From positions 124,001 to 188,000 of the forward strand of contig JAJDWK010000094.1 of assembly GCA_022825675.1 (NCBI GenBank): a stretch of DNA of 64,000 bases, written 5' to 3'. Position numbers and translations under genes: made by a program. The notes below the pieces were generated by a model. It searched no databases, was not told the origin of the DNA, and saw nothing but the letters and a program-made list of their open reading frames with translations. Positions 1 through 64,000 of the stretch are shown one piece after another (within the stretch, counting starts at the first letter, position 1; every line of letters starts with the position of its first letter). This stretch comes from Anaerolineae bacterium (GTDB lineage Bacteria > Chloroflexota > Anaerolineae > Aggregatilineales > Phototrophicaceae).

Positions 1-13
1 GACGCCGCTGATG

Positions 14-19
14 TATACT
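14..19 (+). promoter_or_regulatory. putative -10 element TATACT of the first gene
   Basis: TATACT lies just before the SGNH hydrolase gene and matches the TATACT/TACACT motif seen upstream of many genes in this window. The -35 would lie outside or at the window edge. Inferred only by motif recurrence. Confidence 0.4.
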
Positions 20-86
20 CACGGCGATGCCGCTGCCGCTCGTTATCAGCGTTTATCAGCGAAGTTGGCGGCGACTGGGGAAACTG

Positions 87-1352
87 ATGTCCCGCAATGC
101 CATCACAAATGCCATTCTCGTCATCAGCGCCATCCTGGTCTCGCTGATAGCATTGGAGGCGGCGCTGCGCCTGCTCGGCAGCGCTGATGCCGCAGGGCGT
201 TTCACTTTGCTGAACTATCACTTGGAGCCGGCTGAGCTGCCGATACACGAGCTGCGCGGGCATATCGACGGCTATATCGCCAACAAAGACCGGGCGGTTG
301 TGATATATGACAAAAACACGGGCTGGGCATTCCGTCCCGATTCACTGCGGCAGGCGGGCAGCTTCACGCTTAACAGCGCCGGTTTCCGCTCGCAGCGGGA
401 CTATGCCCAAAACCCGCCCGCCGATACCCTGCGCATCGCGCTCTTCGGCGATTCTTTCACCGCCGGCGATGATGTCAGCGACGAAGAAGTTTGGGGCTAT
501 TTGCTGGAGCGCAACTTACATGCCGCTGGCATCCGCGCCGAGGTGCTCAATTTCGGCGTTGGCGCCTATGGCATGGGGCAGGCATATCTGCGCTGGCAGC
601 ACCTGGGCAAAAGCTTCGCGCCCGATATCGTACTATTTGGCTTGCAGCCCGAGAATCTCAAGCGGAATGTGAATGTATTCCGTCAACTGCTGCATCGCAG
701 CGGTCCGCCATTTTCCAAACCGCGCTTCGCCTTGATAGACGATGAACTTCACTTGTTAAATGCGCCGACTATACCGCCCGAGCAGCTGCTGGATGTTTTC
801 GAGAATTTCGGCGAGCACCCGCTGGCACCCTATGAATACTATTATCAGAGCCGCTTTAGCGCGGCGCGCTGGTGGTCAGGCAGCCGCTTGCTGAGCCTCG
901 TCTTTGAAGCGCTGCGCGCGCATGATGAAGACCCCGGCGTCTACGCGGCGGGCAGCGAAGGCGGCGAGCTGGGCAAAGCGATAGTTGATGCTTTTGCGCA
1001 GGATGTTTTGGCAGCTGGTTCCGAGTTTGTTGTGTTGCATCTACCGCTGCAGCCTCATCTGACACGCTATTTCAGCGATCTGCCGCGCCCGCGCCCAATA
1101 TATGATTTCCTGCTCAAACACAGCCGCGCCGCCTATCACTACATCCCCTTTGAAGAATATCTTGATCCCAGCTATCTTGATGACGCCAATTGGAGCGCGA
1201 CCAAGCATTATGGACCGCCGCTGCATAGTGCGCTGGCGGATGTCGTCGCGGAGGAACTTGCCGCTTGCGTCAACAGTGGCGACTGCCGCTTGAAACGCTT
1301 CGCGGACCCCGCCGCCTTCATAAGCGCCGATGCCGCGCTCCCAGCGGGCTAG
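87..1352 (+). CDS. SGNH/GDSL-family hydrolase with N-terminal membrane anchor
   Basis: Membrane-anchored SGNH hydrolase, probably an esterase or acetyl-transfer enzyme acting on a surface glycan or lipid; the substrate cannot be read from sequence. From the ATG at 87 the protein begins with a hydrophobic helix (AILVISAILVSLIALEAAL) and then an extracytoplasmic domain. The block I nucleophile motif is GDSFTAG, followed by a block-II-like GVGAYGMGQ, and a C-terminal NWSATKHYG segment could supply the catalytic His. The ORF can also start at ATG 27, seven bases after a TATACT, which would make it leaderless; ATG 87 has a weak GGGG ribosome site and gives the usual short N-terminus. It stands alone upstream of the one-carbon genes. 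Family is well supported, the start is uncertain. Confidence 0.75.
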   Translation: MSRNAITNAILVISAILVSLIALEAALRLLGSADAAGRFTLLNYHLEPAELPIHELRGHIDGYIANKDRAVVIYDKNTGWAFRPDSLRQAGSFTLNSAGFRSQRDYAQNPPADTLRIALFGDSFTAGDDVSDEEVWGYLLERNLHAAGIRAEVLNFGVGAYGMGQAYLRWQHLGKSFAPDIVLFGLQPENLKRNVNVFRQLLHRSGPPFSKPRFALIDDELHLLNAPTIPPEQLLDVFENFGEHPLAPYEYYYQSRFSAARWWSGSRLLSLVFEALRAHDEDPGVYAAGSEGGELGKAIVDAFAQDVLAAGSEFVVLHLPLQPHLTRYFSDLPRPRPIYDFLLKHSRAAYHYIPFEEYLDPSYLDDANWSATKHYGPPLHSALADVVAEELAACVNSGDCRLKRFADPAAFISADAALPAG

Positions 1353-1406
1353 CGCCAATGCCCGCGGCAGCGGTATATGCGCATAGCCGCGCATAGCCTG
1401 CCGTGA

Positions 1407-1438
1407 TAGAATCGCGGCGATGCCGAAGAAATAAGGAG
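1407..1438 (+). promoter_or_regulatory. extended -10 (TGATAGAAT) and ribosome site before glyA-gcvT
   Basis: TAGAAT at 1407-1412 is preceded by TG one base upstream, an extended -10 form. AAGGAG at 1433-1438 is a good Shine-Dalgarno but sits about 12 bases before the ATG at 1451, longer than usual. No glycine riboswitch consensus is visible here, unlike the gcvH operon. Confidence 0.4.
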
Positions 1439-1450
1439 TCGCCCCCAGAA

Positions 1451-4400
1451 ATGACTGACAAAGACTTTCTCTTCCGCGGCGGTGTTGAGGAGTTGGACCC
1501 GGCAGTCGCCGAGCTTATCCGCCACGAGACGGCGCGCCAGCAAGAAAAGCTGATACTAATCCCGTCAGAAAGTACTGTGCCCCATGCGGTGCGTTCGGCG
1601 CTTGGCTCGGCATTTCACAATCTGTATGCCGAGGGCTATCCGCTGGAGAGCACGCGCCGCCTGCGCCAAAGCGAGCTTCTCGATTATGCGGCGCGGCTGA
1701 GCGAATATCGGCGCAATGCCGACCAGCGCTATTACAAAGGCACAGAATATGTCAACATTTTGGAGTCGCTGGCGCGGCGGCGGGCGGCGGAAGTCTTCGC
1801 CGCGAATGGCATTGCGGCGGCGGACCTCTTTGTGAATGTGCAGCCGCTTTCTGGCGCGCCGGCAAATAATGCCGTGTACAGCGCCCTGCTGGAGCATGGC
1901 GATACGGTCATGGGCATGGACCTGATTATGGGCGGGCATTTGACGCATGGCAGCCCGGTCAATCGCAGCGGCATCAATTATAAAATCGTCAGCTACACGG
2001 TGGATGCGGAAAGCGAGCGCCTCGACTATGAGCAGATGATGGCGCTGGCGCTGGAGCACAAACCCAAGCTCATCATCGGCGGTTTTTCCAGCTATCCCTT
2101 CGCGGCGGACTGGGCGAAGTATCGCAAGATTGCCGATGCTGTCGGCGCGTATTTGCTGGCTGATGTCGCCCATGTGGCGGGTTTGATCGCCGCTGGCGTC
2201 TATCCCAACCCCGTCGGCATTGCCGATGTCGTCAGCTTCACCACGCACAAGACTTTGAATGGTCCGCGCGGCGCGGTGCTCATCACCCACCGCAAAGAGC
2301 TCGCGCGAAAGCTGGACCGCGCAGTTTTCCCCGGCGAACAGGGCGGTCCCCACATCAACGCGATGGCGGGGCTGGCAATCGCGCTTAAGCTGGCGACAAG
2401 CGAGCAATTCCACGAATTACATCGTCGCAGCCTCGTGAATACGCGCCGTCTGGCGGATAGGCTGGCGAGCCACGGCTTCCGCCTGCCTCACGGCGGCAGC
2501 GACACGCACCTCTTCCTGCTGGACTGCAAGTCGGTGCAGGGCGCTGATGGCAGCGCGCTCAGCGGTGATATGGCGGCGCGCATCCTCGACCTGGCGGGCA
2601 TTGTCGTCAACCGCCAGACTATCCCCGGTGACCGCTCGGCGCTGCGTCCCAGCGGCATCCGCCTGGGCGCGACTTGGCTGACACAGCGCGGCATCACGGA
2701 AGCCGATATCGACGAACTCGGCGACATCATCGCCGAGCTGCTGCGGGCTTGCCAGCCTTTCAGCTTGACCGGGCGCATCCGTCCGCTGCCGCGCGCCAAG
2801 ATTGACTTCGATATTTTGCGCAGCGCCCGTCAACGCGCGCGCCAGCTTAGCCGCAGGTTGGGCTGTGATACCGCCGCGCCTGCCGACGGCTATCCACATT
2901 TTTACGGCGCGGAAACGACCGACGAGGAAAGCTGCCTCGAAGTCAAAGTCAGCGGCGCGGCGGCGGGCGACTTCCTGCATGTCGTGACCACCAGCGATAT
3001 CGCGGCGCTGGCGGATGGCGAGCGCCAGCCGACCCGCTTGCTGGAGCGTGACGGCGCAGAAATGGCGAGCGGCACTGTCCAGCGGATTTCAATGGAGGCC
3101 TATCGCTTGATTCTTGCCGGGCGCGCGCAACGCGCAGTCGCCTGGCTGCGGGATTTGAGCGATGGCTTTGTACGCTTTGATGACAATGACATTCATGCCA
3201 AAGCGCCAGGACCAGTCGCGGTGACGGTGCTGGGCGCGGCGGAGCCGCCAATGTTGGCGGGCAGCGCCGGCTACGATCAGAAAGCATACGGCATCGGCAT
3301 GCACACGCCGCGGGCGCTGCCGCCATCGGCAGTGGATTTGCCCCGTTTCACCGCCGAAATCGCGGCGGTTGATATGCTGCGGGAGACGCCGCTGGGCAGC
3401 TTGCACCGCGAGCTGGGGGCGAAGCTGGCGCCATTCGCCGGCTACGAGATGCCGCTGTGGTACGCCTCGGTCAGCGCGGAACATGCCGCCGCGCGCGGGG
3501 ATGCCGGCATCTTCGATGTCGCGCACATGGGTGTCTTTGAAGTTGCCGGCGCGGGAGCGGCGCAATTCCTTGACATAGTCAGCAGCAACGATGTCAAGCG
3601 CCTGCGCATCGGCAGCTCCCACTACAGCTTTCTGCTGGATGTTGATGGCATGCCATTTGACGATCTATTGATTTACCGTTTGGCGGCGGAAAGTTTTCTG
3701 CTGGTTGTCAACGCCGCCAACAACGATGTGAACTGGGCATGGCTGAATGCCGTGAAAAACGGCGAAGTTATGATTGACGCGGCGCAGCCCAGCCGCCGCA
3801 TCGAAGGCGCGAACCGCTTCCGCCTGCGTGACTTGCGGGCAGCGCAATCAGGCGCGGAGCAGCGCGTCGATATCGCCTTGCAGGGACCAAAAAGCCGTGA
3901 GTATCTGCTGGCGCTGGGCGGCAGCGATGCCGATTTGGAGGCGCTGCGGCGGCTGCGCTGGGCGGGCGTGACGCGCCTGACGCTGGGCGGCTTCGACTTG
4001 ATTGTCTCCCGCACGGGTTACACTGGCGAGCGCGTCGCGTATGAGCTATTTGCGCATCCCGAGCGGGCGGCGGCGCTCTTCCGCGCGTTGGTGGATTTGG
4101 GCGCGACGCCTTGTGGCTTGGCGGCGCGCGACAGCCTGCGCACCGAAGCTGGCTTGCCGCTCTATGGTTTTGAGCTGGCGGGCGAGCTGGGCTTGAACCC
4201 GGCGGATGCCGGTTTCGGCGCTTATGTCAAGCTCTACAAGCCCTTTTTCATCGGCAAAGCGGCGTTCATCGCGCATGAAGCGCAGCGCAAACGCCAAATC
4301 AGCCGCTTCCGCCTGGACAATCGCGGCGCCCGTCCCGCGCATTATGGCGACCCGATTGTCAACTCCCGCGGGCGCGTGGTCGGCATCGTCACCAGCTGCA

Positions 4401-4594
4401 ACATCGATAGCGGGGGCGGGCAGACCGGGCAAGCGCTTCTGGACCGCGGCTGGCGCAAGCCGGGCACGGCGCTGGCAGTATTCGCCAGCGCCGCCCGCGC
4501 CAAGCCAATCGCCCCCGCCAAGTTGCGCCTGGGGGGGCGCGCCAAGCTGCCGGAGCCGCTGACGATTATTTCACGCTTCCCGCGGCGCAAGTGA
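1451..4594 (+). CDS. GlyA-GcvT fusion: serine hydroxymethyltransferase-like plus aminomethyltransferase (T-protein)
   Basis: A 1047-residue fusion of two folate enzymes. Residues ~1-465 are a PLP-dependent serine hydroxymethyltransferase domain. It has the PLP-lysine motif TTHKTLNGPRG (Lys near residue 267), the start-region LIPSEST and the late SGIRLGATWLTQRG block. Residues ~645-1020 are a glycine-cleavage T-protein, with FAGYEMPLWY, FDVAHMG, LLVVNAANND and SRTGYTGE. The intervening ~180 residues are not a plain linker: FLHVVTTSDIAAL...LLERDG...YRLILAG reads like a degenerate copy of the T-protein folate domain. Both active domains use 5,10-methylene-THF, so the fusion would join glycine cleavage to serine synthesis. 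GcvH/PA/PB lie nearby on the other strand. Start chosen at ATG 1451, where similarity begins; the upstream GTG at 1403 is unlikely. A single uninterrupted frame argues against an artefact. Confidence 0.9.
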   Translation: MTDKDFLFRGGVEELDPAVAELIRHETARQQEKLILIPSESTVPHAVRSALGSAFHNLYAEGYPLESTRRLRQSELLDYAARLSEYRRNADQRYYKGTEYVNILESLARRRAAEVFAANGIAAADLFVNVQPLSGAPANNAVYSALLEHGDTVMGMDLIMGGHLTHGSPVNRSGINYKIVSYTVDAESERLDYEQMMALALEHKPKLIIGGFSSYPFAADWAKYRKIADAVGAYLLADVAHVAGLIAAGVYPNPVGIADVVSFTTHKTLNGPRGAVLITHRKELARKLDRAVFPGEQGGPHINAMAGLAIALKLATSEQFHELHRRSLVNTRRLADRLASHGFRLPHGGSDTHLFLLDCKSVQGADGSALSGDMAARILDLAGIVVNRQTIPGDRSALRPSGIRLGATWLTQRGITEADIDELGDIIAELLRACQPFSLTGRIRPLPRAKIDFDILRSARQRARQLSRRLGCDTAAPADGYPHFYGAETTDEESCLEVKVSGAAAGDFLHVVTTSDIAALADGERQPTRLLERDGAEMASGTVQRISMEAYRLILAGRAQRAVAWLRDLSDGFVRFDDNDIHAKAPGPVAVTVLGAAEPPMLAGSAGYDQKAYGIGMHTPRALPPSAVDLPRFTAEIAAVDMLRETPLGSLHRELGAKLAPFAGYEMPLWYASVSAEHAAARGDAGIFDVAHMGVFEVAGAGAAQFLDIVSSNDVKRLRIGSSHYSFLLDVDGMPFDDLLIYRLAAESFLLVVNAANNDVNWAWLNAVKNGEVMIDAAQPSRRIEGANRFRLRDLRAAQSGAEQRVDIALQGPKSREYLLALGGSDADLEALRRLRWAGVTRLTLGGFDLIVSRTGYTGERVAYELFAHPERAAALFRALVDLGATPCGLAARDSLRTEAGLPLYGFELAGELGLNPADAGFGAYVKLYKPFFIGKAAFIAHEAQRKRQISRFRLDNRGARPAHYGDPIVNSRGRVVGIVTSCNIDSGGGQTGQALLDRGWRKPGTALAVFASAARAKPIAPAKLRLGGRAKLPEPLTIISRFPRRK

Positions 4595-4601
4595 GCGCAG
4601 C

Positions 4602-5702
4602 CTAACGCGAAGCCCGCCCCTTTTCGTTGCGTCCGAGGATTTCGGTGATGCGGTCGTGCTGCGCGAAGAGCACGATGGTATCACCGCCGCTGACCAGTAC
4701 CTGCCCGTCGGGATGCACATCGGGCAAGCTGCCATCCTGGCGATGCAGCAAGACGATATCGACCCCTTCAGTCTCCTGGATGCCATCGACCGTTGCGCCA
4801 TCCATGAAAGAGCCGGCGCGCACCACCAAACGGATCATGCTGTATTCCATGCCGGCGATATGCAGGTTCTGCGTGATTTCTGCTCCGACAGCCGCCCCGG
4901 CAAAAGCGGGCGCCGACAAATCGGAAGCGCTGAGAACCTCGACATTAAAGAAAGTCTCGATTTGCTGCGCCAGGCGGTCATCCCACATGCGCGTTACGAT
5001 GCGCACCGCCGGGTTCATATCGCGAATGCGCATGGTCGCTTCCAGGTTGATGTAATCGTCCGATGTGCAGACGATTACGGCGGAAGCGTGCTCCAGCTGC
5101 GCCTGCTCCAGCACATGTTCGTTGCGGGCGTCGCCAGCGATGAGGGGCACATCCAGGCTGTGCAGTCGTTCATGCGCATCGCTATCGATGTCGATGTCGA
5201 CAGCGACCGCTTCAAAGCCCATCTGCGCCAGGACGCGGGTGATGCGCATGCCGGTATGCCCGATGCCTACCACGATAATATGCCGCCGAAATGTTGATGC
5301 CACCGCCACCTCCCAGGCGCTGCGCCTTTGCTCACGATCGATGAATAGCCTCACGAAGTCCGCCGCGCCCCTGCCCAGCACATACACCGCCACCAGCGGC
5401 ATGACATACCAAAACACAATCAAATAAGGCTCGTCGGGCGCCTCTATCGCCGATTCCAACACCATCATCGCCAGCATGTAATAGGGCATGTCGATGAGCT
5501 TCAGCGCTGTGTTGTCGGACAGGGTGTTGTTCAGCTGCATATAGATGACGCCGCCCAGCAGAACCGCCAGGAAAAAGACCAGCAGCGGTTTGCGGAATTC
5601 ATGCAGGAGCGCGCGTGTATCATGCAGCCCGACGCGCAGCACGCGCAGATGGCGTCCGCGTTTTTTGGGCGGGACAACTTCAACATGTTGATTGACCGGC
5701 AC
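4602..5702 (-). CDS. RCK (TrkA-N/TrkA-C) domain two-TM membrane protein without K+ filter
   Basis: Architecture of a two-helix potassium-channel-like protein. Two N-terminal membrane helices (KPLLVFFLAVLLGGVIY and LIVFWYVMPLVAVYVLG) are followed by a TrkA-N Rossmann domain with GIGHTG and the acidic loop DIDID, then a TrkA-C-like domain near the C-terminus. The loop between the helices contains LIDMPYYMLAMMVLESAIEA where a channel would carry TVGYG, so the selectivity filter is absent. It may be a regulatory or non-K+ relative rather than a conventional channel. The start is GTG with GGAG six bases upstream. A TATAAT lies at 5738-5743 on this strand. It converges tail to tail with the GlyA-GcvT gene, only seven bases apart. 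Confidence 0.8.
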   Translation of the reverse strand: MPVNQHVEVVPPKKRGRHLRVLRVGLHDTRALLHEFRKPLLVFFLAVLLGGVIYMQLNNTLSDNTALKLIDMPYYMLAMMVLESAIEAPDEPYLIVFWYVMPLVAVYVLGRGAADFVRLFIDREQRRSAWEVAVASTFRRHIIVVGIGHTGMRITRVLAQMGFEAVAVDIDIDSDAHERLHSLDVPLIAGDARNEHVLEQAQLEHASAVIVCTSDDYINLEATMRIRDMNPAVRIVTRMWDDRLAQQIETFFNVEVLSASDLSAPAFAGAAVGAEITQNLHIAGMEYSMIRLVVRAGSFMDGATVDGIQETEGVDIVLLHRQDGSLPDVHPDGQVLVSGGDTIVLFAQHDRITEILGRNEKGRASR

Positions 5703-5737
5703 AAATGTCTCCCCTGACAGCGACAGCGCAGCAGCAA

Positions 5738-5743
5738 TTATAA
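5738..5743 (-). promoter_or_regulatory. -10 TATAAT of the RCK membrane protein gene
   Basis: Perfect TATAAT on the minus strand about 36 bases before the GTG start. No convincing -35 is visible; the upstream DNA is AT-rich. Confidence 0.4.
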
Positions 5744-5790
5744 TGGTTATTGCTTTACTATTAAAAGGGAGTCAGCGGCGGCAAATTACC

Positions 5791-6714
5791 TCAGACGATG
5801 CCATTTTGCAGCAGATAAATCAGCAGCGTCAGCGTTAGCGGGCTCAACAAAGTTGTGGTCATGATGAGGTTGAGCGCGAGGTCTCTGTCGGTATCAAATT
5901 CATAAGCGAGAATTATCGTCAGCACCGCGGTTGGCATGCCCGCCTGCAAGATGAAGGCGGAGCGAGCGGCACCCTCCAAAGCGAAGAGCGCCGCAAAGCC
6001 AATCGCGACCGCCGGCGCCAGCAGCAGCCGAATCGCCGTCCCCGGGAAGAGCAGCCGCCAGCGATCGGGCTTGCGAAAGCCGCCGAGCTGCAAGCCCAGC
6101 AGGATGAGCATCATGGGGATAGAGGCGTCCGCCAGCAGGCGGGAGGCGCGCCCGAGCGCTGGCGGCAGCTCGTGGATGCCAGCGGCTTTTAAGGCAAAGG
6201 ACAGCGCCAGGGCATAAACCACCGGCGTGCGCAGCACATTTTGCAGCGACTGCAGCACCGAGGCTCTGCCGCTTGACGAGACATAAGGTCCCAGCGTCCA
6301 GGCGGCGGTCGAGCCAGCGATGTAGATGATGACCGCGTAGCCCAGCGCCTCGCCGCCAAAGGCGAAACTCACAATCGAAATGCCGAAGTTCGCGCCGTTA
6401 AAGACAAATGTAGAAACCAGCGCGGCAGCGAATTCTTTGGCATTCATCTTCTGCCGGCGCAGCAAAAAGAAAGACAGCGCGCCCACCGCGGCGAGCAGCG
6501 CCAGCGTGCCCAAATAGAGCCGGGCGAAATCCGCGCCGCTGATATCGCGGGTGAAGAGCGCGTCAAATGCCAGCGCCGGCGAAAAAACCACAAACATCAT
6601 GCGGGATATCGCGGCGGGCTCGATGCGGTAGCGGCGGCGCAGGATGACGCCGACAGCGGCGATCGCCAGCACGGGAATCATGTTGTCGACGAAGATGGTC
6701 AGCAGTTCGAGCAC
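5791..6714 (-). CDS. AEC (auxin efflux carrier) family transporter
   Basis: A 307-residue integral membrane protein of the AEC/MleP family (PF03547), which exports or imports small organic acids, amino acids or auxin-like molecules. About ten hydrophobic helices run the whole length, from MIPVLAIAAVGVILRRRY to LTLTLLIYLL. The family-typical helix break ILQAGMPTAVLTIILA is present near residue 255, and FNGANFGI near residue 105 fits the conserved Asn-Gly pattern of the first half. Substrate is unknown. It follows the gcv operon on the same strand after a ~95-base gap holding a GC-rich hairpin, so it is probably a separate unit, although read-through is possible. Confidence 0.85.
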   Translation of the reverse strand: MLELLTIFVDNMIPVLAIAAVGVILRRRYRIEPAAISRMMFVVFSPALAFDALFTRDISGADFARLYLGTLALLAAVGALSFFLLRRQKMNAKEFAAALVSTFVFNGANFGISIVSFAFGGEALGYAVIIYIAGSTAAWTLGPYVSSSGRASVLQSLQNVLRTPVVYALALSFALKAAGIHELPPALGRASRLLADASIPMMLILLGLQLGGFRKPDRWRLLFPGTAIRLLLAPAVAIGFAALFALEGAARSAFILQAGMPTAVLTIILAYEFDTDRDLALNLIMTTTLLSPLTLTLLIYLLQNGIV

Positions 6715-6772
6715 GGGAAAGTCAGCGGCAACTCAAACGATTGCGGGTGATTTAAGCGCCGATGATACTCTG

Positions 6773-6803
6773 GCGGGCGGTAAAGGTACAGGGTGCCGCC
6801 CGC
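6773..6803 (-). terminator. GC-rich hairpin after gcvPB
   Basis: Perfect 8-bp stem gcgggcgg/ccgcccgc with a 15-base loop just downstream of the gcvPB stop. It lacks a following T-tract, so termination efficiency is uncertain; it may be only a 3' stabilising structure. Confidence 0.4.
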
Positions 6804-6810
6804 TGGCAGC

Positions 6811-8298
6811 TTATCGCGGCAATGCCGGCGCGCAGCAGAGCACCAGCTCCTTCGCCGCTTTCACCTCGTCCAGGCGGCGCACGGGCGCGGTATGCGGCGC
6901 GTTGAGCAGCGTCTCCGGCTCGCGCAGCGCTTCCGCCGCAATCGCTTCCATGGCGGCGACGAAAGCGTCCAAATCTTCCTTGACCTCGGTTTCGGTCGGT
7001 TCAATCAGCAGCGCCTCGGGCACAATGAGCGGGAAATAGTTCGTCGGCGGGTGGAAGCCATAATCCATCAACCGCTTGGAAATATCAAGCGCGTGCACCG
7101 CGTCCGCGCCCTCGATATGCCCCTCCAGCACAAATTCATGCCCGCAATAGCGCGGATACGGCAGATGGTAGGTCGCCATCAGCCGCGCCCGCAGGTAATT
7201 GGCATTGAGCACGGCATAACGGGTAACATCGCGGATGCCGCTGTCGCCGTAGACGCGGATGTAGGCATAAGCGCGCAGGTGCATGCCGAAGTTGCCGTGA
7301 AAAGCTTTCAGCCGCCCGATGCTCTTCTCGGGCATGACAAAGCCGTAGAGCGGCGGCTCTTCCCCCTCTTCTTCCTCAACAATCTCAACGATGGGACCGG
7401 GCAGATACGGTGCCAGCCTGGCGTTGACGCCGACAGCGCCGCTGCCAGGTCCGCCGCCGCCATGAGGCGTGGAGAAGGTCTTGTGCAGGTTGTAGTGCAT
7501 AACATCAAAGCCGAGCGCGCCCGGTTTGACCACGCCCATCAAGGCGTTCATGTTGGCGCCATCCATGTACATCAAGCCGCCGGCGGCGTGCACCGCGTCA
7601 ATGACCTCGAGGATAGTGGATTCAAATAAGCCGAGCGTGCTGGGCACGGTAATCATCATGCCGGCGATGCGCTCGCGCAGGTCGCCCTCGCAGGCGGCGC
7701 GCAGCGCCTGCAAATCGACATTGCCCTGGCTGTCGGCGGGCAATTCATGCGCGTTTAAGCCCGCCATGGTGACGGTGGCGGGGTTGGTGCCGTGCGCGCT
7801 GTCCGGCACCAGGATGACATCACGCTGAGCATCGCCGCGGTCGAGGTGATACTGGCGGATCATCAAGATGCCGGCGAATTCGCCCTGGGCACCAGCCGCC
7901 GGGCTGAGGCTGACCGCCTTGAAGCCGCTAATTTCGCCCAGCCAGGTCTGCAATTCCCGCATCAAGTAGAGCGCGCCCTGGCAGCCGTCTTCATCGGTCA
8001 GCGGGTGCAGCTGGGCGAAGCCGGGCAGCCGCGCCGCGTCTTCGTTGATTTTCGGGTTGTATTTCATCGTGCAGGAGCCCAGCGGGTACAAACCCTGGTC
8101 GATGGAATAGTTGAGTTTGCTCAGCTTTACAAAATGGCGTACCACCTGCACTTCGCCGACTTCTGGCAGCGGCAGCGATTCTCGCAGCAGTTCCGCCGGC
8201 AGGGACGCGGCGGGCACATCGCATTCGGGCAGGTTGACGCCGATGCGCCCCGGGCTGCCGAGGTCGTAAATCAGCGGCTGCAGTTCTTCTGTCGCCAT
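6811..8298 (-). CDS. gcvPB: glycine dehydrogenase (decarboxylating) subunit 2
   Basis: PLP-carrying half of the split P-protein of the glycine cleavage system, which decarboxylates glycine and loads the aminomethyl group on GcvH lipoate. The PLP-lysine region reads NLHKTFSTPHGGGGPG. Other family blocks are YPLGSCTMKYNPK, SPAAGAQGE and DSAHGTNPATV. Length (495 aa) is normal for the subunit. I choose the ATG at 8298 because AAAGGAG stands ten bases upstream; the longer ORF (ATG 8328) has only a poor site and adds a non-conserved ten-residue extension. It is the last gene of the gcvH-gcvPA-gcvPB operon and follows gcvPA by 56 bases. It should be under the glycine riboswitch at 10209-10305. Confidence 0.95.
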   Translation of the reverse strand: MATEELQPLIYDLGSPGRIGVNLPECDVPAASLPAELLRESLPLPEVGEVQVVRHFVKLSKLNYSIDQGLYPLGSCTMKYNPKINEDAARLPGFAQLHPLTDEDGCQGALYLMRELQTWLGEISGFKAVSLSPAAGAQGEFAGILMIRQYHLDRGDAQRDVILVPDSAHGTNPATVTMAGLNAHELPADSQGNVDLQALRAACEGDLRERIAGMMITVPSTLGLFESTILEVIDAVHAAGGLMYMDGANMNALMGVVKPGALGFDVMHYNLHKTFSTPHGGGGPGSGAVGVNARLAPYLPGPIVEIVEEEEGEEPPLYGFVMPEKSIGRLKAFHGNFGMHLRAYAYIRVYGDSGIRDVTRYAVLNANYLRARLMATYHLPYPRYCGHEFVLEGHIEGADAVHALDISKRLMDYGFHPPTNYFPLIVPEALLIEPTETEVKEDLDAFVAAMEAIAAEALREPETLLNAPHTAPVRRLDEVKAAKELVLCCAPALPR

Positions 8299-8354
8299 CG
8301 GCGCTGTTCTCCTTTGCTCGCTCTCCATCCCATTTTAAGCGGATGAAGATGTCA

Positions 8355-9689
8355 TCATGCCAGCCCTGCCAGGGTGTCCGCCAGGCGGTCGATTTCTTCT
8401 TTGCTGTTCATCTCGGTAACGCAGAGCAGCATGTGATTTTGCAGGTGAAAATAATGCTGCCCCAGGTCATAGCCGCCGAGGATGCCTGCTTCCAGCAAGG
8501 CGGCGTTAATGTCCGCGATTGGGCGCGGGCATGCGACAGTAAATTCGTTGAAGAAGGCTTTGCTTTTGTCGACGCTGTAGCCATCGAGGCGGTCGATGCG
8601 CTCGGCGGCGTAATGGGCTTTGTGATAATTCAATTCGCCGACGCGCCGCAAGCCATTTTTGCCCATCAGCGCGAGATAGATGGAGGCAGCCAGCGCCATC
8701 AGCCCCTGGTTGGTGCAGATATTGCTGCTGGCGCGCTCGCGTTTGATGTCCTGCTCCCGCGGGCGCAGGGTCATGACATAGGCGCGTTTGCCATCGGCAT
8801 CCTGCGTTTCGCCGATGATGCGCCCGGCGATGCGCCTGACATGTTTTTTGCGCGTGGCGAAATAGCCGAGATACGGTCCGCCGAAGCCCAGGGGCACGCC
8901 CAGCGGCTGCGCCTCGCCCACGGCGATATCCGCGCCAAGCTCGCCCGGGCTCTTGAAGAGGGACAGCGCCATCGGGTTAGCGACGATGACCAGCAGCGCG
9001 CCCACTTGATGCGCGGCGGTCGCCAGCGTCGACAAGTCATCGATTTGCCCAAAAAAGTTCGGATATTGCACGGCAATCATGGCGGTATTGTCGTCCAGCA
9101 TTTCGATGAGGTCGACAATTTCGCCGCGGCCGCGGTCGCCGATGATGCGGATATCGCGCCCTTGGTGGTAAGTGCGCACTACTTCTCGATATTGCGGGTG
9201 GATCGCGTGGCTGAGGATGACTTTTTTGCGCCGGTGCCGCGACGCTTCCAGCGCCACAGTGACGGCTTCCGCCAGGCTGGTGGCACCGTCATAATGGCTG
9301 GCGTTGGCGGCGTCCATGCCCGTCAGCGCGCACATCATGCTTTGATATTCGTAAGTCGCCTGCAAGGTCCCTTGCGATATCTCGGGCTGATAGGGCGTGT
9401 AGGCGGTGTAGAATTCGCCGCGCAGCAGGATATGGTTCACGACCGAAGGGATGAAATGGTGATAGGCGCCAGCGCCGCGAAAGATGGCGAAATCGCCGCC
9501 GTGGTCATTCGCCTCGCTTATCGCCAGCATTTCGCTGGCGGCTTGCATTTCGCTCATGGGTGGCGGCAAATCCAGCGCGGGGAAGCGATGCGATGCTGGC
9601 ACCGCGTCAAAAAGCGCGTCAATAGAAGGTACGCCAATCGCCGCCAGCATTTGACGGGTATCGGCTTCGGTATGTGGGATGTAGCTCAC
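8355..9689 (-). CDS. gcvPA: glycine dehydrogenase (decarboxylating) subunit 1
   Basis: Non-PLP-binding partner subunit of the two-subunit P-protein (alpha2beta2 with GcvPB), 444 residues. It begins with the family-typical SYIPHTEAD segment and carries GGDFAIFRGAGAYHHFIPS, AYTPYQPEISQGTLQ, and SNICTNQGLMALAA towards the C-terminus. The ORF track starts at 9743, but conservation starts at a GTG codon at 9689, which has GAGGAAA about nine bases upstream, so I use that. It sits between gcvH (38 bases upstream) and gcvPB (56 bases downstream) in one operon. Confidence 0.94.
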   Translation of the reverse strand: MSYIPHTEADTRQMLAAIGVPSIDALFDAVPASHRFPALDLPPPMSEMQAASEMLAISEANDHGGDFAIFRGAGAYHHFIPSVVNHILLRGEFYTAYTPYQPEISQGTLQATYEYQSMMCALTGMDAANASHYDGATSLAEAVTVALEASRHRRKKVILSHAIHPQYREVVRTYHQGRDIRIIGDRGRGEIVDLIEMLDDNTAMIAVQYPNFFGQIDDLSTLATAAHQVGALLVIVANPMALSLFKSPGELGADIAVGEAQPLGVPLGFGGPYLGYFATRKKHVRRIAGRIIGETQDADGKRAYVMTLRPREQDIKRERASSNICTNQGLMALAASIYLALMGKNGLRRVGELNYHKAHYAAERIDRLDGYSVDKSKAFFNEFTVACPRPIADINAALLEAGILGGYDLGQHYFHLQNHMLLCVTEMNSKEEIDRLADTLAGLA

Positions 9690-9727
9690 GGTTCTGTTTC
9701 CTCGCGGGAGTTCAGCAGCGGCTAAAG

Positions 9728-10120
9728 CTAGCGCCCCTGGCAATAGCTGTCATAGGCGGCGGCGTCCATCAGCGCTTCTAAGGGCGCGAGGTCATCCGCG
9801 CGGATTTTGACCATCCAGCCAGCGCCAAAGGGGTCGGCATTGACCACTTCCGGCTCGTCTTCCAGCGCGGCGTTGACGGCGACAATTTCGCCGGGCACGG
9901 CGCTATAAAGCTCCGCCGCCGCCTTGACCGATTCAACTTCGCCAAAAGAGTCGCCGGCGTCCAGGCTTTCGCCCTCTTCACGGAATTCTACATACACGAT
10001 GTCGTTAAGCTGGTCTTGCGCGTAGTCGGTTATGCCGATGGTGACGGTATCGCCTTGCACCGCAAACCATTCGTCAGATTTGGCGTATTTCAACCCGGCT
10101 GGTGTTTGCCAGTCGCCCAT
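9728..10120 (-). CDS. gcvH: glycine cleavage system H protein
   Basis: Lipoyl carrier protein of the glycine cleavage system, 130 residues, shuttling the aminomethyl arm between the P- and T-proteins. The lipoyl-lysine motif is GEVESVKAAAELYS, preceded by ITDYAQDQLNDIVYVE and followed by GEIVAVNAAL, all typical. The track ORF begins at 10213, but that extension would lie in the riboswitch leader. The ATG at 10120 has AAGGAG six bases upstream and gives the usual N-terminus. First gene of the riboswitch-controlled operon. The lipoamide dehydrogenase is not in this window, and the T-protein is encoded in the separate GlyA-GcvT fusion. Confidence 0.95.
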   Translation of the reverse strand: MGDWQTPAGLKYAKSDEWFAVQGDTVTIGITDYAQDQLNDIVYVEFREEGESLDAGDSFGEVESVKAAAELYSAVPGEIVAVNAALEDEPEVVNADPFGAGWMVKIRADDLAPLEALMDAAAYDSYCQGR

Positions 10121-10150
10121 AGTCATCTCCTTCCCCGCAATACAAAGCAA

Positions 10151-10177
10151 GGGCGCATCCCATGCCAGAATGCGCCC
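10151..10177 (-). promoter_or_regulatory. hairpin in the gcv leader (possible expression platform)
   Basis: Perfect 8-bp stem gggcgcat/atgcgccc with an 11-base loop lies between the glycine aptamer and gcvH. On the minus strand it is followed by TTGCTTTG, not a full T-tract. It could be a weak intrinsic terminator or an anti-/sequestering structure for the riboswitch decision. Confidence 0.45.
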
Positions 10178-10208
10178 TGTCAGTCCGTTGACCTTCAGAG
10201 CTTGCCGC

Positions 10209-10305
10209 CGCAAGAATCCTTTTGCCTGAGAGTTTCACGCAAGTTGGCTGGCTTGTCGCTTGCCCCTTCGGCGTTTTGTCCGCGGACAAAATCTCTCTTC
10301 TTGCA
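10209..10305 (-). ncRNA. glycine riboswitch aptamer
   Basis: On the minus strand the leader of gcvH contains the glycine-aptamer core blocks in order: GAGAG, CGCCGAAGGGGCAA, then AAACTCTCAGGCAAAAGGA. P1 closes between GCAAGAA (about 10298-10304) and TTCTTGC (10210-10216). Only one full aptamer is evident; downstream sequence may form a ghost aptamer or expression platform. In known systems glycine binding switches on gcv expression, which fits the downstream operon. Confidence 0.93.
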
Positions 10306-10313
10306 ACAGCCAT

Positions 10314-10342
10314 AGTGTAGCGCGTATTATGTGAGTCCGCAA
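10314..10342 (-). promoter_or_regulatory. promoter of the riboswitch-gcvH-gcvPA-gcvPB operon
   Basis: Minus-strand TTGCGG (10337-10342), a 17-base spacer, then TACACT (10314-10319). Transcription would start about 7 bases on, at ~10307, exactly at the base of riboswitch P1. This agreement makes it one of the best supported promoters in the window. Confidence 0.65.
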
Positions 10343-10363
10343 CGCTTTGGATTGCCGGGGATT

Positions 10364-11029
10364 ATGCTCAAGCCGTTCACATTTGTCCTCTATAGCCTGC
10401 TGGCGGGGCTTATCCTGGGCATCGCCGCGCTGTCGCTCTTCCTGCTGCATGACCGTCTGAGCGGGCGGGCAGCGCTCGAAGCTGCCCTATTCAGCGCGGA
10501 AAGCGGCGGGCATGTCGACGGCATCGTCAAGATTACGCCGCCACTGGCGTTGCCCGGCTTTTCCCTCAGCAATCATGATGGCGGGGAAACCACCCTGCAA
10601 GAGTTGCGCGGACGGCACATTTTGCTGACCTTCGGCTTCACGCATTGTCCCGACATCTGCCCGCTGACTTTAAATGAATTTCAGCAAATCCAGCAGATGC
10701 TGGGCGCGCTTGCCGAGCGCGCGCATTTTGTCTTTGTCAGCGTTGATGGCGCCCGCGACAGCCCCGCTGCGCTTAAGCGATACTTTGACTTCCGCGGCTT
10801 TGATGCCATGCTCGGCTTGACGGGAGACGAAGCGGCGGTGCGCCAATTGGGCGACCCGCTGGGGCTGGATTTTGCGCTTGGCGAAAGCGATACAACAGGC
10901 AGCTACCAAGTGACGCATACAGCGGGCGCATTCCTGCTGGATGAAACGGGACATTGGATTGCCCGCTATCACTTCGGCGCGCCTGCCAGAGCCATCGCCG
11001 CGGACATGCGGGCGCTGCTCTCCGCTTGA
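10364..11029 (+). CDS. SCO1/SenC-family copper/thioredoxin-fold protein
   Basis: SCO family protein, a membrane-tethered thioredoxin fold that delivers copper to the CuA site of cytochrome c oxidase or acts as a thiol reductase. An N-terminal helix (FVLYSLLAGLILGIAALSLFLL) anchors a periplasmic/extracellular domain. The Cu-binding CPDIC motif follows FGFTHCP, the SVDGARDSP block is present, and the distal ligand His is in YQVTHTAGAFLLD. From the ATG at 10364 the length is 221 aa; an upstream GTG at 10331 is possible but adds no conserved sequence. Divergent from the gcv operon, sharing the intergenic promoter region. No cytochrome oxidase genes are in the window. Confidence 0.88.
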   Translation: MLKPFTFVLYSLLAGLILGIAALSLFLLHDRLSGRAALEAALFSAESGGHVDGIVKITPPLALPGFSLSNHDGGETTLQELRGRHILLTFGFTHCPDICPLTLNEFQQIQQMLGALAERAHFVFVSVDGARDSPAALKRYFDFRGFDAMLGLTGDEAAVRQLGDPLGLDFALGESDTTGSYQVTHTAGAFLLDETGHWIARYHFGAPARAIAADMRALLSA

Positions 11030-11039
11030 AGCAGGCGCA

Positions 11040-12221
11040 TTAGCCGTTGATATACAGCCGGGGGGCGCGCGGCGCCAGCGTTGCGACTACCTCGTAACTG
11101 ATAGTATCCAGCCAGCCAGCGATTTCCTGCGCGCTGATTACATCAGCGCCTTGCCACCCCAAAAGCACCACCTCGTCATCAACAGCGGCATCGGGGATGT
11201 GGCTGACATCTATTGTGATTTTCTCCATGCTCACGCGCCCGACAAGCGGCGCCCGCCGCCCCCTCACCAGCACTTGCCGCCAGGTCAGCGGCGAGCGGCG
11301 CAGCCCATCCGCATAGCCCACAGGCAGGATGGCAATCGTCTCAGTCCCGCGGGTGTGATAGGCCTTGCCATAGCCAACAGGGCTGCCCGGCGGCAAGGTC
11401 TTGAGCTGGGCGATGCGCGTCCGCCAGGTTAATGCCGGCTGCAGCCCGCGGGGAGATGCCGCCCCCGGCGCGGGATTTAGCCCATACAGCAGCAAGCCGG
11501 CGCGCGCAAGGTTGAAGACGCTCCCCGGGCTGTTGAGCAGCGCGGCGGAATTGGCGGCGTGAACGAACTTGATAGGCGCGCCCTGCCCGCGCGCGTCCGC
11601 CAGAACACGCTGGAAGCGCCGCAGCTGCAAGGCAGTGAAATCGGGGTCATCATCCGCGCTGGCGAAATGCGTGTACAGCCCATCAAGCCGGATATTCGGC
11701 AGCGCCCGCAGCCGGCGGCAAAGCGCCGCCACCTCAGGCAGAGTCAGGCCCAGCCGCCCCATGCCGCTATCCACCTTGACATGGACTGGCAGGCGCGTCC
11801 CCAGCTTTTGCGCCGCCGCCTGATAGGAATCCGCCAAGCGCGCGTCATATAACGAGACAGTTAGCCCCAGCTTAAGCGCCCGCGGGAGCGCCCGCGGCGG
11901 GATATAACTCAAAAGCAGAATTGGCGCGTTGATGCCAGCCTGACGCAGCGCCGCCGCTTCTTCCAGGTTGGCGACCGCCAGCATGTCCGCGCCCTGCGCC
12001 AGCGCCGTCTGCGCCACTTGCTCCCCGCCGTGCCCATAGGCATTCGCCTTGACCACCGCCATCAGCGCGACATCAGCGCCGATGCGCGCCTTTATCCAGC
12101 GCGTATTGTGGGCGATAGCGCGCAAATCAACAGTAACTTGGCTGGGAGCGCCGGACATGCTGGCACTTGCCGAAGCTGCCAGCGGCGAAGGAATCGGGGC
12201 AAATTCGTGGTAAGTGCGCAT
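11040..12221 (-). CDS. alr: alanine racemase
   Basis: PLP-dependent racemase interconverting L- and D-alanine for peptidoglycan. The PLP lysine is in VVKANAYGHG at the start of the barrel. KVDSGMGRLGL, LARAGLLLYGLNP and VGYADGLRR mark the barrel and substrate site, and the catalytic-Tyr region is PVGYGKAYHTRG. The C-terminal domain shows GRVSMEKITIDVS, a variant of the usual GRVSMDM. Start placed at ATG 12221 with GGAG four bases upstream (393 aa); ATG 12158 would give a more typical N-terminus but has no ribosome site. The track ORF to 12560 runs through tgt and its promoter and is too long. Tail-to-tail with the SCO gene. Confidence 0.93.
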   Translation of the reverse strand: MRTYHEFAPIPSPLAASASASMSGAPSQVTVDLRAIAHNTRWIKARIGADVALMAVVKANAYGHGGEQVAQTALAQGADMLAVANLEEAAALRQAGINAPILLLSYIPPRALPRALKLGLTVSLYDARLADSYQAAAQKLGTRLPVHVKVDSGMGRLGLTLPEVAALCRRLRALPNIRLDGLYTHFASADDDPDFTALQLRRFQRVLADARGQGAPIKFVHAANSAALLNSPGSVFNLARAGLLLYGLNPAPGAASPRGLQPALTWRTRIAQLKTLPPGSPVGYGKAYHTRGTETIAILPVGYADGLRRSPLTWRQVLVRGRRAPLVGRVSMEKITIDVSHIPDAAVDDEVVLLGWQGADVISAQEIAGWLDTISYEVVATLAPRAPRLYING

Positions 12222-12345
12222 CGCGCTCCAGCGCAAGGGGCTTGCGTTTTTCAAGGGGATGAGACAGGCAAAGTATAGCAGCGGCGGAATGCGCTCGCCC
12301 TGCGCTGGGGGCTGATTGCCGCGCATTCGCCGCAGATGCCTGTGA

Positions 12346-12351
12346 TATACT
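12346..12351 (+). promoter_or_regulatory. extended -10 TATACT before tgt
   Basis: TGTGATATACT upstream of tgt contains TATACT with a TG one base before it. The start codon follows 34 bases later. I see no good -35. Confidence 0.45.
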
Positions 12352-12384
12352 GCTCGCTGCGAAAACTTGAGCCTAGGAAATGTA

Positions 12385-13503
12385 ATGTCCTTTGACTTTG
12401 AAGTCATCGCCCGAGATGGTGCCGCCCGCGCGGGCATACTGCATACGCCGCATGGGGACATCCCCACGCCCGTTTTCGCGCCGGTTGGCACCGCCGCCAC
12501 AGTCAAAGCCGTGCCTCCGCGTGACCTGGAAGCGCTTGATACGCGCCTGGTGCTCGCCAATACCTATCATTTGTTCCTGCGACCGGGCGATACACTCATC
12601 CGGGATTTGGGCGGCTTGCACCATTTCATGGGCTGGCAGGGACCGCTGCTGACGGATTCTGGCGGCTTCCAGGTCTTCAGCCTGGCGGGCATCAACCGCA
12701 TCGACGAAGATGGCGTCACCTTCCGCAGCCACCTTGATGGCAGCGCCAAACGCCTCAGCCCGCAGCGCTCGATGCAGATTCAGCAAAATCTGGGCGCTGA
12801 TATCATCATGGCATTTGACCAATGCCCGCCGCCGCGGGAGCGCGCCGAGGTGGAAGCGGCGGTGGCGCGCACGCACCGCTGGCTGCGCGCCTGCCGCGAG
12901 GCGCACCCCAGCGATGCGCGTCAAGCGCTTTTTGGCATCGTGCAAGGCGGCATCTTCCCCGACCTGCGCGAGCAATCGGCGCAGTTTGTATCCAGCCTCG
13001 ACCTCAAGGGTTATGCCATCGGCGGCTTGGCGGTGGGCGAGAGCAAAGCCGAAATGTACGCGATGCTGGAGCATACAATCCCGGCATTGCCAGCGCCGCG
13101 CCCGCGCTATTTGATGGGCGTTGGCGAGCCTGACGACCTTGTCGAAGGCATTCGGCGCGGCGTTGACATTTTCGATTGCGTCATCCCCACCCGGCTCGCT
13201 CGTCACGGCGCGGCATTCACGCATAAGGGGCGGCTCAACCTGCGCAACGCCCGCCACAAAAATAAGGAAGCGCCGCTGGACCCGGCGCTGGACAATTATG
13301 CCAGCCGCTTTTCCCGCGCCTACCTGCGGCATCTGGTGGTGGCGAAAGAACTGCTGGGGCATTATCTGCTCAGCCTGCACAATATCGACTTTCTCCAGCG
13401 TCATGTCGCGGCAATGCGCCAAGCCATCATCGACGGGCAGCTGCAACAATACGCCGACAGCTTCCTGCCGCGCTATCTCAACAGCGACCCGTCCTGCCGC
13501 TAA
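12385..13503 (+). CDS. tgt: queuine/archaeosine tRNA-ribosyltransferase family (tRNA-guanine transglycosylase), zinc site lost
   Basis: Exchanges guanine 34 for preQ1 in tRNAs with GUN anticodons. TPVFAPVGTAATVK, LANTYHLFLRPG, LLTDSGGFQVFSL (general-base Asp) and FDCVIPTRLARHG (nucleophile Asp) are intact, so the catalytic core looks functional. The C-terminal structural zinc site is not: the usual CxCxxC before SRAYLRHL is replaced by PALDNYASRF, with no cysteine, although the later His in LSLHNIDF remains. Start at ATG 12385 with AGGA seven bases upstream, rather than TTG 12367. Length 372 aa is normal. A QueG homologue at 55.7 kb supports a queuosine pathway in this genome. Confidence 0.92.
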   Translation: MSFDFEVIARDGAARAGILHTPHGDIPTPVFAPVGTAATVKAVPPRDLEALDTRLVLANTYHLFLRPGDTLIRDLGGLHHFMGWQGPLLTDSGGFQVFSLAGINRIDEDGVTFRSHLDGSAKRLSPQRSMQIQQNLGADIIMAFDQCPPPRERAEVEAAVARTHRWLRACREAHPSDARQALFGIVQGGIFPDLREQSAQFVSSLDLKGYAIGGLAVGESKAEMYAMLEHTIPALPAPRPRYLMGVGEPDDLVEGIRRGVDIFDCVIPTRLARHGAAFTHKGRLNLRNARHKNKEAPLDPALDNYASRFSRAYLRHLVVAKELLGHYLLSLHNIDFLQRHVAAMRQAIIDGQLQQYADSFLPRYLNSDPSCR

Positions 13504-13586
13504 GCCGGCATTTGCCACCGCGAACAAGAACAAATCACCACTTTCGGCAGCGCCTGCTCGCGATTCCCTTGTATACTGACTGTGTC

Positions 13587-13616
13587 TTGCCGATGGTGGC
13601 GGCGCTTTTTTATACT
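13587..13616 (+). promoter_or_regulatory. promoter of the DUF3048 gene
   Basis: TTGCCG (13587-13592), an 18-base spacer, then TATACT (13611-13616). A second TATACT lies at 13572-13577. The gene starts at TTG 13652. Confidence 0.5.
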
Positions 13617-13651
13617 ATTGCTTCGACGATAGGAAGAATGAGAGTGCGCAA

Positions 13652-14839
13652 TTGAACGCAAAATCTATATGCTCCCGCTTGCCACACTGCCTGACAGGCA
13701 TCGCCATGATGCTGCTCTGCTGCGGCGCAACCCTGGCGCAGGACACGAGCGGGGCTAGCGCCGGACGGCTGATACGGCAGGCGCTGGCGGAAGACTATCA
13801 GCCGGCGTCGCAGCTGCCGGTGGGACCCAGCGCCTATCCCTATGGCATCAACCCCTTGACGGGCTTGCCCTACCCCGATGATGCCGCGCGCGAGCGCCGC
13901 AATCTCATCGTCAAGGTCTCGAACTGGCCGCCGGAAGTGCGCCCCCAGCATGGCATTAATCAAGCCGATATCGTTTTCGAATATGAAGCGGAAGGCGGTG
14001 TGACGCGCTTCGCCGCGCTCTACCGCTCCAACGCGCCCGCCAAAGTCGGCTCTATACGCAGCGCGCGCCTGCTGGATATCGAGCTGCTGACGATGTACGC
14101 GGCGCTGCTGGCATATTCGGGCACCAGCGGTCCACTCAAATCCATTTACGAGACCGCGCCCTTCCGCCCCGCCCTGCTATCGCCATCTTTGAACGACAAT
14201 TGCGAGACGGCTGGCTTCTGCCGCGATGAAACCTTGTGGGACCGCAGCTATGAGCATACGCTTTTTGGCGACACGCAAATGATGTGGCAGCGGGCGGACC
14301 TGCGAAATGCCAATATCGGCTATCGCGCCGTTGGCTTCGCCTTCAGCCTGGATGCGCCCGCTGGCGGCACGGCGGTGCTGGATGTCTATACCAATTGGTA
14401 CAACCGCACGGATGTGCGCTGGCAATATGATGATGTACACGAGCGCTATCTGCGTTATGCCGATGGCAGCGCCCACCTGGACGCGGCTGATGGCTCCCAA
14501 CTGGCGGCGGACAATCTGATTTTTCTGCAAGTTCCGCACAACCGCCGCCCCGATCTCTTTCAGCCGGGTTCCATTGATGAATCCTACGAAGTTGCGCTGT
14601 GGGGGCGGGGACCCGCCTATGTCTTGCGCGATGGGCGGCGCATCGCCGGTTCTTGGCATCGCCCCGAGCAGCACCGGGGGGCGGCGCTGCAATTGACCTA
14701 CGCGGACGGCGCGCCCATCACCCTTAAGCCGGGGCGCAGCTGGGTAACGATTATGCGCGGGCTGGATTCGGTGGTCTTCAGTGAGCAGCGCGCCGAGCTG
14801 GGGGCAGCGGCATTTAATGCCAGCGATGCGCAAGGTTGA
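13652..14839 (+). CDS. DUF3048 (YerB-like) secreted protein
   Basis: Exported protein of the DUF3048 family; molecular function unknown. A signal peptide is visible (LTGIAMMLLCCGATLA), with cleavage likely near AQD. The N-terminal DUF3048 domain carries the family-typical NPLTGLPY, RPQHGINQADIVFEYEAEGGVTRF and VGSIRSARLLDIELL. A second domain follows, with LIFLQVP and GRRIAGSWHRP, ending near WVTIMRG. The only fitting start is TTG 13652, with GAGAG about eight bases upstream. It precedes mltG by 73 bases on the same strand, which suggests a role at the cell envelope, but this is only context. Confidence 0.85.
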   Translation: MNAKSICSRLPHCLTGIAMMLLCCGATLAQDTSGASAGRLIRQALAEDYQPASQLPVGPSAYPYGINPLTGLPYPDDAARERRNLIVKVSNWPPEVRPQHGINQADIVFEYEAEGGVTRFAALYRSNAPAKVGSIRSARLLDIELLTMYAALLAYSGTSGPLKSIYETAPFRPALLSPSLNDNCETAGFCRDETLWDRSYEHTLFGDTQMMWQRADLRNANIGYRAVGFAFSLDAPAGGTAVLDVYTNWYNRTDVRWQYDDVHERYLRYADGSAHLDAADGSQLAADNLIFLQVPHNRRPDLFQPGSIDESYEVALWGRGPAYVLRDGRRIAGSWHRPEQHRGAALQLTYADGAPITLKPGRSWVTIMRGLDSVVFSEQRAELGAAAFNASDAQG

Positions 14840-14912
14840 GCCGCCCCGCGCCAGCGAGGCATGGCATGTGTCTGAAGCCGCCACTTAAGCCCGCGTAAGG
14901 AAGGCGGATTCC

Positions 14913-16016
14913 TTGCGCCGCGCGCTGCATTTGCTCCTCTTTTTAGGTATCAGCCTGCTGATAATTGCGGCGCTTGTACTGGCGGCTGTCAACTTCGTCA
15001 GCGGCGGCAACCTGTTGGATAGCGCGCAAGTCTTGCTGCTGCGGCTGCAACTCCAATCCCGGCAAGGGGAGCTGACAGCGCCTTACAGCAGCAACCAAGA
15101 CACCGTACGCTTTGAGATTTTGCCCGGTGCCAGCGCCGCCAGCATCGCCGCGGACCTGGCAGCCGCCACGCTCATCAGCGATGCCCGCCTCTTCCTGGAT
15201 TTTGCCCGCGTTGAAGGCTTGGACCGCCGCTTTGAAGCCAGCGTCTATTTTCTCAAGCAGACGCAGTCAATTGCGCAAATCGCCGCGGCGCTGACCGATT
15301 CCAGCAAAAGTTTCATCAGCTTCCGCACGGTGGAAGGCGCGCGCATCGAAGAGCTGGCGGCATCTATCGACAACAATAAATTGCTCGGCTTTAGCGGCGG
15401 CGAGTTCTATGCCTTTGTCGCAATTGGCGCGCCGCTGCCAGCGGAATTCGCGGACTGGGCTGGCATCCCGGCGGGGGCATCGCTCGAAGGCTATATGTTC
15501 CCCGATACCTATCAGCTGCCGCCGGATATCAGCGCGCAGCAACTGCGTGACCTGCTGCTGCGCAGCTTCCGCGCCCGCGTCGGCGAGGAGCTGTGGCACG
15601 CCGCCCAGGCGCAAGGGCTCAGCATTCATCAGGCGGTTACGCTGGCGTCCATCATCGAGCGGGAGGCGGTCTGGCGGGATGAACATCCGCTTATCGCCAG
15701 CGTTTATCGCAACCGCCTCGCCATCAACATGCTGCTGGAAGCGGATCCAACAGTGCAATATGGCTTGCAAGGCGGACGCGGGAGTTGGTGGCCCCAAATC
15801 ACGCGGGCGGATTATCAGCGCGTCGAGTCACCTTATAATACTTATCGCCACGCGGGCTTGCCGCCGGGACCCATCGCCAGCCCCGGGCTGTCGGCGATTG
15901 AAGCGGCGCTGCAGCCGGCGGAGTCAGAGTATTTCTATTTTCGCGCCGCTTGCGATCAGTCCTTTCGGCACAATTTCGCCCGCAATTTTGAAGAACATCT
16001 GGCAAATGGCTGTTAG
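14913..16016 (+). CDS. mltG: endolytic murein transglycosylase MltG (YceG-like)
   Basis: Inner-membrane lytic transglycosylase that cuts nascent glycan strands and sets peptidoglycan chain length. One N-terminal helix (LHLLLFLGISLLIIAALVLAAV) is followed by a LysM-like subdomain around FEILPGASAASIA and the YceG catalytic domain. Signature blocks are LEGYMFPDTYQLP, TLASIIEREA (catalytic Glu), LEADPTVQYG and YNTYRHAGLPPGPIASPG. Start is TTG 14913 with AAGGAAGGCGG upstream; length 367 aa is normal. Its stop overlaps the start of the next gene. In many bacteria a Holliday-junction resolvase follows mltG; here a lipoprotein gene does. Confidence 0.93.
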   Translation: MRRALHLLLFLGISLLIIAALVLAAVNFVSGGNLLDSAQVLLLRLQLQSRQGELTAPYSSNQDTVRFEILPGASAASIAADLAAATLISDARLFLDFARVEGLDRRFEASVYFLKQTQSIAQIAAALTDSSKSFISFRTVEGARIEELAASIDNNKLLGFSGGEFYAFVAIGAPLPAEFADWAGIPAGASLEGYMFPDTYQLPPDISAQQLRDLLLRSFRARVGEELWHAAQAQGLSIHQAVTLASIIEREAVWRDEHPLIASVYRNRLAINMLLEADPTVQYGLQGGRGSWWPQITRADYQRVESPYNTYRHAGLPPGPIASPGLSAIEAALQPAESEYFYFRAACDQSFRHNFARNFEEHLANGC

Positions 16017-16779
16017 CTGGCGCTGCCCGGCGGTCAAGGCGCGGGCGGGATTTCCGCTCTTGGCGCTGGCGCTTTTGCTGACTGCTTGTGGCGTGGCGCG
16101 GGCACCGTCCCTGCCCAAGATTGCGCTGCTGGCACCCTTTGAGGGGCGCTATCGCGCCATCGGCTATAACGCGCTCTACGCCGCGCAACTGGCATTTGCT
16201 GAAGGGGACGCGGGCGCGGCGCGGCTGCTGCCAGTGGATGACGGCGGCAGCGTCCACACCGCGGCTGATCGCATGCGCGCGCTGGCGCTTGACCCCGCTG
16301 TCGCTGCCATCATCGCGCTGGGACCCTTCGCCAGCCACCCGCAAGCGCAAGCCGAAGCCACCGTCCCGCTGCTGTTGCTGGGCAATTGGGGGCATGCCCG
16401 CGCTGATGACGACGCGCTCTACCTGGCGCATGCGCAGCTGGTGGCGGCGCGCTCCGCTGACGACTTGCTGATGCTGGAGCCAGCGCGCGATTCAGGCGAA
16501 GATTTAAGAGACATTGTATTCACGAGCAGCGCGGCGCTGGCGGCTGATGACTTCCGCGCGCGCTACCAGGCGCTGACGGATAGCGAACCAAATCTGCTGG
16601 CGACTTTGGTATATGACGCGGCGCGCCTCGCGCTGTATGCGGTCAATACTGGGCAGGCTGTCGGCAGCGGCGCGTATCGCGGCATCAATGGCGAATTTCA
16701 CTTTGAAGACGGCTATTGGCGCGGCGCGCCTATCCACCGCTATCGCTACCAAGCCGGGCGGCTCATCGCGGCGGGCTAA
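16006..16779 (+). CDS. lipoprotein resembling a branched-chain amino acid/ligand-binding receptor
   Basis: Predicted lipoprotein of 257 residues. A signal peptide ends in the lipobox LLTAC (FPLLALALLLTACG), followed by a periplasmic-binding-protein fold of the Leu/Ile/Val-receptor type: KIALLAPFEGRYRAIGYNALYAAQLAF at the start and the late LVYDAARLALYAV and GINGEFHFEDGYW. It is shorter than usual receptors (~350-400 aa), and no ABC transporter genes adjoin it. It may be a sensor or orphan ligand-binding protein. Start ATG 16006 lies inside the mltG end, so the genes are likely translationally coupled. The larger track ORF from 15409 is a shadow of mltG upstream of this point. Confidence 0.75.
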   Translation: MAVSWRCPAVKARAGFPLLALALLLTACGVARAPSLPKIALLAPFEGRYRAIGYNALYAAQLAFAEGDAGAARLLPVDDGGSVHTAADRMRALALDPAVAAIIALGPFASHPQAQAEATVPLLLLGNWGHARADDDALYLAHAQLVAARSADDLLMLEPARDSGEDLRDIVFTSSAALAADDFRARYQALTDSEPNLLATLVYDAARLALYAVNTGQAVGSGAYRGINGEFHFEDGYWRGAPIHRYRYQAGRLIAAG

Positions 16780-18101
16780 GCCCGCGTCCCATCAATTATG
16801 CCGTAGAAAGGCGGCAGCGCTTCCACCGGCGCATCGCTATAGACAATCGCGCCGCTGAGCGCTGTCAGCGCCGCATTCAGGCGGGTTTCATCATTGGCGT
16901 GCAGCGTCAGCAGCAGGTCGCCCTTTTGCACGGCATCGCCGACATTGGCATGCGCTTCTACACCCACGGCATGGTCAATTGACGATTCTTTGGTCGCCCG
17001 TCCCCCGCCCAGCGCCAGCGTCGCCCAGCCGATTTTATCAGCATAGAGCGCGGCGATATAACCCGATTGCTGGGCGCGCGCGCGGTAGCGAATCTTCGCC
17101 TGCGGCAGGCGGCTGGGTTCGTCAAGCTGGCGGACATCACCGCCTTGCGCCGCCACCATGCGGCGGAAGCGCTCGAAGGCGGCGCCGCTGCGTAAAACTT
17201 CGTCGACTTCAACGCGGGTATTTGCGATATCCGTCCAGCGCTCGCCCTGCCCAGCCAGCCGCAGCATCTGCGCCGCCACTTCGACGCAATGCGCCCGCAA
17301 ATCTTCGGGTCCGCCGCCGCGCAGGGTTGCGACCGCCTCCGCCACTTCCAAGGCATTGCCGGCAGCAACGCCCAGCGGCTGATTCATGTCCGAAAGCAGC
17401 GCGACCATATCGCGCCCGGCATCTACGCCGATGCGCACCATCGCCTGCGCCAGCGCGCGCGCTTCTTCTAAAGTCTTCATGAAAGCGCCACAGCCCAGTT
17501 TGACATCAAGCACAATGCCATCGGCGCCTGCCGCCAGTTTCTTGCTCATAATGCTGCTGGCAATCAAAGGCAGGCTGGGCACGGTGCCGGTGACATCCCG
17601 CAAGGCGTAGAGGATGCCATCCGCTGGCGCCAGGGACGCGCTCTGCCCCGCCAACACCATGCCGGTTTCTTTTACGACTCGGCGAAATTCCGCCTCGGAC
17701 AGGTTGACGGTGAAGCCGTCGATGGCTTCCAATTTATCAAGCGTGCCGCCGCCGAAGCCCAAGCCGCGCCCGCTCATCTTGGCGACGGGCACATCAAATG
17801 CCGCCACCAGCGGCAAGACCACCAGGGTCGTCTTGTCGCCGACGCCGCCGGAGGAATGCTTGTCGATGGCATAGGCGCAGATGTCGGAGAGATCGGGCAT
17901 ATCGCCGGAACCCGCCATCGCCCGCGTCAGCGCCACCGTCTCGGCGCGGTTCATGCCCTTAAGCGTAATCGCCATCAGCAGCGCCGCCGTCTGATAGTCC
18001 GGGATTTCGCCGGCACACAGCGCCTGGACAAAGCCGCTGATTTCCGCCGCCGATAGCGCCTTGCCATCGCGCTTTTTCTCGATTAGATCAATCATTCTCA
18101 T
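16776..18101 (-). CDS. pdp: pyrimidine-nucleoside (thymidine) phosphorylase
   Basis: Phosphorolysis of pyrimidine nucleosides to base plus (deoxy)ribose-1-phosphate. The family signature KHSSGGVGDKTTL is present near residue 80 and SGRGLGFGGGTLDKLE near residue 110. ALRDVTGTVPSLPLIASSIMSKK and DVKLGCGAFMKT complete the nucleoside/phosphate site. The C-terminal PYNP domain carries SGYIAALYADKIGWATLALGGGR. Length 441 aa is normal. Whether it is strictly thymidine (DeoA) or broad (Pdp) cannot be read. Its stop overlaps the end of the convergent lipoprotein gene by four bases. Upstream is the repeat-rich gap at 18.1-18.75 kb. Confidence 0.93.
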   Translation of the reverse strand: MRMIDLIEKKRDGKALSAAEISGFVQALCAGEIPDYQTAALLMAITLKGMNRAETVALTRAMAGSGDMPDLSDICAYAIDKHSSGGVGDKTTLVVLPLVAAFDVPVAKMSGRGLGFGGGTLDKLEAIDGFTVNLSEAEFRRVVKETGMVLAGQSASLAPADGILYALRDVTGTVPSLPLIASSIMSKKLAAGADGIVLDVKLGCGAFMKTLEEARALAQAMVRIGVDAGRDMVALLSDMNQPLGVAAGNALEVAEAVATLRGGGPEDLRAHCVEVAAQMLRLAGQGERWTDIANTRVEVDEVLRSGAAFERFRRMVAAQGGDVRQLDEPSRLPQAKIRYRARAQQSGYIAALYADKIGWATLALGGGRATKESSIDHAVGVEAHANVGDAVQKGDLLLTLHANDETRLNAALTALSGAIVYSDAPVEALPPFYGIIDGTRA

Positions 18102-18170
18102 TTCGGCTGGCGCTCCCGGGACTCATATCGGCGCAACTCTGGTTGCTTCAATAATACCCGCTAATGCGAT

Positions 18171-18233
18171 TAAGTAGTGAGAACCTATAGCGGCAAAGAT
18201 TCAACAGCGTTTCTACCACCGAGGGCATCGAGA
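18171..18233 (+). repeat. left ~62-bp arm of an inverted repeat flanking a 5.3-kb island
   Basis: Begins TAAGTAGTGAGAAC, then CGGCAAAGATTC, then TACCACCGAGGGCATCGAGA. The reverse complement of 23451-23514 has the same three blocks in the same order and spacing, with roughly ten mismatches. Confidence 0.75.
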
Positions 18234-18248
18234 TAAGCATGAGCAAAT

Positions 18249-18276
18249 CTCAGTAAATGCAAGTACATTATGCAAC
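18249..18276 (+). repeat. MITE-like terminus R1
   Basis: CTCAGTAAATGCAAGTAcaTtATGC. Member of a ~27-bp family (consensus CTCAGTAAATGCAAGTAAGT + CATGCGA) seen six times in two intergenic regions of this window. Confidence 0.7.
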
Positions 18277-18355
18277 AGGAAGTGGTGATTATCATGGATA
18301 TATTTCACTTGGCATGCTTGACACAGGTTTTTTACCACAGAGAGAACACAAAGGG

Positions 18356-18752
18356 CACAGAAGTAAATGCAAGTAAGTCATGCGAAAACAAAATGACCTT
18401 TGTCCCAGTATCTCATACCCACACAACATCCCAAGCCGTAGGGGCGAGCCTTGGCTCGCCCCTACATTTCCAATTACTTTGTTGCACGTACAGAGATTTA
18501 TGTTTGTTTGCTGGAGTTTCGTAAGTCAATAGAATTCACCACTCCCGCTCGCCATTTGGCCAAACCACTGGTAAAGTACCTTTGGATTCATCAGATACCC
18601 TTTCGTTTCTTTCTTCCATATAGAAAGGGTATTGATGAATTTCTGTAGTGCAAATCAAATCTTGCGTGTCCGCTCCTCAGCTCTCGGGGAGGGGTTAGGG
18701 TATGGGGGTTTGCGTCACGAATTTTCGCATAACTTACTTGTGTTTACTGAGG
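18356..18752. mobile_element. MITE-like element bounded by inverted termini R2 and R3
   Basis: The left end (18356-18389) contains AAGTAAATGCAAGTAAGTCA then TGCGAAAA. The right end (18722-18752), read in reverse complement, is CCTCAGTAAACACAAGTAAG then TTATGCGAAAA. The interior is non-coding and includes a perfect 28-base palindrome. A preceding ACCACAGAG...GGGCACAGAAG track resembles that before the second copy at 23154. The element ends eight bases before the FAH start codon, so its GAGGAG supplies that gene's ribosome site. Confidence 0.65.
18438..18465. repeat. perfect palindromic hairpin
   Basis: gtaggggcgagcc + tt + ggctcgcccctac: a 13-bp perfect stem with two central bases, inside the MITE-like element. 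It is a REP-like or cruciform-forming sequence with no T-tract. Confidence 0.8.
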
Positions 18753-18760
18753 AGCAGGAT

Positions 18761-19663
18761 ATGACTGAAGCGCCTATTCTCATCCGATATCATCAGCCGG
18801 GCGCAGGCGCAAGGCTTGGCATTTTGCGCGGCGAAACGGTGCATGACATCAGCGGCTGCTTCCCGACGCTGGCGAGTTTTTTCCAGGATTCTGTCGGCGA
18901 TGTCGCGGGCGTCATCGCCGCCGCGGGACGGGCGGCTGCGGAAGCGGCGCGCCGCTTCCCCGCGGCGGATTTGAACAACATTCCCGCCGCCGACAAGCCC
19001 CACTGGCTGCCGCCGCTGGACGAGCAGGAAGTTTGGGCGGCGGGCGTAACTTACCTCGACAGCCGCATCGCCCGCCAGGAAGAAGCGACCGATGGCGGCG
19101 ATGTCTATGCCCGCGTCTACACTGCCGAGCGCCCGGAGATATTTTATAAAGCGAGCGCCAAAAACACCGTGGGACCCCTGGACGCCGTCGGCATCCGCGC
19201 GGATTCCAACTGGAATGTGCCAGAGCCGGAGCTGGGGCTGGCAGCGAACTCGGCGATGGAGCTGCTCGGCTTCACCATCGGCAACGACATGAGCAGCCGC
19301 GATATCGAAGGCGCGAACCCGCTCTACCTGCCGCAGGCGAAAGTCTATACCGCCTCCTGCGCGCTGGGTCCGGGCATTTTGCTGGCGCCTTCTGATAAGT
19401 GGCTGGAGGCGACAATCCAGCTCGGCATCAGCCGGGATGGCGAAGAGGTCTTCCACGGCGCTACCGCGACCGACCAGATAAAGCGCAGCATCCCGGAATT
19501 GCTTGAGTACCTGGGGCGCAGCAACCGCTATCCCAGCGGGGTCATTTTGTTGACGGGGGCGGGCGTGGTGCCGCCGGCGGAGTTCACTTTGCAGCCGGGG
19601 GACAGGGTGCGCATCGCGATTGCGGGCATCGGCGAGCTGCGGAATTATGTGGTTGAGGTATAG
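18761..19663 (+). CDS. fumarylacetoacetate hydrolase-family protein, probable 2-keto-3-deoxy-sugar-acid dehydratase
   Basis: FAH-fold enzyme of 300 residues. The segment GNDMSSRDIEGANPLYLPQA plus KVYTASCALGPG is close to that of 2-keto-3-deoxy-D-arabinonate dehydratase, which converts a 2-keto-3-deoxypentonate to alpha-ketoglutarate semialdehyde. The metal-binding Glu pair is expected in VPEPELGL. Because an enolase-superfamily sugar-acid dehydratase follows 83 bases later on the same strand, I infer a two-step sugar-acid pathway. Start at ATG 18761 with GGAG six bases upstream; that GGAG lies at the very end of the MITE-like element. The longer track ORF from 18632 reads through the repeat and is rejected. 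Confidence 0.85.
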   Translation: MTEAPILIRYHQPGAGARLGILRGETVHDISGCFPTLASFFQDSVGDVAGVIAAAGRAAAEAARRFPAADLNNIPAADKPHWLPPLDEQEVWAAGVTYLDSRIARQEEATDGGDVYARVYTAERPEIFYKASAKNTVGPLDAVGIRADSNWNVPEPELGLAANSAMELLGFTIGNDMSSRDIEGANPLYLPQAKVYTASCALGPGILLAPSDKWLEATIQLGISRDGEEVFHGATATDQIKRSIPELLEYLGRSNRYPSGVILLTGAGVVPPAEFTLQPGDRVRIAIAGIGELRNYVVEV

Positions 19664-19746
19664 GGAGTTAGGGCGAGCCGAGGCATATAGTTTCACCACA
19701 AGGGCACGACGGGCATAAAGGAATTGTGTCGGGGCGGGGGTGCGCC

Positions 19747-20946
19747 ATGAAAATCACCAAAATCGAAACTCTGCAATGGAAAGCCTTCCCGCGCCTGCTG
19801 ACGGTGCGCGTTTTTACCGACAGCGGGCTCATCGGCTTGGGCGAGACCGTCGACAAAATTCCCGGTGCCGAAGCCGCGCTGCATGGCACGGTGGCGCCGC
19901 TGGCGCTGGGGCAGGACCCGCTGGATATCGAAGGCTTGTGGCGCTTCGTGATGGATAACATCATGTATCACGGCTATGCCGGTGCCGAGACGCGCGCCCT
20001 CTCCGCCTTTGAAATCGCGCTCTGGGACATAATGGGCAAGCATTATGGCGCGCCGCTGTATCACCTGCTGGGCGGCAAAACCCGCGAAGAAATCCCGACC
20101 TACAATACCTGCCTCAGCTTCGGCGCGCTGCGGGATTATCAGGCTTGGCACGAAGACGCCGGCGCGCTGGCGCAGAGTTTGCTCGCCGATGGCATCAGCG
20201 CCATGAAGATTTGGCCCTTCGACCGCTTCAGCGAGCGCAGCTTGGGGCAGCGCATCACCCTGGTGGAAATTGAAGCGGGGCTGCTGCCAATCAAGCAGAT
20301 ACGCGACGCCGTGGGCGAGCGCATGGAAATCGGCATCGAGTGTCATTTTCGTTGGAACCGCGCCTCGATGGAGCGCATCGCCCGCGCCCTCGAGCCTTAT
20401 AACATTCTCTTCCTGGAAGATGTTTTGCCGGCGGTCTATCCCGCCGAAATCAAGGCGCTTGCGGCAAAAACCAGCATCCCCATCGTTGGCTCCGAGCTGT
20501 TGATGACGCGCTGGCAATATCGCGAATGGCTGGAGCGGGGCGTCTCGCAGATAGTGATGACCGATGCCCTTTGGAATGGCGGCATCGGCGAGACGCGCAA
20601 GATCGCCGCCTTGGCGGAGACATTTGGCGTCCCGCTGGTGCTGCACAATGTGGCGGGACCTATCTGTCACGCCGCCTGCATGCACCTGGGCGCGCATATC
20701 CCAAACTTGTATTTCGTCGAATCCTGCCGCGCCTTCTACAAGGGGTATTTTGACACTTTGACGGACTATGCGCCGCGGGTCGCTGATGGGCATTTCCGCC
20801 TGCCGACTGGTCCCGGCTTGAGTTTGCGGCTGCGGGACTCGGCATTGCGGCGGGCGGATATGACGCGGGAAGTTTCGGAAGGCGCGGGATTGGCAGCGGG
20901 GCGGCGGGCGATGGGCGACCACTGGGCGGTGGAGGAGATACGGTGA
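19747..20946 (+). CDS. mandelate racemase/muconate lactonizing enzyme (enolase superfamily), probable sugar-acid dehydratase
   Basis: Enolase-superfamily protein of 399 residues. The N-terminal capping domain starts [14 protein letters not shown], with a [11 protein letters not shown] block, followed by the (beta/alpha)7-beta barrel. Metal ligands fit [16 protein letters not shown] and VGSELLM. The His in ECHFRW and the later LVLHNVAGP are candidates for acid/base residues, as in the galactonate-type dehydratase subgroup. It likely dehydrates an aldonic acid to a 2-keto-3-deoxy acid, the substrate of the FAH-family neighbour; the exact sugar is unknown. ATG 19747 is chosen over GTG 19726. An IS4-type transposase remnant directly abuts its 3' end on the other strand. 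Confidence 0.85.
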
Positions 20947-21205
20947 ATCGCCTCAATGGGCAATGCTGAAGAGAGTCTCGGCTGGACTTTCTGATTTCGC
21001 GTTAGCGGACGCGCCAAGCCCCTTTCTACGGCATGACAGCCCATGCTTACTGTCCAGGCATAGGCTACGACAAGGATTGCGATTAGACGGGTCATGCGCT
21101 GAGGACAGCGTACATAGCTGCTTGACCAGTTCCAGCCGCCGCTTTTTAAGTCGCGAAAACTCTGCTCTTGCCAGTTGGCACGATAGTCGACAGAGAATTG
21201 ACGGC
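20947..21205 (-). pseudogene. remnant of an IS4-type transposase (C-terminal end)
   Basis: The minus frame reads YRANWQEQSFRDLKSGGWNW then RMTRLIAILVVAYAW. This matches the C-terminal Y-R-E-K region of IS4-group DDE transposases, normally Y..RW.IEQ.F.DLKS. One residue is missing between W-Q and E, and the upstream N-terminal two thirds of a transposase, including both Asp residues, is absent. The frame continues into the enolase gene without a proper stop. It is a dead fragment, evidence of past transposition between the enolase and dsbA-like genes. Confidence 0.7.
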
Positions 21206-21301
21206 GCGGCAAATGGAATGTAGGATTTAATAAACATCGAGCGCGACAGCTGGCGCGCACCCAGAACAAGCCTGACGAAGAGTAGACGCGAGGTAAGTGA
21301 A

Positions 21302-21994
21302 GTGACAGAAAAGTCAAAAAATTCAGCGCCCAACAGGCGAATGCTTCTCGTCGGCGGCGTCATCGCCGCCGCGGTGATTGTGGCGGCGGCTTTTGTGCTG
21401 TATTCCAGTCAGAGTTCTTTCAGCGAATCTGCGGTTGATTATGCCGCTATCCCGCAGGGGCGTCAGCCCGATGGCGGCTTTGTCCTGGGCGACCCCAACG
21501 CGCCCATCACCATCATCGCTTTTGAGGACTTCCTCTGTGGGCATTGCCAGCGCTACAAAGCGACCGTGGACAAGTTCATAGAAAAATATGTCGCCCCGGG
21601 CATGGCGCGCTTTGAATACCGCTTCTTGCCGGTCGTGCATCAGGGCTATTCGCCGCAAGCGGCAAGGCTGACGGAATGCGCTGATACCCTGCGCCCGGGC
21701 GCGTTCTGGCGGGCGCATGATGTCATGTTTGAAGTCGCCAGCGCGCGCGCCTTCAGCGACAATTCGGCGCGCACCTTCGCCGAGCAAATGGACATGTCCT
21801 ATACCGAATTGCTGGAATGCACGCAGGATGCGTCTCAGTTCACCGTCGACACGCAGCTGGCGGTGCAGCACGATGTGAATGGCACGCCAACGGTCATGTA
21901 TCGCCTGGGCGACAGCGCGCCCCAGCCCAGCCCCATCGGGCAGCAGCCCACCTTTGAGCAGCTGGGACTTTTGGTGCAGCAGGCTGGCGGCTAA
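21302..21994 (+). CDS. membrane-anchored DsbA/thioredoxin-like protein
   Basis: Thiol-disulfide oxidoreductase of the DsbA/Thioredoxin_4 type, 230 residues. An N-terminal anchor (LLVGGVIAAAVIVAAAFVLY) precedes an extracytoplasmic domain with the motif FEDFLCGHCQRY (CGHC active site) and the cis-Pro region VNGTPTVMYRLG. GDPNAPITIIAFEDF is the usual start of this family. It probably forms or isomerises disulfides in secreted proteins, with a VKOR- or DsbB-like partner not present here. Start GTG 21302 has GAGG about seven bases upstream. It lies inside the repeat-flanked island, 20 bases before mtnA; the shared function of the pair is not obvious. Confidence 0.88.
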   Translation: MTEKSKNSAPNRRMLLVGGVIAAAVIVAAAFVLYSSQSSFSESAVDYAAIPQGRQPDGGFVLGDPNAPITIIAFEDFLCGHCQRYKATVDKFIEKYVAPGMARFEYRFLPVVHQGYSPQAARLTECADTLRPGAFWRAHDVMFEVASARAFSDNSARTFAEQMDMSYTELLECTQDASQFTVDTQLAVQHDVNGTPTVMYRLGDSAPQPSPIGQQPTFEQLGLLVQQAGG

Positions 21995-22014
21995 GCGCCC
22001 GCGGGCACGGCGAT

Positions 22015-23058
22015 ATGCGCACTGTGGATTGGGACGGCGGCGCCGTCACGATGATTGACCAGCGGGCGCTGCCTTGGGAGCTGCGTTATGTACGCCTGGA
22101 AACGGTGGCGGCGGTCGCGGAAAGCATCCGCAATATGACGGTGCGCGGCGCGCCCGCCATCGGCGCTGCCGCCGGCTTCGGCATGGCGCTCGCCGCTCAA
22201 GAAAGCCAGGCGACCACAGTCAACGCGCTTGTAGCGGATTTGCGGGCAAAAGCAGCTTTGCTGAAAGCCGCCCGCCCGACAGCGGTCAACCTGGCTTGGG
22301 CGGTGGAGCGCCTGCTGCGGATTGCGGAGAGCGGCGAGTTCCATACAGTCGCTGACCTGCGTGATGTTTTGCTGGGCGCGGCGCGGCAAATCGCGGATGA
22401 TGATGTCGCCATCAACAGCCGCATCGGCGCTATCGGCGCAAAGCTGCTGCCAGAAGGCGCGACTGTGCTGCACCATTGCAACACGGGAGCGCTGGCGACT
22501 GTCGATTATGGCACGGCGCTGGGCGTGGTGCGCGCCGCCCACGAGCAAGGCAAACATTTCCATGTGCTCTTGGATGAGACGCGCCCGCGCTTGCAAGGCT
22601 CCCGCTTGAGCGCCTGGGAGCTGGAGCGGCTGGGCGTCAGCTACGACATTATCCCTGATACCGCCGCCGGTTATTACATGGGCAGCGGCGAAGTTGATAT
22701 CATACTTGTCGGCGCTGACCGCATCGCCGCCAATGGCGATTTCGCCAATAAAATCGGCACTTATCAGCTGGCGATACTCGCGCAAGCCCATGGCATCCCC
22801 TTTTATACCGCCGCGCCCACCTCCACTGTTGACCTCAACTTGAGCAGCGGCGAGCAAATCCCCATCGAGCAGCGGGACGCCGCCGAAGTTACCACGCCCT
22901 ATGGCAATGCCATCGTGCCCGCGCATTTCAAAGCGCGCAATCCCGCCTTTGATGTGACGCCGCATCGCTATCTCAGCGGCATCATTACCGAGCATGGCAT
23001 CGCCCGCCCGCCCTTCACGGCGAGCCTGCGCCGCGCTGTCGCTGGGGAAGCGCTGTAA
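22015..23058 (+). CDS. mtnA: S-methyl-5-thioribose-1-phosphate isomerase
   Basis: Isomerises methylthioribose-1-phosphate to methylthioribulose-1-phosphate in methionine salvage. Family motifs are TVRGAPAIGAAAG, HHCNTGALATVDYG (catalytic Cys), LDETRPRLQG, and VGADRIAANGDFANKIGTY (catalytic Asp). Length 347 aa is normal. The preceding step enzyme, MtnP, is encoded 18 kb away inside the cell-division cluster. This family overlaps in sequence with eIF2B-type ribose isomerases, but the motif set supports MtnA. Followed directly by the second repeat array of the island. Confidence 0.94.
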   Translation: MRTVDWDGGAVTMIDQRALPWELRYVRLETVAAVAESIRNMTVRGAPAIGAAAGFGMALAAQESQATTVNALVADLRAKAALLKAARPTAVNLAWAVERLLRIAESGEFHTVADLRDVLLGAARQIADDDVAINSRIGAIGAKLLPEGATVLHHCNTGALATVDYGTALGVVRAAHEQGKHFHVLLDETRPRLQGSRLSAWELERLGVSYDIIPDTAAGYYMGSGEVDIILVGADRIAANGDFANKIGTYQLAILAQAHGIPFYTAAPTSTVDLNLSSGEQIPIEQRDAAEVTTPYGNAIVPAHFKARNPAFDVTPHRYLSGIITEHGIARPPFTASLRRAVAGEAL

Positions 23059-23077
23059 AGCGGCAGCCGCCTATATT

Positions 23078-23104
23078 CTCAGTAAATGCAAGTAAGTCAT
23101 GCGA
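23078..23104 (+). repeat. MITE-like terminus R4
   Basis: CTCAGTAAATGCAAGTAAGT + CATGCGA, the cleanest copy of the ~27-bp terminus family, 20 bases after the mtnA stop and in direct orientation with R5. Confidence 0.75.
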
Positions 23105-23153
23105 CAATCGAATGGTTGCTGAGCAATCAGCACACACCTCTTACCACCGAGGG

Positions 23154-23392
23154 CACAGAAGTAAGTACAAGTAAGTCATGCGAAATCGCGCCTCAAGCCC
23201 CCATCCCCCAGCCCCTTCGCCATCTCTATGGCGAAGTATCCCCAAAATGAGGGAAGGGGAGAATCCCCAGTGATTACAAGGGTTTTAAGCTCCTCCCTCT
23301 TTATGGGAAAATGCGCCATAGAGATGGCGCATGGGTTTGGGGTGGGGGAATATGTGGAATTCTGTTGCATAATTAACTTGTACTTACTGAGG
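23154..23392. mobile_element. MITE-like imperfect palindrome bounded by R5 and R6
   Basis: About 239 bases whose two halves are imperfect reverse complements. Both termini carry AGTAAGTACAAGT. Both arms contain a CCCCCAT/CCCCCACC tract and an exact inverted CCATCTCTATGGCG (near 23220 and again, reversed, near 23315). There is no transposase and no believable ORF. It has the same organisation as the copy at 18356-18752 (preceding ACCACCGAGGGCACAGAAG, direct terminus upstream), hence a non-autonomous element family. Confidence 0.7.
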
Positions 23393-23450
23393 ACAATTGA
23401 GGACACCGAGAATAAGATTTAAAGAGACTTTCTCATGTTTTTCTCGGTGT

Positions 23451-23514
23451 ACCTCGGTGTACTCGGTGGTAAAATCCCTGTCGAATCTTTGCCGCAATAA
23501 GTTCTCACTACTTA
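23451..23514 (-). repeat. right arm of the inverted repeat flanking the 5.3-kb island
   Basis: Reverse complement reads TAAGTAGTGAGAAC, then GCGGCAAAGATTC, then TTTACCACCGAGTACACCGAGG, matching 18171-18233. Just inward, GGACACCGAGAA and TTCTCGGTGTACC form a further stem. Confidence 0.75.
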
Positions 23515-23553
23515 CCTGTACTTATATCCGTGTCCGCATTTGGTCAACTGCGT

Positions 23554-23559
23554 TATACT
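23554..23559 (+). promoter_or_regulatory. -10 TATACT before the PfkB kinase gene
   Basis: TATACT 40 bases before the ATG, same form as elsewhere in the window. No clear -35. Confidence 0.4.
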
Positions 23560-23598
23560 GCGCGCTTGTTTTGAGTGCCACTTGACGGAAGCGCCGCC

Positions 23599-24573
23599 AT
23601 GCAAACTGTCATCACCGGTTCGATAGCCTACGATTATTTGATGCGCTTCCCCGGGCGCTTTCAGGAACATTTCATCCCCGAAGCCCTGCATACAATGAGC
23701 CTCAGCTTTCTGGTCGATGATATGACCAAGCACTGGGGCGGCGTCGCCGCGAACATCGCCTACACGATGGCGCTTTTGGGCGCGCCGCCCAAGCTCATGG
23801 GCACAGTCGGGCGGGATTTCGGCGATTATCGGCGCTGGCTGGAGGGGAACGGCGTCGATTGCAGCACGGTCCTGCAAATTGATGAGGTCTTCACCGCCTC
23901 CTTCTTCGCCAATACCGATGAAGAAAACAACCAGTTGGCATTCTTTTATGGCGGCGCGATGAACCTGGCGCGCCAGTACCGGCTTGCTGATGCGCTGGAC
24001 GCGGTGCCCGACCTGGTCGTCATCTCGCCCAATGATCCGGTCGCGATGATACAGCTCTGCGGCGAATGCCGCGAGCGGGCTATCCCCTTCGTTTATGACC
24101 CGGGGCAGCAAGTCGCCCGTTTGAATGGCGCGGAGCTGCGGCAAAGCCTGGAAGGCGCTGCGCTTCTCATCGTCAACATCTATGAAGCCAATGTGATTTA
24201 TGAGAAGACCGGGCTGTCGCTGGCGGATTTAAGCGCGCGGGTGGCGACAGTCGTAATCACGGAGAGCGAGCGCGGCTCCACCATCTACAGCGCGGGCGCG
24301 GCGCAGAAAGTCGCCGCTTTTGCGCCGCATCAAATCGCTGATCCGACCGGCGCTGGCGATGCCTATCGCGCTGGCATGCTGGTGGGCATGGGCGCGGGCT
24401 TGCCGCTGCCGCTTTCGGCGCAAGTTGGCGCGCTCTGCGCCACCTACGCTTTGGAAGAAGTCGGCACGCAGAGCCATCGCTTCACGCTGAGGGACTTTGT
24501 CGAGCGCTTCCGCGCCCGCGTTGATGACGCTGGCATGCTGGATGTTCTGCTGGAATCAAGCGCCGCCACATGA
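23599..24573 (+). CDS. PfkB-family carbohydrate/nucleoside kinase, possibly adenosine kinase
   Basis: Ribokinase-fold kinase of 324 residues. The N-terminal GSIAYDYLMRFPG, the substrate motif WGGVAANIAYTMALLG and the C-terminal signature DPTGAGDAYRAGMLVG (catalytic Asp in GAGD) are intact. The gene is directly followed by S-adenosylhomocysteinase (170 bases, same strand), whose product adenosine must be removed. This makes adenosine kinase the best guess, as annotated for similar genes, but sequence alone does not exclude a sugar kinase. ATG 23599 is preferred to the upstream alternative at 23575. It stands just outside the repeat-flanked island. Confidence 0.85.
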   Translation: MQTVITGSIAYDYLMRFPGRFQEHFIPEALHTMSLSFLVDDMTKHWGGVAANIAYTMALLGAPPKLMGTVGRDFGDYRRWLEGNGVDCSTVLQIDEVFTASFFANTDEENNQLAFFYGGAMNLARQYRLADALDAVPDLVVISPNDPVAMIQLCGECRERAIPFVYDPGQQVARLNGAELRQSLEGAALLIVNIYEANVIYEKTGLSLADLSARVATVVITESERGSTIYSAGAAQKVAAFAPHQIADPTGAGDAYRAGMLVGMGAGLPLPLSAQVGALCATYALEEVGTQSHRFTLRDFVERFRARVDDAGMLDVLLESSAAT

Positions 24574-24675
24574 GAACTTGCGTAGGGGCGTTTTCTGCGA
24601 ATTTATAGGATTATCTTTGTGTCTTTGCGGTGAAGAATAATTTGATGCAATTGCCCTGAAACAGCAGCCGCGCGG

Positions 24676-26005
<1,330 letters not shown>

Positions 26006-26097
26006 TCGTTACTGCCACGAGCGGCGCTCCGCAATCTTTCGTCATTTCTGCCGCGCTTATTGCTGGGCGATGTTCGCGCGAAAAGCAATAGGAGTGC

Positions 26098-28665
26098 ATG
26101 GAGCGCATGAATACTAGAATATTTTGGCTTGTCGCGCTGCTTTGCCTGCCGCTCAACTTGTTTCTGGGGAATGTTGTTGGCGCGCAGGCAGAGGCGCGGG
26201 CGCGCTTCATTCACGCGCATGCCGGCGCGCCAGCCATAGATTTGTATATCAATGGCGAGCTTGCGCTTGAAGCGCTGGTGCCGGGCGCAGCCTCAAGCGC
26301 CTTGACATTGCCAGCCGGCAGTCTTGAAGTATCGGCGCTGGTGGCGGGCGAAGGGTCTGTATTCCTGCAAGACACGGTGCCGCTGGCAGCGGACGCCGCT
26401 GTCGTGCTCGCGCCCGGCGCAGGTTTAGCCCTGCTTGCCGACGACCTCAGCCCGCTGGAATTTGGCAAGGCGCGCATCCTCATATTTAACGCCTTTGCCG
26501 ATGGCGTCATCTTCAGCACTTCCCCGCTGCCAGGGCAGCCGCCCATCGGAGAAGCGATAGCGCTTGGGCAGTCGGCGGGTCCTTTTGAAGTGGCGGCCGG
26601 CGGGTTGGATCTGGCATTTGTGCCCGGCAACGGCGACCGCTCGGCGCTGGAAGCGCGCGCCAACTTACACGCTGGCACCAGCAACATCCTCGTTGTGCGT
26701 TCCGCCGCTGACAAGCCTGAGCTGCTTTTGGCGAGCGCGCCCACCGATGGCATCGAGGGGGCGGGCAGGGTGTCCTTTGCCCATGCGGTGCAAGGCGCCG
26801 CCGCGATGGACCTGGTGCTTGATGATACGCTTATTGTGCCGGGTCTATCTTTTGCCAGCGCCTCCCCGCACATCGCGGTGCCCGCGGGCGAGCACGAGCT
26901 GAGCGTGCGCTTGGGCACAGCGGAATTGGCGACAATATATTTACAAGTACGCGCTGATGAGATGGGCACGGTGGCGCTGCTCGGCTCGCCGGGCTCTTTG
27001 CATATCGCCGCCTTCGCTGATGACCCGCTGGGGCTGGAGGATGCTTCCGCCGCGCTGCGGCTCATCAACGGCATTCCGAGCAGCACAGTGCAGCATTTGC
27101 GCCTGGAAGACGGCGCTGCCATCGCCGAAGAATTGCATTTCGCCGGTGCCGCCCCCAGCGTCAGCATCCCGCCCGGCGCGCAAGCGATGTCGCTCTCGCT
27201 TCTCATCGGCGATGAGAGCGGCTTGATTCCCGTGCCGCGGGCGCGCTTCTATGGCGGCGCATTTTATAACCTGTTCGCGCTTTCTGGCGGCACTTTTTCC
27301 GCCCCGCGTTTGCTCATCGCCGAATCCGGTTTGGAGCGGCGCATCAGCGCCCTCATGCCCGTGCCCGAAGAAGAAATGTCACCGGCAATGGCGTCTGAAG
27401 AAGCAGCCATCGCCGCTGATGACATGGGCGACGCCGAAGACGCCGAAAACACAGCAGACGCAGCAGAAATATCAGACGAGCCCGAGGCATCAGCCGCGCC
27501 CAGCGAAGACGAAGCGCCGCCGCCAGCGGCAGCAGCGGCGGAGATCAACGAGCCCGCTGTCGATAGCGCCAACCGCTTCCTTGGTTTGAGCCCGCACGCA
27601 TCGGTCGCGCTGGACCCCAGCGCGAACCTGCAATTGCGCCAATATCCATCCAGCCGCGCGCTCTCCCTGGGGCTCTTGACTGGCGGCAGCGATCTAATGG
27701 TGCTGGGAAGGCGGGGACCCAGTGTCTTTCAAGAAGGCGAGACTGCCGATGTGCCAGTTGACCTCAGCGATTTAACTGTCGACCCCGCGCAGAACCTCAA
27801 CCCGTATCAGGACTTGGCACCCGAAGACACCTGGCTCTATGTGATGTACGAAACGCCCGATGGCGGCGCGCTCTATGGCTGGGTAAACGCCTTTTATTTG
27901 AATGTATATGACGAAATCGGCGACGCGCAGCGCCTGCGCAGCCTGGCGCTGGTGCGCCAGAATTACCCCGGCAGCGCCTTGCACACTTCCTTGCGCCCGC
28001 CCGAATTGTCCGACCATATCAGTGTGCGCGTCAGCAACCTGGACGCAAACGCCTTCCTCAACATTCGCGCGGGCAACGATGTTGGCTCAGAAGTGTTGGG
28101 GCATTTGCCGCCGGACGCGCGCGTGAAGCTCATCGGGCTGGACTTGGCGGAAGCCTGGGTGATGATCGAATATGAAGAGGCGGAGACCATCACCCGCGGC
28201 TGGGTCAGCGCAGATTTTGTGGAGCTGCTGCTGAACAACAGCCCGGTAACTGTGTCCGCCTTGCGCACGCTTGACCCGACAGTCGCCCCCACCATCAGCG
28301 ATTGGGAACGGGGGCGCATCCGCATTGTTGACCCCGACGCGCCAACGCCAGTATCGCCGCCGGAGGATATGATGAGCGAGGGCATCGTCGGCGAAATCGC
28401 GCTGGACCCCGGCGCTATGCTGCATCTGCGCCGCTACCCGGACGCCACTTCGGAATCGCTGGCGCTGCTTGCCGCCGGCTCCAAGATGTTGATTGGCGGC
28501 ATGACCGAAAATGGCGAATGGTTCCGCACCAACTATTTGGAGCGCGATGGCTGGCTGGCGGCGCAATATGTCAAGCTCTTGCTGCGAGGGCGCGTGTACG
28601 CGCGCGACTATGTGATGAGCCTCTTGCCGGTGTATGATGATTTAGGTTTCGGGCTGGCGGAATAG
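26098..28665 (+). CDS. secreted DUF4397 / SH3-like repeat protein
   Basis: Large exported protein of 855 residues, function unknown. A signal peptide (WLVALLCLPLNLFLGNVVGAQA) is followed by about 390 residues of tandem DUF4397-type beta domains. Recurrent units include ARFIHAHAGAPAIDLYING, ILIFNAFADG, VSFAHAVQGAAAMDLVLDD and LRLINGIP. An acidic Glu/Asp/Ala-rich linker of ~75 residues (from about 420) has low complexity. The C-terminal half holds three bacterial SH3-like units: NLQLRQYPSS, AFLNIRAGNDVGSEVLG and AMLHLRRYPDATSESLALL. Such domains bind peptidoglycan or glycans, so a surface or envelope role is likely. ATG 26098 has AGGAG close upstream; ATG 26107 is an alternative. Independent of the flanking genes. 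Confidence 0.8.
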   Translation: MERMNTRIFWLVALLCLPLNLFLGNVVGAQAEARARFIHAHAGAPAIDLYINGELALEALVPGAASSALTLPAGSLEVSALVAGEGSVFLQDTVPLAADAAVVLAPGAGLALLADDLSPLEFGKARILIFNAFADGVIFSTSPLPGQPPIGEAIALGQSAGPFEVAAGGLDLAFVPGNGDRSALEARANLHAGTSNILVVRSAADKPELLLASAPTDGIEGAGRVSFAHAVQGAAAMDLVLDDTLIVPGLSFASASPHIAVPAGEHELSVRLGTAELATIYLQVRADEMGTVALLGSPGSLHIAAFADDPLGLEDASAALRLINGIPSSTVQHLRLEDGAAIAEELHFAGAAPSVSIPPGAQAMSLSLLIGDESGLIPVPRARFYGGAFYNLFALSGGTFSAPRLLIAESGLERRISALMPVPEEEMSPAMASEEAAIAADDMGDAEDAENTADAAEISDEPEASAAPSEDEAPPPAAAAAEINEPAVDSANRFLGLSPHASVALDPSANLQLRQYPSSRALSLGLLTGGSDLMVLGRRGPSVFQEGETADVPVDLSDLTVDPAQNLNPYQDLAPEDTWLYVMYETPDGGALYGWVNAFYLNVYDEIGDAQRLRSLALVRQNYPGSALHTSLRPPELSDHISVRVSNLDANAFLNIRAGNDVGSEVLGHLPPDARVKLIGLDLAEAWVMIEYEEAETITRGWVSADFVELLLNNSPVTVSALRTLDPTVAPTISDWERGRIRIVDPDAPTPVSPPEDMMSEGIVGEIALDPGAMLHLRRYPDATSESLALLAAGSKMLIGGMTENGEWFRTNYLERDGWLAAQYVKLLLRGRVYARDYVMSLLPVYDDLGFGLAE

Positions 28666-28726
28666 ACGGCGCAGCGGGCGGCATATCGCCAGCGCTTGGC
28701 AGCGCGAACGGGAAAAGGAAACCAGC

Positions 28727-30677
<1,951 letters not shown>

Positions 30678-30678
<1 letters not shown>

Positions 30679-31475
30679 TGCCCGCGCCCGACTTAATCGA
30701 CACCCACTGCCATCTCAATTTCCAGCGCTATCACGAAGATCGCGGCGCGGTGCTGCAACGGGCGCGGGAAGCGGGCATAAGCCGCATCATCGTGCCCGCC
30801 ATCGACTTAAACAGCGCGCAAGAGGCGCTGGATTTGGCGCGCGAGCAGCCTGGCATATACGCCGCTGTCGGCATGCACCCCAACAGCAGCGCCGCTTTCG
30901 CCGATGCCGATATCAGCGCGTTAAGGGCGCTGGCGGCGGCGGCGAATGTGGTGGCGATAGGCGAGATTGGCCTCGACTATTATTGGCGCAAGTGCCCGCG
31001 CGAGGCCCAACAGCGCAGCTTTGAAACGCAGCTGGAGCTGGCGGCGCAGTTGGAGCTGCCGGTCATCATCCATAATCGTGAAGCTGGCGCTGATGTGCTG
31101 GCGATTTTAAAAGAGTGGGCACCGTCCGCCCCTGCCAGCCTGCACGGGCGGCTGGGCGTTTTGCATTCTTTTTCCGGCACTGCCGATATGGCGGCGCAGG
31201 CGCTGGAGCTGGGCTTCTACCTCGGCTTCACCGGTCCGCTGACTTTCAAAAAAGCGGAGGCGCTGCGCGCTATCGCCCAGTCAGCCCCGCTGGAGCGCTT
31301 GCTGCTGGAAACGGATGGACCTTTCCTCGCGCCCCATCCCAAACGCGGCAAACGCAACGAGCCCGCCTATCTGCCGTATATCAACGCCAGGCTGGCGGCG
31401 CTGCACGGCATCAGCGCGGGGGAGATGGCGGCGCGCAGTACGCAAAATGCCGAGCGCCTCTTCGCCCTCGTCTGA
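30678..31475 (+). CDS. tatD: TatD-family metal-dependent hydrolase
   Basis: TatD-type nuclease/amidohydrolase of 265 residues. Metal ligands are DTHCHL, GEIGLDYYW (Glu), IIHNRE, LHSFSG and ETDGPFLAP, the complete family set. Such proteins are 3'-5' DNA/RNA exonucleases in DNA repair or turnover, or D-aminoacyl-tRNA-related hydrolases. Start ATG 30678 overlaps the gmd stop (TGATG), so it is co-translated with sugar nucleotide genes although unrelated to them; this hitch-hiking looks like operon convenience rather than function. Confidence 0.93.
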
Positions 31476-31520
31476 TGGGCGAATGCCGCCGCGCCCGCCC
31501 ACAGAAGGCGTGAAAAATGC

Positions 31521-31526
31521 TACACT
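31521..31526 (+). promoter_or_regulatory. -10 TACACT before the GT2 gene
   Basis: TACACT 32 bases before the TTG start of the glycosyltransferase. It suggests an internal promoter so the glycan assembly genes may be expressed separately from gmd/tatD. No good -35. Confidence 0.4.
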
Positions 31527-31557
31527 GCAGCTAAGCGGATTGCCGGGAGCGCTTGCT

Positions 31558-32511
31558 TTGCTTGACCTGTCGATTATCATCGTCAATTGGAATGTGCGCG
31601 ACTTGCTGGACAAGTGCCTGGCGAGTTTGCTGGCGACAGATTTCGCATTTACCGATGCAGCGGCGGACGAGCGCCCGCGGGCTGAAATCATCGTGGTGGA
31701 TTGCGCCAGCGCTGATGGCAGCGCCGAGATGCTGCGGGAAAAATACCCGCTGGTGACGCTTTTGCCGCAAGCGGAGAATATCGGCTTCACCCGCGGCAAC
31801 AACCTGGGCATCGCCCAGGCGCGCGGCGCATTTTTGCTGCTGCTCAACCCGGATACCGAAGTCCACCCCGATTCTCTCGGCATCATGCTGGGCTATCTGC
31901 GGCAGCAGCCCACTGTTGGCATTGTGGGACCGCATACGCTCAACAGCGATGGCAGCCACCAGTCGACGCGCCGCCGCTTCCCGAGTTTGCTCACAGGAAT
32001 TGTTGAGAGCACCTGGCTGGCGCCCTGGGCGCCCGCCCGCCTCGATGCGCGCTATCGCATGTTGGATACCGCCGATGACGCGGTTGTCGCTGCCGACTGG
32101 GTGCAAGGCTCGGCCTTGATGCTGCGGCGCGAGGTCTATGCGGATATCGGCGGCTTGGACACGGGCTTCACCATGTATTTTGAGGAGATGGATTTTTGCC
32201 GGCGCGCCAAAGCCAAGGGCTGGCAAGTGCGCTATCATGGCGGCGCGGTCATCACCCATCACGGCGGCAAGAGCAGCGAACAAAGCGCCGCCGCCACCCA
32301 GATACATTTTCAGCGCAGCAAGCTGCGCTATTTCCGCAAGCATCACGGGCTTGGCGCTTATTGGATTTTGCGCGCGAATTTGCTGCTGCAATTTGGCTGG
32401 CAGCTGGCGCTGGAAGCGGTCAAAGGCGCGCTGGGGCACAAACGACCGCTGCGCGTACAGCGTGTGCGCCGCTATTGGCAGGCGCTGCGCAGCGGCTTGA
32501 AGGCGCAGTGA
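31558..32511 (+). CDS. family 2 glycosyltransferase (rhamnosyltransferase-like)
   Basis: GT-A fold glycosyltransferase of 317 aa: DLSIIIVNWNVRDLLDKCL start, IIVVDCASADGSAEML, ENIGFTRGNNLGI, and the metal-binding LLLNPDTEVHPD (DxE-like). Acceptor-side WVQGSALMLRREVYADIGG, FTMYFEEMDFCRRAKAKGW (catalytic ED) and YHGGAVITHHGG complete the family-2 rhamnosyl type. It likely adds a sugar, perhaps D-rhamnose from the adjacent Gmd/Rmd, to a lipid-linked glycan. Start is TTG 31558 with GGGAG eight bases upstream; the track's 31315 overlaps tatD and is wrong. Its stop overlaps the next start. Confidence 0.88.
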   Translation: MLDLSIIIVNWNVRDLLDKCLASLLATDFAFTDAAADERPRAEIIVVDCASADGSAEMLREKYPLVTLLPQAENIGFTRGNNLGIAQARGAFLLLLNPDTEVHPDSLGIMLGYLRQQPTVGIVGPHTLNSDGSHQSTRRRFPSLLTGIVESTWLAPWAPARLDARYRMLDTADDAVVAADWVQGSALMLRREVYADIGGLDTGFTMYFEEMDFCRRAKAKGWQVRYHGGAVITHHGGKSSEQSAAATQIHFQRSKLRYFRKHHGLGAYWILRANLLLQFGWQLALEAVKGALGHKRPLRVQRVRRYWQALRSGLKAQ

Positions 32512-33638
32512 TGCGAATCGGCATCATCACTGGCGAATTCCCGCCGATGCCGGGCGGCGTCGGGCAGTATTCCCGCCTCCTGGCAGAGCGCATCGCCGCC
32601 GCGGGGCATGAAGTCTCCATCATGAGCCGCCGCGGCACCAAAAGCGAGACCCTGCCTTTGTATACTGTCAAGGGCTGGAGCCTGGCTTGCCTGCCCAAGC
32701 TGCGCGCCTGGGCGTGCGACCAGCGGCTTGATATCGTCTCTCTGCAATATCAGACGGCGGCCTATGACATGTCGCCGCTGGTGCATTTTTTGCCGCGCCT
32801 GCTGCCGCTGCCAGTTGTCACCACCTTTCACGATTTGCGCCATCCCTATCTTTTCCCCAAGGCGGGACCGCTGCGGGATTGGATTGTGCGGCAGCTCGCG
32901 CGCAGTTCCCGCGGCGTCATCAGCACCAATCACGAAGACAGTCAGCGTCTAAGCGCGCTGCCGCGCCGCCGCATGATCCCGCTGGGCAGCAGCATCCCGC
33001 GGCTGCCTGCCGATGTCAAAGCGCGCGCCCGCCTGCGCCGCAAACTCGGCGCTGATTGCAGCAGCTTTCTGCTGGGTTTTTTTGGCTTTATCAAAGCGAT
33101 TAAAGGTGTGCATTTTCTGCTGGAGGCTATGCAGCGCCTGCGCCAAAGCGGGCATGACCTGCGCCTGGTGTTCATCGGCGAGCGCAGCAACGCCCTTGAT
33201 GGCAGCGCTGACGCCGAGTATCTGGCGCGCCTTGACCAGCGCATCAAGCGCAGTGGCATGACGGCGGCGGTGCATGCGACTGGCGCGCTGCCGAGCGCCC
33301 AGGTGGCGGCTTTTATGCAGGCGGTGGACTTGATGGTATTGCCCTTCAGCGATGGTGCTTCCTTCGGGCGCAGCAGCCTAATCGCGGCATTACATCAAGG
33401 CTGCGCCACGGTCAGCACCAGGCCGACGCTTACTATTGACGACTTTCGCCATGGGCGTAATCTATGGCTGGCGGAGCGGGAATCGACAGCCGCGCTTGAA
33501 GCCGCCATCGCCGAACTCATGCGGGACCGCGCGCAACTGCGCCAGTTGCGCCAGGGCGCCAGCCAGTTGGGCGCCCGCTTCCATTGGGACGACATCGCCA
33601 GCGATGCGCTGGCATTCTTCGAGAGCTTGCTTGGGTAG
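32511..33638 (+). CDS. family 4 (GT-B) glycosyltransferase
   Basis: GT-B glycosyltransferase of 375 residues. The N-terminal GIITGEFPPMPGGVGQYSRLLAE is typical of GT4. A Rossmann-like C-domain has LLGFFGFIKAIKGVHFLLEA, LVFIGERS, and the donor-site VDLMVLPFSDGASFGRSSLIAAL. The classic E-x7-E motif is replaced here by D-G-A-S-F-G-R, which is seen in some GT4 subgroups. It acts on a cytoplasmic lipid-linked glycan; the sugar is unknown. ATG overlaps the GT2 stop (TGATG), so it is translationally coupled. The following YfhO-like gene starts eight bases later. Confidence 0.85.
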   Translation: MRIGIITGEFPPMPGGVGQYSRLLAERIAAAGHEVSIMSRRGTKSETLPLYTVKGWSLACLPKLRAWACDQRLDIVSLQYQTAAYDMSPLVHFLPRLLPLPVVTTFHDLRHPYLFPKAGPLRDWIVRQLARSSRGVISTNHEDSQRLSALPRRRMIPLGSSIPRLPADVKARARLRRKLGADCSSFLLGFFGFIKAIKGVHFLLEAMQRLRQSGHDLRLVFIGERSNALDGSADAEYLARLDQRIKRSGMTAAVHATGALPSAQVAAFMQAVDLMVLPFSDGASFGRSSLIAALHQGCATVSTRPTLTIDDFRHGRNLWLAERESTAALEAAIAELMRDRAQLRQLRQGASQLGARFHWDDIASDALAFFESLLG

Positions 33639-33646
33639 CGCGCCCG

Positions 33647-35881
33647 ATGGCATGGCTACAGCGACTGTGGCAAAAAGATGACGCCCGCGCGCTCTCGGGC
33701 TTGGCGCTGCTTTGGCTGCTCTTTTTCTGGCGGCTCTTCACGCCTATCGCTGAAGATCAGGCTTCCCTGGCGCTGGGGGATTTCTCGGGGCAATTTGTCG
33801 CCTTCGCCGGCTATCAATTCGAGCGGCTGACGCAGGGAGAAATCCCGCTGTGGAATCCCTACAACAACGGCGGCTTGCCCTTCATCGCCGATACGCAGGC
33901 GGCGGTGATGTATCCGCCGCGCTGGCTTACCATCGGGCTGAGCGCGCTGGCGGGCGGCTGGAGCTACCATGCGCTGCAGTTGGAAATGACGGCGCATGTC
34001 CTGCTCTATTCGCTGCTGATGTACGCCTTCGTCCGCCGGCTGACGCTGGGCGAAGCGCATAGCTGCCTGGGCGCGTTCATCGCGGCGGCGCTCATCGGCT
34101 ATGGCGGCTACCTCACGGGCTATCCGCCGCTGCAGTTGGCGATACTGGAAGCGGCTGCCTGGCTGCCGCTGATGCTGCTGGGCATCTTGGAAGGCACGCG
34201 CCAGCGCCGTCTCGCCTACGGCTATATTGTGCTGGCGGCGCTCGGCTTGAGCCTGTCCTGGCTGGCGGGGCATCCGCAGACCAGCTTCTTCATGACTTAT
34301 CTCGCGGCGGCATATCTCGGCTGGCGCTGTAGGCAAGGGCGTCACGGCTGGCGCGCTTTCGGCGGCGCATTTCTCCTGCTGGCGGCATCAACTTTATGCC
34401 TGACGGCGGTAACGCTTTTGCCTGGCGTCGAATACCTGCTGCTGACATCGCGGGAGAGCCTGGGATTTGACGCAAAAGGCAACGGCTTCCCCTTCCGTGA
34501 TATCCTGCAAATGCTTTTCCCCGGCGTACTCAGCCAATGGTCGCCGCTGTATTTGGGCATCGCGGCGCTGTTTTTTGTGGCAGCGGCATTAAGCTTCCGC
34601 CCGCGGGCAAGCCGCTTCTGGCTGCTGGTGGCGCTTGTCGGCTTGCTGCACAGCCTGGGCGCAAATGGCGCTTTGTACACTGTCAGCTACAATTTCATCC
34701 CGGGCTTGCGCTTCTTCCGCGGGCAGGAGCGCGCCGCCATTTTAGTCGCCAACAGCCTGGCGATATTGGCTGGCATCGGCGTCGTCGCCTTCGCCAATGC
34801 CGCCAACCATGCGCAAAAGCGTCGCGCATTGAGAGCTTGGGGCGGGTTCAGCGCTGGCTTGATTGCCATCACGCTCGCCCTATTCGCCGCCTGGACGGGC
34901 GATAGCGCGCGCTGGGAAGCGCTTTTTGAGGCGGCCGCGCGCAGCGCGCTCTTTGCGCTTGCCGCGGCGATGCTGCTGCGCGCCTGGGTGCCCGCGCCCG
35001 GCAAGCGAGAATTGCAGCTCGCCCTCGCCGTTTTGATTGCCTTTGAGCTTTTCACCGTCACTATGGACGACCCCGCCACTTACGACTCAGTGCCGCATTC
35101 CGAGCAGCTTTCAATGTCGCCGCCGCCGCTGCTGGAGCCGCTGCTGCAAGCTGATGGCGGCGCGCCCTTCCGCGTCGATGGCTTCCGCGGGCTGCAAGAC
35201 AATTTCGGCAGCCTCTATGGCATCATGGATATGCGCGGCATCAGCCCGCTTTTCCTGGCGGGACCGCAGCGCCTGATATATGAGAATTATGTGGACAACC
35301 CGCTGGCATGGGAGCTCTTCGCCGTCAAATATGTTTTCAGCGAGTCCAGCGCTCTGTCCGTGCCCGCGCGCGCTATCAACAGCGGCAGCGACCGCGACGG
35401 TCCCCTAACCCTGTTTCAGTTGGAAAATCCCCGCCCTTTCGCCTTGCTGTTGGGGGAAGCGGCGGTGGTCACGAGCGATGCCTGGGCGCTGGAATTGATG
35501 CGCGACCCGCGCTTTGACGAGCGCCAAGCTGTCGTTTTGCTAAAAGCGCCCACGCTGGAGCTGCCAGCCGCGCCCAGCGCCGGGGAAGCCGAGGTGCTGT
35601 CCTTCGCGCCCGAAGAAATCCTGCTTGAAATCGACAGCCCGGCAAACGCCATCCTTTCGCTTGCGCTGCCGCATTATCCCGGCTGGCAAGCGCGGCTGAA
35701 CGGGCAAGATGTCGAGCTGCTGCGCGCTTATGCCGGCTTGAGCGCGGTGGAAATCCCGGCGGGCAAACATCATCTGCTGCTAAGTTTTAGCCCCCTAAGC
35801 TATCGTCTGGGCGCGCTCATCAGCCTCTTCGCCTGGCTGCTGCTGGGCGCATTCGCGCTGCGGAAATCGCGGAGGAGCTGA
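33647..35881 (+). CDS. YfhO-family polytopic membrane protein
   Basis: Large membrane protein of 744 aa, a YfhO-type GT-C-like protein. About 12-13 hydrophobic helices span the first ~480 residues. An early extracytoplasmic loop carries the family-typical LALGDFSGQFVAF and GEIPLWNPYNNGGLPFIAD with acidic residues, where GT-C enzymes hold a catalytic Asp. The C-terminal ~250 residues are an outside beta-rich domain, with FSPLSYRLGALISLFAWLLLGA as the last helix. YfhO proteins are implicated in transferring sugars to lipid-linked or wall polymers. Here it lies between GT4 and the O-antigen ligase (two-base gap downstream), so a role in exopolysaccharide or glycolipid modification is likely. Confidence 0.82.
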   Translation: MAWLQRLWQKDDARALSGLALLWLLFFWRLFTPIAEDQASLALGDFSGQFVAFAGYQFERLTQGEIPLWNPYNNGGLPFIADTQAAVMYPPRWLTIGLSALAGGWSYHALQLEMTAHVLLYSLLMYAFVRRLTLGEAHSCLGAFIAAALIGYGGYLTGYPPLQLAILEAAAWLPLMLLGILEGTRQRRLAYGYIVLAALGLSLSWLAGHPQTSFFMTYLAAAYLGWRCRQGRHGWRAFGGAFLLLAASTLCLTAVTLLPGVEYLLLTSRESLGFDAKGNGFPFRDILQMLFPGVLSQWSPLYLGIAALFFVAAALSFRPRASRFWLLVALVGLLHSLGANGALYTVSYNFIPGLRFFRGQERAAILVANSLAILAGIGVVAFANAANHAQKRRALRAWGGFSAGLIAITLALFAAWTGDSARWEALFEAAARSALFALAAAMLLRAWVPAPGKRELQLALAVLIAFELFTVTMDDPATYDSVPHSEQLSMSPPPLLEPLLQADGGAPFRVDGFRGLQDNFGSLYGIMDMRGISPLFLAGPQRLIYENYVDNPLAWELFAVKYVFSESSALSVPARAINSGSDRDGPLTLFQLENPRPFALLLGEAAVVTSDAWALELMRDPRFDERQAVVLLKAPTLELPAAPSAGEAEVLSFAPEEILLEIDSPANAILSLALPHYPGWQARLNGQDVELLRAYAGLSAVEIPAGKHHLLLSFSPLSYRLGALISLFAWLLLGAFALRKSRRS

Positions 35882-35883
35882 CG

Positions 35884-37338
35884 ATGCGCCCCGCCAACGC
35901 GCTGCAAATCTGGATTAGCCGGCGAGGGGAACGGGCATATTCCATCGCTGTCGGCTTGGCTATCGGCGCGCTCGGCGCGTTGACCGGCTTTTTTATCGCC
36001 GTGGCGGGTCCGCTGTTGGGGCTGGCGGCGCTGGGCGGCATCGTGGCGGGTTTGTATGTCATCACCGATGTGCGCGCCGCGCTCTACGCCGTCATCGGCA
36101 TTGTGCTGCTGCTGCCCTTCGGCGTCTTCCCGGTCAAAATCGCGCTGACGCCCACGCTGCTGGATTTGGCGCTGTCCGGCTTCTTGCTGGTCTATTTGAT
36201 GCAGCGCATGACCGGGCAGCGGCGAGATCTGCTCTTGACGCCGGCGCATGCCCTCGTCTCCCTGTATGCGATGTGGCTGATATTCGCCTTTATGCTGGGC
36301 TTGCGCCATGCGGGACCGACCGCGACCGTCATCCGCCAATTCGCGGAGACGCTGCTGAGCATCGGCATGGTATTTCTGTTTGTCGATTTGCTGCGCAGCC
36401 CGGCGATGCTGCGGCGGCTGGCGCTGGTGATATGCCTCGCCATCGGCGCGCAAGCGCTATTGGCGATTGGCTTGTACCTGGCGCCAGACAGCCTGGCGGA
36501 GGCATTGCTGCTGCGTTTGTCGCGCATCGGCTATCCCGGCGGCGGCGTGATACGCTACATTGAAGACAATCCCGCCCTGGGCGAGCGCGCCATCGGCACC
36601 TGGGTCGACCCCAATGCCCTCGGCGGCACGCTCGCCACCGCCGCCGTGATTTTGCTGCCGCAAGTCGCCTCCAAGAAGCCGGTCATCGCGCGCCGCTGGC
36701 TGAGCTTGGCGATATTTGCGTTGACAATCCTGGCGCTTTTCCTGACGGCATCGCGCGCCGCCTTTTTGGCATTGGGCACGGGCATGCTGGTCATCGCGCT
36801 TCTGCGCTATCGGCGCATGTTGCCGGCGCTGGCGCTGGCGGCGCTGCTCTTCTTCTTCTTGCCGCAAACCCAAGCCTATCTCGACCGGCTGGCGCAAGCC
36901 TTTCGCGGCGAAGACCTGGCGACACAGATGCGCATCGGCGAATGGCGCGACTCACTGGAGCTTATCAGCCGCTACCCGGTATTCGGCGTGGGCTTCACGG
37001 GTACGCCCGAGATTGACATTTATACCGATGTCGCCAATATGTATTTGATTATGGCGAACCAGATTGGGCTGACCGGCGTCGCCATCTTCCTGCTGACAAT
37101 GGCGACAGTTTTCTTCTATGGGGCGCGGGCGTGGCGGCGGGCGCGGGATAACGATGCGCTCGCGGCGATTCATCTGGGCTATCACGCGGCGCTGCTGACG
37201 GGGCTGGTCAACGCAATCGCCGATCTATATTATTTCCGCCTCGATTTTCAGGCGTCGATAACCTGGTTCTGGCTGATAGTCGCCTTATGCCTCGCCAGCT
37301 CGCGGCTGATGCTCGCCACCGCCAACGCTCAAGAATAA
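35884..37338 (+). CDS. O-antigen ligase/polymerase-family membrane protein
   Basis: Polytopic protein of 484 residues in the Wzy_C/O-antigen ligase family. About 12 hydrophobic segments occur, and a large outside loop before FGVGFTGTPEIDIYTDVANMYL holds the conserved region (R...W...H-type positions). A shorter conserved stretch, GTWVDPNALGGTLA, is also typical: bacterial ligases often read W-hydrophobic-PN. It probably ligates or polymerises the glycan made by the upstream enzymes. It ends the polysaccharide cluster; a ~155-base gap with the rpsF promoter follows. Confidence 0.82.
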   Translation: MRPANALQIWISRRGERAYSIAVGLAIGALGALTGFFIAVAGPLLGLAALGGIVAGLYVITDVRAALYAVIGIVLLLPFGVFPVKIALTPTLLDLALSGFLLVYLMQRMTGQRRDLLLTPAHALVSLYAMWLIFAFMLGLRHAGPTATVIRQFAETLLSIGMVFLFVDLLRSPAMLRRLALVICLAIGAQALLAIGLYLAPDSLAEALLLRLSRIGYPGGGVIRYIEDNPALGERAIGTWVDPNALGGTLATAAVILLPQVASKKPVIARRWLSLAIFALTILALFLTASRAAFLALGTGMLVIALLRYRRMLPALALAALLFFFLPQTQAYLDRLAQAFRGEDLATQMRIGEWRDSLELISRYPVFGVGFTGTPEIDIYTDVANMYLIMANQIGLTGVAIFLLTMATVFFYGARAWRRARDNDALAAIHLGYHAALLTGLVNAIADLYYFRLDFQASITWFWLIVALCLASSRLMLATANAQE

Positions 37339-37387
37339 GCGATTTTGCATGCCGGGCGACTGATTGGGGAGCCGGACAAAGCCGCAC

Positions 37388-37416
37388 TTGCGCAAGCCCT
37401 GCCCTTGCGTTAGCAT
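37388..37416 (+). promoter_or_regulatory. promoter of rpsF-rpsR
   Basis: TTGCGC (37388-37393), a 17-base spacer, then TAGCAT (37411-37416). The ~75-base leader that follows contains a small hairpin CTC(GC)GGG-loop-CCCGAG. A classical S6:S18 leader motif was looked for but is not convincing. Confidence 0.5.
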
Positions 37417-37495
37417 GATGCGCTGACATTTGAATCCCTGCTTTCCGCTTCGCGCAAGATGGCTCGCGGGGCATACTCCCGAGGAAAGGAATGCC

Positions 37496-37810
37496 ATGAG
37501 AGACTACGAACTCACTTTTATCGTCCGCATATTGCCCTCAGACGAAGAAGTCAACCAGGCGATTGACCAGGTTATCAGCTTCATAGAGCTGGGCGATGCT
37601 GGCGTTGTTAAAAGCGTCGACCGCAAGATATTTGGCCGCCGACGCCTGGCTTATGAAATCAACGGGCAGCGCGATGGGCATTATGTGCTCATCCGCGCCT
37701 CCATTGCCCCGGCGCATCTGCCAGAATTGGAAACCGAGCTCAAGCTCTTTGAGCCGGTTTTGCGTTATTTGCTGGTGCGCGAAGAACCCGGCGTCAAAGC
37801 CTCTGCCTGA
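37496..37810 (+). CDS. rpsF: 30S ribosomal protein S6
   Basis: Small-subunit protein S6, 104 aa, binding 16S rRNA with S18. DYELTFIVRILPSDEEV, GRRRLAYEINGQRDGHYVL and PELETELKLFEPVLRYLLVR fit the family over the whole length. Start ATG 37496 has AAAGGA five bases upstream; the track start 37430 is too long. In most bacteria the order is rpsF-ssb-rpsR; here only 79 bases separate rpsF from rpsR, so ssb has been lost from this locus. Confidence 0.95.
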   Translation: MRDYELTFIVRILPSDEEVNQAIDQVISFIELGDAGVVKSVDRKIFGRRRLAYEINGQRDGHYVLIRASIAPAHLPELETELKLFEPVLRYLLVREEPGVKASA

Positions 37811-37889
37811 GCCCGCGTGACGCGGCGAACCCGGCATAGCGCTATCAGCGCGCCTCCCGAATGACAGCGATGAATGGAGAGAACAAGTT

Positions 37890-38225
37890 GTGAGCGAAAC
37901 TACAGAAAGTCGACCAACTCAAAGATCCGCCCCCCCACAGCGCGAGCGCGGCGGTCCCCCGCGGCGGCGCAGCGGTGGCGGCGGCGGTGGCGGCAACTGG
38001 CGGCGGCGGCGCGGGCGGCGGCGGCGCGGCAAAACTGCATATTGCCCCAAAGGGCGCTGTTTTGATTACAAAGATGTCGATATCCTGCTGCGTTACATCG
38101 GCGAAAGCGGCAAAATCAAACCCCGCCGCCAGACTGGCAACTGCGCGCGCTGCCAACGAGAACTGGCGCGCGAAATCAAACGCGCCCGCCACTTGGCGCT
38201 GCTGCCCTATGTTGTCGCGGATTAG
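37890..38225 (+). CDS. rpsR: 30S ribosomal protein S18 with Arg/Gly-rich N-terminal extension
   Basis: S18 of 111 aa, longer than the usual ~75. The conserved C-terminal part has [40 protein letters not shown] and [12 protein letters not shown]. The four cysteines (CPKG-C and C-x2-C) are the zinc-binding C+ form. The N-terminal ~45 residues are basic, low-complexity, with a run of seven glycines ([17 protein letters not shown]), presumably rRNA-interacting. GTG 37890 with GGAGAG nearby is the start. No rplI follows; a foldase gene does. Confidence 0.94.
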
Positions 38226-38277
38226 CGCCGCGCGCAGTCCGCGTTACTCGCCTTCGATTGCAGGAGTGTAAGCAGCC

Positions 38278-39603
38278 ATGTCGAAAAGGGCTCAAACGAC
38301 AGGACTACCAAAGCGCAGGCGGCGGCGCGCCACTGCCGAGGCCGCCGATGCCAGCGCGCGCGGCGAGGCGGAAGCCGGCTACAAAAGCCGCGCCGAAAGA
38401 GAAGCGGAGCTGCAGCGCTGGGCAATCCGCGGGGTGGTGGCGGTGGCGGCGATTTTGGCGCTGCTTGTCGCTGCCGCCTTTGTTGTGGAGCAGATTGTCG
38501 TGCCTGGGCAGCCGGTCGCGACTGTAAATGGCGAGCCCATCAGCGTTGAGGAGTTTCGCCAGGAGTTCTTGCTGGAGCGTAACCGCCTCTTGCTGCAGCT
38601 CAACCAAATTCAAAATTCCGGCTTTGATATGCAGCAGTTGGCGCAGCAGGAGCCGTACAGCACCTGGATTAGCGAAGCCAATATCCCCGACCAGTTGGGC
38701 TTGCGCGTCATCAACGATATGGTCGATGACATGCTGCTGGCGCAGGAAGCGGCGGCGCGCAACATTGCCGTTGATGACGAGGCGCTGACGCGGGCGGTCG
38801 AACGCTATTTCGGCTATGACCCAACCGAGGCAGCGCTGATCGGCGTCGCGCCGACAGCGACGCTCGAGCCATCAGCGACGCCCAGCCCCTTTGTTTCCCC
38901 CACGCCCAGCAATACACCTGCGCCCAGCCCAACGCCAGCAGCGACTGCGGAGCCAAGCGCAACTGCCGAAGATGCCGAGCCGACGGTCACGCCGCAGCCT
39001 ACAGTTGTTGAGCCGACGCAAAACGCGGAAGAAGTCCGCGATGCGTTTGAACAGACGCAAGAGGATTATCGCGCCTATTTCGATCGTGTCGGCGTCGCCA
39101 GCGAAACATTGGATGGCTTCTTTGAGCGCAGCGCGCTGGAAGCCGCGCTGGCGGACAGCCTGTTCCCGGATGATGCCGGCTTGCCTTATGCTGATGTGCG
39201 GCATATTCTCGTGGAAGATGAGGCGGCGGCGCTCTCCGCATTGGAAGCGCTGAATGCGGGCGAGTCCTTCGCGGCATTGGCGCGCGCCATTTCCAGCGAC
39301 TCCGGCAGCGGCGCCCGCGGCGGTGAGCTTGGCATTGCCTACATCGGCAATTATGTGCCCGAATTCCGCCGAGCCATCGAATCCGCCGAGATTGGCGCGC
39401 TGGTGGGACCTGTCGAAAGCGAATTCGGCTTCCACATTTTGCAGGTCCGCGTCCTGGAAGAACGCAGCGGTCCCGAGTTGGAAGCGCAGCGCGATCAAGC
39501 CAAGCAGCAGAAGCTGACGGAGCTGCAAGAGAGCCTGCGCGAAGCGCAGAGCGAGAGCATCGAAATCTTCGATTCCTGGCTGAATTACATCCCGCGCAGT
39601 TAA
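38278..39603 (+). CDS. SurA/PrsA-type peptidyl-prolyl isomerase with Pro/Thr-rich insert
   Basis: Membrane-anchored foldase of 441 aa. A basic cytoplasmic start (KRRRRR) precedes a single helix (GVVAVAAILALLVAAAFVVEQIVV). A SurA_N-like chaperone domain begins with ATVNGEPISVEEFRQEFLLE. A parvulin domain lies near residue 305-400: VRHILVEDEAAALSALEALNAGESFAALARAISSD, GARGGELG, FGFHILQVRVLE. Between the helical parts a ~55-residue low-complexity Pro/Thr/Ser/Ala segment (PTATLEPSATPSPFVSPTPS) interrupts the chaperone domain. It acts outside the membrane on secreted proteins. Ends at a clear terminator. Confidence 0.88.
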   Translation: MSKRAQTTGLPKRRRRRATAEAADASARGEAEAGYKSRAEREAELQRWAIRGVVAVAAILALLVAAAFVVEQIVVPGQPVATVNGEPISVEEFRQEFLLERNRLLLQLNQIQNSGFDMQQLAQQEPYSTWISEANIPDQLGLRVINDMVDDMLLAQEAAARNIAVDDEALTRAVERYFGYDPTEAALIGVAPTATLEPSATPSPFVSPTPSNTPAPSPTPAATAEPSATAEDAEPTVTPQPTVVEPTQNAEEVRDAFEQTQEDYRAYFDRVGVASETLDGFFERSALEAALADSLFPDDAGLPYADVRHILVEDEAAALSALEALNAGESFAALARAISSDSGSGARGGELGIAYIGNYVPEFRRAIESAEIGALVGPVESEFGFHILQVRVLEERSGPELEAQRDQAKQQKLTELQESLREAQSESIEIFDSWLNYIPRS

Positions 39604-39637
39604 GTGCCGACAGCCATCACGGCAAATCCTTGATAAT

Positions 39638-39671
39638 GAGCGAAGCCTGCCGCGCTTCGCTCTTTGTTATT
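39638..39671 (+). terminator. Rho-independent terminator after the foldase gene
   Basis: Perfect 9-bp stem GAGCGAAGC/GCTTCGCTC with a 7-base loop (CTGCCGC), followed directly by TTTGTTATT. The best terminator in the window. It separates the ribosomal/foldase unit from the fhaA unit. Confidence 0.8.
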
Positions 39672-39695
39672 GCATGGCTATGCGGCAAATCTGTA

Positions 39696-39723
39696 TTGCC
39701 CGCAATCGCCGCTGAATTATACT
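39696..39723 (+). promoter_or_regulatory. promoter of fhaA (predicts a leaderless mRNA)
   Basis: TTGCCC (39696-39701), a 16-base spacer, then TATACT (39718-39723). The ATG of fhaA begins at 39730, six bases after the -10. Transcription starting about 7 bases past the -10 would begin at or next to the A of the start codon. No Shine-Dalgarno is present. Confidence 0.55.
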
Positions 39724-39729
39724 AAAGCC

Positions 39730-40500
39730 ATGCCATTTAACCCGGTCGACAAGCTGGAATCGCAGTTGGAAGCCTTCATTGAAGGCGCATTCACGCGCAT
39801 ATTTCGCCGCTCTATCCAGGCGCGGGATATCGCCGTGCTGCTGCTGCGCGCGATGGAAGCGGAAACCCTGGCGCTTGACGGCTCCTCTTCACGCGCCCTG
39901 CCGCCATTGCTCTACGAAATCCGCCTGCACCCGGAAATTGCGCGCCAAGTGCAGGCGCAGCAGCCGGATACCGAAGCGAGGCTGGCGGAACTCATCGTTG
40001 AGCTGGGCAAAACTTACGGCTATCAGCACCGAATTGAGCCGCAAGCGCGCCTGCTGGAAGACACGAGCCTGGCGCGCCACCAGGCAAGCGTCAGCGCCAG
40101 CCTCTGCCCCTTGCCCGCCGCCCAAACGGCAGCGATGCCGCCAGTTCTGCCGGAGGCGCACGCGCAATCCAGCCAGCAGCCGCTGCTCATCTTAAAAGAT
40201 ACTCAGGTATTTGTACTGGCGAAGGCGGTGATAAACATCGGGCGCGGCGCTGCCAATGATATTGTACTCGCCGATGCCCAGGTATCGCGTCACCATTTGC
40301 AGCTGCGGCGGCGCGGCGGCGCTTATATGCTTTTTGATGTCAACAGCCGCGGCGGCACCCGCGTCAACGCGACCGCGGTGCGGGAGCATCGCCTGCAAAA
40401 TGGCGATCTCATCCAAATTGGCGGCAGCGCGCTCGTCTTTGCCGAGCAGGCGGCTCTCCACAGCTATGGCGCCACGACCCAGGTCATGCTGCTGGAATAG
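39730..40500 (+). CDS. fhaA: FhaA-like DUF3662/FHA domain protein
   Basis: Phosphothreonine-recognition protein of 256 residues with the FhaA architecture. The N-terminal DUF3662 domain starts PVDKLESQLEAFIEGAFTRIF. A low-complexity linker of ~40 residues follows. The C-terminal FHA domain (residues ~165-250) carries the core motifs NIGRGAANDIVLAD (Gly-Arg), VSRHHLQL (Ser-x-x-His) and SRGGTRVN. In actinobacteria FhaA binds phosphorylated MviN/PknB partners and controls cell-wall synthesis. The downstream FHA protein, FtsW/RodA and PBP make the same link here. ATG 39730; the track start 39664 crosses the promoter. No Ser/Thr kinase is in the window. Confidence 0.9.
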   Translation: MPFNPVDKLESQLEAFIEGAFTRIFRRSIQARDIAVLLLRAMEAETLALDGSSSRALPPLLYEIRLHPEIARQVQAQQPDTEARLAELIVELGKTYGYQHRIEPQARLLEDTSLARHQASVSASLCPLPAAQTAAMPPVLPEAHAQSSQQPLLILKDTQVFVLAKAVINIGRGAANDIVLADAQVSRHHLQLRRRGGAYMLFDVNSRGGTRVNATAVREHRLQNGDLIQIGGSALVFAEQAALHSYGATTQVMLLE

Positions 40501-40509
40501 GCGGGCAGC

Positions 40510-40938
40510 GTGAGCATAGAAGTCGCCATCTTTCTCTTGCGCCTGCTCGCGGGTATCAGCCTGGTCGCCTTCTTGCTGACGCTATTTGCCGTCATCATGC
40601 GGCAAATGCGGCAAAGCGAAGCGCTGCTGAAATTGTCCGCCGAGCCGCAAGGCTATCTGCTGCGCGAAGATGAGCCCGCGGAGCGCCATGCGCTGCGCCC
40701 GCCGCTGACATTGGGCAGAGCGGGCAGCAACAGCATTGTCGTCGATGATGCCTTTGCCAGCGCGCTGCATGCCCAAATCAGCGAGAGTGAAGGCAAACTC
40801 TGGCTGGAAGACTGCCAAAGCCGCAATGGCACACGTTTGAATGGAGAGCCTATCGGCGGGCGCACTATCCTCGCTGACGGCGACATCATCGGCATCGGGA
40901 AGTGGCGCTATCGCCTCGCGCTTTCAACGAGAGAATAA
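40510..40938 (+). CDS. fhaB: FhaB-like membrane-anchored FHA domain protein
   Basis: Small protein of 142 residues: one N-terminal membrane helix (IFLLRLLAGISLVAFLLTLFAVIM), then a cytoplasmic FHA domain with TLGRAGSNSIVVDD, ASALHAQI and CQSRNGTRLNG. The Ser-x-x-His position of canonical FHA is altered to ALHAQ, so phosphothreonine binding may be modified. Similar to FhaB/FipA, which localises to the septum and binds phosphorylated FtsZ/Wag31-type partners. GTG 40510, nine bases after the fhaA stop, so part of one operon. mtnP follows 21 bases later. Confidence 0.85.
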   Translation: MSIEVAIFLLRLLAGISLVAFLLTLFAVIMRQMRQSEALLKLSAEPQGYLLREDEPAERHALRPPLTLGRAGSNSIVVDDAFASALHAQISESEGKLWLEDCQSRNGTRLNGEPIGGRTILADGDIIGIGKWRYRLALSTRE

Positions 40939-40959
40939 AAAACAGAGAGGAGGGCAGCA

Positions 40960-41838
40960 ATGGAAAAAGTCAAAATTGGCGTGATTGGCGGCTCGGGCTT
41001 ATACAACATGCCGGCAATCAGCGATGTGCGGACGGCTGAAATAAGGACGCCATTTGGCGCGCCCAGCGGCGCAATCCGCATCGGGCGGCTGGCGGGCAAG
41101 CGCGTCGCCTTCCTGCCGCGGCACGGGGAGGGGCATGTCTTGTCGCCATCCGCCCTGCCCTATCGCGCCAATATCTTCGCCTTGAAGACCCTGGGCGTGC
41201 GCTTCATCATCGCCGTGAACGCTGTCGGCTCGCTGCGAGAGGCGATGGCGCCGAGCCACATCATCACGCCCGACCAGATTATCGACTACACCATATATAC
41301 GCGGGCGCGGAGCTTTTTTGAGCGCGGCGTGGTCGCGCATATCGCGGTGGCGGAGCCGTTCTGCGGCTATCTCCGCAATTGCATTGCCGATGCGGTCGAG
41401 GCGGTTGGCGGCACGGTGCATCGCCGCGGCGTATTTTTGATAGAAGATGGTCCGCGCTTCGCCACCCGCGCCGAGAGTCATCTGTTTCGCGCTTGGGGCT
41501 GCGATTTAATCGGCATGACCGCCGCGCCAGAAGCATTCCTGGCGCGCGAAGCCGAGATCGCCTATGCATCGCTCGCCCATGTTACCGATTATGATTGCTG
41601 GCGGGAAGAGGGCGAAGCCGTCAGCTCCGATTTGGTGATAAAAACGCTGGCGCAGAACATCGACACCGTCGAGAAAGCGCTGACCGAAACCATCGCGCGG
41701 CTGGATGAAGACAAGCTGCTGCCCGCCCATCACGCTCTGGACAGCGCTTTGGCGACGGCGCCCGCGAATATGGATGCCGAGACTGTCGCGACTTTGCGCC
41801 CTATCCTGGCGCGGGCGCTGGGGCTGGATGCGGGTTGA
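40960..41838 (+). CDS. mtnP: S-methyl-5'-thioadenosine phosphorylase
   Basis: Phosphorolysis of methylthioadenosine to adenine and methylthioribose-1-phosphate. Phosphate-binding GVIGGSGLYNM and LPRHGEGH are intact; YRANIFALKTLGVRFIIAVNAVGSL, the IDYTIYTRARSFF loop, GPRFATRAESHLFRAWGCDLIGMTAAPEAFLARE and the late catalytic DYDCWRE block follow. Length 292 aa is normal. It lies in an operon between FHA and FtsW/RodA cell-wall genes, with a strong GAGGAGG ribosome site. The next salvage enzyme, MtnA, is encoded at 22 kb. Its stop overlaps the start of the ftsW/rodA gene. Confidence 0.95.
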   Translation: MEKVKIGVIGGSGLYNMPAISDVRTAEIRTPFGAPSGAIRIGRLAGKRVAFLPRHGEGHVLSPSALPYRANIFALKTLGVRFIIAVNAVGSLREAMAPSHIITPDQIIDYTIYTRARSFFERGVVAHIAVAEPFCGYLRNCIADAVEAVGGTVHRRGVFLIEDGPRFATRAESHLFRAWGCDLIGMTAAPEAFLAREAEIAYASLAHVTDYDCWREEGEAVSSDLVIKTLAQNIDTVEKALTETIARLDEDKLLPAHHALDSALATAPANMDAETVATLRPILARALGLDAG

Positions 41839-43135
41839 TTTGACGCAATCAACAGCGCCGCCCTCAGGTTTGCACAGCGGCAAGGGCTTCCGCTGGGCAT
41901 TGCTGGCGCTCGCTTGTGGTTTTGTCTTGGCGGGCTACACGACGCTTGCGCTGCTGCGCCCGGGCGATCCCGCGCTGTGGAGCGGCTTCTGCTTGTGGCT
42001 GCTCTGCGCTGCTGGCGGCGCATTTCTGCTCGAACTTAAGCTGCCGGCGCGCGACCCCTATCTCTACCCCGCGGTGATGCTGCTGAGCGGCTGGGGACTG
42101 CTCGCCATTGAGCGTCTGGCGCCCGCTTTCGCCGAGCGCCAGGCGATTTGGCTCGTCCCCGCGATGGCAAGTATGCTGTTGGCAGCCATTTTCCCGCAGG
42201 CGCTGCGTTGGCTGCGCGGATACCGCTATGTGCTGCTGACATTGGCGCTGGCGCTGCTGCTGGCGACCATCGCCGTTGGCACCAACCCTTCCGGCTTTGA
42301 AGCCGCGCCGCGGCTATGGCTGGGGCTGGGCGGGATCTATTTCCAGCCGGCGGAAGCGATGAAGGTCATCCTGGTCGCATTTTTTGCCAGCTATCTGGCA
42401 GAGCAGAGCGCCACCATGCGCGCGTTATTGGGAAAAGCGCGCGCCGGCATGAACCTGTCGCCGCGACTGCTTGGTCCCATCCTGCTGATGTGGCTCTTGG
42501 CGCTGCTGATATTGCTGTGGCAGCGCGACCTGGGCACCGCCATGCTGATATTCATCGTCTTTATGCTGCTGCTCTATGTCGCCAGCGGCGATTGGCGCAT
42601 CATCGCGGCGGCGGTGATGCTCGTCCTGCTCGCGGCTTTCGCCGCCTATTTCCTCTTTGACTTGGTGCAGCTGCGCGTGGACATTTGGGTCGACCCCTGG
42701 GCGGATGCGGATGGGCGCGCCTATCAAATTGTGCAGAGCCTGATGGCATTCGCGGCGGGCGGCATCTTCGGCAGCGGGCTTGGCATGGGCGCGCCCGGTT
42801 ATATCCCGGTCGCGCATTCCGATTTTATCTTCGCCGCCATCGCCGAAGAGTGGGGCTTGCTGGGCATAATCACCCTAGTAAGCTGCTACGGGCTGCTCGC
42901 CTGGCGCGGCTTCGCCATCGCGCTGCAGCGGGCGGGATCCGCCTTTGGGCAGCTGCTGGCAGTCGGCTTGACTTTGATGCTGGTGGCGCAGGCGCTGATG
43001 ATAATGGCGGGCGTGCTCAAGCTGCTGCCGCTCACCGGCTTGACCTTGCCCTTTATCAGCTATGGCGGCAGCTCGCTGCTGGTCAGCTTCTTCATGGTTG
43101 GCATTTTGCTGCGCCTATCGGCGAGCGAGCGCTGA
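41828..43135 (+). CDS. FtsW/RodA/SpoVE family lipid II polymerase
   Basis: SEDS-family glycosyltransferase of 435 residues. About ten membrane segments and hallmark motifs are present: WLGLGGIYFQPAEAMKVIL, LLWQRDLGTAMLIF, GSGLGMGAPGYIPVAHSDFIFAAIAEEWG and LPFISYGGSSLL. The conserved Asp expected in the outside loop is in HSDFIF. It polymerises lipid II with a partner class B PBP. Here the next gene encodes a class-B-like PBP in which all transpeptidase residues are lost. ATG 41828 overlaps the mtnP stop; the track start 41705 is a shadow. FtsW versus RodA cannot be decided from sequence. Confidence 0.92.
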   Translation: MRVDLTQSTAPPSGLHSGKGFRWALLALACGFVLAGYTTLALLRPGDPALWSGFCLWLLCAAGGAFLLELKLPARDPYLYPAVMLLSGWGLLAIERLAPAFAERQAIWLVPAMASMLLAAIFPQALRWLRGYRYVLLTLALALLLATIAVGTNPSGFEAAPRLWLGLGGIYFQPAEAMKVILVAFFASYLAEQSATMRALLGKARAGMNLSPRLLGPILLMWLLALLILLWQRDLGTAMLIFIVFMLLLYVASGDWRIIAAAVMLVLLAAFAAYFLFDLVQLRVDIWVDPWADADGRAYQIVQSLMAFAAGGIFGSGLGMGAPGYIPVAHSDFIFAAIAEEWGLLGIITLVSCYGLLAWRGFAIALQRAGSAFGQLLAVGLTLMLVAQALMIMAGVLKLLPLTGLTLPFISYGGSSLLVSFFMVGILLRLSASER

Positions 43136-44550
43136 TGCCCTTCGCCCGCGAAATTCGCCGGCTGCTGGCTGCCAGTTTGGCTGCCTTCGCGCTCATCGGC
43201 ATCGCCGCCGCCTATTGGGCTGTCAGCGGGGCATCGACGCTGCTGCTGCGTGAGGACAATCCCCGCGTTGTTGAAGCCCAGCGGCGCATTGAGCGCGGCC
43301 GCATCTTTGACCGCAACGGCATTCTCCTGGCGGACTCTGTCGCCGCTGATGGCGCGTTCACGCGGAACTATGCCCATCCCGCCAGCTACAGCGCGGTCGG
43401 TTATTTCAGCTTGCGCTATGGCAGCAGTGGCACCGAAGCCGCCTTTGATGCCGCCCTATCAGGCGAGCGCGAAATCGCCACCATCAGCGACTATTTGCGG
43501 GCGCATACGCTGCGTCCCCCGCAAGTTGGCGCGGACATCCGCCTCAGCCTGGATGCGGCAGTACAGGAGGCGCTGGTTGCGGCGATGGGCGCGCTGCCGG
43601 GCGCGGGTTTGGTGATGGATGCGACATCAGGCGCGCTGCTGGCATTGGCAAGTCAGCCGACTTTCAACCCGAATACGCTGGATGAAGACTGGGCGCGGCT
43701 GGCGGCTGACGCGGGCGAGCCATTCTTTCACCGCGCGCTGCAAGGCAACTATCAGCTTGGCGGCGCAGCGTATTTGCTCTTGCTGGCGCAGGCGATAGAC
43801 AGCGGCTTTGACTTATCCCAGCAGTTTGCGGGCGCGTCCGCCGCTGTTGACTTGGGCGGCGGCACCACAGTCGCCTGCATTCAGGAAGCGCCGAGCGACC
43901 AGCTAACTCTGCCCCAAGCCTTCATCGCCGGCTGCCCGGCGCCATTCCTCTTGTATTGGCAGCAAAATCTGGCGGGGACGCAAGCGCATATCAAGGCTGA
44001 ATTCGACTTTGAACAGCCGCTGTCGCTGGCGGGATTTCCCGCGCCCGAAGCGCTGGCTGCCCCTGCCAGCGACGCCGTGGACGCGGGGCAGTTGGCGCTG
44101 CGCAACGCGCTGGGGCAAGGCGCGCTGCGCACGACGCCGCTGCAGCTCATGACCGTGCTCAGCGCGATTGCCGCAGACGGCAGCGCCGCCGCGCCCAACA
44201 TTTTGGCGGCGCAGCGACCGCCCGCGGCAGAGTCCTGGCTTGCCCATGCCCCGCCAACAGGGCGCGCGCGCATGTTTTCGCCAGCGGTGGCGGAAGCCTT
44301 GCGGCATCAGCTTAGCGCATCCTGGTCAGCGCTCAGTGGGCGCGCCGCGCCCGAAGCCGCTATCGGCGCCACCCTCTACCGCTCGCAAGCGGGGGACGCC
44401 TTGCAAACTTGGTTGCTTGGCTTCATCCGCTGGCATGATGGCAGCCGCGCAATCGCCTTTCTTCTGCTGCAGGAAGCGCGCGTGGGGGCGGCAGCGCTGA
44501 TAACGCAGAGCCAGCCCGTGTTTGATGCGCTGCTGGCGCTCCCTGGCTAG
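43135..44550 (+). CDS. penicillin-binding-protein-like pseudoenzyme (class B, no catalytic motifs)
   Basis: PBP of the class B/PbpA type, 471 aa. It has an N-terminal anchor (LLAASLAAFALIGIAAAYWAV), a dimerisation domain with IERGRIFDRNGILLADS, and a transpeptidase domain aligned by FNPNTLDEDW...RALQG and later ALGQGALRTTPLQLM. All three active-site motifs are missing: SxxK is GGAAY (in NYQLGGAAYLLLL), SxN is GCP (in AFIAGCPAPF) and KTG is not found where TLYRSQAGDALQTW takes its place. The frame is intact and conserved outside the active site, so it is more likely a non-catalytic partner of the FtsW/RodA upstream (ATG overlaps its stop) than a decaying gene. Its 3' end overlaps the convergent BNR gene by four bases. 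Confidence 0.85.
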   Translation: MPFAREIRRLLAASLAAFALIGIAAAYWAVSGASTLLLREDNPRVVEAQRRIERGRIFDRNGILLADSVAADGAFTRNYAHPASYSAVGYFSLRYGSSGTEAAFDAALSGEREIATISDYLRAHTLRPPQVGADIRLSLDAAVQEALVAAMGALPGAGLVMDATSGALLALASQPTFNPNTLDEDWARLAADAGEPFFHRALQGNYQLGGAAYLLLLAQAIDSGFDLSQQFAGASAAVDLGGGTTVACIQEAPSDQLTLPQAFIAGCPAPFLLYWQQNLAGTQAHIKAEFDFEQPLSLAGFPAPEALAAPASDAVDAGQLALRNALGQGALRTTPLQLMTVLSAIAADGSAAAPNILAAQRPPAAESWLAHAPPTGRARMFSPAVAEALRHQLSASWSALSGRAAPEAAIGATLYRSQAGDALQTWLLGFIRWHDGSRAIAFLLLQEARVGAAALITQSQPVFDALLALPG

Positions 44551-47500
44551 CCGATGACGGTGATGCCGCGCCGCGCCAGCCGCTGATTAAATTCGGCGAT
44601 GTCTTCCCGCTGCAGCTGCTCAAATTGCTTGAAGCGTTCTTGCAGCGAGCCATCAAGCTTGGCGAAGACGGCATACGCCTGCTCGGTCGGCGGGTATTCG
44701 CCCAGCGAGACCACCGCCGGCAGCCCTGCCAGCCGGCGCAGCAAATCCGTGCCCTGGTTGACGCGCCCCGCCCAGCCTTCCCGCAGGTCGGGCAGGAATA
44801 TGCCCGCCTCAATCTCCAGGACGCGCGCCTGCAGGGCGCTCGCCTCCGCCGCCAAATCGCTGCTCGCGCCGGGGGCGAGGCGTTCCGCCAGCTGCCCCAG
44901 CTGCGAGCGGCAGCGGCGCATCGCGTTTATCACCTCGGTCGCCTGGCAATAGCGGCGATAGATGCGCAGCAAGAGCGTATATTGTTGCTCCAACTCTTCC
45001 TGAGATGCGGTTGAAGTTGACTCTTGAATAAGCTCGATAGCCTGCGTCTGCAGGGCACCGTCAACTTCAAGCTCAACGCGATATGCCCCCGGCGCGACTG
45101 TGGGACCGGGCATGCGCTCAAACTGCGGGTCGTCGCCATCAAGCGCGGGCGAAGGCGGCAGGCGCATATCCCAGACGAAGCGATTCCAGCCGCGCTCCGC
45201 CGTCAGGTAGGTGATTGCGCTAGCGGGCTTTGCCTTTTGCTGGCGGTCTTCCGCGCTCAAGCTGCGGAATTCCCGCAGCAGCTCGCCCTCGTTGTCAAAG
45301 AAACGCAGCTTAATGGTATCGGCGGGCAGCTCTGGAAGAAAATAGGCGAGCATGACACCGCGTGGAAGATTCTCGCCAGAATCCAAGAACTCACGCTCGA
45401 CAACATTTTCCGCCGTCCGCCGGTGGATATAGGGTGCCATAACGCCAGTTGAGCTCATGTAAGTCTTGCCGGGCTGGTCAAGCAAGCGGCGGGCGTCGAT
45501 GCTTTCCAGAATCCGTTGGGTGGGGCGCGGCTGCAGCAGCCGGGCGCTTGAGGGCTGCGGGCTATCCGCCAGTTGATGCAAGCGCGACAGGTCATCGAGA
45601 ATCCAGAAAGAGCGCCCGTGGGTAGCCGCTATCAAATCGCCATTCTTGACCAGCAGGTCATAAATCGGGGCGACAGGCAAGTTCAGTTGCAGGCTCTGCC
45701 ACTGCGCGCCGTCATCAAAAGAGATGTACACGCCTGTTTCGCTGCCGGCATAGAGCAGGCTTTGGCGCGCCGGGTCACAGCGGATTACCCGCGTGAAATC
45801 ATCACGGCGGATGCCGGCGTCAATTTGCGTCCAGGATTTGCCGTAATCCACAGTTTTATAAAGATAAGGCGCGTAGTCGTCCAGCTTGTAGCGCGTTGCC
45901 GCCAGGTAGCAGGTCGCGGCGTCAAAGGGCGATGGCTCCAGCATGCTAATCATCGACCATTCGGGCAGGTCCAGCGGCGTGATGTCTTGCCAGCTTGCGC
46001 CGCTGTCGCGGGAAATGTGCAGCAAGCCATCATCCGAGCCCGCCCAAATCAAGCCCGCTTCCAGGGGCGATTCCGCCAGCGCGTAGACGGTGGCATAGAC
46101 CTCAGCCGCGCCCACATCACGATTGATGGGACCGCCGCTGATGCCCAAAGTCGCGGGGTCCGCCCGCGTCAAATCGGGGCTGATTGCCTGCCAGCTCTGC
46201 CCTTCGTCGGTTGATTTGAAGATGCGATTGCCGCCGATGTATAAGGTATCGGCATCGTGCGGGGAGAAGACAATTGGGTAGGTCCAGGCGAAGCGATGCT
46301 GCAAATCCGCCGCCGCCTCGCCCGAAGCCATTTCGGGCCAGGTCGTCACCAGGCGCAGCTGCCCGCTGCTGTGGTCATAGCGCTGCAGGCAGTTGCCGCC
46401 GCCGGGCGAGCTGCCGATGGCACCAACAAAAATCACATCGTCATTATCCGGCTTGACAGCGATGTAGCCGCTTTCGCCGCTGCCAGCGATGAAGCCGTCC
46501 AGCCACATCAGCGAGGACTTGTTGTTGCGGCTGGGCACGGCGACGCTGCTGTTGTCCTGCTGCGTGCCATAGACAAAATAGGGGTCGCGATTGTCGGTCG
46601 CGGCATGATAGAACTGCGCTGTCGGCTGATTAAAAATTGTCGACCAGGAATCGCCGCCATTCAGCGATACACAGGCACCGCCGTCATTGCCTTGCACCAT
46701 GCGTTTGGGGTTGCTGGGGTCGATCCACAGGTCGTGATTATCGCCGTGGGGCGTGCCAATCAAGCCATAGGTTTTGCCGCCGTCTATCGACTTCCAAAAG
46801 CGCAGGTTATTGACATAGACGGTATCGGCATCGCCGGGGTCAGGCGTCAGGTGCATGTAATACCAGGCGCGCGAGATAATGTCGTTGTTGCGCGCGACAA
46901 AGCTCCAACTGTCGCCATAGTCCTCCGAGCGGTACATGCCGCCTTCTTCGTGCTCAATCAAGGCGTAGACGCGCCCGGCTTGTGCCGGGGAGGCGGCGAT
47001 GCCAATTTTGCCCAAAACGCCCTCCGGCAAGCCGGGATTGCCGCTGATGTTCTGCCAGGTGTCGCCGCCATCAGCCGAGCGCCAGATGCCGCTGTGCTCG
47101 CCGCCGCTGCGGATTGTGTAAAAATCGCGATAGGCTTCCCAAATCGCCGCGTAGATGATAAGTGGATTGTTGTCGTCGATGCTCAAATCGACCGCGCCTG
47201 CCGTATCGCTGACAAAAAATACCTGCTCCCAGTTCTCGCCGCCATCGCAAGAGCGGAAGACGCCCCGCTGCTGGTTGCGCCCGAAGGCATGCCCCAGCGC
47301 CGCCACAAACACTGTGTTTGGGTCGCGCGGGTGGATGCGAATCTTGCCAATGTGGCGGGTATCGCTCAAGCCGATGTGCCGCCAGCTGCGCCCGCTGTCG
47401 GTGGATTTGTAGACGCCATCGCCATGCGAGACATCGATGCGGATGGTCGCCTCGCCCGTGCCGGCGTAGATGACATTGGGGTCAGTTTGAGAGACGGCGA

Positions 47501-47708
47501 TAGCGCCCACTGAAGCCGTGTTGAAGTAGCCGTCAGAGATGTTGCGCCAGTATTGCCCGGCGTCCTCCGTTTTCCAAACGCCGCCGGCGCAAGCGCCGAA
47601 ATAGAAGGTGCCGAGCTCTGTCGGGTGCCCGGCGACGGTGACAACCCGTCCGCCGCGGAAGGGACCGATGCAGCGCCAGCGCGCGATATTGTCGAGGGGA
47701 AGGTTCAT
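44547..47708 (-). CDS. BNR/Asp-box repeat (Vps10/sortilin-like) beta-propeller protein
   Basis: A 1053-residue beta-propeller protein. About ten Asp-box motifs occur, such as GVWKTEDAGQYW, GVYKSTDSGRSW, GIWRSADGGDTW, RIFKSTDEGQSW and YLYKTVDYGKSW. Related proteins are often annotated glycosyl hydrolase or sortilin-like; no catalytic residues can be assigned, so function is unknown. The C-terminal ~250 residues are a separate domain (from RPTQRILESID) with a long helix-rich end. Start ATG 47708, after which the first propeller blade begins; the track's start at 47888 lies across the rloA promoter. No signal peptide is visible at this start. Divergent from rloA. Confidence 0.83.
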   Translation of the reverse strand: MNLPLDNIARWRCIGPFRGGRVVTVAGHPTELGTFYFGACAGGVWKTEDAGQYWRNISDGYFNTASVGAIAVSQTDPNVIYAGTGEATIRIDVSHGDGVYKSTDSGRSWRHIGLSDTRHIGKIRIHPRDPNTVFVAALGHAFGRNQQRGVFRSCDGGENWEQVFFVSDTAGAVDLSIDDNNPLIIYAAIWEAYRDFYTIRSGGEHSGIWRSADGGDTWQNISGNPGLPEGVLGKIGIAASPAQAGRVYALIEHEEGGMYRSEDYGDSWSFVARNNDIISRAWYYMHLTPDPGDADTVYVNNLRFWKSIDGGKTYGLIGTPHGDNHDLWIDPSNPKRMVQGNDGGACVSLNGGDSWSTIFNQPTAQFYHAATDNRDPYFVYGTQQDNSSVAVPSRNNKSSLMWLDGFIAGSGESGYIAVKPDNDDVIFVGAIGSSPGGGNCLQRYDHSSGQLRLVTTWPEMASGEAAADLQHRFAWTYPIVFSPHDADTLYIGGNRIFKSTDEGQSWQAISPDLTRADPATLGISGGPINRDVGAAEVYATVYALAESPLEAGLIWAGSDDGLLHISRDSGASWQDITPLDLPEWSMISMLEPSPFDAATCYLAATRYKLDDYAPYLYKTVDYGKSWTQIDAGIRRDDFTRVIRCDPARQSLLYAGSETGVYISFDDGAQWQSLQLNLPVAPIYDLLVKNGDLIAATHGRSFWILDDLSRLHQLADSPQPSSARLLQPRPTQRILESIDARRLLDQPGKTYMSSTGVMAPYIHRRTAENVVEREFLDSGENLPRGVMLAYFLPELPADTIKLRFFDNEGELLREFRSLSAEDRQQKAKPASAITYLTAERGWNRFVWDMRLPPSPALDGDDPQFERMPGPTVAPGAYRVELEVDGALQTQAIELIQESTSTASQEELEQQYTLLLRIYRRYCQATEVINAMRRCRSQLGQLAERLAPGASSDLAAEASALQARVLEIEAGIFLPDLREGWAGRVNQGTDLLRRLAGLPAVVSLGEYPPTEQAYAVFAKLDGSLQERFKQFEQLQREDIAEFNQRLARRGITVIG

Positions 47709-47793
47709 GGGTAGAGCTTTCTGAGTATGTGGGATAAGGATGGGGGATATTGTAGCGTCAATCAACAATCCTATTCCAGTAATAAGATGTTCA

Positions 47794-47821
47794 TTGAATC
47801 CCTGAACAGATAATGTACAAT
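47794..47821 (+). promoter_or_regulatory. promoter of the rloA-rloB pair
   Basis: TTGAAT (47794-47799), a 16-base spacer, then TACAAT (47816-47821), in an AT-rich stretch between BNR and rloA genes. A leader of about 45 bases follows with AAGGAA before the GTG. Confidence 0.5.
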
Positions 47822-47871
47822 GCGGGAAACGAGATTTATTCTCGTTTCGTGTGCGTGAAAGGAATAGAGAC

Positions 47872-49239
47872 GTGCTCATTCGCTTCACTATAGAGAATTT
47901 CCTATCCTTTAAGGATAAGGTGGAATTTTCAATGATTGCGGGAAAAGCTCATAAACATAAGAATCATATTGTTACTAGCGGAAAGCGGGGTGGCTTTCGG
48001 TTGCTCAAGACAGCTGTGATCTACGGACCTAATGCTGCAGGAAAGACAAATCTAATAAAAGCGATGGACTTTGCACGCGATCTGATTACGGGTCGCATGA
48101 TCACTCGACCTACACAAAGTATACCAGTGATGCCTTTTCTCCTAGATAGAAGAGCAGAAGAGAGCCCAACACAGTTTGTATTTGATATCAAATGTGACGA
48201 GAAGAATTACACATATGGATTTTGCTTGGATGCTCAGCGTGTTCATAGCGAGTGGCTGCGAGAAATCCGACCTAGCAGCGAAAGGCTTCTGTTCGAGCGA
48301 GATACTAACGAAGATGGAAACACTAGCGTTCGGTTCGGCACCTTCCCTTTATCCGCAGAACATTCAATGGATTTTCTGGCCTTTACTGCGGCTGGGACAC
48401 GACCGAACCAGCTTTTCCTAACAGAATCTTTGGAACGGAACATAAAGTACTTTCAGAATGTGTACAACTGGTTTGACCGACGCCTCGTACTAATTTATCC
48501 TGATACAAGACCTACGGGAATTCACTTTCGCATGAATATTGATGATGAATTCCAAACAAGGCTTGGAAAGTTAATGAATGTATTTGATGTAGGCATTCAA
48601 GGCGTCGAACTGGAGGAAATCGACTTCGAAAAAGACACGCGATTCCCTACTGAATTAAAGGAGTTCATTCGGAAGACTATACTTGAATTGCCACGACCGT
48701 CTGCAATGCAAGGCTCAGTCCAAATGCACGATACTACATTGCTTTTTGACGTCGACGAAGAAATCGAAATCACGTCTGTAAATCTTCATACGATTCATCG
48801 CGTTGAACACGAGAATCGAGATGTGATTTTCGACATGGCTCAAGAATCTGCCGGAACACAACGCTTATTTAGTCTTGCACCAACCATCCTTGAGTTTTTG
48901 AGCGGAGAAAGCGACCGCGTATATGTAATTGATGAGCTCGACCGTAAACTTCATTCACAGTTGAGTTATGCCATCGTACAGATGTTTCTGGAAAATAGCG
49001 GCCGAGAGCCAAACCAACTCATTGTTACAACACATGAATCCGGACTCTTGGATTTGGAGTTTCTAAGACGAGACGAGATTTGGTTTGTCGAAAAGAATTC
49101 CGAAGGAATATCGACAATGTTTTCGTTGGAGGACTTTGTACCACGGGCAGACAGCGGGATAAGGAATAGATATCTGAAAGGACGATACGGCGCGATTCCT
49201 ATAATTCTGAGTGTTAGCAACTTGGACTGGGCAAAGTAG
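47872..49239 (+). CDS. RloA-like AAA family ATPase (defence-associated)
   Basis: ABC/SMC-like AAA ATPase of 455 residues. It starts LIRFTIENFLSFKDKVEFSM, typical of RloA/AAA_15 proteins. Walker A is YGPNAAGKTN, the signature region is QESAGTQRLFSL, Walker B is VYVIDELDRKLH and the H-loop is IVTTHESGLLD. RloB follows immediately. In other genomes this two-gene unit accompanies restriction-modification loci and resembles abortive-infection ATPase/nuclease pairs. Here no hsd genes adjoin, so it stands alone. GTG 47872 with AAGGAA seven bases upstream. Codon use is far more AT-rich than the flanking genes, suggesting transfer. Defence function is inferred from family and context, not shown. Confidence 0.88.
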   Translation: MLIRFTIENFLSFKDKVEFSMIAGKAHKHKNHIVTSGKRGGFRLLKTAVIYGPNAAGKTNLIKAMDFARDLITGRMITRPTQSIPVMPFLLDRRAEESPTQFVFDIKCDEKNYTYGFCLDAQRVHSEWLREIRPSSERLLFERDTNEDGNTSVRFGTFPLSAEHSMDFLAFTAAGTRPNQLFLTESLERNIKYFQNVYNWFDRRLVLIYPDTRPTGIHFRMNIDDEFQTRLGKLMNVFDVGIQGVELEEIDFEKDTRFPTELKEFIRKTILELPRPSAMQGSVQMHDTTLLFDVDEEIEITSVNLHTIHRVEHENRDVIFDMAQESAGTQRLFSLAPTILEFLSGESDRVYVIDELDRKLHSQLSYAIVQMFLENSGREPNQLIVTTHESGLLDLEFLRRDEIWFVEKNSEGISTMFSLEDFVPRADSGIRNRYLKGRYGAIPIILSVSNLDWAK

Positions 49240-49241
49240 TG

Positions 49242-49892
49242 ATGTCTAGAAGCGGATCCAGACACGCGAAGCGCAAGCCGATAGGATTGACAGAAAGAGA
49301 GACTATCGTCATTGCCACTGAAGGTGAAAAGACCGAACCTGATTACTTCATCTATCTACAGCGCAAATTTCGCAGGGCAAACATTGAAATTGTTCCAAGA
49401 GACTATAGCTGTAGCGATCCAATGCGGGTTCTTGAAGATTTGATCGAATACAAGAATAATGAACCCCTCCGTAGGAACAACACAAAGGAACACTGGATCG
49501 TAATTGATATCAATGGGCGATGTTCAAAGGTAATCGAAAAAGTAGTGCGTAAAGCTGTTTGTAATGGCCTACTTGTTGCGGACAGCAATCCGTGTTTTGA
49601 ACTCTGGCTACTGCTACATCGTAAGCCATTGAGCGACTACACCGACGACCTACTTAAAGAACTACAACAGAATGAGAGAATCGGTAATCGTACAAGGCTA
49701 GAGGTAGAACTTGTCAGGATATGCGGAGAGTATAATAAGAGCGGCATACGTGAATCAGACTTTCTTCCATACATAACAATAGCCATCCAGAATGCTTATA
49801 CAGCAGATATAAAACCCAACTCGCCCTGGATCCTTCGAATTGGCTCCCGCGTCTACAAACTCGTCCAATCCATAATAGACTCCTCCCCCTAA
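49242..49892 (+). CDS. RloB-like protein (TOPRIM-type nuclease candidate)
   Basis: RloB-family protein of 216 residues. It begins with RETIVIATEGEKTEPDYFIYL, the family Glu motif, then HWIVIDINGRC and NPCFELWLLLHRKP. The DxD-like TOPRIM position reads D-I-N here, so its second acidic residue is replaced. RloB is expected to be the nuclease/effector partner of the RloA ATPase. The gene overlaps or abuts rloA: ATG 49242 two bases after the rloA stop, or GTG 49239 within it, hence co-translated. AT-rich like rloA. Its 3' end overlaps that of the convergent glycosyltransferase gene by four bases. Confidence 0.82.
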   Translation: MSRSGSRHAKRKPIGLTERETIVIATEGEKTEPDYFIYLQRKFRRANIEIVPRDYSCSDPMRVLEDLIEYKNNEPLRRNNTKEHWIVIDINGRCSKVIEKVVRKAVCNGLLVADSNPCFELWLLLHRKPLSDYTDDLLKELQQNERIGNRTRLEVELVRICGEYNKSGIRESDFLPYITIAIQNAYTADIKPNSPWILRIGSRVYKLVQSIIDSSP

Positions 49893-51127
49893 CCCACCAC
49901 CCCCTCAACAAGCGCCGCCGCGCGCGCGGGACCGCCCAGCACCGCCATCTCCCGCGCCAGCCGCCGCGCATTCGCCACCACCCAGTCCGCCGCCAGCAGC
50001 GCCCGCGCTCCCTCCCGCAATTGCCCCTGCATCACATCATGCGCCGTCAAATGCAAGCCGACTTTCGCTTCCGCGGCGCGCCGCCCCTGGATGCGCTGAT
50101 CAGCCGCGTGCGGCACGATTATCTGCGGCAAGCCGTGAATCACCGCGCTGTGCGTCGTGCCCATGCCGCCGTGATGTATCATCAGCCGGCAGCGCGGCAG
50201 CACATGTTCATACGGTGCCCAATTCAGCAGGCGCGTTCCCGCTGGCAGCGCCCGCTTGAGCTCCGCCTTCTTTTCTGGCGAGATGGGATTCCAGCCCAGC
50301 GTCACGATTGGGATCATACCCGCGCTGGCGACCGCCTGCGCCGCCCAGCTGTAGAAACCCAAGTCGCCAGTGAAGCTCGTGCCCAGCGTGACCAAGCCCA
50401 GCGGCTGCCCCGGCGGCATATCCAGCAGCCATTGCGGCGGCGCTCCTTCGCCAGGTTCCGCCGCGCCGCCAACAAACTGCGTCTGCGGCAGGAGTGTCGG
50501 CAGTTCCGCTTGATACCAGCCCGGCGTGAAGTAGACGACATGCAGCCGCTCGCTGACGATGGCTGGTGCCACGCCTTTGCTGAAGTTGCTGCCGGCGATG
50601 CCGAAGCGGTCGCAAAGCCGTTGAATCCGCCGCTGGCTGTCGCTGCTCAAATCTCGCTGGACTGGGAAGAGGCTGCGTTCATCCAACGACATCTGGGCGG
50701 GCCAGCCACATATTATCAGCGGAATATCCAGGATTTCCGCCACCAGGGCGGACGCGCTCAAAAACGGGTCGGAGACGATGGCATCAGGCGCGCCGATTTC
50801 GTCTTCCAGGTCGAGCATGGCTTCGACCGCATCGGCGACCAGGTCTTCGCTGAGCCAGGTGTCCAAAGCCCGTTTGTAGCGCAAAGCCACCGCATCCTGC
50901 GGCGTCATCGCTTTTACATCTGGCGGCGGGGGCGGCGGCCACAGCCAGCCGCTTTGACGCATTGAGGCGAACGGGATGCCCTGCCGCGTGATTGCCCCCG
51001 CGAGCGGCGCTTCGCTAAGCCAGAGGATGTCATGCCCGCGCTCGCCCAGCGCCTGCGCGGTTTTGAGGAAGCCGCCCCAATCGCTGTGGCTGTAGAGCGG
51101 TGCCGATACAAACCAAAAAGAAGCCAA
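49889..51127 (-). CDS. family 1 (UGT/MGT-like) glycosyltransferase
   Basis: GT-B glycosyltransferase of the GT1 family, 412 aa, resembling macrolide or glycolipid glycosyltransferases. It starts SFWFVSAPLYSHSDWGGFLKTAQALGERGHDI, the acceptor N-domain. LVTLGTSF opens the donor domain, and NWAPYEHVLPRCRLMIHHGGMGTTHSAVIHGLPQIIVP is the GT1 nucleotide-sugar signature with HHGG. Acceptor unknown; glycolipid or a secondary metabolite are possible. Start is TTG with AAGGGA about nine bases upstream. GC-rich like the resident genes, in contrast to the adjacent rloB. Ends four bases into rloB. Confidence 0.88.
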   Translation of the reverse strand: MASFWFVSAPLYSHSDWGGFLKTAQALGERGHDILWLSEAPLAGAITRQGIPFASMRQSGWLWPPPPPPDVKAMTPQDAVALRYKRALDTWLSEDLVADAVEAMLDLEDEIGAPDAIVSDPFLSASALVAEILDIPLIICGWPAQMSLDERSLFPVQRDLSSDSQRRIQRLCDRFGIAGSNFSKGVAPAIVSERLHVVYFTPGWYQAELPTLLPQTQFVGGAAEPGEGAPPQWLLDMPPGQPLGLVTLGTSFTGDLGFYSWAAQAVASAGMIPIVTLGWNPISPEKKAELKRALPAGTRLLNWAPYEHVLPRCRLMIHHGGMGTTHSAVIHGLPQIIVPHAADQRIQGRRAAEAKVGLHLTAHDVMQGQLREGARALLAADWVVANARRLAREMAVLGGPARAAALVEGVVG

Positions 51128-51148
51128 GCCGCACTGTCCCTTTTCCCG

Positions 51149-54046
51149 CTAAGCTGGCTGCAGCGCTTTCAGATAGGGCGCGAGATAGTGCCCGGTATAG
51201 CTTGCGGGAACACGCGCCACTTCTTCGGGGCTGCCCTGCGCGATTATCTCGCCGCCACCGCCACCGCCTTCTGGACCAAGGTCAATGATATGATCGGCGA
51301 CTTTAATGATGTCGAGATTGTGCTCGATAACAACAATGGTATTGCCGGCATCCGCCAAGCGCTGCAAGACCTGTATCAGCTTTTCTACATCATAAGCGTG
51401 CAGCCCGGTCGATGGTTCATCAAGAATGTACAAGGTATTGCCTGTCGCCCGTTTGGAAAGCTCGCGGCTGAGTTTGATGCGCTGCGCTTCGCCGCCGCTG
51501 AGGGTGGTGGCGGGCTGCCCGATGCGAATATAACCCAGCCCGACTGCATCCAGCGTCGCCAGCTTACGCTGAATCCGCGGCAGATTCTCGAAGAATTCCA
51601 GCCCTTCGCTGACCGTCATCGCCAAGACATCGGCGATAGACTTGCCTTTATACTGCACTTGCAAAGTCTCGCGATTGTAGCGGCTGCCGCGGCAAACCTC
51701 GCATTGCACATAGACATCGGGCAGGAATTGCATCTCAATTTTGATGAGCCCCTGCCCTTCACAATTCTCACAGCGCCCGCCTTTAACATTGAAGCTGAAG
51801 CGCCCCGCCTTGTAGCCGCGGATTTTGCTTTCGGGCAATTCGGCGAAAAGGCTGCGGATGTCATCAAACATTTTGGTATAGGTGCCGGGGTTGCTGCGCG
51901 GGGTGCGGCCGATGGGACTTTGGTCGATATTGATGATTTTGTCGATATTATCGACGCCGTGGATGGCATCATGGGTGCCGGCGCGCTCACGGCTGCGGTT
52001 TATCACCTGCGCCAGGCGGCGGTAGAGCGTCTCCACCACCAGGGAGGATTTGCCGCTGCCGCTAACGCCGGTGACGCAGATGAATTTGCACAGCGGGAAC
52101 GCGACATCAATGCTTTTGAGATTGTTGGCGCGCGCGCCTTTGATTGTCAGATACTCTCCCGAGCCGGGTCGGCGCTGCGGCGGCAGCGGGATCTGAAAGC
52201 GCCCGGAGAGATACGCGCCAGTGCAGCTCTTCTCGCTGCGGGCGACATCCGCTGGCTTGCCCGCCGCGATAACTTCGCCGCCGTTCTCCCCCGCGCCGGG
52301 ACCGAGGTCAATCAGCCAGTCGGAAGAGCGCATGGTATCTTCATCGTGCTCGACGACCAGCACCGTATTGCCCATATCGCGCAGTCCGGTCAAAGTGGCG
52401 ATGAGGCGCTTGTTATCGCGCTGATGCAAGCCGATAGACGGCTCATCAAGCACATAAAGCACGCCGGTCAACTGGCTGCCAACTTGGGTCGCCAGCCGAA
52501 TCCGCTGGGATTCGCCGCCGCTCAAAGTCGCCGCGCTGCGCGAAAGCGACAGATAATTCAAGCCGACATTGCAGAGGAAACCGACGCGCGCCGTCAGCTC
52601 CCGCAGAATTTGACGGGCGATTTTCTGCTCGCGAGCGCTCAAGAGCGCCCCGTCACCGCGCAGAGAGTCTACCCAGTCCCGCAGTTCGTCAATCGGCAGT
52701 TGGGTGATGTCGTGGATTGTTTTGCCACCGATGGTAACCGAGAGCGCTTCGGGCCGCAGCCGCTGCCCGCCGCAAGCGCGGCAGGCGATATCGCGCATAT
52801 AGCCTTGAATGCGGTCGCGGATGAAATCGGAGGAAGTCTGCTGATAGCGCCGCTGCAAATTGGGGATGACGCCTTCATGCTGCGTTGACCAGGTGCGCTG
52901 CTGCCCGCTGGAGTGGTAATAAGTTACATCAAAGCGCTTGCCGCGGGAGCCATAGAGCAGCAAATCCTGATGCTGCCTGCTCAAAGTTTTCCAGGGCGCG
53001 TCCAGCCGAAAGCCGAAAGTGCGCGCCAGGCTCTGGAAGACATTCCAGTTCCAGCCTTTGCGGTCTTCCAAGCCAAAGCCGTTGGCTTTTATCGCGCCAT
53101 CGGCGATGGAAAGCTCTTTGTCGGGCACAATCATATCGGGGTCAATCTCTTGGCTGAAGCCGAGCCCCTGGCAGACGGGGCAGGCGCCGCTGGGCGTATT
53201 AAAGCTGAAGAGGCGCGGCTCTGGCTGGGGTACGCTGCCATGCCCATTGGGGCAAGCCAAATCTTCGCTGAAGAGGTGATCGACCGGATTGTCGCGGTCG
53301 CTAACATCCTGGATTATCAAGCGCCCTTCGCCCTGCTCCAGCGCGGTTTCGACCGCGTCCGTCAGCCGCGTTTCGAAGGCGGTGGCGTCTTCGTATTCTT
53401 CGGGGCGATAGCGGCGCACAATCAAGCGGTCGACCACAATCTCGATGTCGTGCATGACATAGCGATCGAGGTCAATGTCTTCATCGAGGTCACGCACGAT
53501 GCCATCGACGCGCACACGGGCGAAACCCTGCTTGCCGATATCTTGCAGCGCCTTGACATGATTGCCCTTTTTGCGGCGCACCACTGGCGCCAAAACCTGA
53601 ATGCGGCTGTTCTCGGGGAAAGCCTGCACCTGGTCGACGATTTGCTGGGCGCTTTGCGCCGCGACTTCAGCGCCGCATTGCGGGCAATGGGGGATGCCAA
53701 TGCGCGCATAGAGCAGGCGCAAATAATCGTATATTTCGGTTACGGTGCCGACGGTCGAGCGGGGATTGTGGCTGACGCTTTTCTGGTCGATGGAAACGGC
53801 GGGGCTCAAGCCTTCGATTTGGTCGACATCAGGCTTTTCCATCAGCCCCAGGAATTGCCGCGCATAGCTGCTGAGGCTCTCGACATAGCGCCGCTGCCCC
53901 TCGGCGAAGATGGTATCAAATGCCAGCGAAGATTTGCCCGAGCCCGATAGCCCGGTGATGACCACCAGGCGATTGCGCGGGATTTCCACATCGATATTCT
54001 TGAGATTGTGCTCGCGCGCGCCGCGCACGATTATTTTGTCTTGCAT
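51149..54046 (-). CDS. uvrA: excinuclease ABC subunit A
   Basis: DNA-damage sensor ATPase of nucleotide excision repair, 965 residues. Both ABC modules are complete: first Walker [10 protein letters not shown], second GVSGSGKSS, signature LSGGES and [11 protein letters not shown], and Walker [11 protein letters not shown] and [10 protein letters not shown]. The two cysteine zinc modules are present (CPQCGAE; and [10 protein letters not shown], with [10 protein letters not shown]), as are [19 protein letters not shown] and [13 protein letters not shown]. Length is as for typical UvrA. A TATAAT lies ~35 bases upstream within a small inverted repeat. No uvrB/C is nearby. Confidence 0.97.
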
Positions 54047-54072
54047 GCGGCTGCCTGTCCCCAGCTGCCCAG

Positions 54073-54092
54073 CCGCCGAATTATAGCGGCGG
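54073..54092 (-). promoter_or_regulatory. -10 TATAAT of uvrA inside a short inverted repeat
   Basis: CCGCCG AATTATAG CGGCGG: a 6-bp stem flanks the minus-strand TATAAT (54080-54085). A repressor operator is conceivable, and the position over the -10 fits, but no known LexA box is recognised. Confidence 0.4.
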
Positions 54093-54208
54093 ATTCACGG
54101 GAATTGAATTGACAATCCCAAGCCCGCCTGTGTCCCGCGCTCGGCATACAATTTACCCGCCAGACGCGGTATGATGGGACTCAGTGTCAAGCAACTGTTG
54201 AGGTGAAC

Positions 54209-55402
54209 ATGCCAGCGGCATTTCAATGGGATGACCCCTTCCGGCTGGGCGAGCAGCTGAGCGAAGAAGAGCGCATGGTGCGCGATGCCGCGCGCGAGTA
54301 TTGCCAGTCCAAGCTGATGCCGCGCATCCTGCAAGCCAACCGCCACGAGCATTTTGACCGCGATATCTATTACGAAATGGCGGCGCTGGGCATGCTCGGC
54401 GCGACCCTGCCCGAAGAAAACGGCGGCGCTGGCTTGAACTATGTCTGTTATGGCTTGATTGCCCGCGAGGTAGAGCGCGTAGACAGCGGCTATCGCAGCG
54501 CGATGAGCGTGCAAAGCTCGCTGGTCATGTACCCGATTTACGCTTATGGCAGTGACGGGCAGCGCCAGCGCTTCCTGCCCAAGCTCGCTAGCGGCGAGTG
54601 GGTCGGCTGTTTTGGCTTGACCGAAGCGAACCACGGCAGCGACCCCGGCGGCATGGAGACGCGCGCCACCAAGGTGGCTGGTGGCTGGACGCTGCAAGGC
54701 AGCAAAATGTGGATTACCAACGCGCCTATCGCCGATGTCTTTATCGTCTGGGCGCGGGCGTATGGCGATAGCGATGCCGAAGCGGGCGCAATCCGCGGCT
54801 TCATCCTGGAGAAGGGCATGGCGGGGCTATCCGCGCCGGCGATTGAAGGCAAGTTCAGCCTGCGCGCCAGCAGCACTGGCGAAATTGTGATGGACGAAGT
54901 ATTTGTGCCGGACGACAATCTGCTACCGGGCGCGCGCGGGCTGCGCGCTCCTTTCGGCTGTTTGAACCGCGCCCGCTATGGCATCGCCTGGGGCGCGTTG
55001 GGCGCGGCGGAATTCTGCTGGCATGCCGCCCGCCAATATACGCTCGACCGTGTGCAATTCGGGCGTCCGCTGGCGGCGAATCAGTTGATTCAATTTAAGC
55101 TGGCGAATATGATGAGCGATATCGCCCTGGGCTTGCAGGGCGCTTTGCGCGTGGGCAGGCTCCTGGACGCGGGCGCGGCATCGCCAGAGATGATATCGCT
55201 GGTCAAACGCAATTCCTGCGCCAAAGCTCTGGACATCGCGCGCGCTTCCCGCGATATGCACGGAGGCAATGGCATCGCGGACGAATTTCATGTCATCCGC
55301 CATGTGATGAATTTGGAAGCGGTCAACACTTATGAAGGCACCAGTGATATTCACGCGCTCATCTTGGGGCGCGCCCAAACGGGCATACAGGCATTTATGT
55401 GA
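54209..55402 (+). CDS. acyl-CoA dehydrogenase, glutaryl-CoA dehydrogenase-like
   Basis: FAD acyl-CoA dehydrogenase of 397 residues. Family blocks include [68 protein letters not shown], and the end block [42 protein letters not shown]. The SAMSVQSSL and [21 protein letters not shown] sections are those of glutaryl-CoA dehydrogenase, which oxidatively decarboxylates glutaryl-CoA in lysine/tryptophan breakdown; the catalytic Glu is in NTYEG. Start ATG 54209 with GAGG five bases upstream. It stands between uvrA (divergent) and an HMA protein. Confidence 0.88.
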
Positions 55403-55446
55403 TGCGGCGGCGCGATCCCGCAGCTTCACGAGTAGGAGGAAACCGC

Positions 55447-55656
55447 ATGACCAGCAAAACAGCGCAAATCCCGAATATCAGTTGCGGCGGCTGTGTGCAG
55501 GCGATACGCCTGGAGCTGAGCCAAATGCCGGGCGTCGCCAGCGTAAGCGGCGATGCGGCGCAGCGCTCTATCGAAGTCGAATACGAAGCGCCGGCGACAT
55601 GGAAAGCAATTGTCGCGGCGCTCGAAGAAATTGAATATCCGCCGGCAGCGGGCTAA
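55447..55656 (+). CDS. HMA (heavy-metal-associated) domain protein, CopZ-like
   Basis: Small metallochaperone-like protein of 69 aa. The ferredoxin-like HMA fold has a metal site IPNISCGGCVQAI, reading CGGC instead of the common MTCxxC. Later core blocks are MPGVASVSGD and EEIEYP. It probably carries Cu(I) or another soft metal and could deliver it to the CopA ATPase at 60.1-62.6 kb, though the two are 4.5 kb apart. The start is marked by a strong AGGAGG seven bases upstream of ATG 55447. The ORF track gives a longer version starting in the gcdH gene, which I do not accept. Confidence 0.85.
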   Translation: MTSKTAQIPNISCGGCVQAIRLELSQMPGVASVSGDAAQRSIEVEYEAPATWKAIVAALEEIEYPPAAG

Positions 55657-55704
55657 ATCAAGCGGATTTGGTACGCTGGTCATCGCCCGAAAGACCTGTG
55701 AACC

Positions 55705-56838
55705 ATGGCGCTGAGCGCGGCGGCTGTCAAGCGGAAAGCAAAAGCGCTGGGATTTAACCTCTGCGGCATCACGGCGGCGCTGCCATCGCCGACTTTAAGC
55801 GCCTATCTGCGCTGGATCGACCGCGGCATGCACGGCGCGATGGGTTATATGGCGCGGGCGGACCGGATCCAGCGGCGGCAGGACCTAAGCAAAATTTTGC
55901 CGGGCGCCAAATCGCTCATCGTGGTCGGCTTGGACTATCACGCCCGCTTCGCTGACGAAGCGGCGCTCAGGGACCCGGCGCGCGGGCGCATCGCCGCTTA
56001 TGCCTGGGGTTTGGATTATCACAATGTGCTGGGGCTGCGCTTGCAGCAGCTCGCCGACTGGCTGGCGAGCGCCAGCAGGCTTCAGCCGCAGCAGCGGGTC
56101 TATGTGGATACGGGCGCTTTGCTGGAGCGCAGCCACGCCCAGCAAGCGGGCATGGGTTTTATCGGCAAAAACACAATGCTGATTCACCCGCGGCGCGGCG
56201 GCAGCTTCTTCATCGGCGAGATTATCAGCGCGCTCGAATTTGACGACTATGACAAGCCGCATCGAGAAACAATGTGCGGCAGCTGTACGCGCTGCCTGGC
56301 TGCCTGCCCGACTGATGCCTTCCCCAAGCCTTATGTGCTGGATGCGCGGCGTTGCATCAGCTACCACACCATCGAAAACAAAGGCTGGATCGAGCGCGAG
56401 CTGCGCGCCGGCTTCGGCAATTGGATTTTTGGCTGCGACATTTGCCTGGATGCCTGCCCATTCCAGCGTTTCGCCCAGGAAACCAACGAAGTGGCCTTCC
56501 TGCCTTTTGAAGTTGAGCGTGTCGCGCCGCTGCTCATCGATATCCTGATGGCTAGCGAAGAGTCCTTTCGCGCGCAATTCCGGCGGACGCCGCTTGAGCG
56601 CATTGGACGCGAGCGCATCGTGCGCAACGCCTGCATCGCCGCCGGCAATTGGCGGAGCGAAGTCGCCATCCCGCATTTGATTCAACTGCTCTTTGACGGC
56701 AGCGCGCTGGTGCGCGGGCATGCCGCCTGGGCGCTGTGGCGCACGATGGGCTTGGACAGCGTCAAGCTCTTGACCGACCTCTACCAGCGGGAAGAGGATA
56801 CGCGGGTGCGGGATGAGGTGGCGGCGCTGTTGGCATGA
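55705..56838 (+). CDS. queG: epoxyqueuosine reductase
   Basis: Cobalamin- and Fe-S-dependent enzyme for the last step of queuosine synthesis (epoxyqueuosine to queuosine in tRNA), 377 residues. Two [4Fe-4S] motifs are CGSCTRCLAACPTDAF and CDICLDACPFQRFA. The N-terminal cobalamin-binding domain includes AKALGFNLCGIT, GAKSLIVVGLDYH and YVDTGALLERSHAQQAGMGFIGKNTMLIHP. The C-terminal end is a short HEAT-like part (LVRGHAAWALWRTMG). Complements the Tgt at 12.4 kb. Its operon setting after an HMA protein is not obviously functional. Confidence 0.95.
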   Translation: MALSAAAVKRKAKALGFNLCGITAALPSPTLSAYLRWIDRGMHGAMGYMARADRIQRRQDLSKILPGAKSLIVVGLDYHARFADEAALRDPARGRIAAYAWGLDYHNVLGLRLQQLADWLASASRLQPQQRVYVDTGALLERSHAQQAGMGFIGKNTMLIHPRRGGSFFIGEIISALEFDDYDKPHRETMCGSCTRCLAACPTDAFPKPYVLDARRCISYHTIENKGWIERELRAGFGNWIFGCDICLDACPFQRFAQETNEVAFLPFEVERVAPLLIDILMASEESFRAQFRRTPLERIGRERIVRNACIAAGNWRSEVAIPHLIQLLFDGSALVRGHAAWALWRTMGLDSVKLLTDLYQREEDTRVRDEVAALLA

Positions 56839-56859
56839 GCCGCGCCTGCCGCGGCTGCA

Positions 56860-58500
56860 TCACAATTGTGACAAATCTGGATAGCGCTGATGCCAATCGC
56901 TGGCGTCTTGATAGGCTTTGGCGACGGCGAGGGTCTCCGCCTCTTTCCAGAGCCCGCCAACGAAGCTGATGCTGGTGGGCGTCTGCCTATCGGTGAAGCC
57001 ATTGGGCACCACAACCGCGGGATGCCCCGTGAAATTGGTGATTTGCAGCGTACGCCCGCCGAAGCTGGGCGAGACGAAGACATCGACATCTTGCATGACC
57101 TGCGCCATCGCCGCCATCAGCTGGCTGCGGATGCGGTTGGCGTTGATGTATTCAACAGCGGGGATGAAGCGGGCGGCGCGGAAGATATTAGGCCAAGCGT
57201 CATCATCCTGGCGCGTTAAGGTTTCCACCTGGCCGTCACGGGTGATTTCGTCAAAAGCGGCTGCGGCTTCCGCCGCCAATATCAGCCACAGGCAGGAGGT
57301 ATCCAGCGGGGGCAGCGTGATTGGCGTCAGCTCGAAGCCCTGCTCGCGCATAGTTTCGAGCGCGGCGGCGCTGTTGACCTGGTTGGCGCGCTGCAGCGCT
57401 TCGCCCGCGGGGCGGTGATGCGCTTGCGTCTGGCGCGCCTGCGCCGCGTCAAATGCCTCGGCGACATAGCCGATGCGCAGGCGGCGCGGGTCCAGGGCGG
57501 GGTCCCAGGCGAAAGGCGCGGCGCTCAGCGAGAGGTCACGCCCATCAGCGCCGTAAATAGCGCTGAAAACGAGGGCGCAGTCTTCAACCGAGCGGCACAT
57601 GGGACCAATTTTGTCCATGCTCCAGCTGAGCGCCATCGCGCCATAGCGGCTGACGCGGCCGAAAGTCGGGCGCAATCCTGAAACGCCGCAGCGCGTCGAG
57701 GGCGAGACGATGCTGCCCATCGTCTCGCTGCCGATGGAAAAGCCGACCAAGCCGGCGGCAGTCGCGGTGCCGGGACCCGCCGAAGAGCCGCTGCTGCCTT
57801 CGCTGCTGTCCCAGGGGTTTTTGGTCACGCCGCCGTACCAGACATCGCCATTGGCGAGCGCGCCCAGCGTCAGCTTGGCGATGAGCACCGCGCCCGCTTC
57901 TTCAAGCCGCTGCACAACGGTGGCATCAAGGTCGATGAGCTGGTTTGCGTAGGGTTTCGCGCCCCAGCCGGTGGGATAGCCGCGGGTCGCCAGCAGGTCT
58001 TTCGCGCCCCAGGGGATGCCATGCAGCGGACCGCGATAAAGCCCGCGGGCAATCTCCTCATCGGCGCGCTTGGCTTGCGCGATGGCGAGCTTTTCGGTGT
58101 AGGCGGCGACGCATTGCAGCGCCGCGTCATAGCGCTTGAGCCGGCGGAGATACATCTCGGTCAGCTCAAGCGAGCTGACCTGGCGGCTGCGGATAAGCTC
58201 GGCGAGCTGGGTTACGGGGTAGAAGGCGGCCGCTTCCAGGTCAGCCGGGCGCTGCACGGGCGGCTGCGCGCTCATGGGATAGCTGCGCGGGACGGGCGCG
58301 GGGCTGGCGGCGGTTTCAACATTAAAGTGGAGCGCCGGCGCGATGCCATTGTCCAGCGGGGCAGCGCGCAAGGTGGCAAATTGCCCAAGGCGCTCGTTGA
58401 GTGTCTTTTGCATTTGTTGGCGCTGGGCGGCGCTGAACTGGATGCCGAGCAGGGTTTCGGCGGCGGCGATCTTCTCGGGGCTGATGGGGCTGGCGGTCAT
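56860..58500 (-). CDS. amidase signature family enzyme
   Basis: Ser-cisSer-Lys amidase of 546 aa. The catalytic Lys is in GIPWGAKDLLATRGYPTGWG. The Ser-rich core reads SSEGSSGSSAGPGTATAAGLVGFSIGSETMGSI, and the final Ser block is present. It is similar to GatA-type and indoleacetamide-type amidases but not part of a gatCAB operon, so it is a general amidase of unknown substrate. It has an N-terminal helical extension of ~100 residues before the core domain starts. ATG 58500 has AAGGA seven bases upstream. Adjacent upstream DNA is the AT-rich Thoeris-like island. Confidence 0.88.
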   Translation of the reverse strand: MTASPISPEKIAAAETLLGIQFSAAQRQQMQKTLNERLGQFATLRAAPLDNGIAPALHFNVETAASPAPVPRSYPMSAQPPVQRPADLEAAAFYPVTQLAELIRSRQVSSLELTEMYLRRLKRYDAALQCVAAYTEKLAIAQAKRADEEIARGLYRGPLHGIPWGAKDLLATRGYPTGWGAKPYANQLIDLDATVVQRLEEAGAVLIAKLTLGALANGDVWYGGVTKNPWDSSEGSSGSSAGPGTATAAGLVGFSIGSETMGSIVSPSTRCGVSGLRPTFGRVSRYGAMALSWSMDKIGPMCRSVEDCALVFSAIYGADGRDLSLSAAPFAWDPALDPRRLRIGYVAEAFDAAQARQTQAHHRPAGEALQRANQVNSAAALETMREQGFELTPITLPPLDTSCLWLILAAEAAAAFDEITRDGQVETLTRQDDDAWPNIFRAARFIPAVEYINANRIRSQLMAAMAQVMQDVDVFVSPSFGGRTLQITNFTGHPAVVVPNGFTDRQTPTSISFVGGLWKEAETLAVAKAYQDASDWHQRYPDLSQL

Positions 58501-58735
58501 GGCGGGGTCCTTGGGTTGGGCGGGTTTTGGGAGCTGTGATTGTAACGGAAGAGGGGGCAGAGCGCATGGAGTTTTTCTTCTACCACTAAGGCGCATGTAA
58601 TCAGAAATCATAGAGATGCTTGAGAGAAATACAATTTCTTATGGAATATTAATAAATATCACTGGAGTTGTGAGTGAAAAGTTGTACAATATGTATTGTA
58701 ATTTAATGCAATCAATTCACTGTAAGGAGCATATC

Positions 58736-59239
58736 GTGGCATACCGCAACAAGACATACGTCGCATTCGACGCAGACAATGACATTCGCTACTATCGAAT
58801 GATGCAGGCATGGAAGGCAAGTGACAACGTATCGTTCGACTTCCACGACGCGCATGATCTAAACAATTTGCTGACGACCAGCAATGAACAGACCATAAAG
58901 CGGAAGCTGAAAGAAAGACTGAATAACACAAAACTGTTCATTCTGCTTGTTGGCGAAAAGACGAAGAATCTGCACAAGTTTGTTCGCTGGGAACAAGAGC
59001 AGGCTCTGAATCTTGATATCCCTATCGTCGTGGTCAACTTGAACAAGAAACGGAAGATCGACAATGAACGATGCCCAGCGATAATGCGAAACGAACTGGC
59101 AATTCACGTAAGCTACCACCGAAAGATTATTGAATACGCAATCGACAATTGGGGAGATTTGCACCGCAAGCATCGCAAGGACGACGTCACAGGTCCACGC
59201 CACTATTTGGAAAGCGTGTATGAAAAGCTCGGTCTGTGA
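58736..59239 (+). CDS. thsB: ThsB-like TIR-domain protein (Thoeris)
   Basis: Small TIR-like protein of 167 residues (MTH538/DUF1863-type TIR, as in Thoeris ThsB). TYVAFDADNDIRYYRMMQAW starts the fold, the middle strand is LFILLVGEKT, and KFVRWEQEQALNLDIPIVVVNLN provides the putative catalytic Glu of NAD+-processing TIR enzymes. In Thoeris the TIR protein senses phage infection and makes a nucleotide signal from NAD+. GTG 58736 with AAGGAG seven bases before it; the track start 58616 is longer but has no ribosome site. The next gene overlaps by GTGA. Strongly AT-rich relative to neighbours. Assignment is based on fold and partner. Confidence 0.85.
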   Translation: MAYRNKTYVAFDADNDIRYYRMMQAWKASDNVSFDFHDAHDLNNLLTTSNEQTIKRKLKERLNNTKLFILLVGEKTKNLHKFVRWEQEQALNLDIPIVVVNLNKKRKIDNERCPAIMRNELAIHVSYHRKIIEYAIDNWGDLHRKHRKDDVTGPRHYLESVYEKLGL

Positions 59240-60165
59240 ACAAGTGGAAAATACATTCGTTCTTCTCTCGTCACCACTGGAAAGGTAGCTTTTCCTGGCA
59301 GAAGTTTGCCGCTCGCGGCATCGGTGTATTTGGACTAATTTGGCTTCTAATTGAGGCAACCTCGTTCTTCATACCAGAAGTGGGAAGCTACATCGTCGCG
59401 CAGAAACCAAACTCCCTCATATCCGTCGTCGTGCTCAGTTTGGTATACGCCATTTATCATATTCGTCCCAAAGTCTTATTTAGGTACGGGTTAAAGGGCC
59501 GAGACTTGAATATCGCAATTCATCTAATCGACGCTTTCCATACTAAGGGGGCGCTTGTCGTTCCCACTAATCTGTACTTTGTAGCAGATATCAATGGGCG
59601 GATGTTAAATGCACAAAGTATCCAAGGGGCGCTGATTCGCAAGCATTACGCTGGTCAACCTTGTGCCCTCCAACGGGCAATTGATGCTGCGCTCGCCGAA
59701 GAAAACACTCGGCTCGAAACTACAAGTGAAGATTGGAGCAATGGGCGAACTGTAACCAAGTATCCACTTGGAACGGTGTTGCCAATCAAAAAGGATGGAC
59801 GTCAATTCTATCTGTTGGCAAACACCCGACTTTCGCAGGATGGTCGGGCTAGTTGCAACGAAGATGAGCTCTTGTCATCACTTAGGTCGCTTTGGAACTT
59901 TCTCTCAACACGAGCTACATTTAGCCAAATAGTAGTACCTGTAATCGGATCACAACATGGTAGAATGCCGTTGAAGCGCGAGCAAATTGTGCAACACATT
60001 TTGCGTACTTTTGTGGAATCTTGTCGTGATGTAACACCTTGTACAAGTCTTACAGTCGCAGTCTACCCGCCTGACGTCAAGCAATTTAACATTGACACAA
60101 ACTTTCTGGATGATATGGTAAGATTTGAGTCGAAGCTAGCGTACTATACCAGCGGTGGGAACTGA
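59236..60165 (+). CDS. thsA: ThsA-like effector: two TM helices plus macro-type domain (type II Thoeris)
   Basis: A 309-residue protein with two N-terminal membrane helices (GIGVFGLIWLLIEATSFFI and SLISVVVLSLVYAIYHI) and a soluble ~230-residue domain. The domain begins LNIAIHLIDAFHTKGALVVPTNLYF and contains the later IVVPVIGSQHGRMPL; this is a macro-domain-like layout as in the ThsA (DUF6430) effectors of type II Thoeris. There the macro domain binds the TIR-made signal and the helices act on the membrane, causing growth arrest or death of infected cells. Overlap with thsB (GTGA) argues for coupled expression. The last 22 bases overlap the end of copA. The recognition rests on architecture and partner, not a database search. 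Confidence 0.82.
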   Translation: MNKWKIHSFFSRHHWKGSFSWQKFAARGIGVFGLIWLLIEATSFFIPEVGSYIVAQKPNSLISVVVLSLVYAIYHIRPKVLFRYGLKGRDLNIAIHLIDAFHTKGALVVPTNLYFVADINGRMLNAQSIQGALIRKHYAGQPCALQRAIDAALAEENTRLETTSEDWSNGRTVTKYPLGTVLPIKKDGRQFYLLANTRLSQDGRASCNEDELLSSLRSLWNFLSTRATFSQIVVPVIGSQHGRMPLKREQIVQHILRTFVESCRDVTPCTSLTVAVYPPDVKQFNIDTNFLDDMVRFESKLAYYTSGGN

Positions 60166-62597
60166 CGCCCCCGCAACCTTAAGGAATTGCTCACCACAAA
60201 CACGCTCGAAAAAGCCATCGCCGCCGCCGCGAACATCGGCAGCAGCCCCCCCAGCATCGCTACGGGAATCAACACGATATTATAAATGAAAGCCCAAAAG
60301 AGATTCTGGTGGATGACGCGCAAGGTCGCCTGGCTGAGCGCGATGGCATGCCCAACCGCCTTGAGGTCATCGCCGACCAGCGTCACATCCCCCGCTTCGA
60401 TGGCGATATCGGCGCCAGCGCCGACAGCAAAGCCAATATCGGCTTGAGCGAGCGCGGGCGCGTCATTGACGCCGTCGCCGACCATGCCAACGCGCGCGCC
60501 CTCGCTTTGCAGCCGCGCGACTGCCGCCGCTTTATCCGCCGGCAGCAGCTCCGCCTCCACGCGGGAAATGCCGACCTGGCGGGCGATGGCGGCGGCAGTG
60601 GCGCGATTGTCGCCCGTCAGCATGACAGTTTCCAGCCCGCGCGCCTGCAGCGCTTGTATGGCGGCGCGCGCGCCCGGCTTAATTGTGTCGCCGATGGCGA
60701 TAGCGCCTGCCAGCGCCGCATCCACCGCCAGCAAGATGACAGTCTGCCCGTTCCCTTGCGCAGCGGCGATGGCTTGCGCCAGCGGGCGGATGTCGATAGC
60801 GCGCTCGCGGAAGAAGCGCGGGCTGCCCACCAGCAGCTCAGCGCCGTCGATAGTGGCAGTGATGCCACGCCCTGGCAGCGCCTCAAAATGCTGCAGCGGC
60901 GGCACTTTGAGGTCACGCGCTTCGGCAGCCTTGAGCACGGCTCGCGCCAACGGATGTTCGCTGGCGGCTTCGGCAGCCGCGCTGAGCTGGAGCACAGCCT
61001 CCGCATTTGTGTGCGGCAGGGCGACGATATCGCTGACTGTCGGCTGCCCACGGGTGATGGTGCCAGTTTTATCAAGCAGGATGGTTGTCAATGCAGCCGC
61101 CCGCTCAAGCGCTTCGCTGGAGCGGAAAAGGATGCCGGCTTCGGCACCGCGCCCGCTGCCAACCATGATGGCGGTTGGCGTCGCCAAACCCAAGGCGCAG
61201 GGGCAGGCGATGACGAGCACAGCAATCATGTTGAGCATGGCGCTGGGGAAGCTGGCGCCACCGATTGCCAGCCAGCCAAGCAGGGTAATCAACGCGAGCA
61301 CGATCACGGCAGGCACAAAATAGCCAGCGACGCGGTCAGCAACCGCCTGGATGGGCGCTTTGCTGGCTTGAGCGCTTTCCACCAAGCGGATGATTTGCGC
61401 CAGCACGGTATCAGCGCCGACGCGCCGCGCCTCGATGATGAGCCGCCCCTGCTGATTGATTGTGCCGGCGATGACTTCGCTGCCGGCGGATTTATCGACC
61501 GGCAGGCTTTCGCCCGTGAGCAGCGATTCATCCACGGCGGAGCGCCCGTCGATGACGATGGCATCGACCGGGATGCTTTCGCCCGGCTTGACAAGCAGCG
61601 TATCGCCCGCCGTGACTTCGGCGATGGGGATTGTCTTTTCTTTGCCAGCGCTCAGCAAGGTGGCGGTTTTGGGCGCCAGGTTCATCAGCTTCTTGATGGC
61701 GGCGCTGGTGCGGCTTTTGGCGCGCGCCTCCAGCAGTTTGCCCAGGGTAATAAGGGTCAAGATGACAGCGGCGGATTCAAAATAATCGGCGGTGCCAACA
61801 ACATCAGAAAAGTCAAAAAGCATGCCCAGCAGCACAATGATGCCATACAGGTAGGCGGCGAGCGAGCCCATCGCCACCAGAACATCCATATTCGCCGTAC
61901 CATTACGCAGCGATTTATACGCGCCTTTGATATATTGCGCGCCCAGCAGCGCCACTACCGGAGTCGCCAGCGCGCCAAAGACAAAGAGCCAGCCATCCGC
62001 CTGCAGCCAGGGGAAGCTCTCCATGAGAAATGGCAGTTGGTGCATAAAATGCCGCGTCATGCTGAGCAGTGTCAGCGGGATGGTGAAGACCGCGCCAAAA
62101 GCGACCAGGCGCGTTTGCCGCGTAACTTCGGCTTGACGGGCGGCGGCTTCGGCATCAACGGGCGCGGCGCTATCGGCGCTGTCAATCACGCCATAGCCAG
62201 CGTTTTCGACAGCGGCGGCGAGGTCATCGCGGCCCGCCAGGCTGGGCAGATAGGTTACGGTCGCCTTCTCGCTGGCGAGGTTGACCGTTGCGCCCAGCAC
62301 CGCGTCAACGCGGCTCAAAGCGCGGGCGACATTCTTCTGGCACATGGCGCAGGTCATGCCGGTGATGGGCAGCTCGATAGAAGCGGCGGCGACGCCATAG
62401 CCAGCGCCTTCCAGCCGCGTTACGAGCTCTTTGGGCGATAGCGCCGCGGCATCAAAGCGCACCCGCGCCTGCTCGGTAGCGAGGTTGACCTGGACTTCTT
62501 CGACGCCCTCCGCGCGCGTGAGGCTGCGCTCGACATTTTTGACGCACATGGCGCAGGTCATACCCGTTACGGGCAGGGTGATGTCTTGTGTGCTCAT
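60144..62597 (-). CDS. copA: copper-exporting P1B-type ATPase
   Basis: Cu(I) efflux ATPase of 817 residues. Two N-terminal HMA domains, each with GMTCAMC, precede eight membrane helices. The ion-channel motif is IACPCALGLATPTA (CPC), the phosphorylation site is DKTGTITRGQP, and GEKT/TGES-like TGESLPVDKSAGS and the hinge MVGDGVNDAPALAQADIGFA are complete. Copper is exported from the cytoplasm. The C-terminal residues RGRQFPPLV are read from DNA that is also the 3' end of the convergent thsA gene, so the original tail may have been replaced. A TACAAT lies upstream at 62629-62634. SCO and an HMA protein elsewhere in the window share the copper theme. Confidence 0.95.
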   Translation of the reverse strand: MSTQDITLPVTGMTCAMCVKNVERSLTRAEGVEEVQVNLATEQARVRFDAAALSPKELVTRLEGAGYGVAAASIELPITGMTCAMCQKNVARALSRVDAVLGATVNLASEKATVTYLPSLAGRDDLAAAVENAGYGVIDSADSAAPVDAEAAARQAEVTRQTRLVAFGAVFTIPLTLLSMTRHFMHQLPFLMESFPWLQADGWLFVFGALATPVVALLGAQYIKGAYKSLRNGTANMDVLVAMGSLAAYLYGIIVLLGMLFDFSDVVGTADYFESAAVILTLITLGKLLEARAKSRTSAAIKKLMNLAPKTATLLSAGKEKTIPIAEVTAGDTLLVKPGESIPVDAIVIDGRSAVDESLLTGESLPVDKSAGSEVIAGTINQQGRLIIEARRVGADTVLAQIIRLVESAQASKAPIQAVADRVAGYFVPAVIVLALITLLGWLAIGGASFPSAMLNMIAVLVIACPCALGLATPTAIMVGSGRGAEAGILFRSSEALERAAALTTILLDKTGTITRGQPTVSDIVALPHTNAEAVLQLSAAAEAASEHPLARAVLKAAEARDLKVPPLQHFEALPGRGITATIDGAELLVGSPRFFRERAIDIRPLAQAIAAAQGNGQTVILLAVDAALAGAIAIGDTIKPGARAAIQALQARGLETVMLTGDNRATAAAIARQVGISRVEAELLPADKAAAVARLQSEGARVGMVGDGVNDAPALAQADIGFAVGAGADIAIEAGDVTLVGDDLKAVGHAIALSQATLRVIHQNLFWAFIYNIVLIPVAMLGGLLPMFAAAAMAFSSVFVVSNSLRLRGRQFPPLV

Positions 62598-62628
62598 AGC
62601 CGTACATATCCTTTAAGGCTCAGCCGCT

Positions 62629-62634
62629 ATTGTA
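62629..62634 (-). promoter_or_regulatory. -10 TACAAT of copA
   Basis: Minus-strand TACAAT 32 bases before the copA ATG. The -35 is weak. No CueR- or CsoR-type operator was recognised. Confidence 0.4.
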
Positions 62635-62700
62635 GCGCCTCTGCCAGTTGCTTTAGAGGGCGGGCTGCGCAAGTCCGCGGCGCGGCGGAGCGCTGCTTAG

Positions 62701-63123
62701 TCAAAGGCGCTCATAGAGTTCCAGCAGGCAGCCGCCGCTGCTCTTGGGATGGATGAAAGCATAGCGCCAGCCAGCGCGCTCGCGCGGCGTCTCGTTGATA
62801 AGCTCACAGCCGAGCGCCTGCAGTTGACGCAGTTTTGCATTCAAATCCGCCACTTCCAGGCAGATATGATGCAAGCCCGGTCCGCGCTTTGCCAGATATT
62901 TTGCCACACCGCTGCCAGCGGTACTTGGGCTTATCAATTCGATATGGCTGTCGCCCACAGCAATCTTGACGATCGCCACCGCTTCTTCTGGCACCGACTG
63001 AATCTCCCCCTCGACAGTCAGCCCCAACCCATCGCGCCAGAATGCCAGCGCGCCTTGCAAATCCTCAACGACCAAGGCGATGTGATTGAGCTGTATCGGC
63101 GCTTCCCGCTGAGAATTTGGCAT
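62701..63123 (-). CDS. mce: methylmalonyl-CoA epimerase-like VOC protein
   Basis: Vicinal oxygen chelate fold protein of 140 residues. It has the epimerase features: LNHIALVVEDLQGALAFW at the start, ELISPSTAGSGVAKYLAKRGPGLHHICLEVADL in the middle, and FIHPKSSGGCLLELYE at the end. Metal ligands would be the His after LN, the His of GLHHI and the Glu of LLELYE, as in methylmalonyl-CoA epimerase (R to S isomer in the propionate pathway). The mutase genes are not in this window. The gene is divergent from the oxidoreductase at the right edge. Confidence 0.88.
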   Translation of the reverse strand: MPNSQREAPIQLNHIALVVEDLQGALAFWRDGLGLTVEGEIQSVPEEAVAIVKIAVGDSHIELISPSTAGSGVAKYLAKRGPGLHHICLEVADLNAKLRQLQALGCELINETPRERAGWRYAFIHPKSSGGCLLELYERL

Positions 63124-63164
63124 GGCTGCCGCCCTTTCCTAGCTTTGCTCCTATGCTCAAATGG

Positions 63165-63170
63165 TATACT
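63165..63170 (+). promoter_or_regulatory. -10 TATACT before the oxidoreductase gene
   Basis: TATACT 54 bases before the ATG at 63225; -35 weak. Part of the recurring TATACT/TACACT set. Confidence 0.4.
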
Positions 63171-63224
63171 AAGTGGACTGATGTCGAAAGCGTAGCGGCG
63201 CATAGCGCTGCAGATGGGCATGAG

Positions 63225-64000
63225 ATGAGAGCAGCAGTTTTGACGGGGCATGGCGGCGCGGAAGTCGTCGACTATATTGAGGATATGCCGCTGCCGCAGC
63301 CGGGGGCGGGCGAGGCGCGCCTGCGCATAAAGGCGGCGGCGCTCAACCGCTTGGACCTGTGGGTGCGGGCGGGCTGGCGCGGTTTGCAGCTGGATTTCCC
63401 GCATGTGATTTGCGCTGATGGTGCCGGGCTGGTCGACGCGGTGGGCGCGGGTGTTAGCAGCGTCAGCGTCGGCGACCGCGTCTGCATCAACCCAACTATC
63501 GTGCCGCCCGATGACCCCGCGCTGAGTACTGGGCTGGAAAATCAAACGCGCATCGCCATTTTGGGTGAGCATCACAGCGGGACTGCCGCCGAATACATCG
63601 TGCTGCCGCAGCGCAATCTGCTGAAGATGCCGCCTGATTTTGACTTTGGCGCGGCGGCAGCGGTCGGGCTGGTGGGCGTGACTGCCTGGCACTCGCTGAT
63701 AACGCGCGGCGGCTTGCGGGCGGGCGAGACGGTCTTGATAGTGGGCGCGGGCGGCGGCGTCAACAGCATCAGCATTCAAATCGCCAAGCTGGCTAGCGCG
63801 CGGGTCATCGTGGTCGGCAGCAACGCCGAAAAATGCCAGCGCGCCGCGGCAATCGGCGCGGATGTTACCATCAACCGCGCGGAGGAGCCGCAATGGGGGC
63901 GCGCCGTCTCCAAAATTACCGGGGGGCGCGGCGTCGATGTGGTGGTTGATAATGTCGGGGCGGCGACACTGAAGCAGAGCATGCGCGCCTGTCGCATCGG
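63225..64000 (+). CDS. medium-chain (zinc/quinone) alcohol dehydrogenase-family oxidoreductase, truncated by window end
   Basis: Medium-chain dehydrogenase/reductase, first 258 residues; the stop lies beyond the window, which is why the ORF track omits this strand and lists only minus-strand shadows. The N-terminal MRAAVLTGHGGAEVV, AALNRLDLWVRAGW and ADGAGLVDAVGAGVSSVSVGDRV form the GroES-like part. GHSGTAAEYIVLP-like EHHSGTAAEYIVLP leads to the Rossmann motif VLIVGAGGGVNSISIQIAKL (GxGGGV form). Likely a zinc-independent quinone oxidoreductase or crotonyl-CoA-type reductase relative; substrate not determinable. Divergent from the mce gene, sharing its promoter region. Confidence 0.9.
   Translation, partial: MRAAVLTGHGGAEVVDYIEDMPLPQPGAGEARLRIKAAALNRLDLWVRAGWRGLQLDFPHVICADGAGLVDAVGAGVSSVSVGDRVCINPTIVPPDDPALSTGLENQTRIAILGEHHSGTAAEYIVLPQRNLLKMPPDFDFGAAAAVGLVGVTAWHSLITRGGLRAGETVLIVGAGGGVNSISIQIAKLASARVIVVGSNAEKCQRAAAIGADVTINRAEEPQWGRAVSKITGGRGVDVVVDNVGAATLKQSMRACRI

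Follow-up and report, generated by a model that had tools for sequence, protein, structure and literature searches.

GA-duplicating MITEs in one genus of Anaerolineae and an IS630-family transposase as their probable mobiliser

Short repeats with conserved ends in the genome of an Anaerolineae bacterium are very probably non-autonomous MITEs moved in trans by a DDE transposase of the IS630 family (Tc1/mariner superfamily). Genome sequences show that they have shared ends, a GA duplication, a target motif, nesting and empty sites, and that IS630 genes lie inside matching ends; from these features we infer cut-and-paste chemistry at GA and mobilisation of the MITEs in trans by the IS630 transposase. 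A likely history is that an IS630/Tc1/mariner lineage switched from TA to the 7-bp sequence CRCAGAG with duplication of GA, and that nested clusters of elements result, since CRCAGAG is abundant both in interspersed repeats of the host and inside the MITEs themselves.

Elements in the window

The window is the 64,000-nucleotide stretch analysed here, and its genome (G000) comprises 3.66 Mb in 106 contigs. Elements were annotated from sequence stretches around matches to the terminus AGTAAATGCAAGTAAGTCATGCGA. This terminus has four matches in the window at no more than three mismatches, with none expected from 100 shuffles, and they fall at both loci where the original prediction had placed a terminus repeat. 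Three further degenerate termini are present at 18252 (+), 23365–23388 (−) and 23503–23526 (−).

Table 1. Terminus matches and elements in the window.
Feature	Position	Strand	Details
Terminus	18362	+	0 mismatches
Terminus	23081	+	0 mismatches
Terminus	23160	+	2 mismatches
Single terminus	18725–18748	−	3 mismatches to query
Single left terminus	18252–18275	+	3 mismatches; ..CTC on the left; not paired with a right end
Complete MITE, type B interior, 131 bp	18362–18492	+	GA 18360–18361, GA 18493–18494
Outer MITE, type A interior	23081–23526	+	TC 23079–23080, TC 23527–23528
Inner MITE, type C interior, 229 bp	23160–23388	+	GA 23158–23159, GA 23389–23390
Target side TACCACCGAGGGCACAGA of inner insertion	23142–23159	+	belongs to outer MITE

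The two loci had been described as sharing one architecture, which does not hold: 23081–23526 is a nested pair, whereas 18362–18492 is one complete element between the single termini 18252 and 18748, which are not a matched pair. The two direct termini and distal inverted terminus described at 23078–23392 are those of one element nested in another. Other type B copies of 129–131 bp occur in G000, and insert-free DNA similar to the site of the complete type B element reads GGGCACAGAGATTTATGTTTG (G000:C40). A fumarylacetoacetate-hydrolase-like gene has a possible start codon (18762) just a few bases beyond the single reverse-strand terminus. At the second locus the outer MITE is broken by the inner one and its right terminus is degenerate; an uninterrupted homologue of 205 bp with TC/TC flanks is present at L055:2517–2721. 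The inner MITE contains a long internal hairpin and is inserted in a CACAGAG of the outer type A element, within CACAGAGGA. The track ACCAC(A/C)GAGGGCACAGAAG, earlier read as part of the repeats, is exact at 23142 but reads ACCACAGAGAGAACACAAAGGGCACAGAAG at 18334; in both places it consists of target sequence ending in ..CACAGA and then AG, with which the element opens.

In the window, mtnA and the PfkB-family gene are separated by ~540 bp. Among 16 congeners in which both mtnA and pfkB were matched, the corresponding gap is 26–99 bp in 13 and 190–271 bp in the other three, and the window's repeat block is found in none of the congener gaps inspected.

Structure and distribution of the elements

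Further copies had been predicted genome-wide, and G000 does have 127 terminus matches at no more than three mismatches, with none for a reversed-pattern control. The terminus occurs in 23 of 34 congeneric genomes, at very unequal copy number, and in none of the 27 genomes of the family and order outside the genus; an exact-pattern scan of genome_contigs gave matches confined to Anaerolineae/Chloroflexi metagenome assemblies. Across these genomes, the spread of the terminus family is restricted to the genus.

Complete elements are ~130–230 bp long. In G000 most measure 129–232 bp, or 129–258 bp if the range is drawn more widely, and those of G006 measure 166 bp. Their left end is an A or T followed by GTAARTGCAAGTAAGTNATGCGA and the right end is the inverse of the left, the closing inverted copy often being degenerate. 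AGTAARTGCAA is common to the ends, which then often diverge, the left continuing ..GTAAGTNATGCGA and the right often ..CAAAGTAATTGGA; right ends are variable and were placed by pattern match. Several unrelated interiors, each of them recurrent (types A, B, C and others), lie 3′ of the terminus. The G000 elements have inverted ends of ~24 bp and no transposase gene, and the conserved termini, the differing interiors and the empty sites described below support the earlier reading of a MITE-like non-autonomous family. G006 carries a homogeneous 166-bp MITE with GA/GA flanks, several copies of which are in non-repeat DNA. Hairpins of the form GTAGGGGCGAGCC..GGCTCGCCCCTAC are seen within type B and other elements, at 18438–18465 in the window and at many other loci.

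Target sites and empty sites

We compared the flanks of 84 complete elements from four genome groups (G000, G006, G009 and other congeners). In 59 of them the dinucleotides on the two sides are identical, and in almost every case these are GA, or TC when the element is read the other way round (permutation p = 0.00015 for G000 and 0.005, 0.01 and 0.0006 for the other groups), and longer matches are found in only one (3 nt) or none (4 nt) of the 84. Orienting 53 distinct targets on GA gives the consensus CRCA-GA-G, in which the C and A immediately 5′ of GA and the G immediately 3′ of it reach ~96%. Unmatched flanks in the remaining minority include five TC/GA and two GA/TC in G000, so some element ends have been reshuffled. 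Many flanks seem symmetrical only because CACAGAG/CTCTGTG is present in both orientations; the idea that each element occupies the precise midpoint of an outer palindrome was considered and dropped, as matched GA/GA or TC/TC flanks predominate.

The most informative empty site is that of L208, a transposase-bearing element in G008 (see below). This element splits a small gene that is uninterrupted in the congeners G032 and G021, where it reads ATCAGAGAACAACAGG, a second stretch given for the same intact junction being GAAGAGATCAGAGAACAACAGG. In G008 the left flank GAAGAGATCAGA (also given as ATCAGA) is followed by the element and then by the right flank GAGAACAACAGG. When the flanks are rejoined with a single copy of GA, they yield an open frame of 68 aa, relatives of which are found in 15 other genomes; this is the sole success among three models, and both no duplication and TA duplication break the frame. 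Because intact orthologues in two species show the empty site, the duplication at L208 is exactly GA. The junction occupied by the window's inner MITE is also seen without an insert in about 30 other G000 stretches, mostly type A copies, and most of these read CACAGAGGAAAATTGAGG or nearly so. Likewise, repeats in G006 read CACAGAGGGC where other copies have CACAGA, the MITE and GAGGGC. The elements thus have both the target-site duplication and the empty sites of MITEs.

An IS630-family transposase between matching ends

Five genomes were scanned for transposases with PF01609, PF13358 and PF00665. A single copy has the terminus at each of its two ends: L208, of 1,113 bp, with ends AGTAAGTGCAAGTAAGTCATGCAA and AGTAAATGCAAGTAAGTAATTGAA and GA flanks on both sides. 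It matches PF13358 (8e-31) and the IS630 model NF033545 (5e-36), with HTH families on its first frame, and so carries the DDE_3 domain and N-terminal HTH of IS630 / Tc1-mariner transposases; its reading frame is split between two ORFs. The counterpart gene in G018 reads through the split region, the G018 element being truncated at its other end, and in G009 and G017 the terminus is joined to IS630 transposase fragments. A transposase with matching ends, which the original prediction had suggested looking for, is thus present in congeners, directly inside those ends at four unrelated loci (one two-ended and three partial), none of them an intact autonomous copy. The left and right ends of the MITEs resemble the respective ends of the IS (..TCATGCRA versus ..GTAATTGRA). 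The GA duplication, the IS630 membership, the nesting and the position of the track outside the element all go beyond that prediction.

PF01609 and PF00665 transposases were rejected as partners, none being bounded by MITE ends; one PF01609 match is merely near a MITE. The IS has no match in the plasmid collection. G000 itself has no transposase match at E ≤ 0.001, so its MITEs are either orphans or are served by a gene hidden in repeats that did not assemble; the MITEs are where many G000 contigs break off. The 2-bp duplication is that of IS630 / Tc1-mariner elements, but the duplicated dinucleotide is not TA; we file the family as a variant of this group because the transposase itself fits the family models.

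IS630 relatives across the class were scanned with identical 2-nt flanks demanded and the dinucleotide left free. TA was returned for many of them, compared with 10 hits altogether from a shuffled control, and several TA relatives have ends beginning AGT (L254, L257, L263, L265 and L267). The close relatives L218, L254, L255 and L257 (46–50% identity) have a TA flank, and in a tree of the catalytic segment the GA copies fall inside this group, their nearest sister being an element of G035. L281 and L282, the nearest IS630 relatives, are in G035, which belongs to another genus of the family, and their flanks are not TA; L281 has the ends AGTAAGTCC and AGTAAACCC, and the right end of L282 reads ..TTTACT. 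The change of target may be older than the genus.

Discussion

We propose a mechanism in which the ~24-bp ends would be recognised by the transposase and the element excised; its insertion into a CRCAGAG target, with a 2-bp stagger spanning the GA in the middle, would then leave the GA (TC) duplication. The copies in G000 would have been driven by a transposase that is now lost or unassembled.

It is highly improbable that these elements insert at TA, as IS630 ordinarily does, and that GA is coincidental. The element would then be AGTGCAAG..., with the TA inside AGTAAG duplicated; TA does occur at both ends, in AG-TA-AG and CT-TA-CT, and related IS630 elements use it. However, the junction in G032 and G021 is without TA and empty type A copies read CACAGAGGAAAATTGAGG, whereas TA would require empty sites reading CAGAAGTACTGAG; TA duplication was rejected on the evidence of the empty sites. 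The TA model moreover breaks the L208 frame after 17 aa, whereas the GA model leaves it open and conserved over 68 aa. We give as little credence to mosaic repeats of the REP/BIME or ERIC type (through RAYT or otherwise), or to RNA elements with structure, that recombination and not a DDE transposase has spread, even though hairpins are present in many interiors and CACAGAG is a point around which several repeat families form mosaics. The ends are fixed, the duplications measure 2 bp and the empty sites are clean, all of which argues instead for DDE transposition; no duplication arises from IS200/RAYT-type insertion, and REP/BIME, which are short hairpins near a Y1 transposase and mobilised by RAYT, differ from the present elements in the same way. 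An Rfam search gave no match, although a new element would not be expected to have an Rfam family.

A different, undiscovered transposase with similar ends could in principle move the MITEs, the IS630 copies being passengers themselves, but we regard this as very unlikely. Transposase copies are few compared with hundreds of MITE termini, and the search was limited to three Pfam families in five genomes; on the other hand, at four unrelated loci matching ends directly enclose the gene, the target and duplication are common to the IS and the MITEs, and close IS630 relatives also have ends beginning AGT. Mobilisation by the IS630 transposase is the reading that we prefer.

In bacteria and animals alike, IS630/Tc1/mariner elements are regarded as defined by their choice of TA, and structural studies of Mos1 reportedly revealed that the TA target is severely distorted, with flipped bases. 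IS630 and ISY100 insert at TA (PMC2170065). ISY100 has a transposase of the same superfamily (helix-turn-helix and DDE) and makes a 2-bp duplication, but almost only of TA, with 34 of 39 in vitro products having a normal TA duplication (PMC2170065). The closest known parallel is RUP with IS630-Spn1 in Streptococcus pneumoniae, the established case in which IS630 mobilises a bacterial MITE (PMC2229807). RUP likewise consists of ~100 short non-coding copies whose ends match an IS630 transposase element acting in trans, and it too has inserted into other repeated elements; however, it inserts at TA (PMC2229807), whereas the present MITEs duplicate GA inside CRCAGAG and have longer ends (24 bp) and several unrelated interior types. 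The Correia/NEMIS elements of Neisseria are also MITEs with ~24-bp terminal repeats and a target duplication, but they have TA at their termini, and their ends and host are unrelated to those described here (PMC2229807). Tc1/mariner transposases can use non-TA dinucleotides including GA and TC, as reported for Sleeping Beauty, but there these make up ~1.4% of events (PMC5801840), and here GA or TC is found in nearly all elements with identical flanks. No IS630-family element with a systematic non-TA dinucleotide appeared in the titles and abstracts of a partial literature search. A natural lineage that seems to duplicate GA inside a longer motif, with TA relatives at ~50% identity, allows a direct comparison to find the residues behind target choice, and it supplies one clear cause of the nested repeat mosaics in this genus.

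Other repeats in the mosaics

A separate widespread repeat, ACCACCGAG..CACCGAG...CTCGGTG..CTCGGTGGT, is part of the mosaics; it is present in the window at 18171–18235 and 23450–23514 and at many G000 loci, and its 65-bp arms are 85% complementary between the two window loci. The repeat arm GGAGTTTCGTAAGTCAATAGAATTCACCACTCCC recurs at ~18514–18547 in the window and at L024, L019 and L050, and possibly represents another family of miniature elements extending, like the first, to CACAGAG. An IS3-like element (TGTAGTGGTCCTATAAAACTGG..., with an rve-domain transposase) lies inside a type C MITE at G000:C40 ~7973–8641 (L019). A similar end (TGTAGTGGTCTCGAAAAACTGG) is seen from L050:2598 onward, where a probable IS3-like copy breaks a type B MITE.
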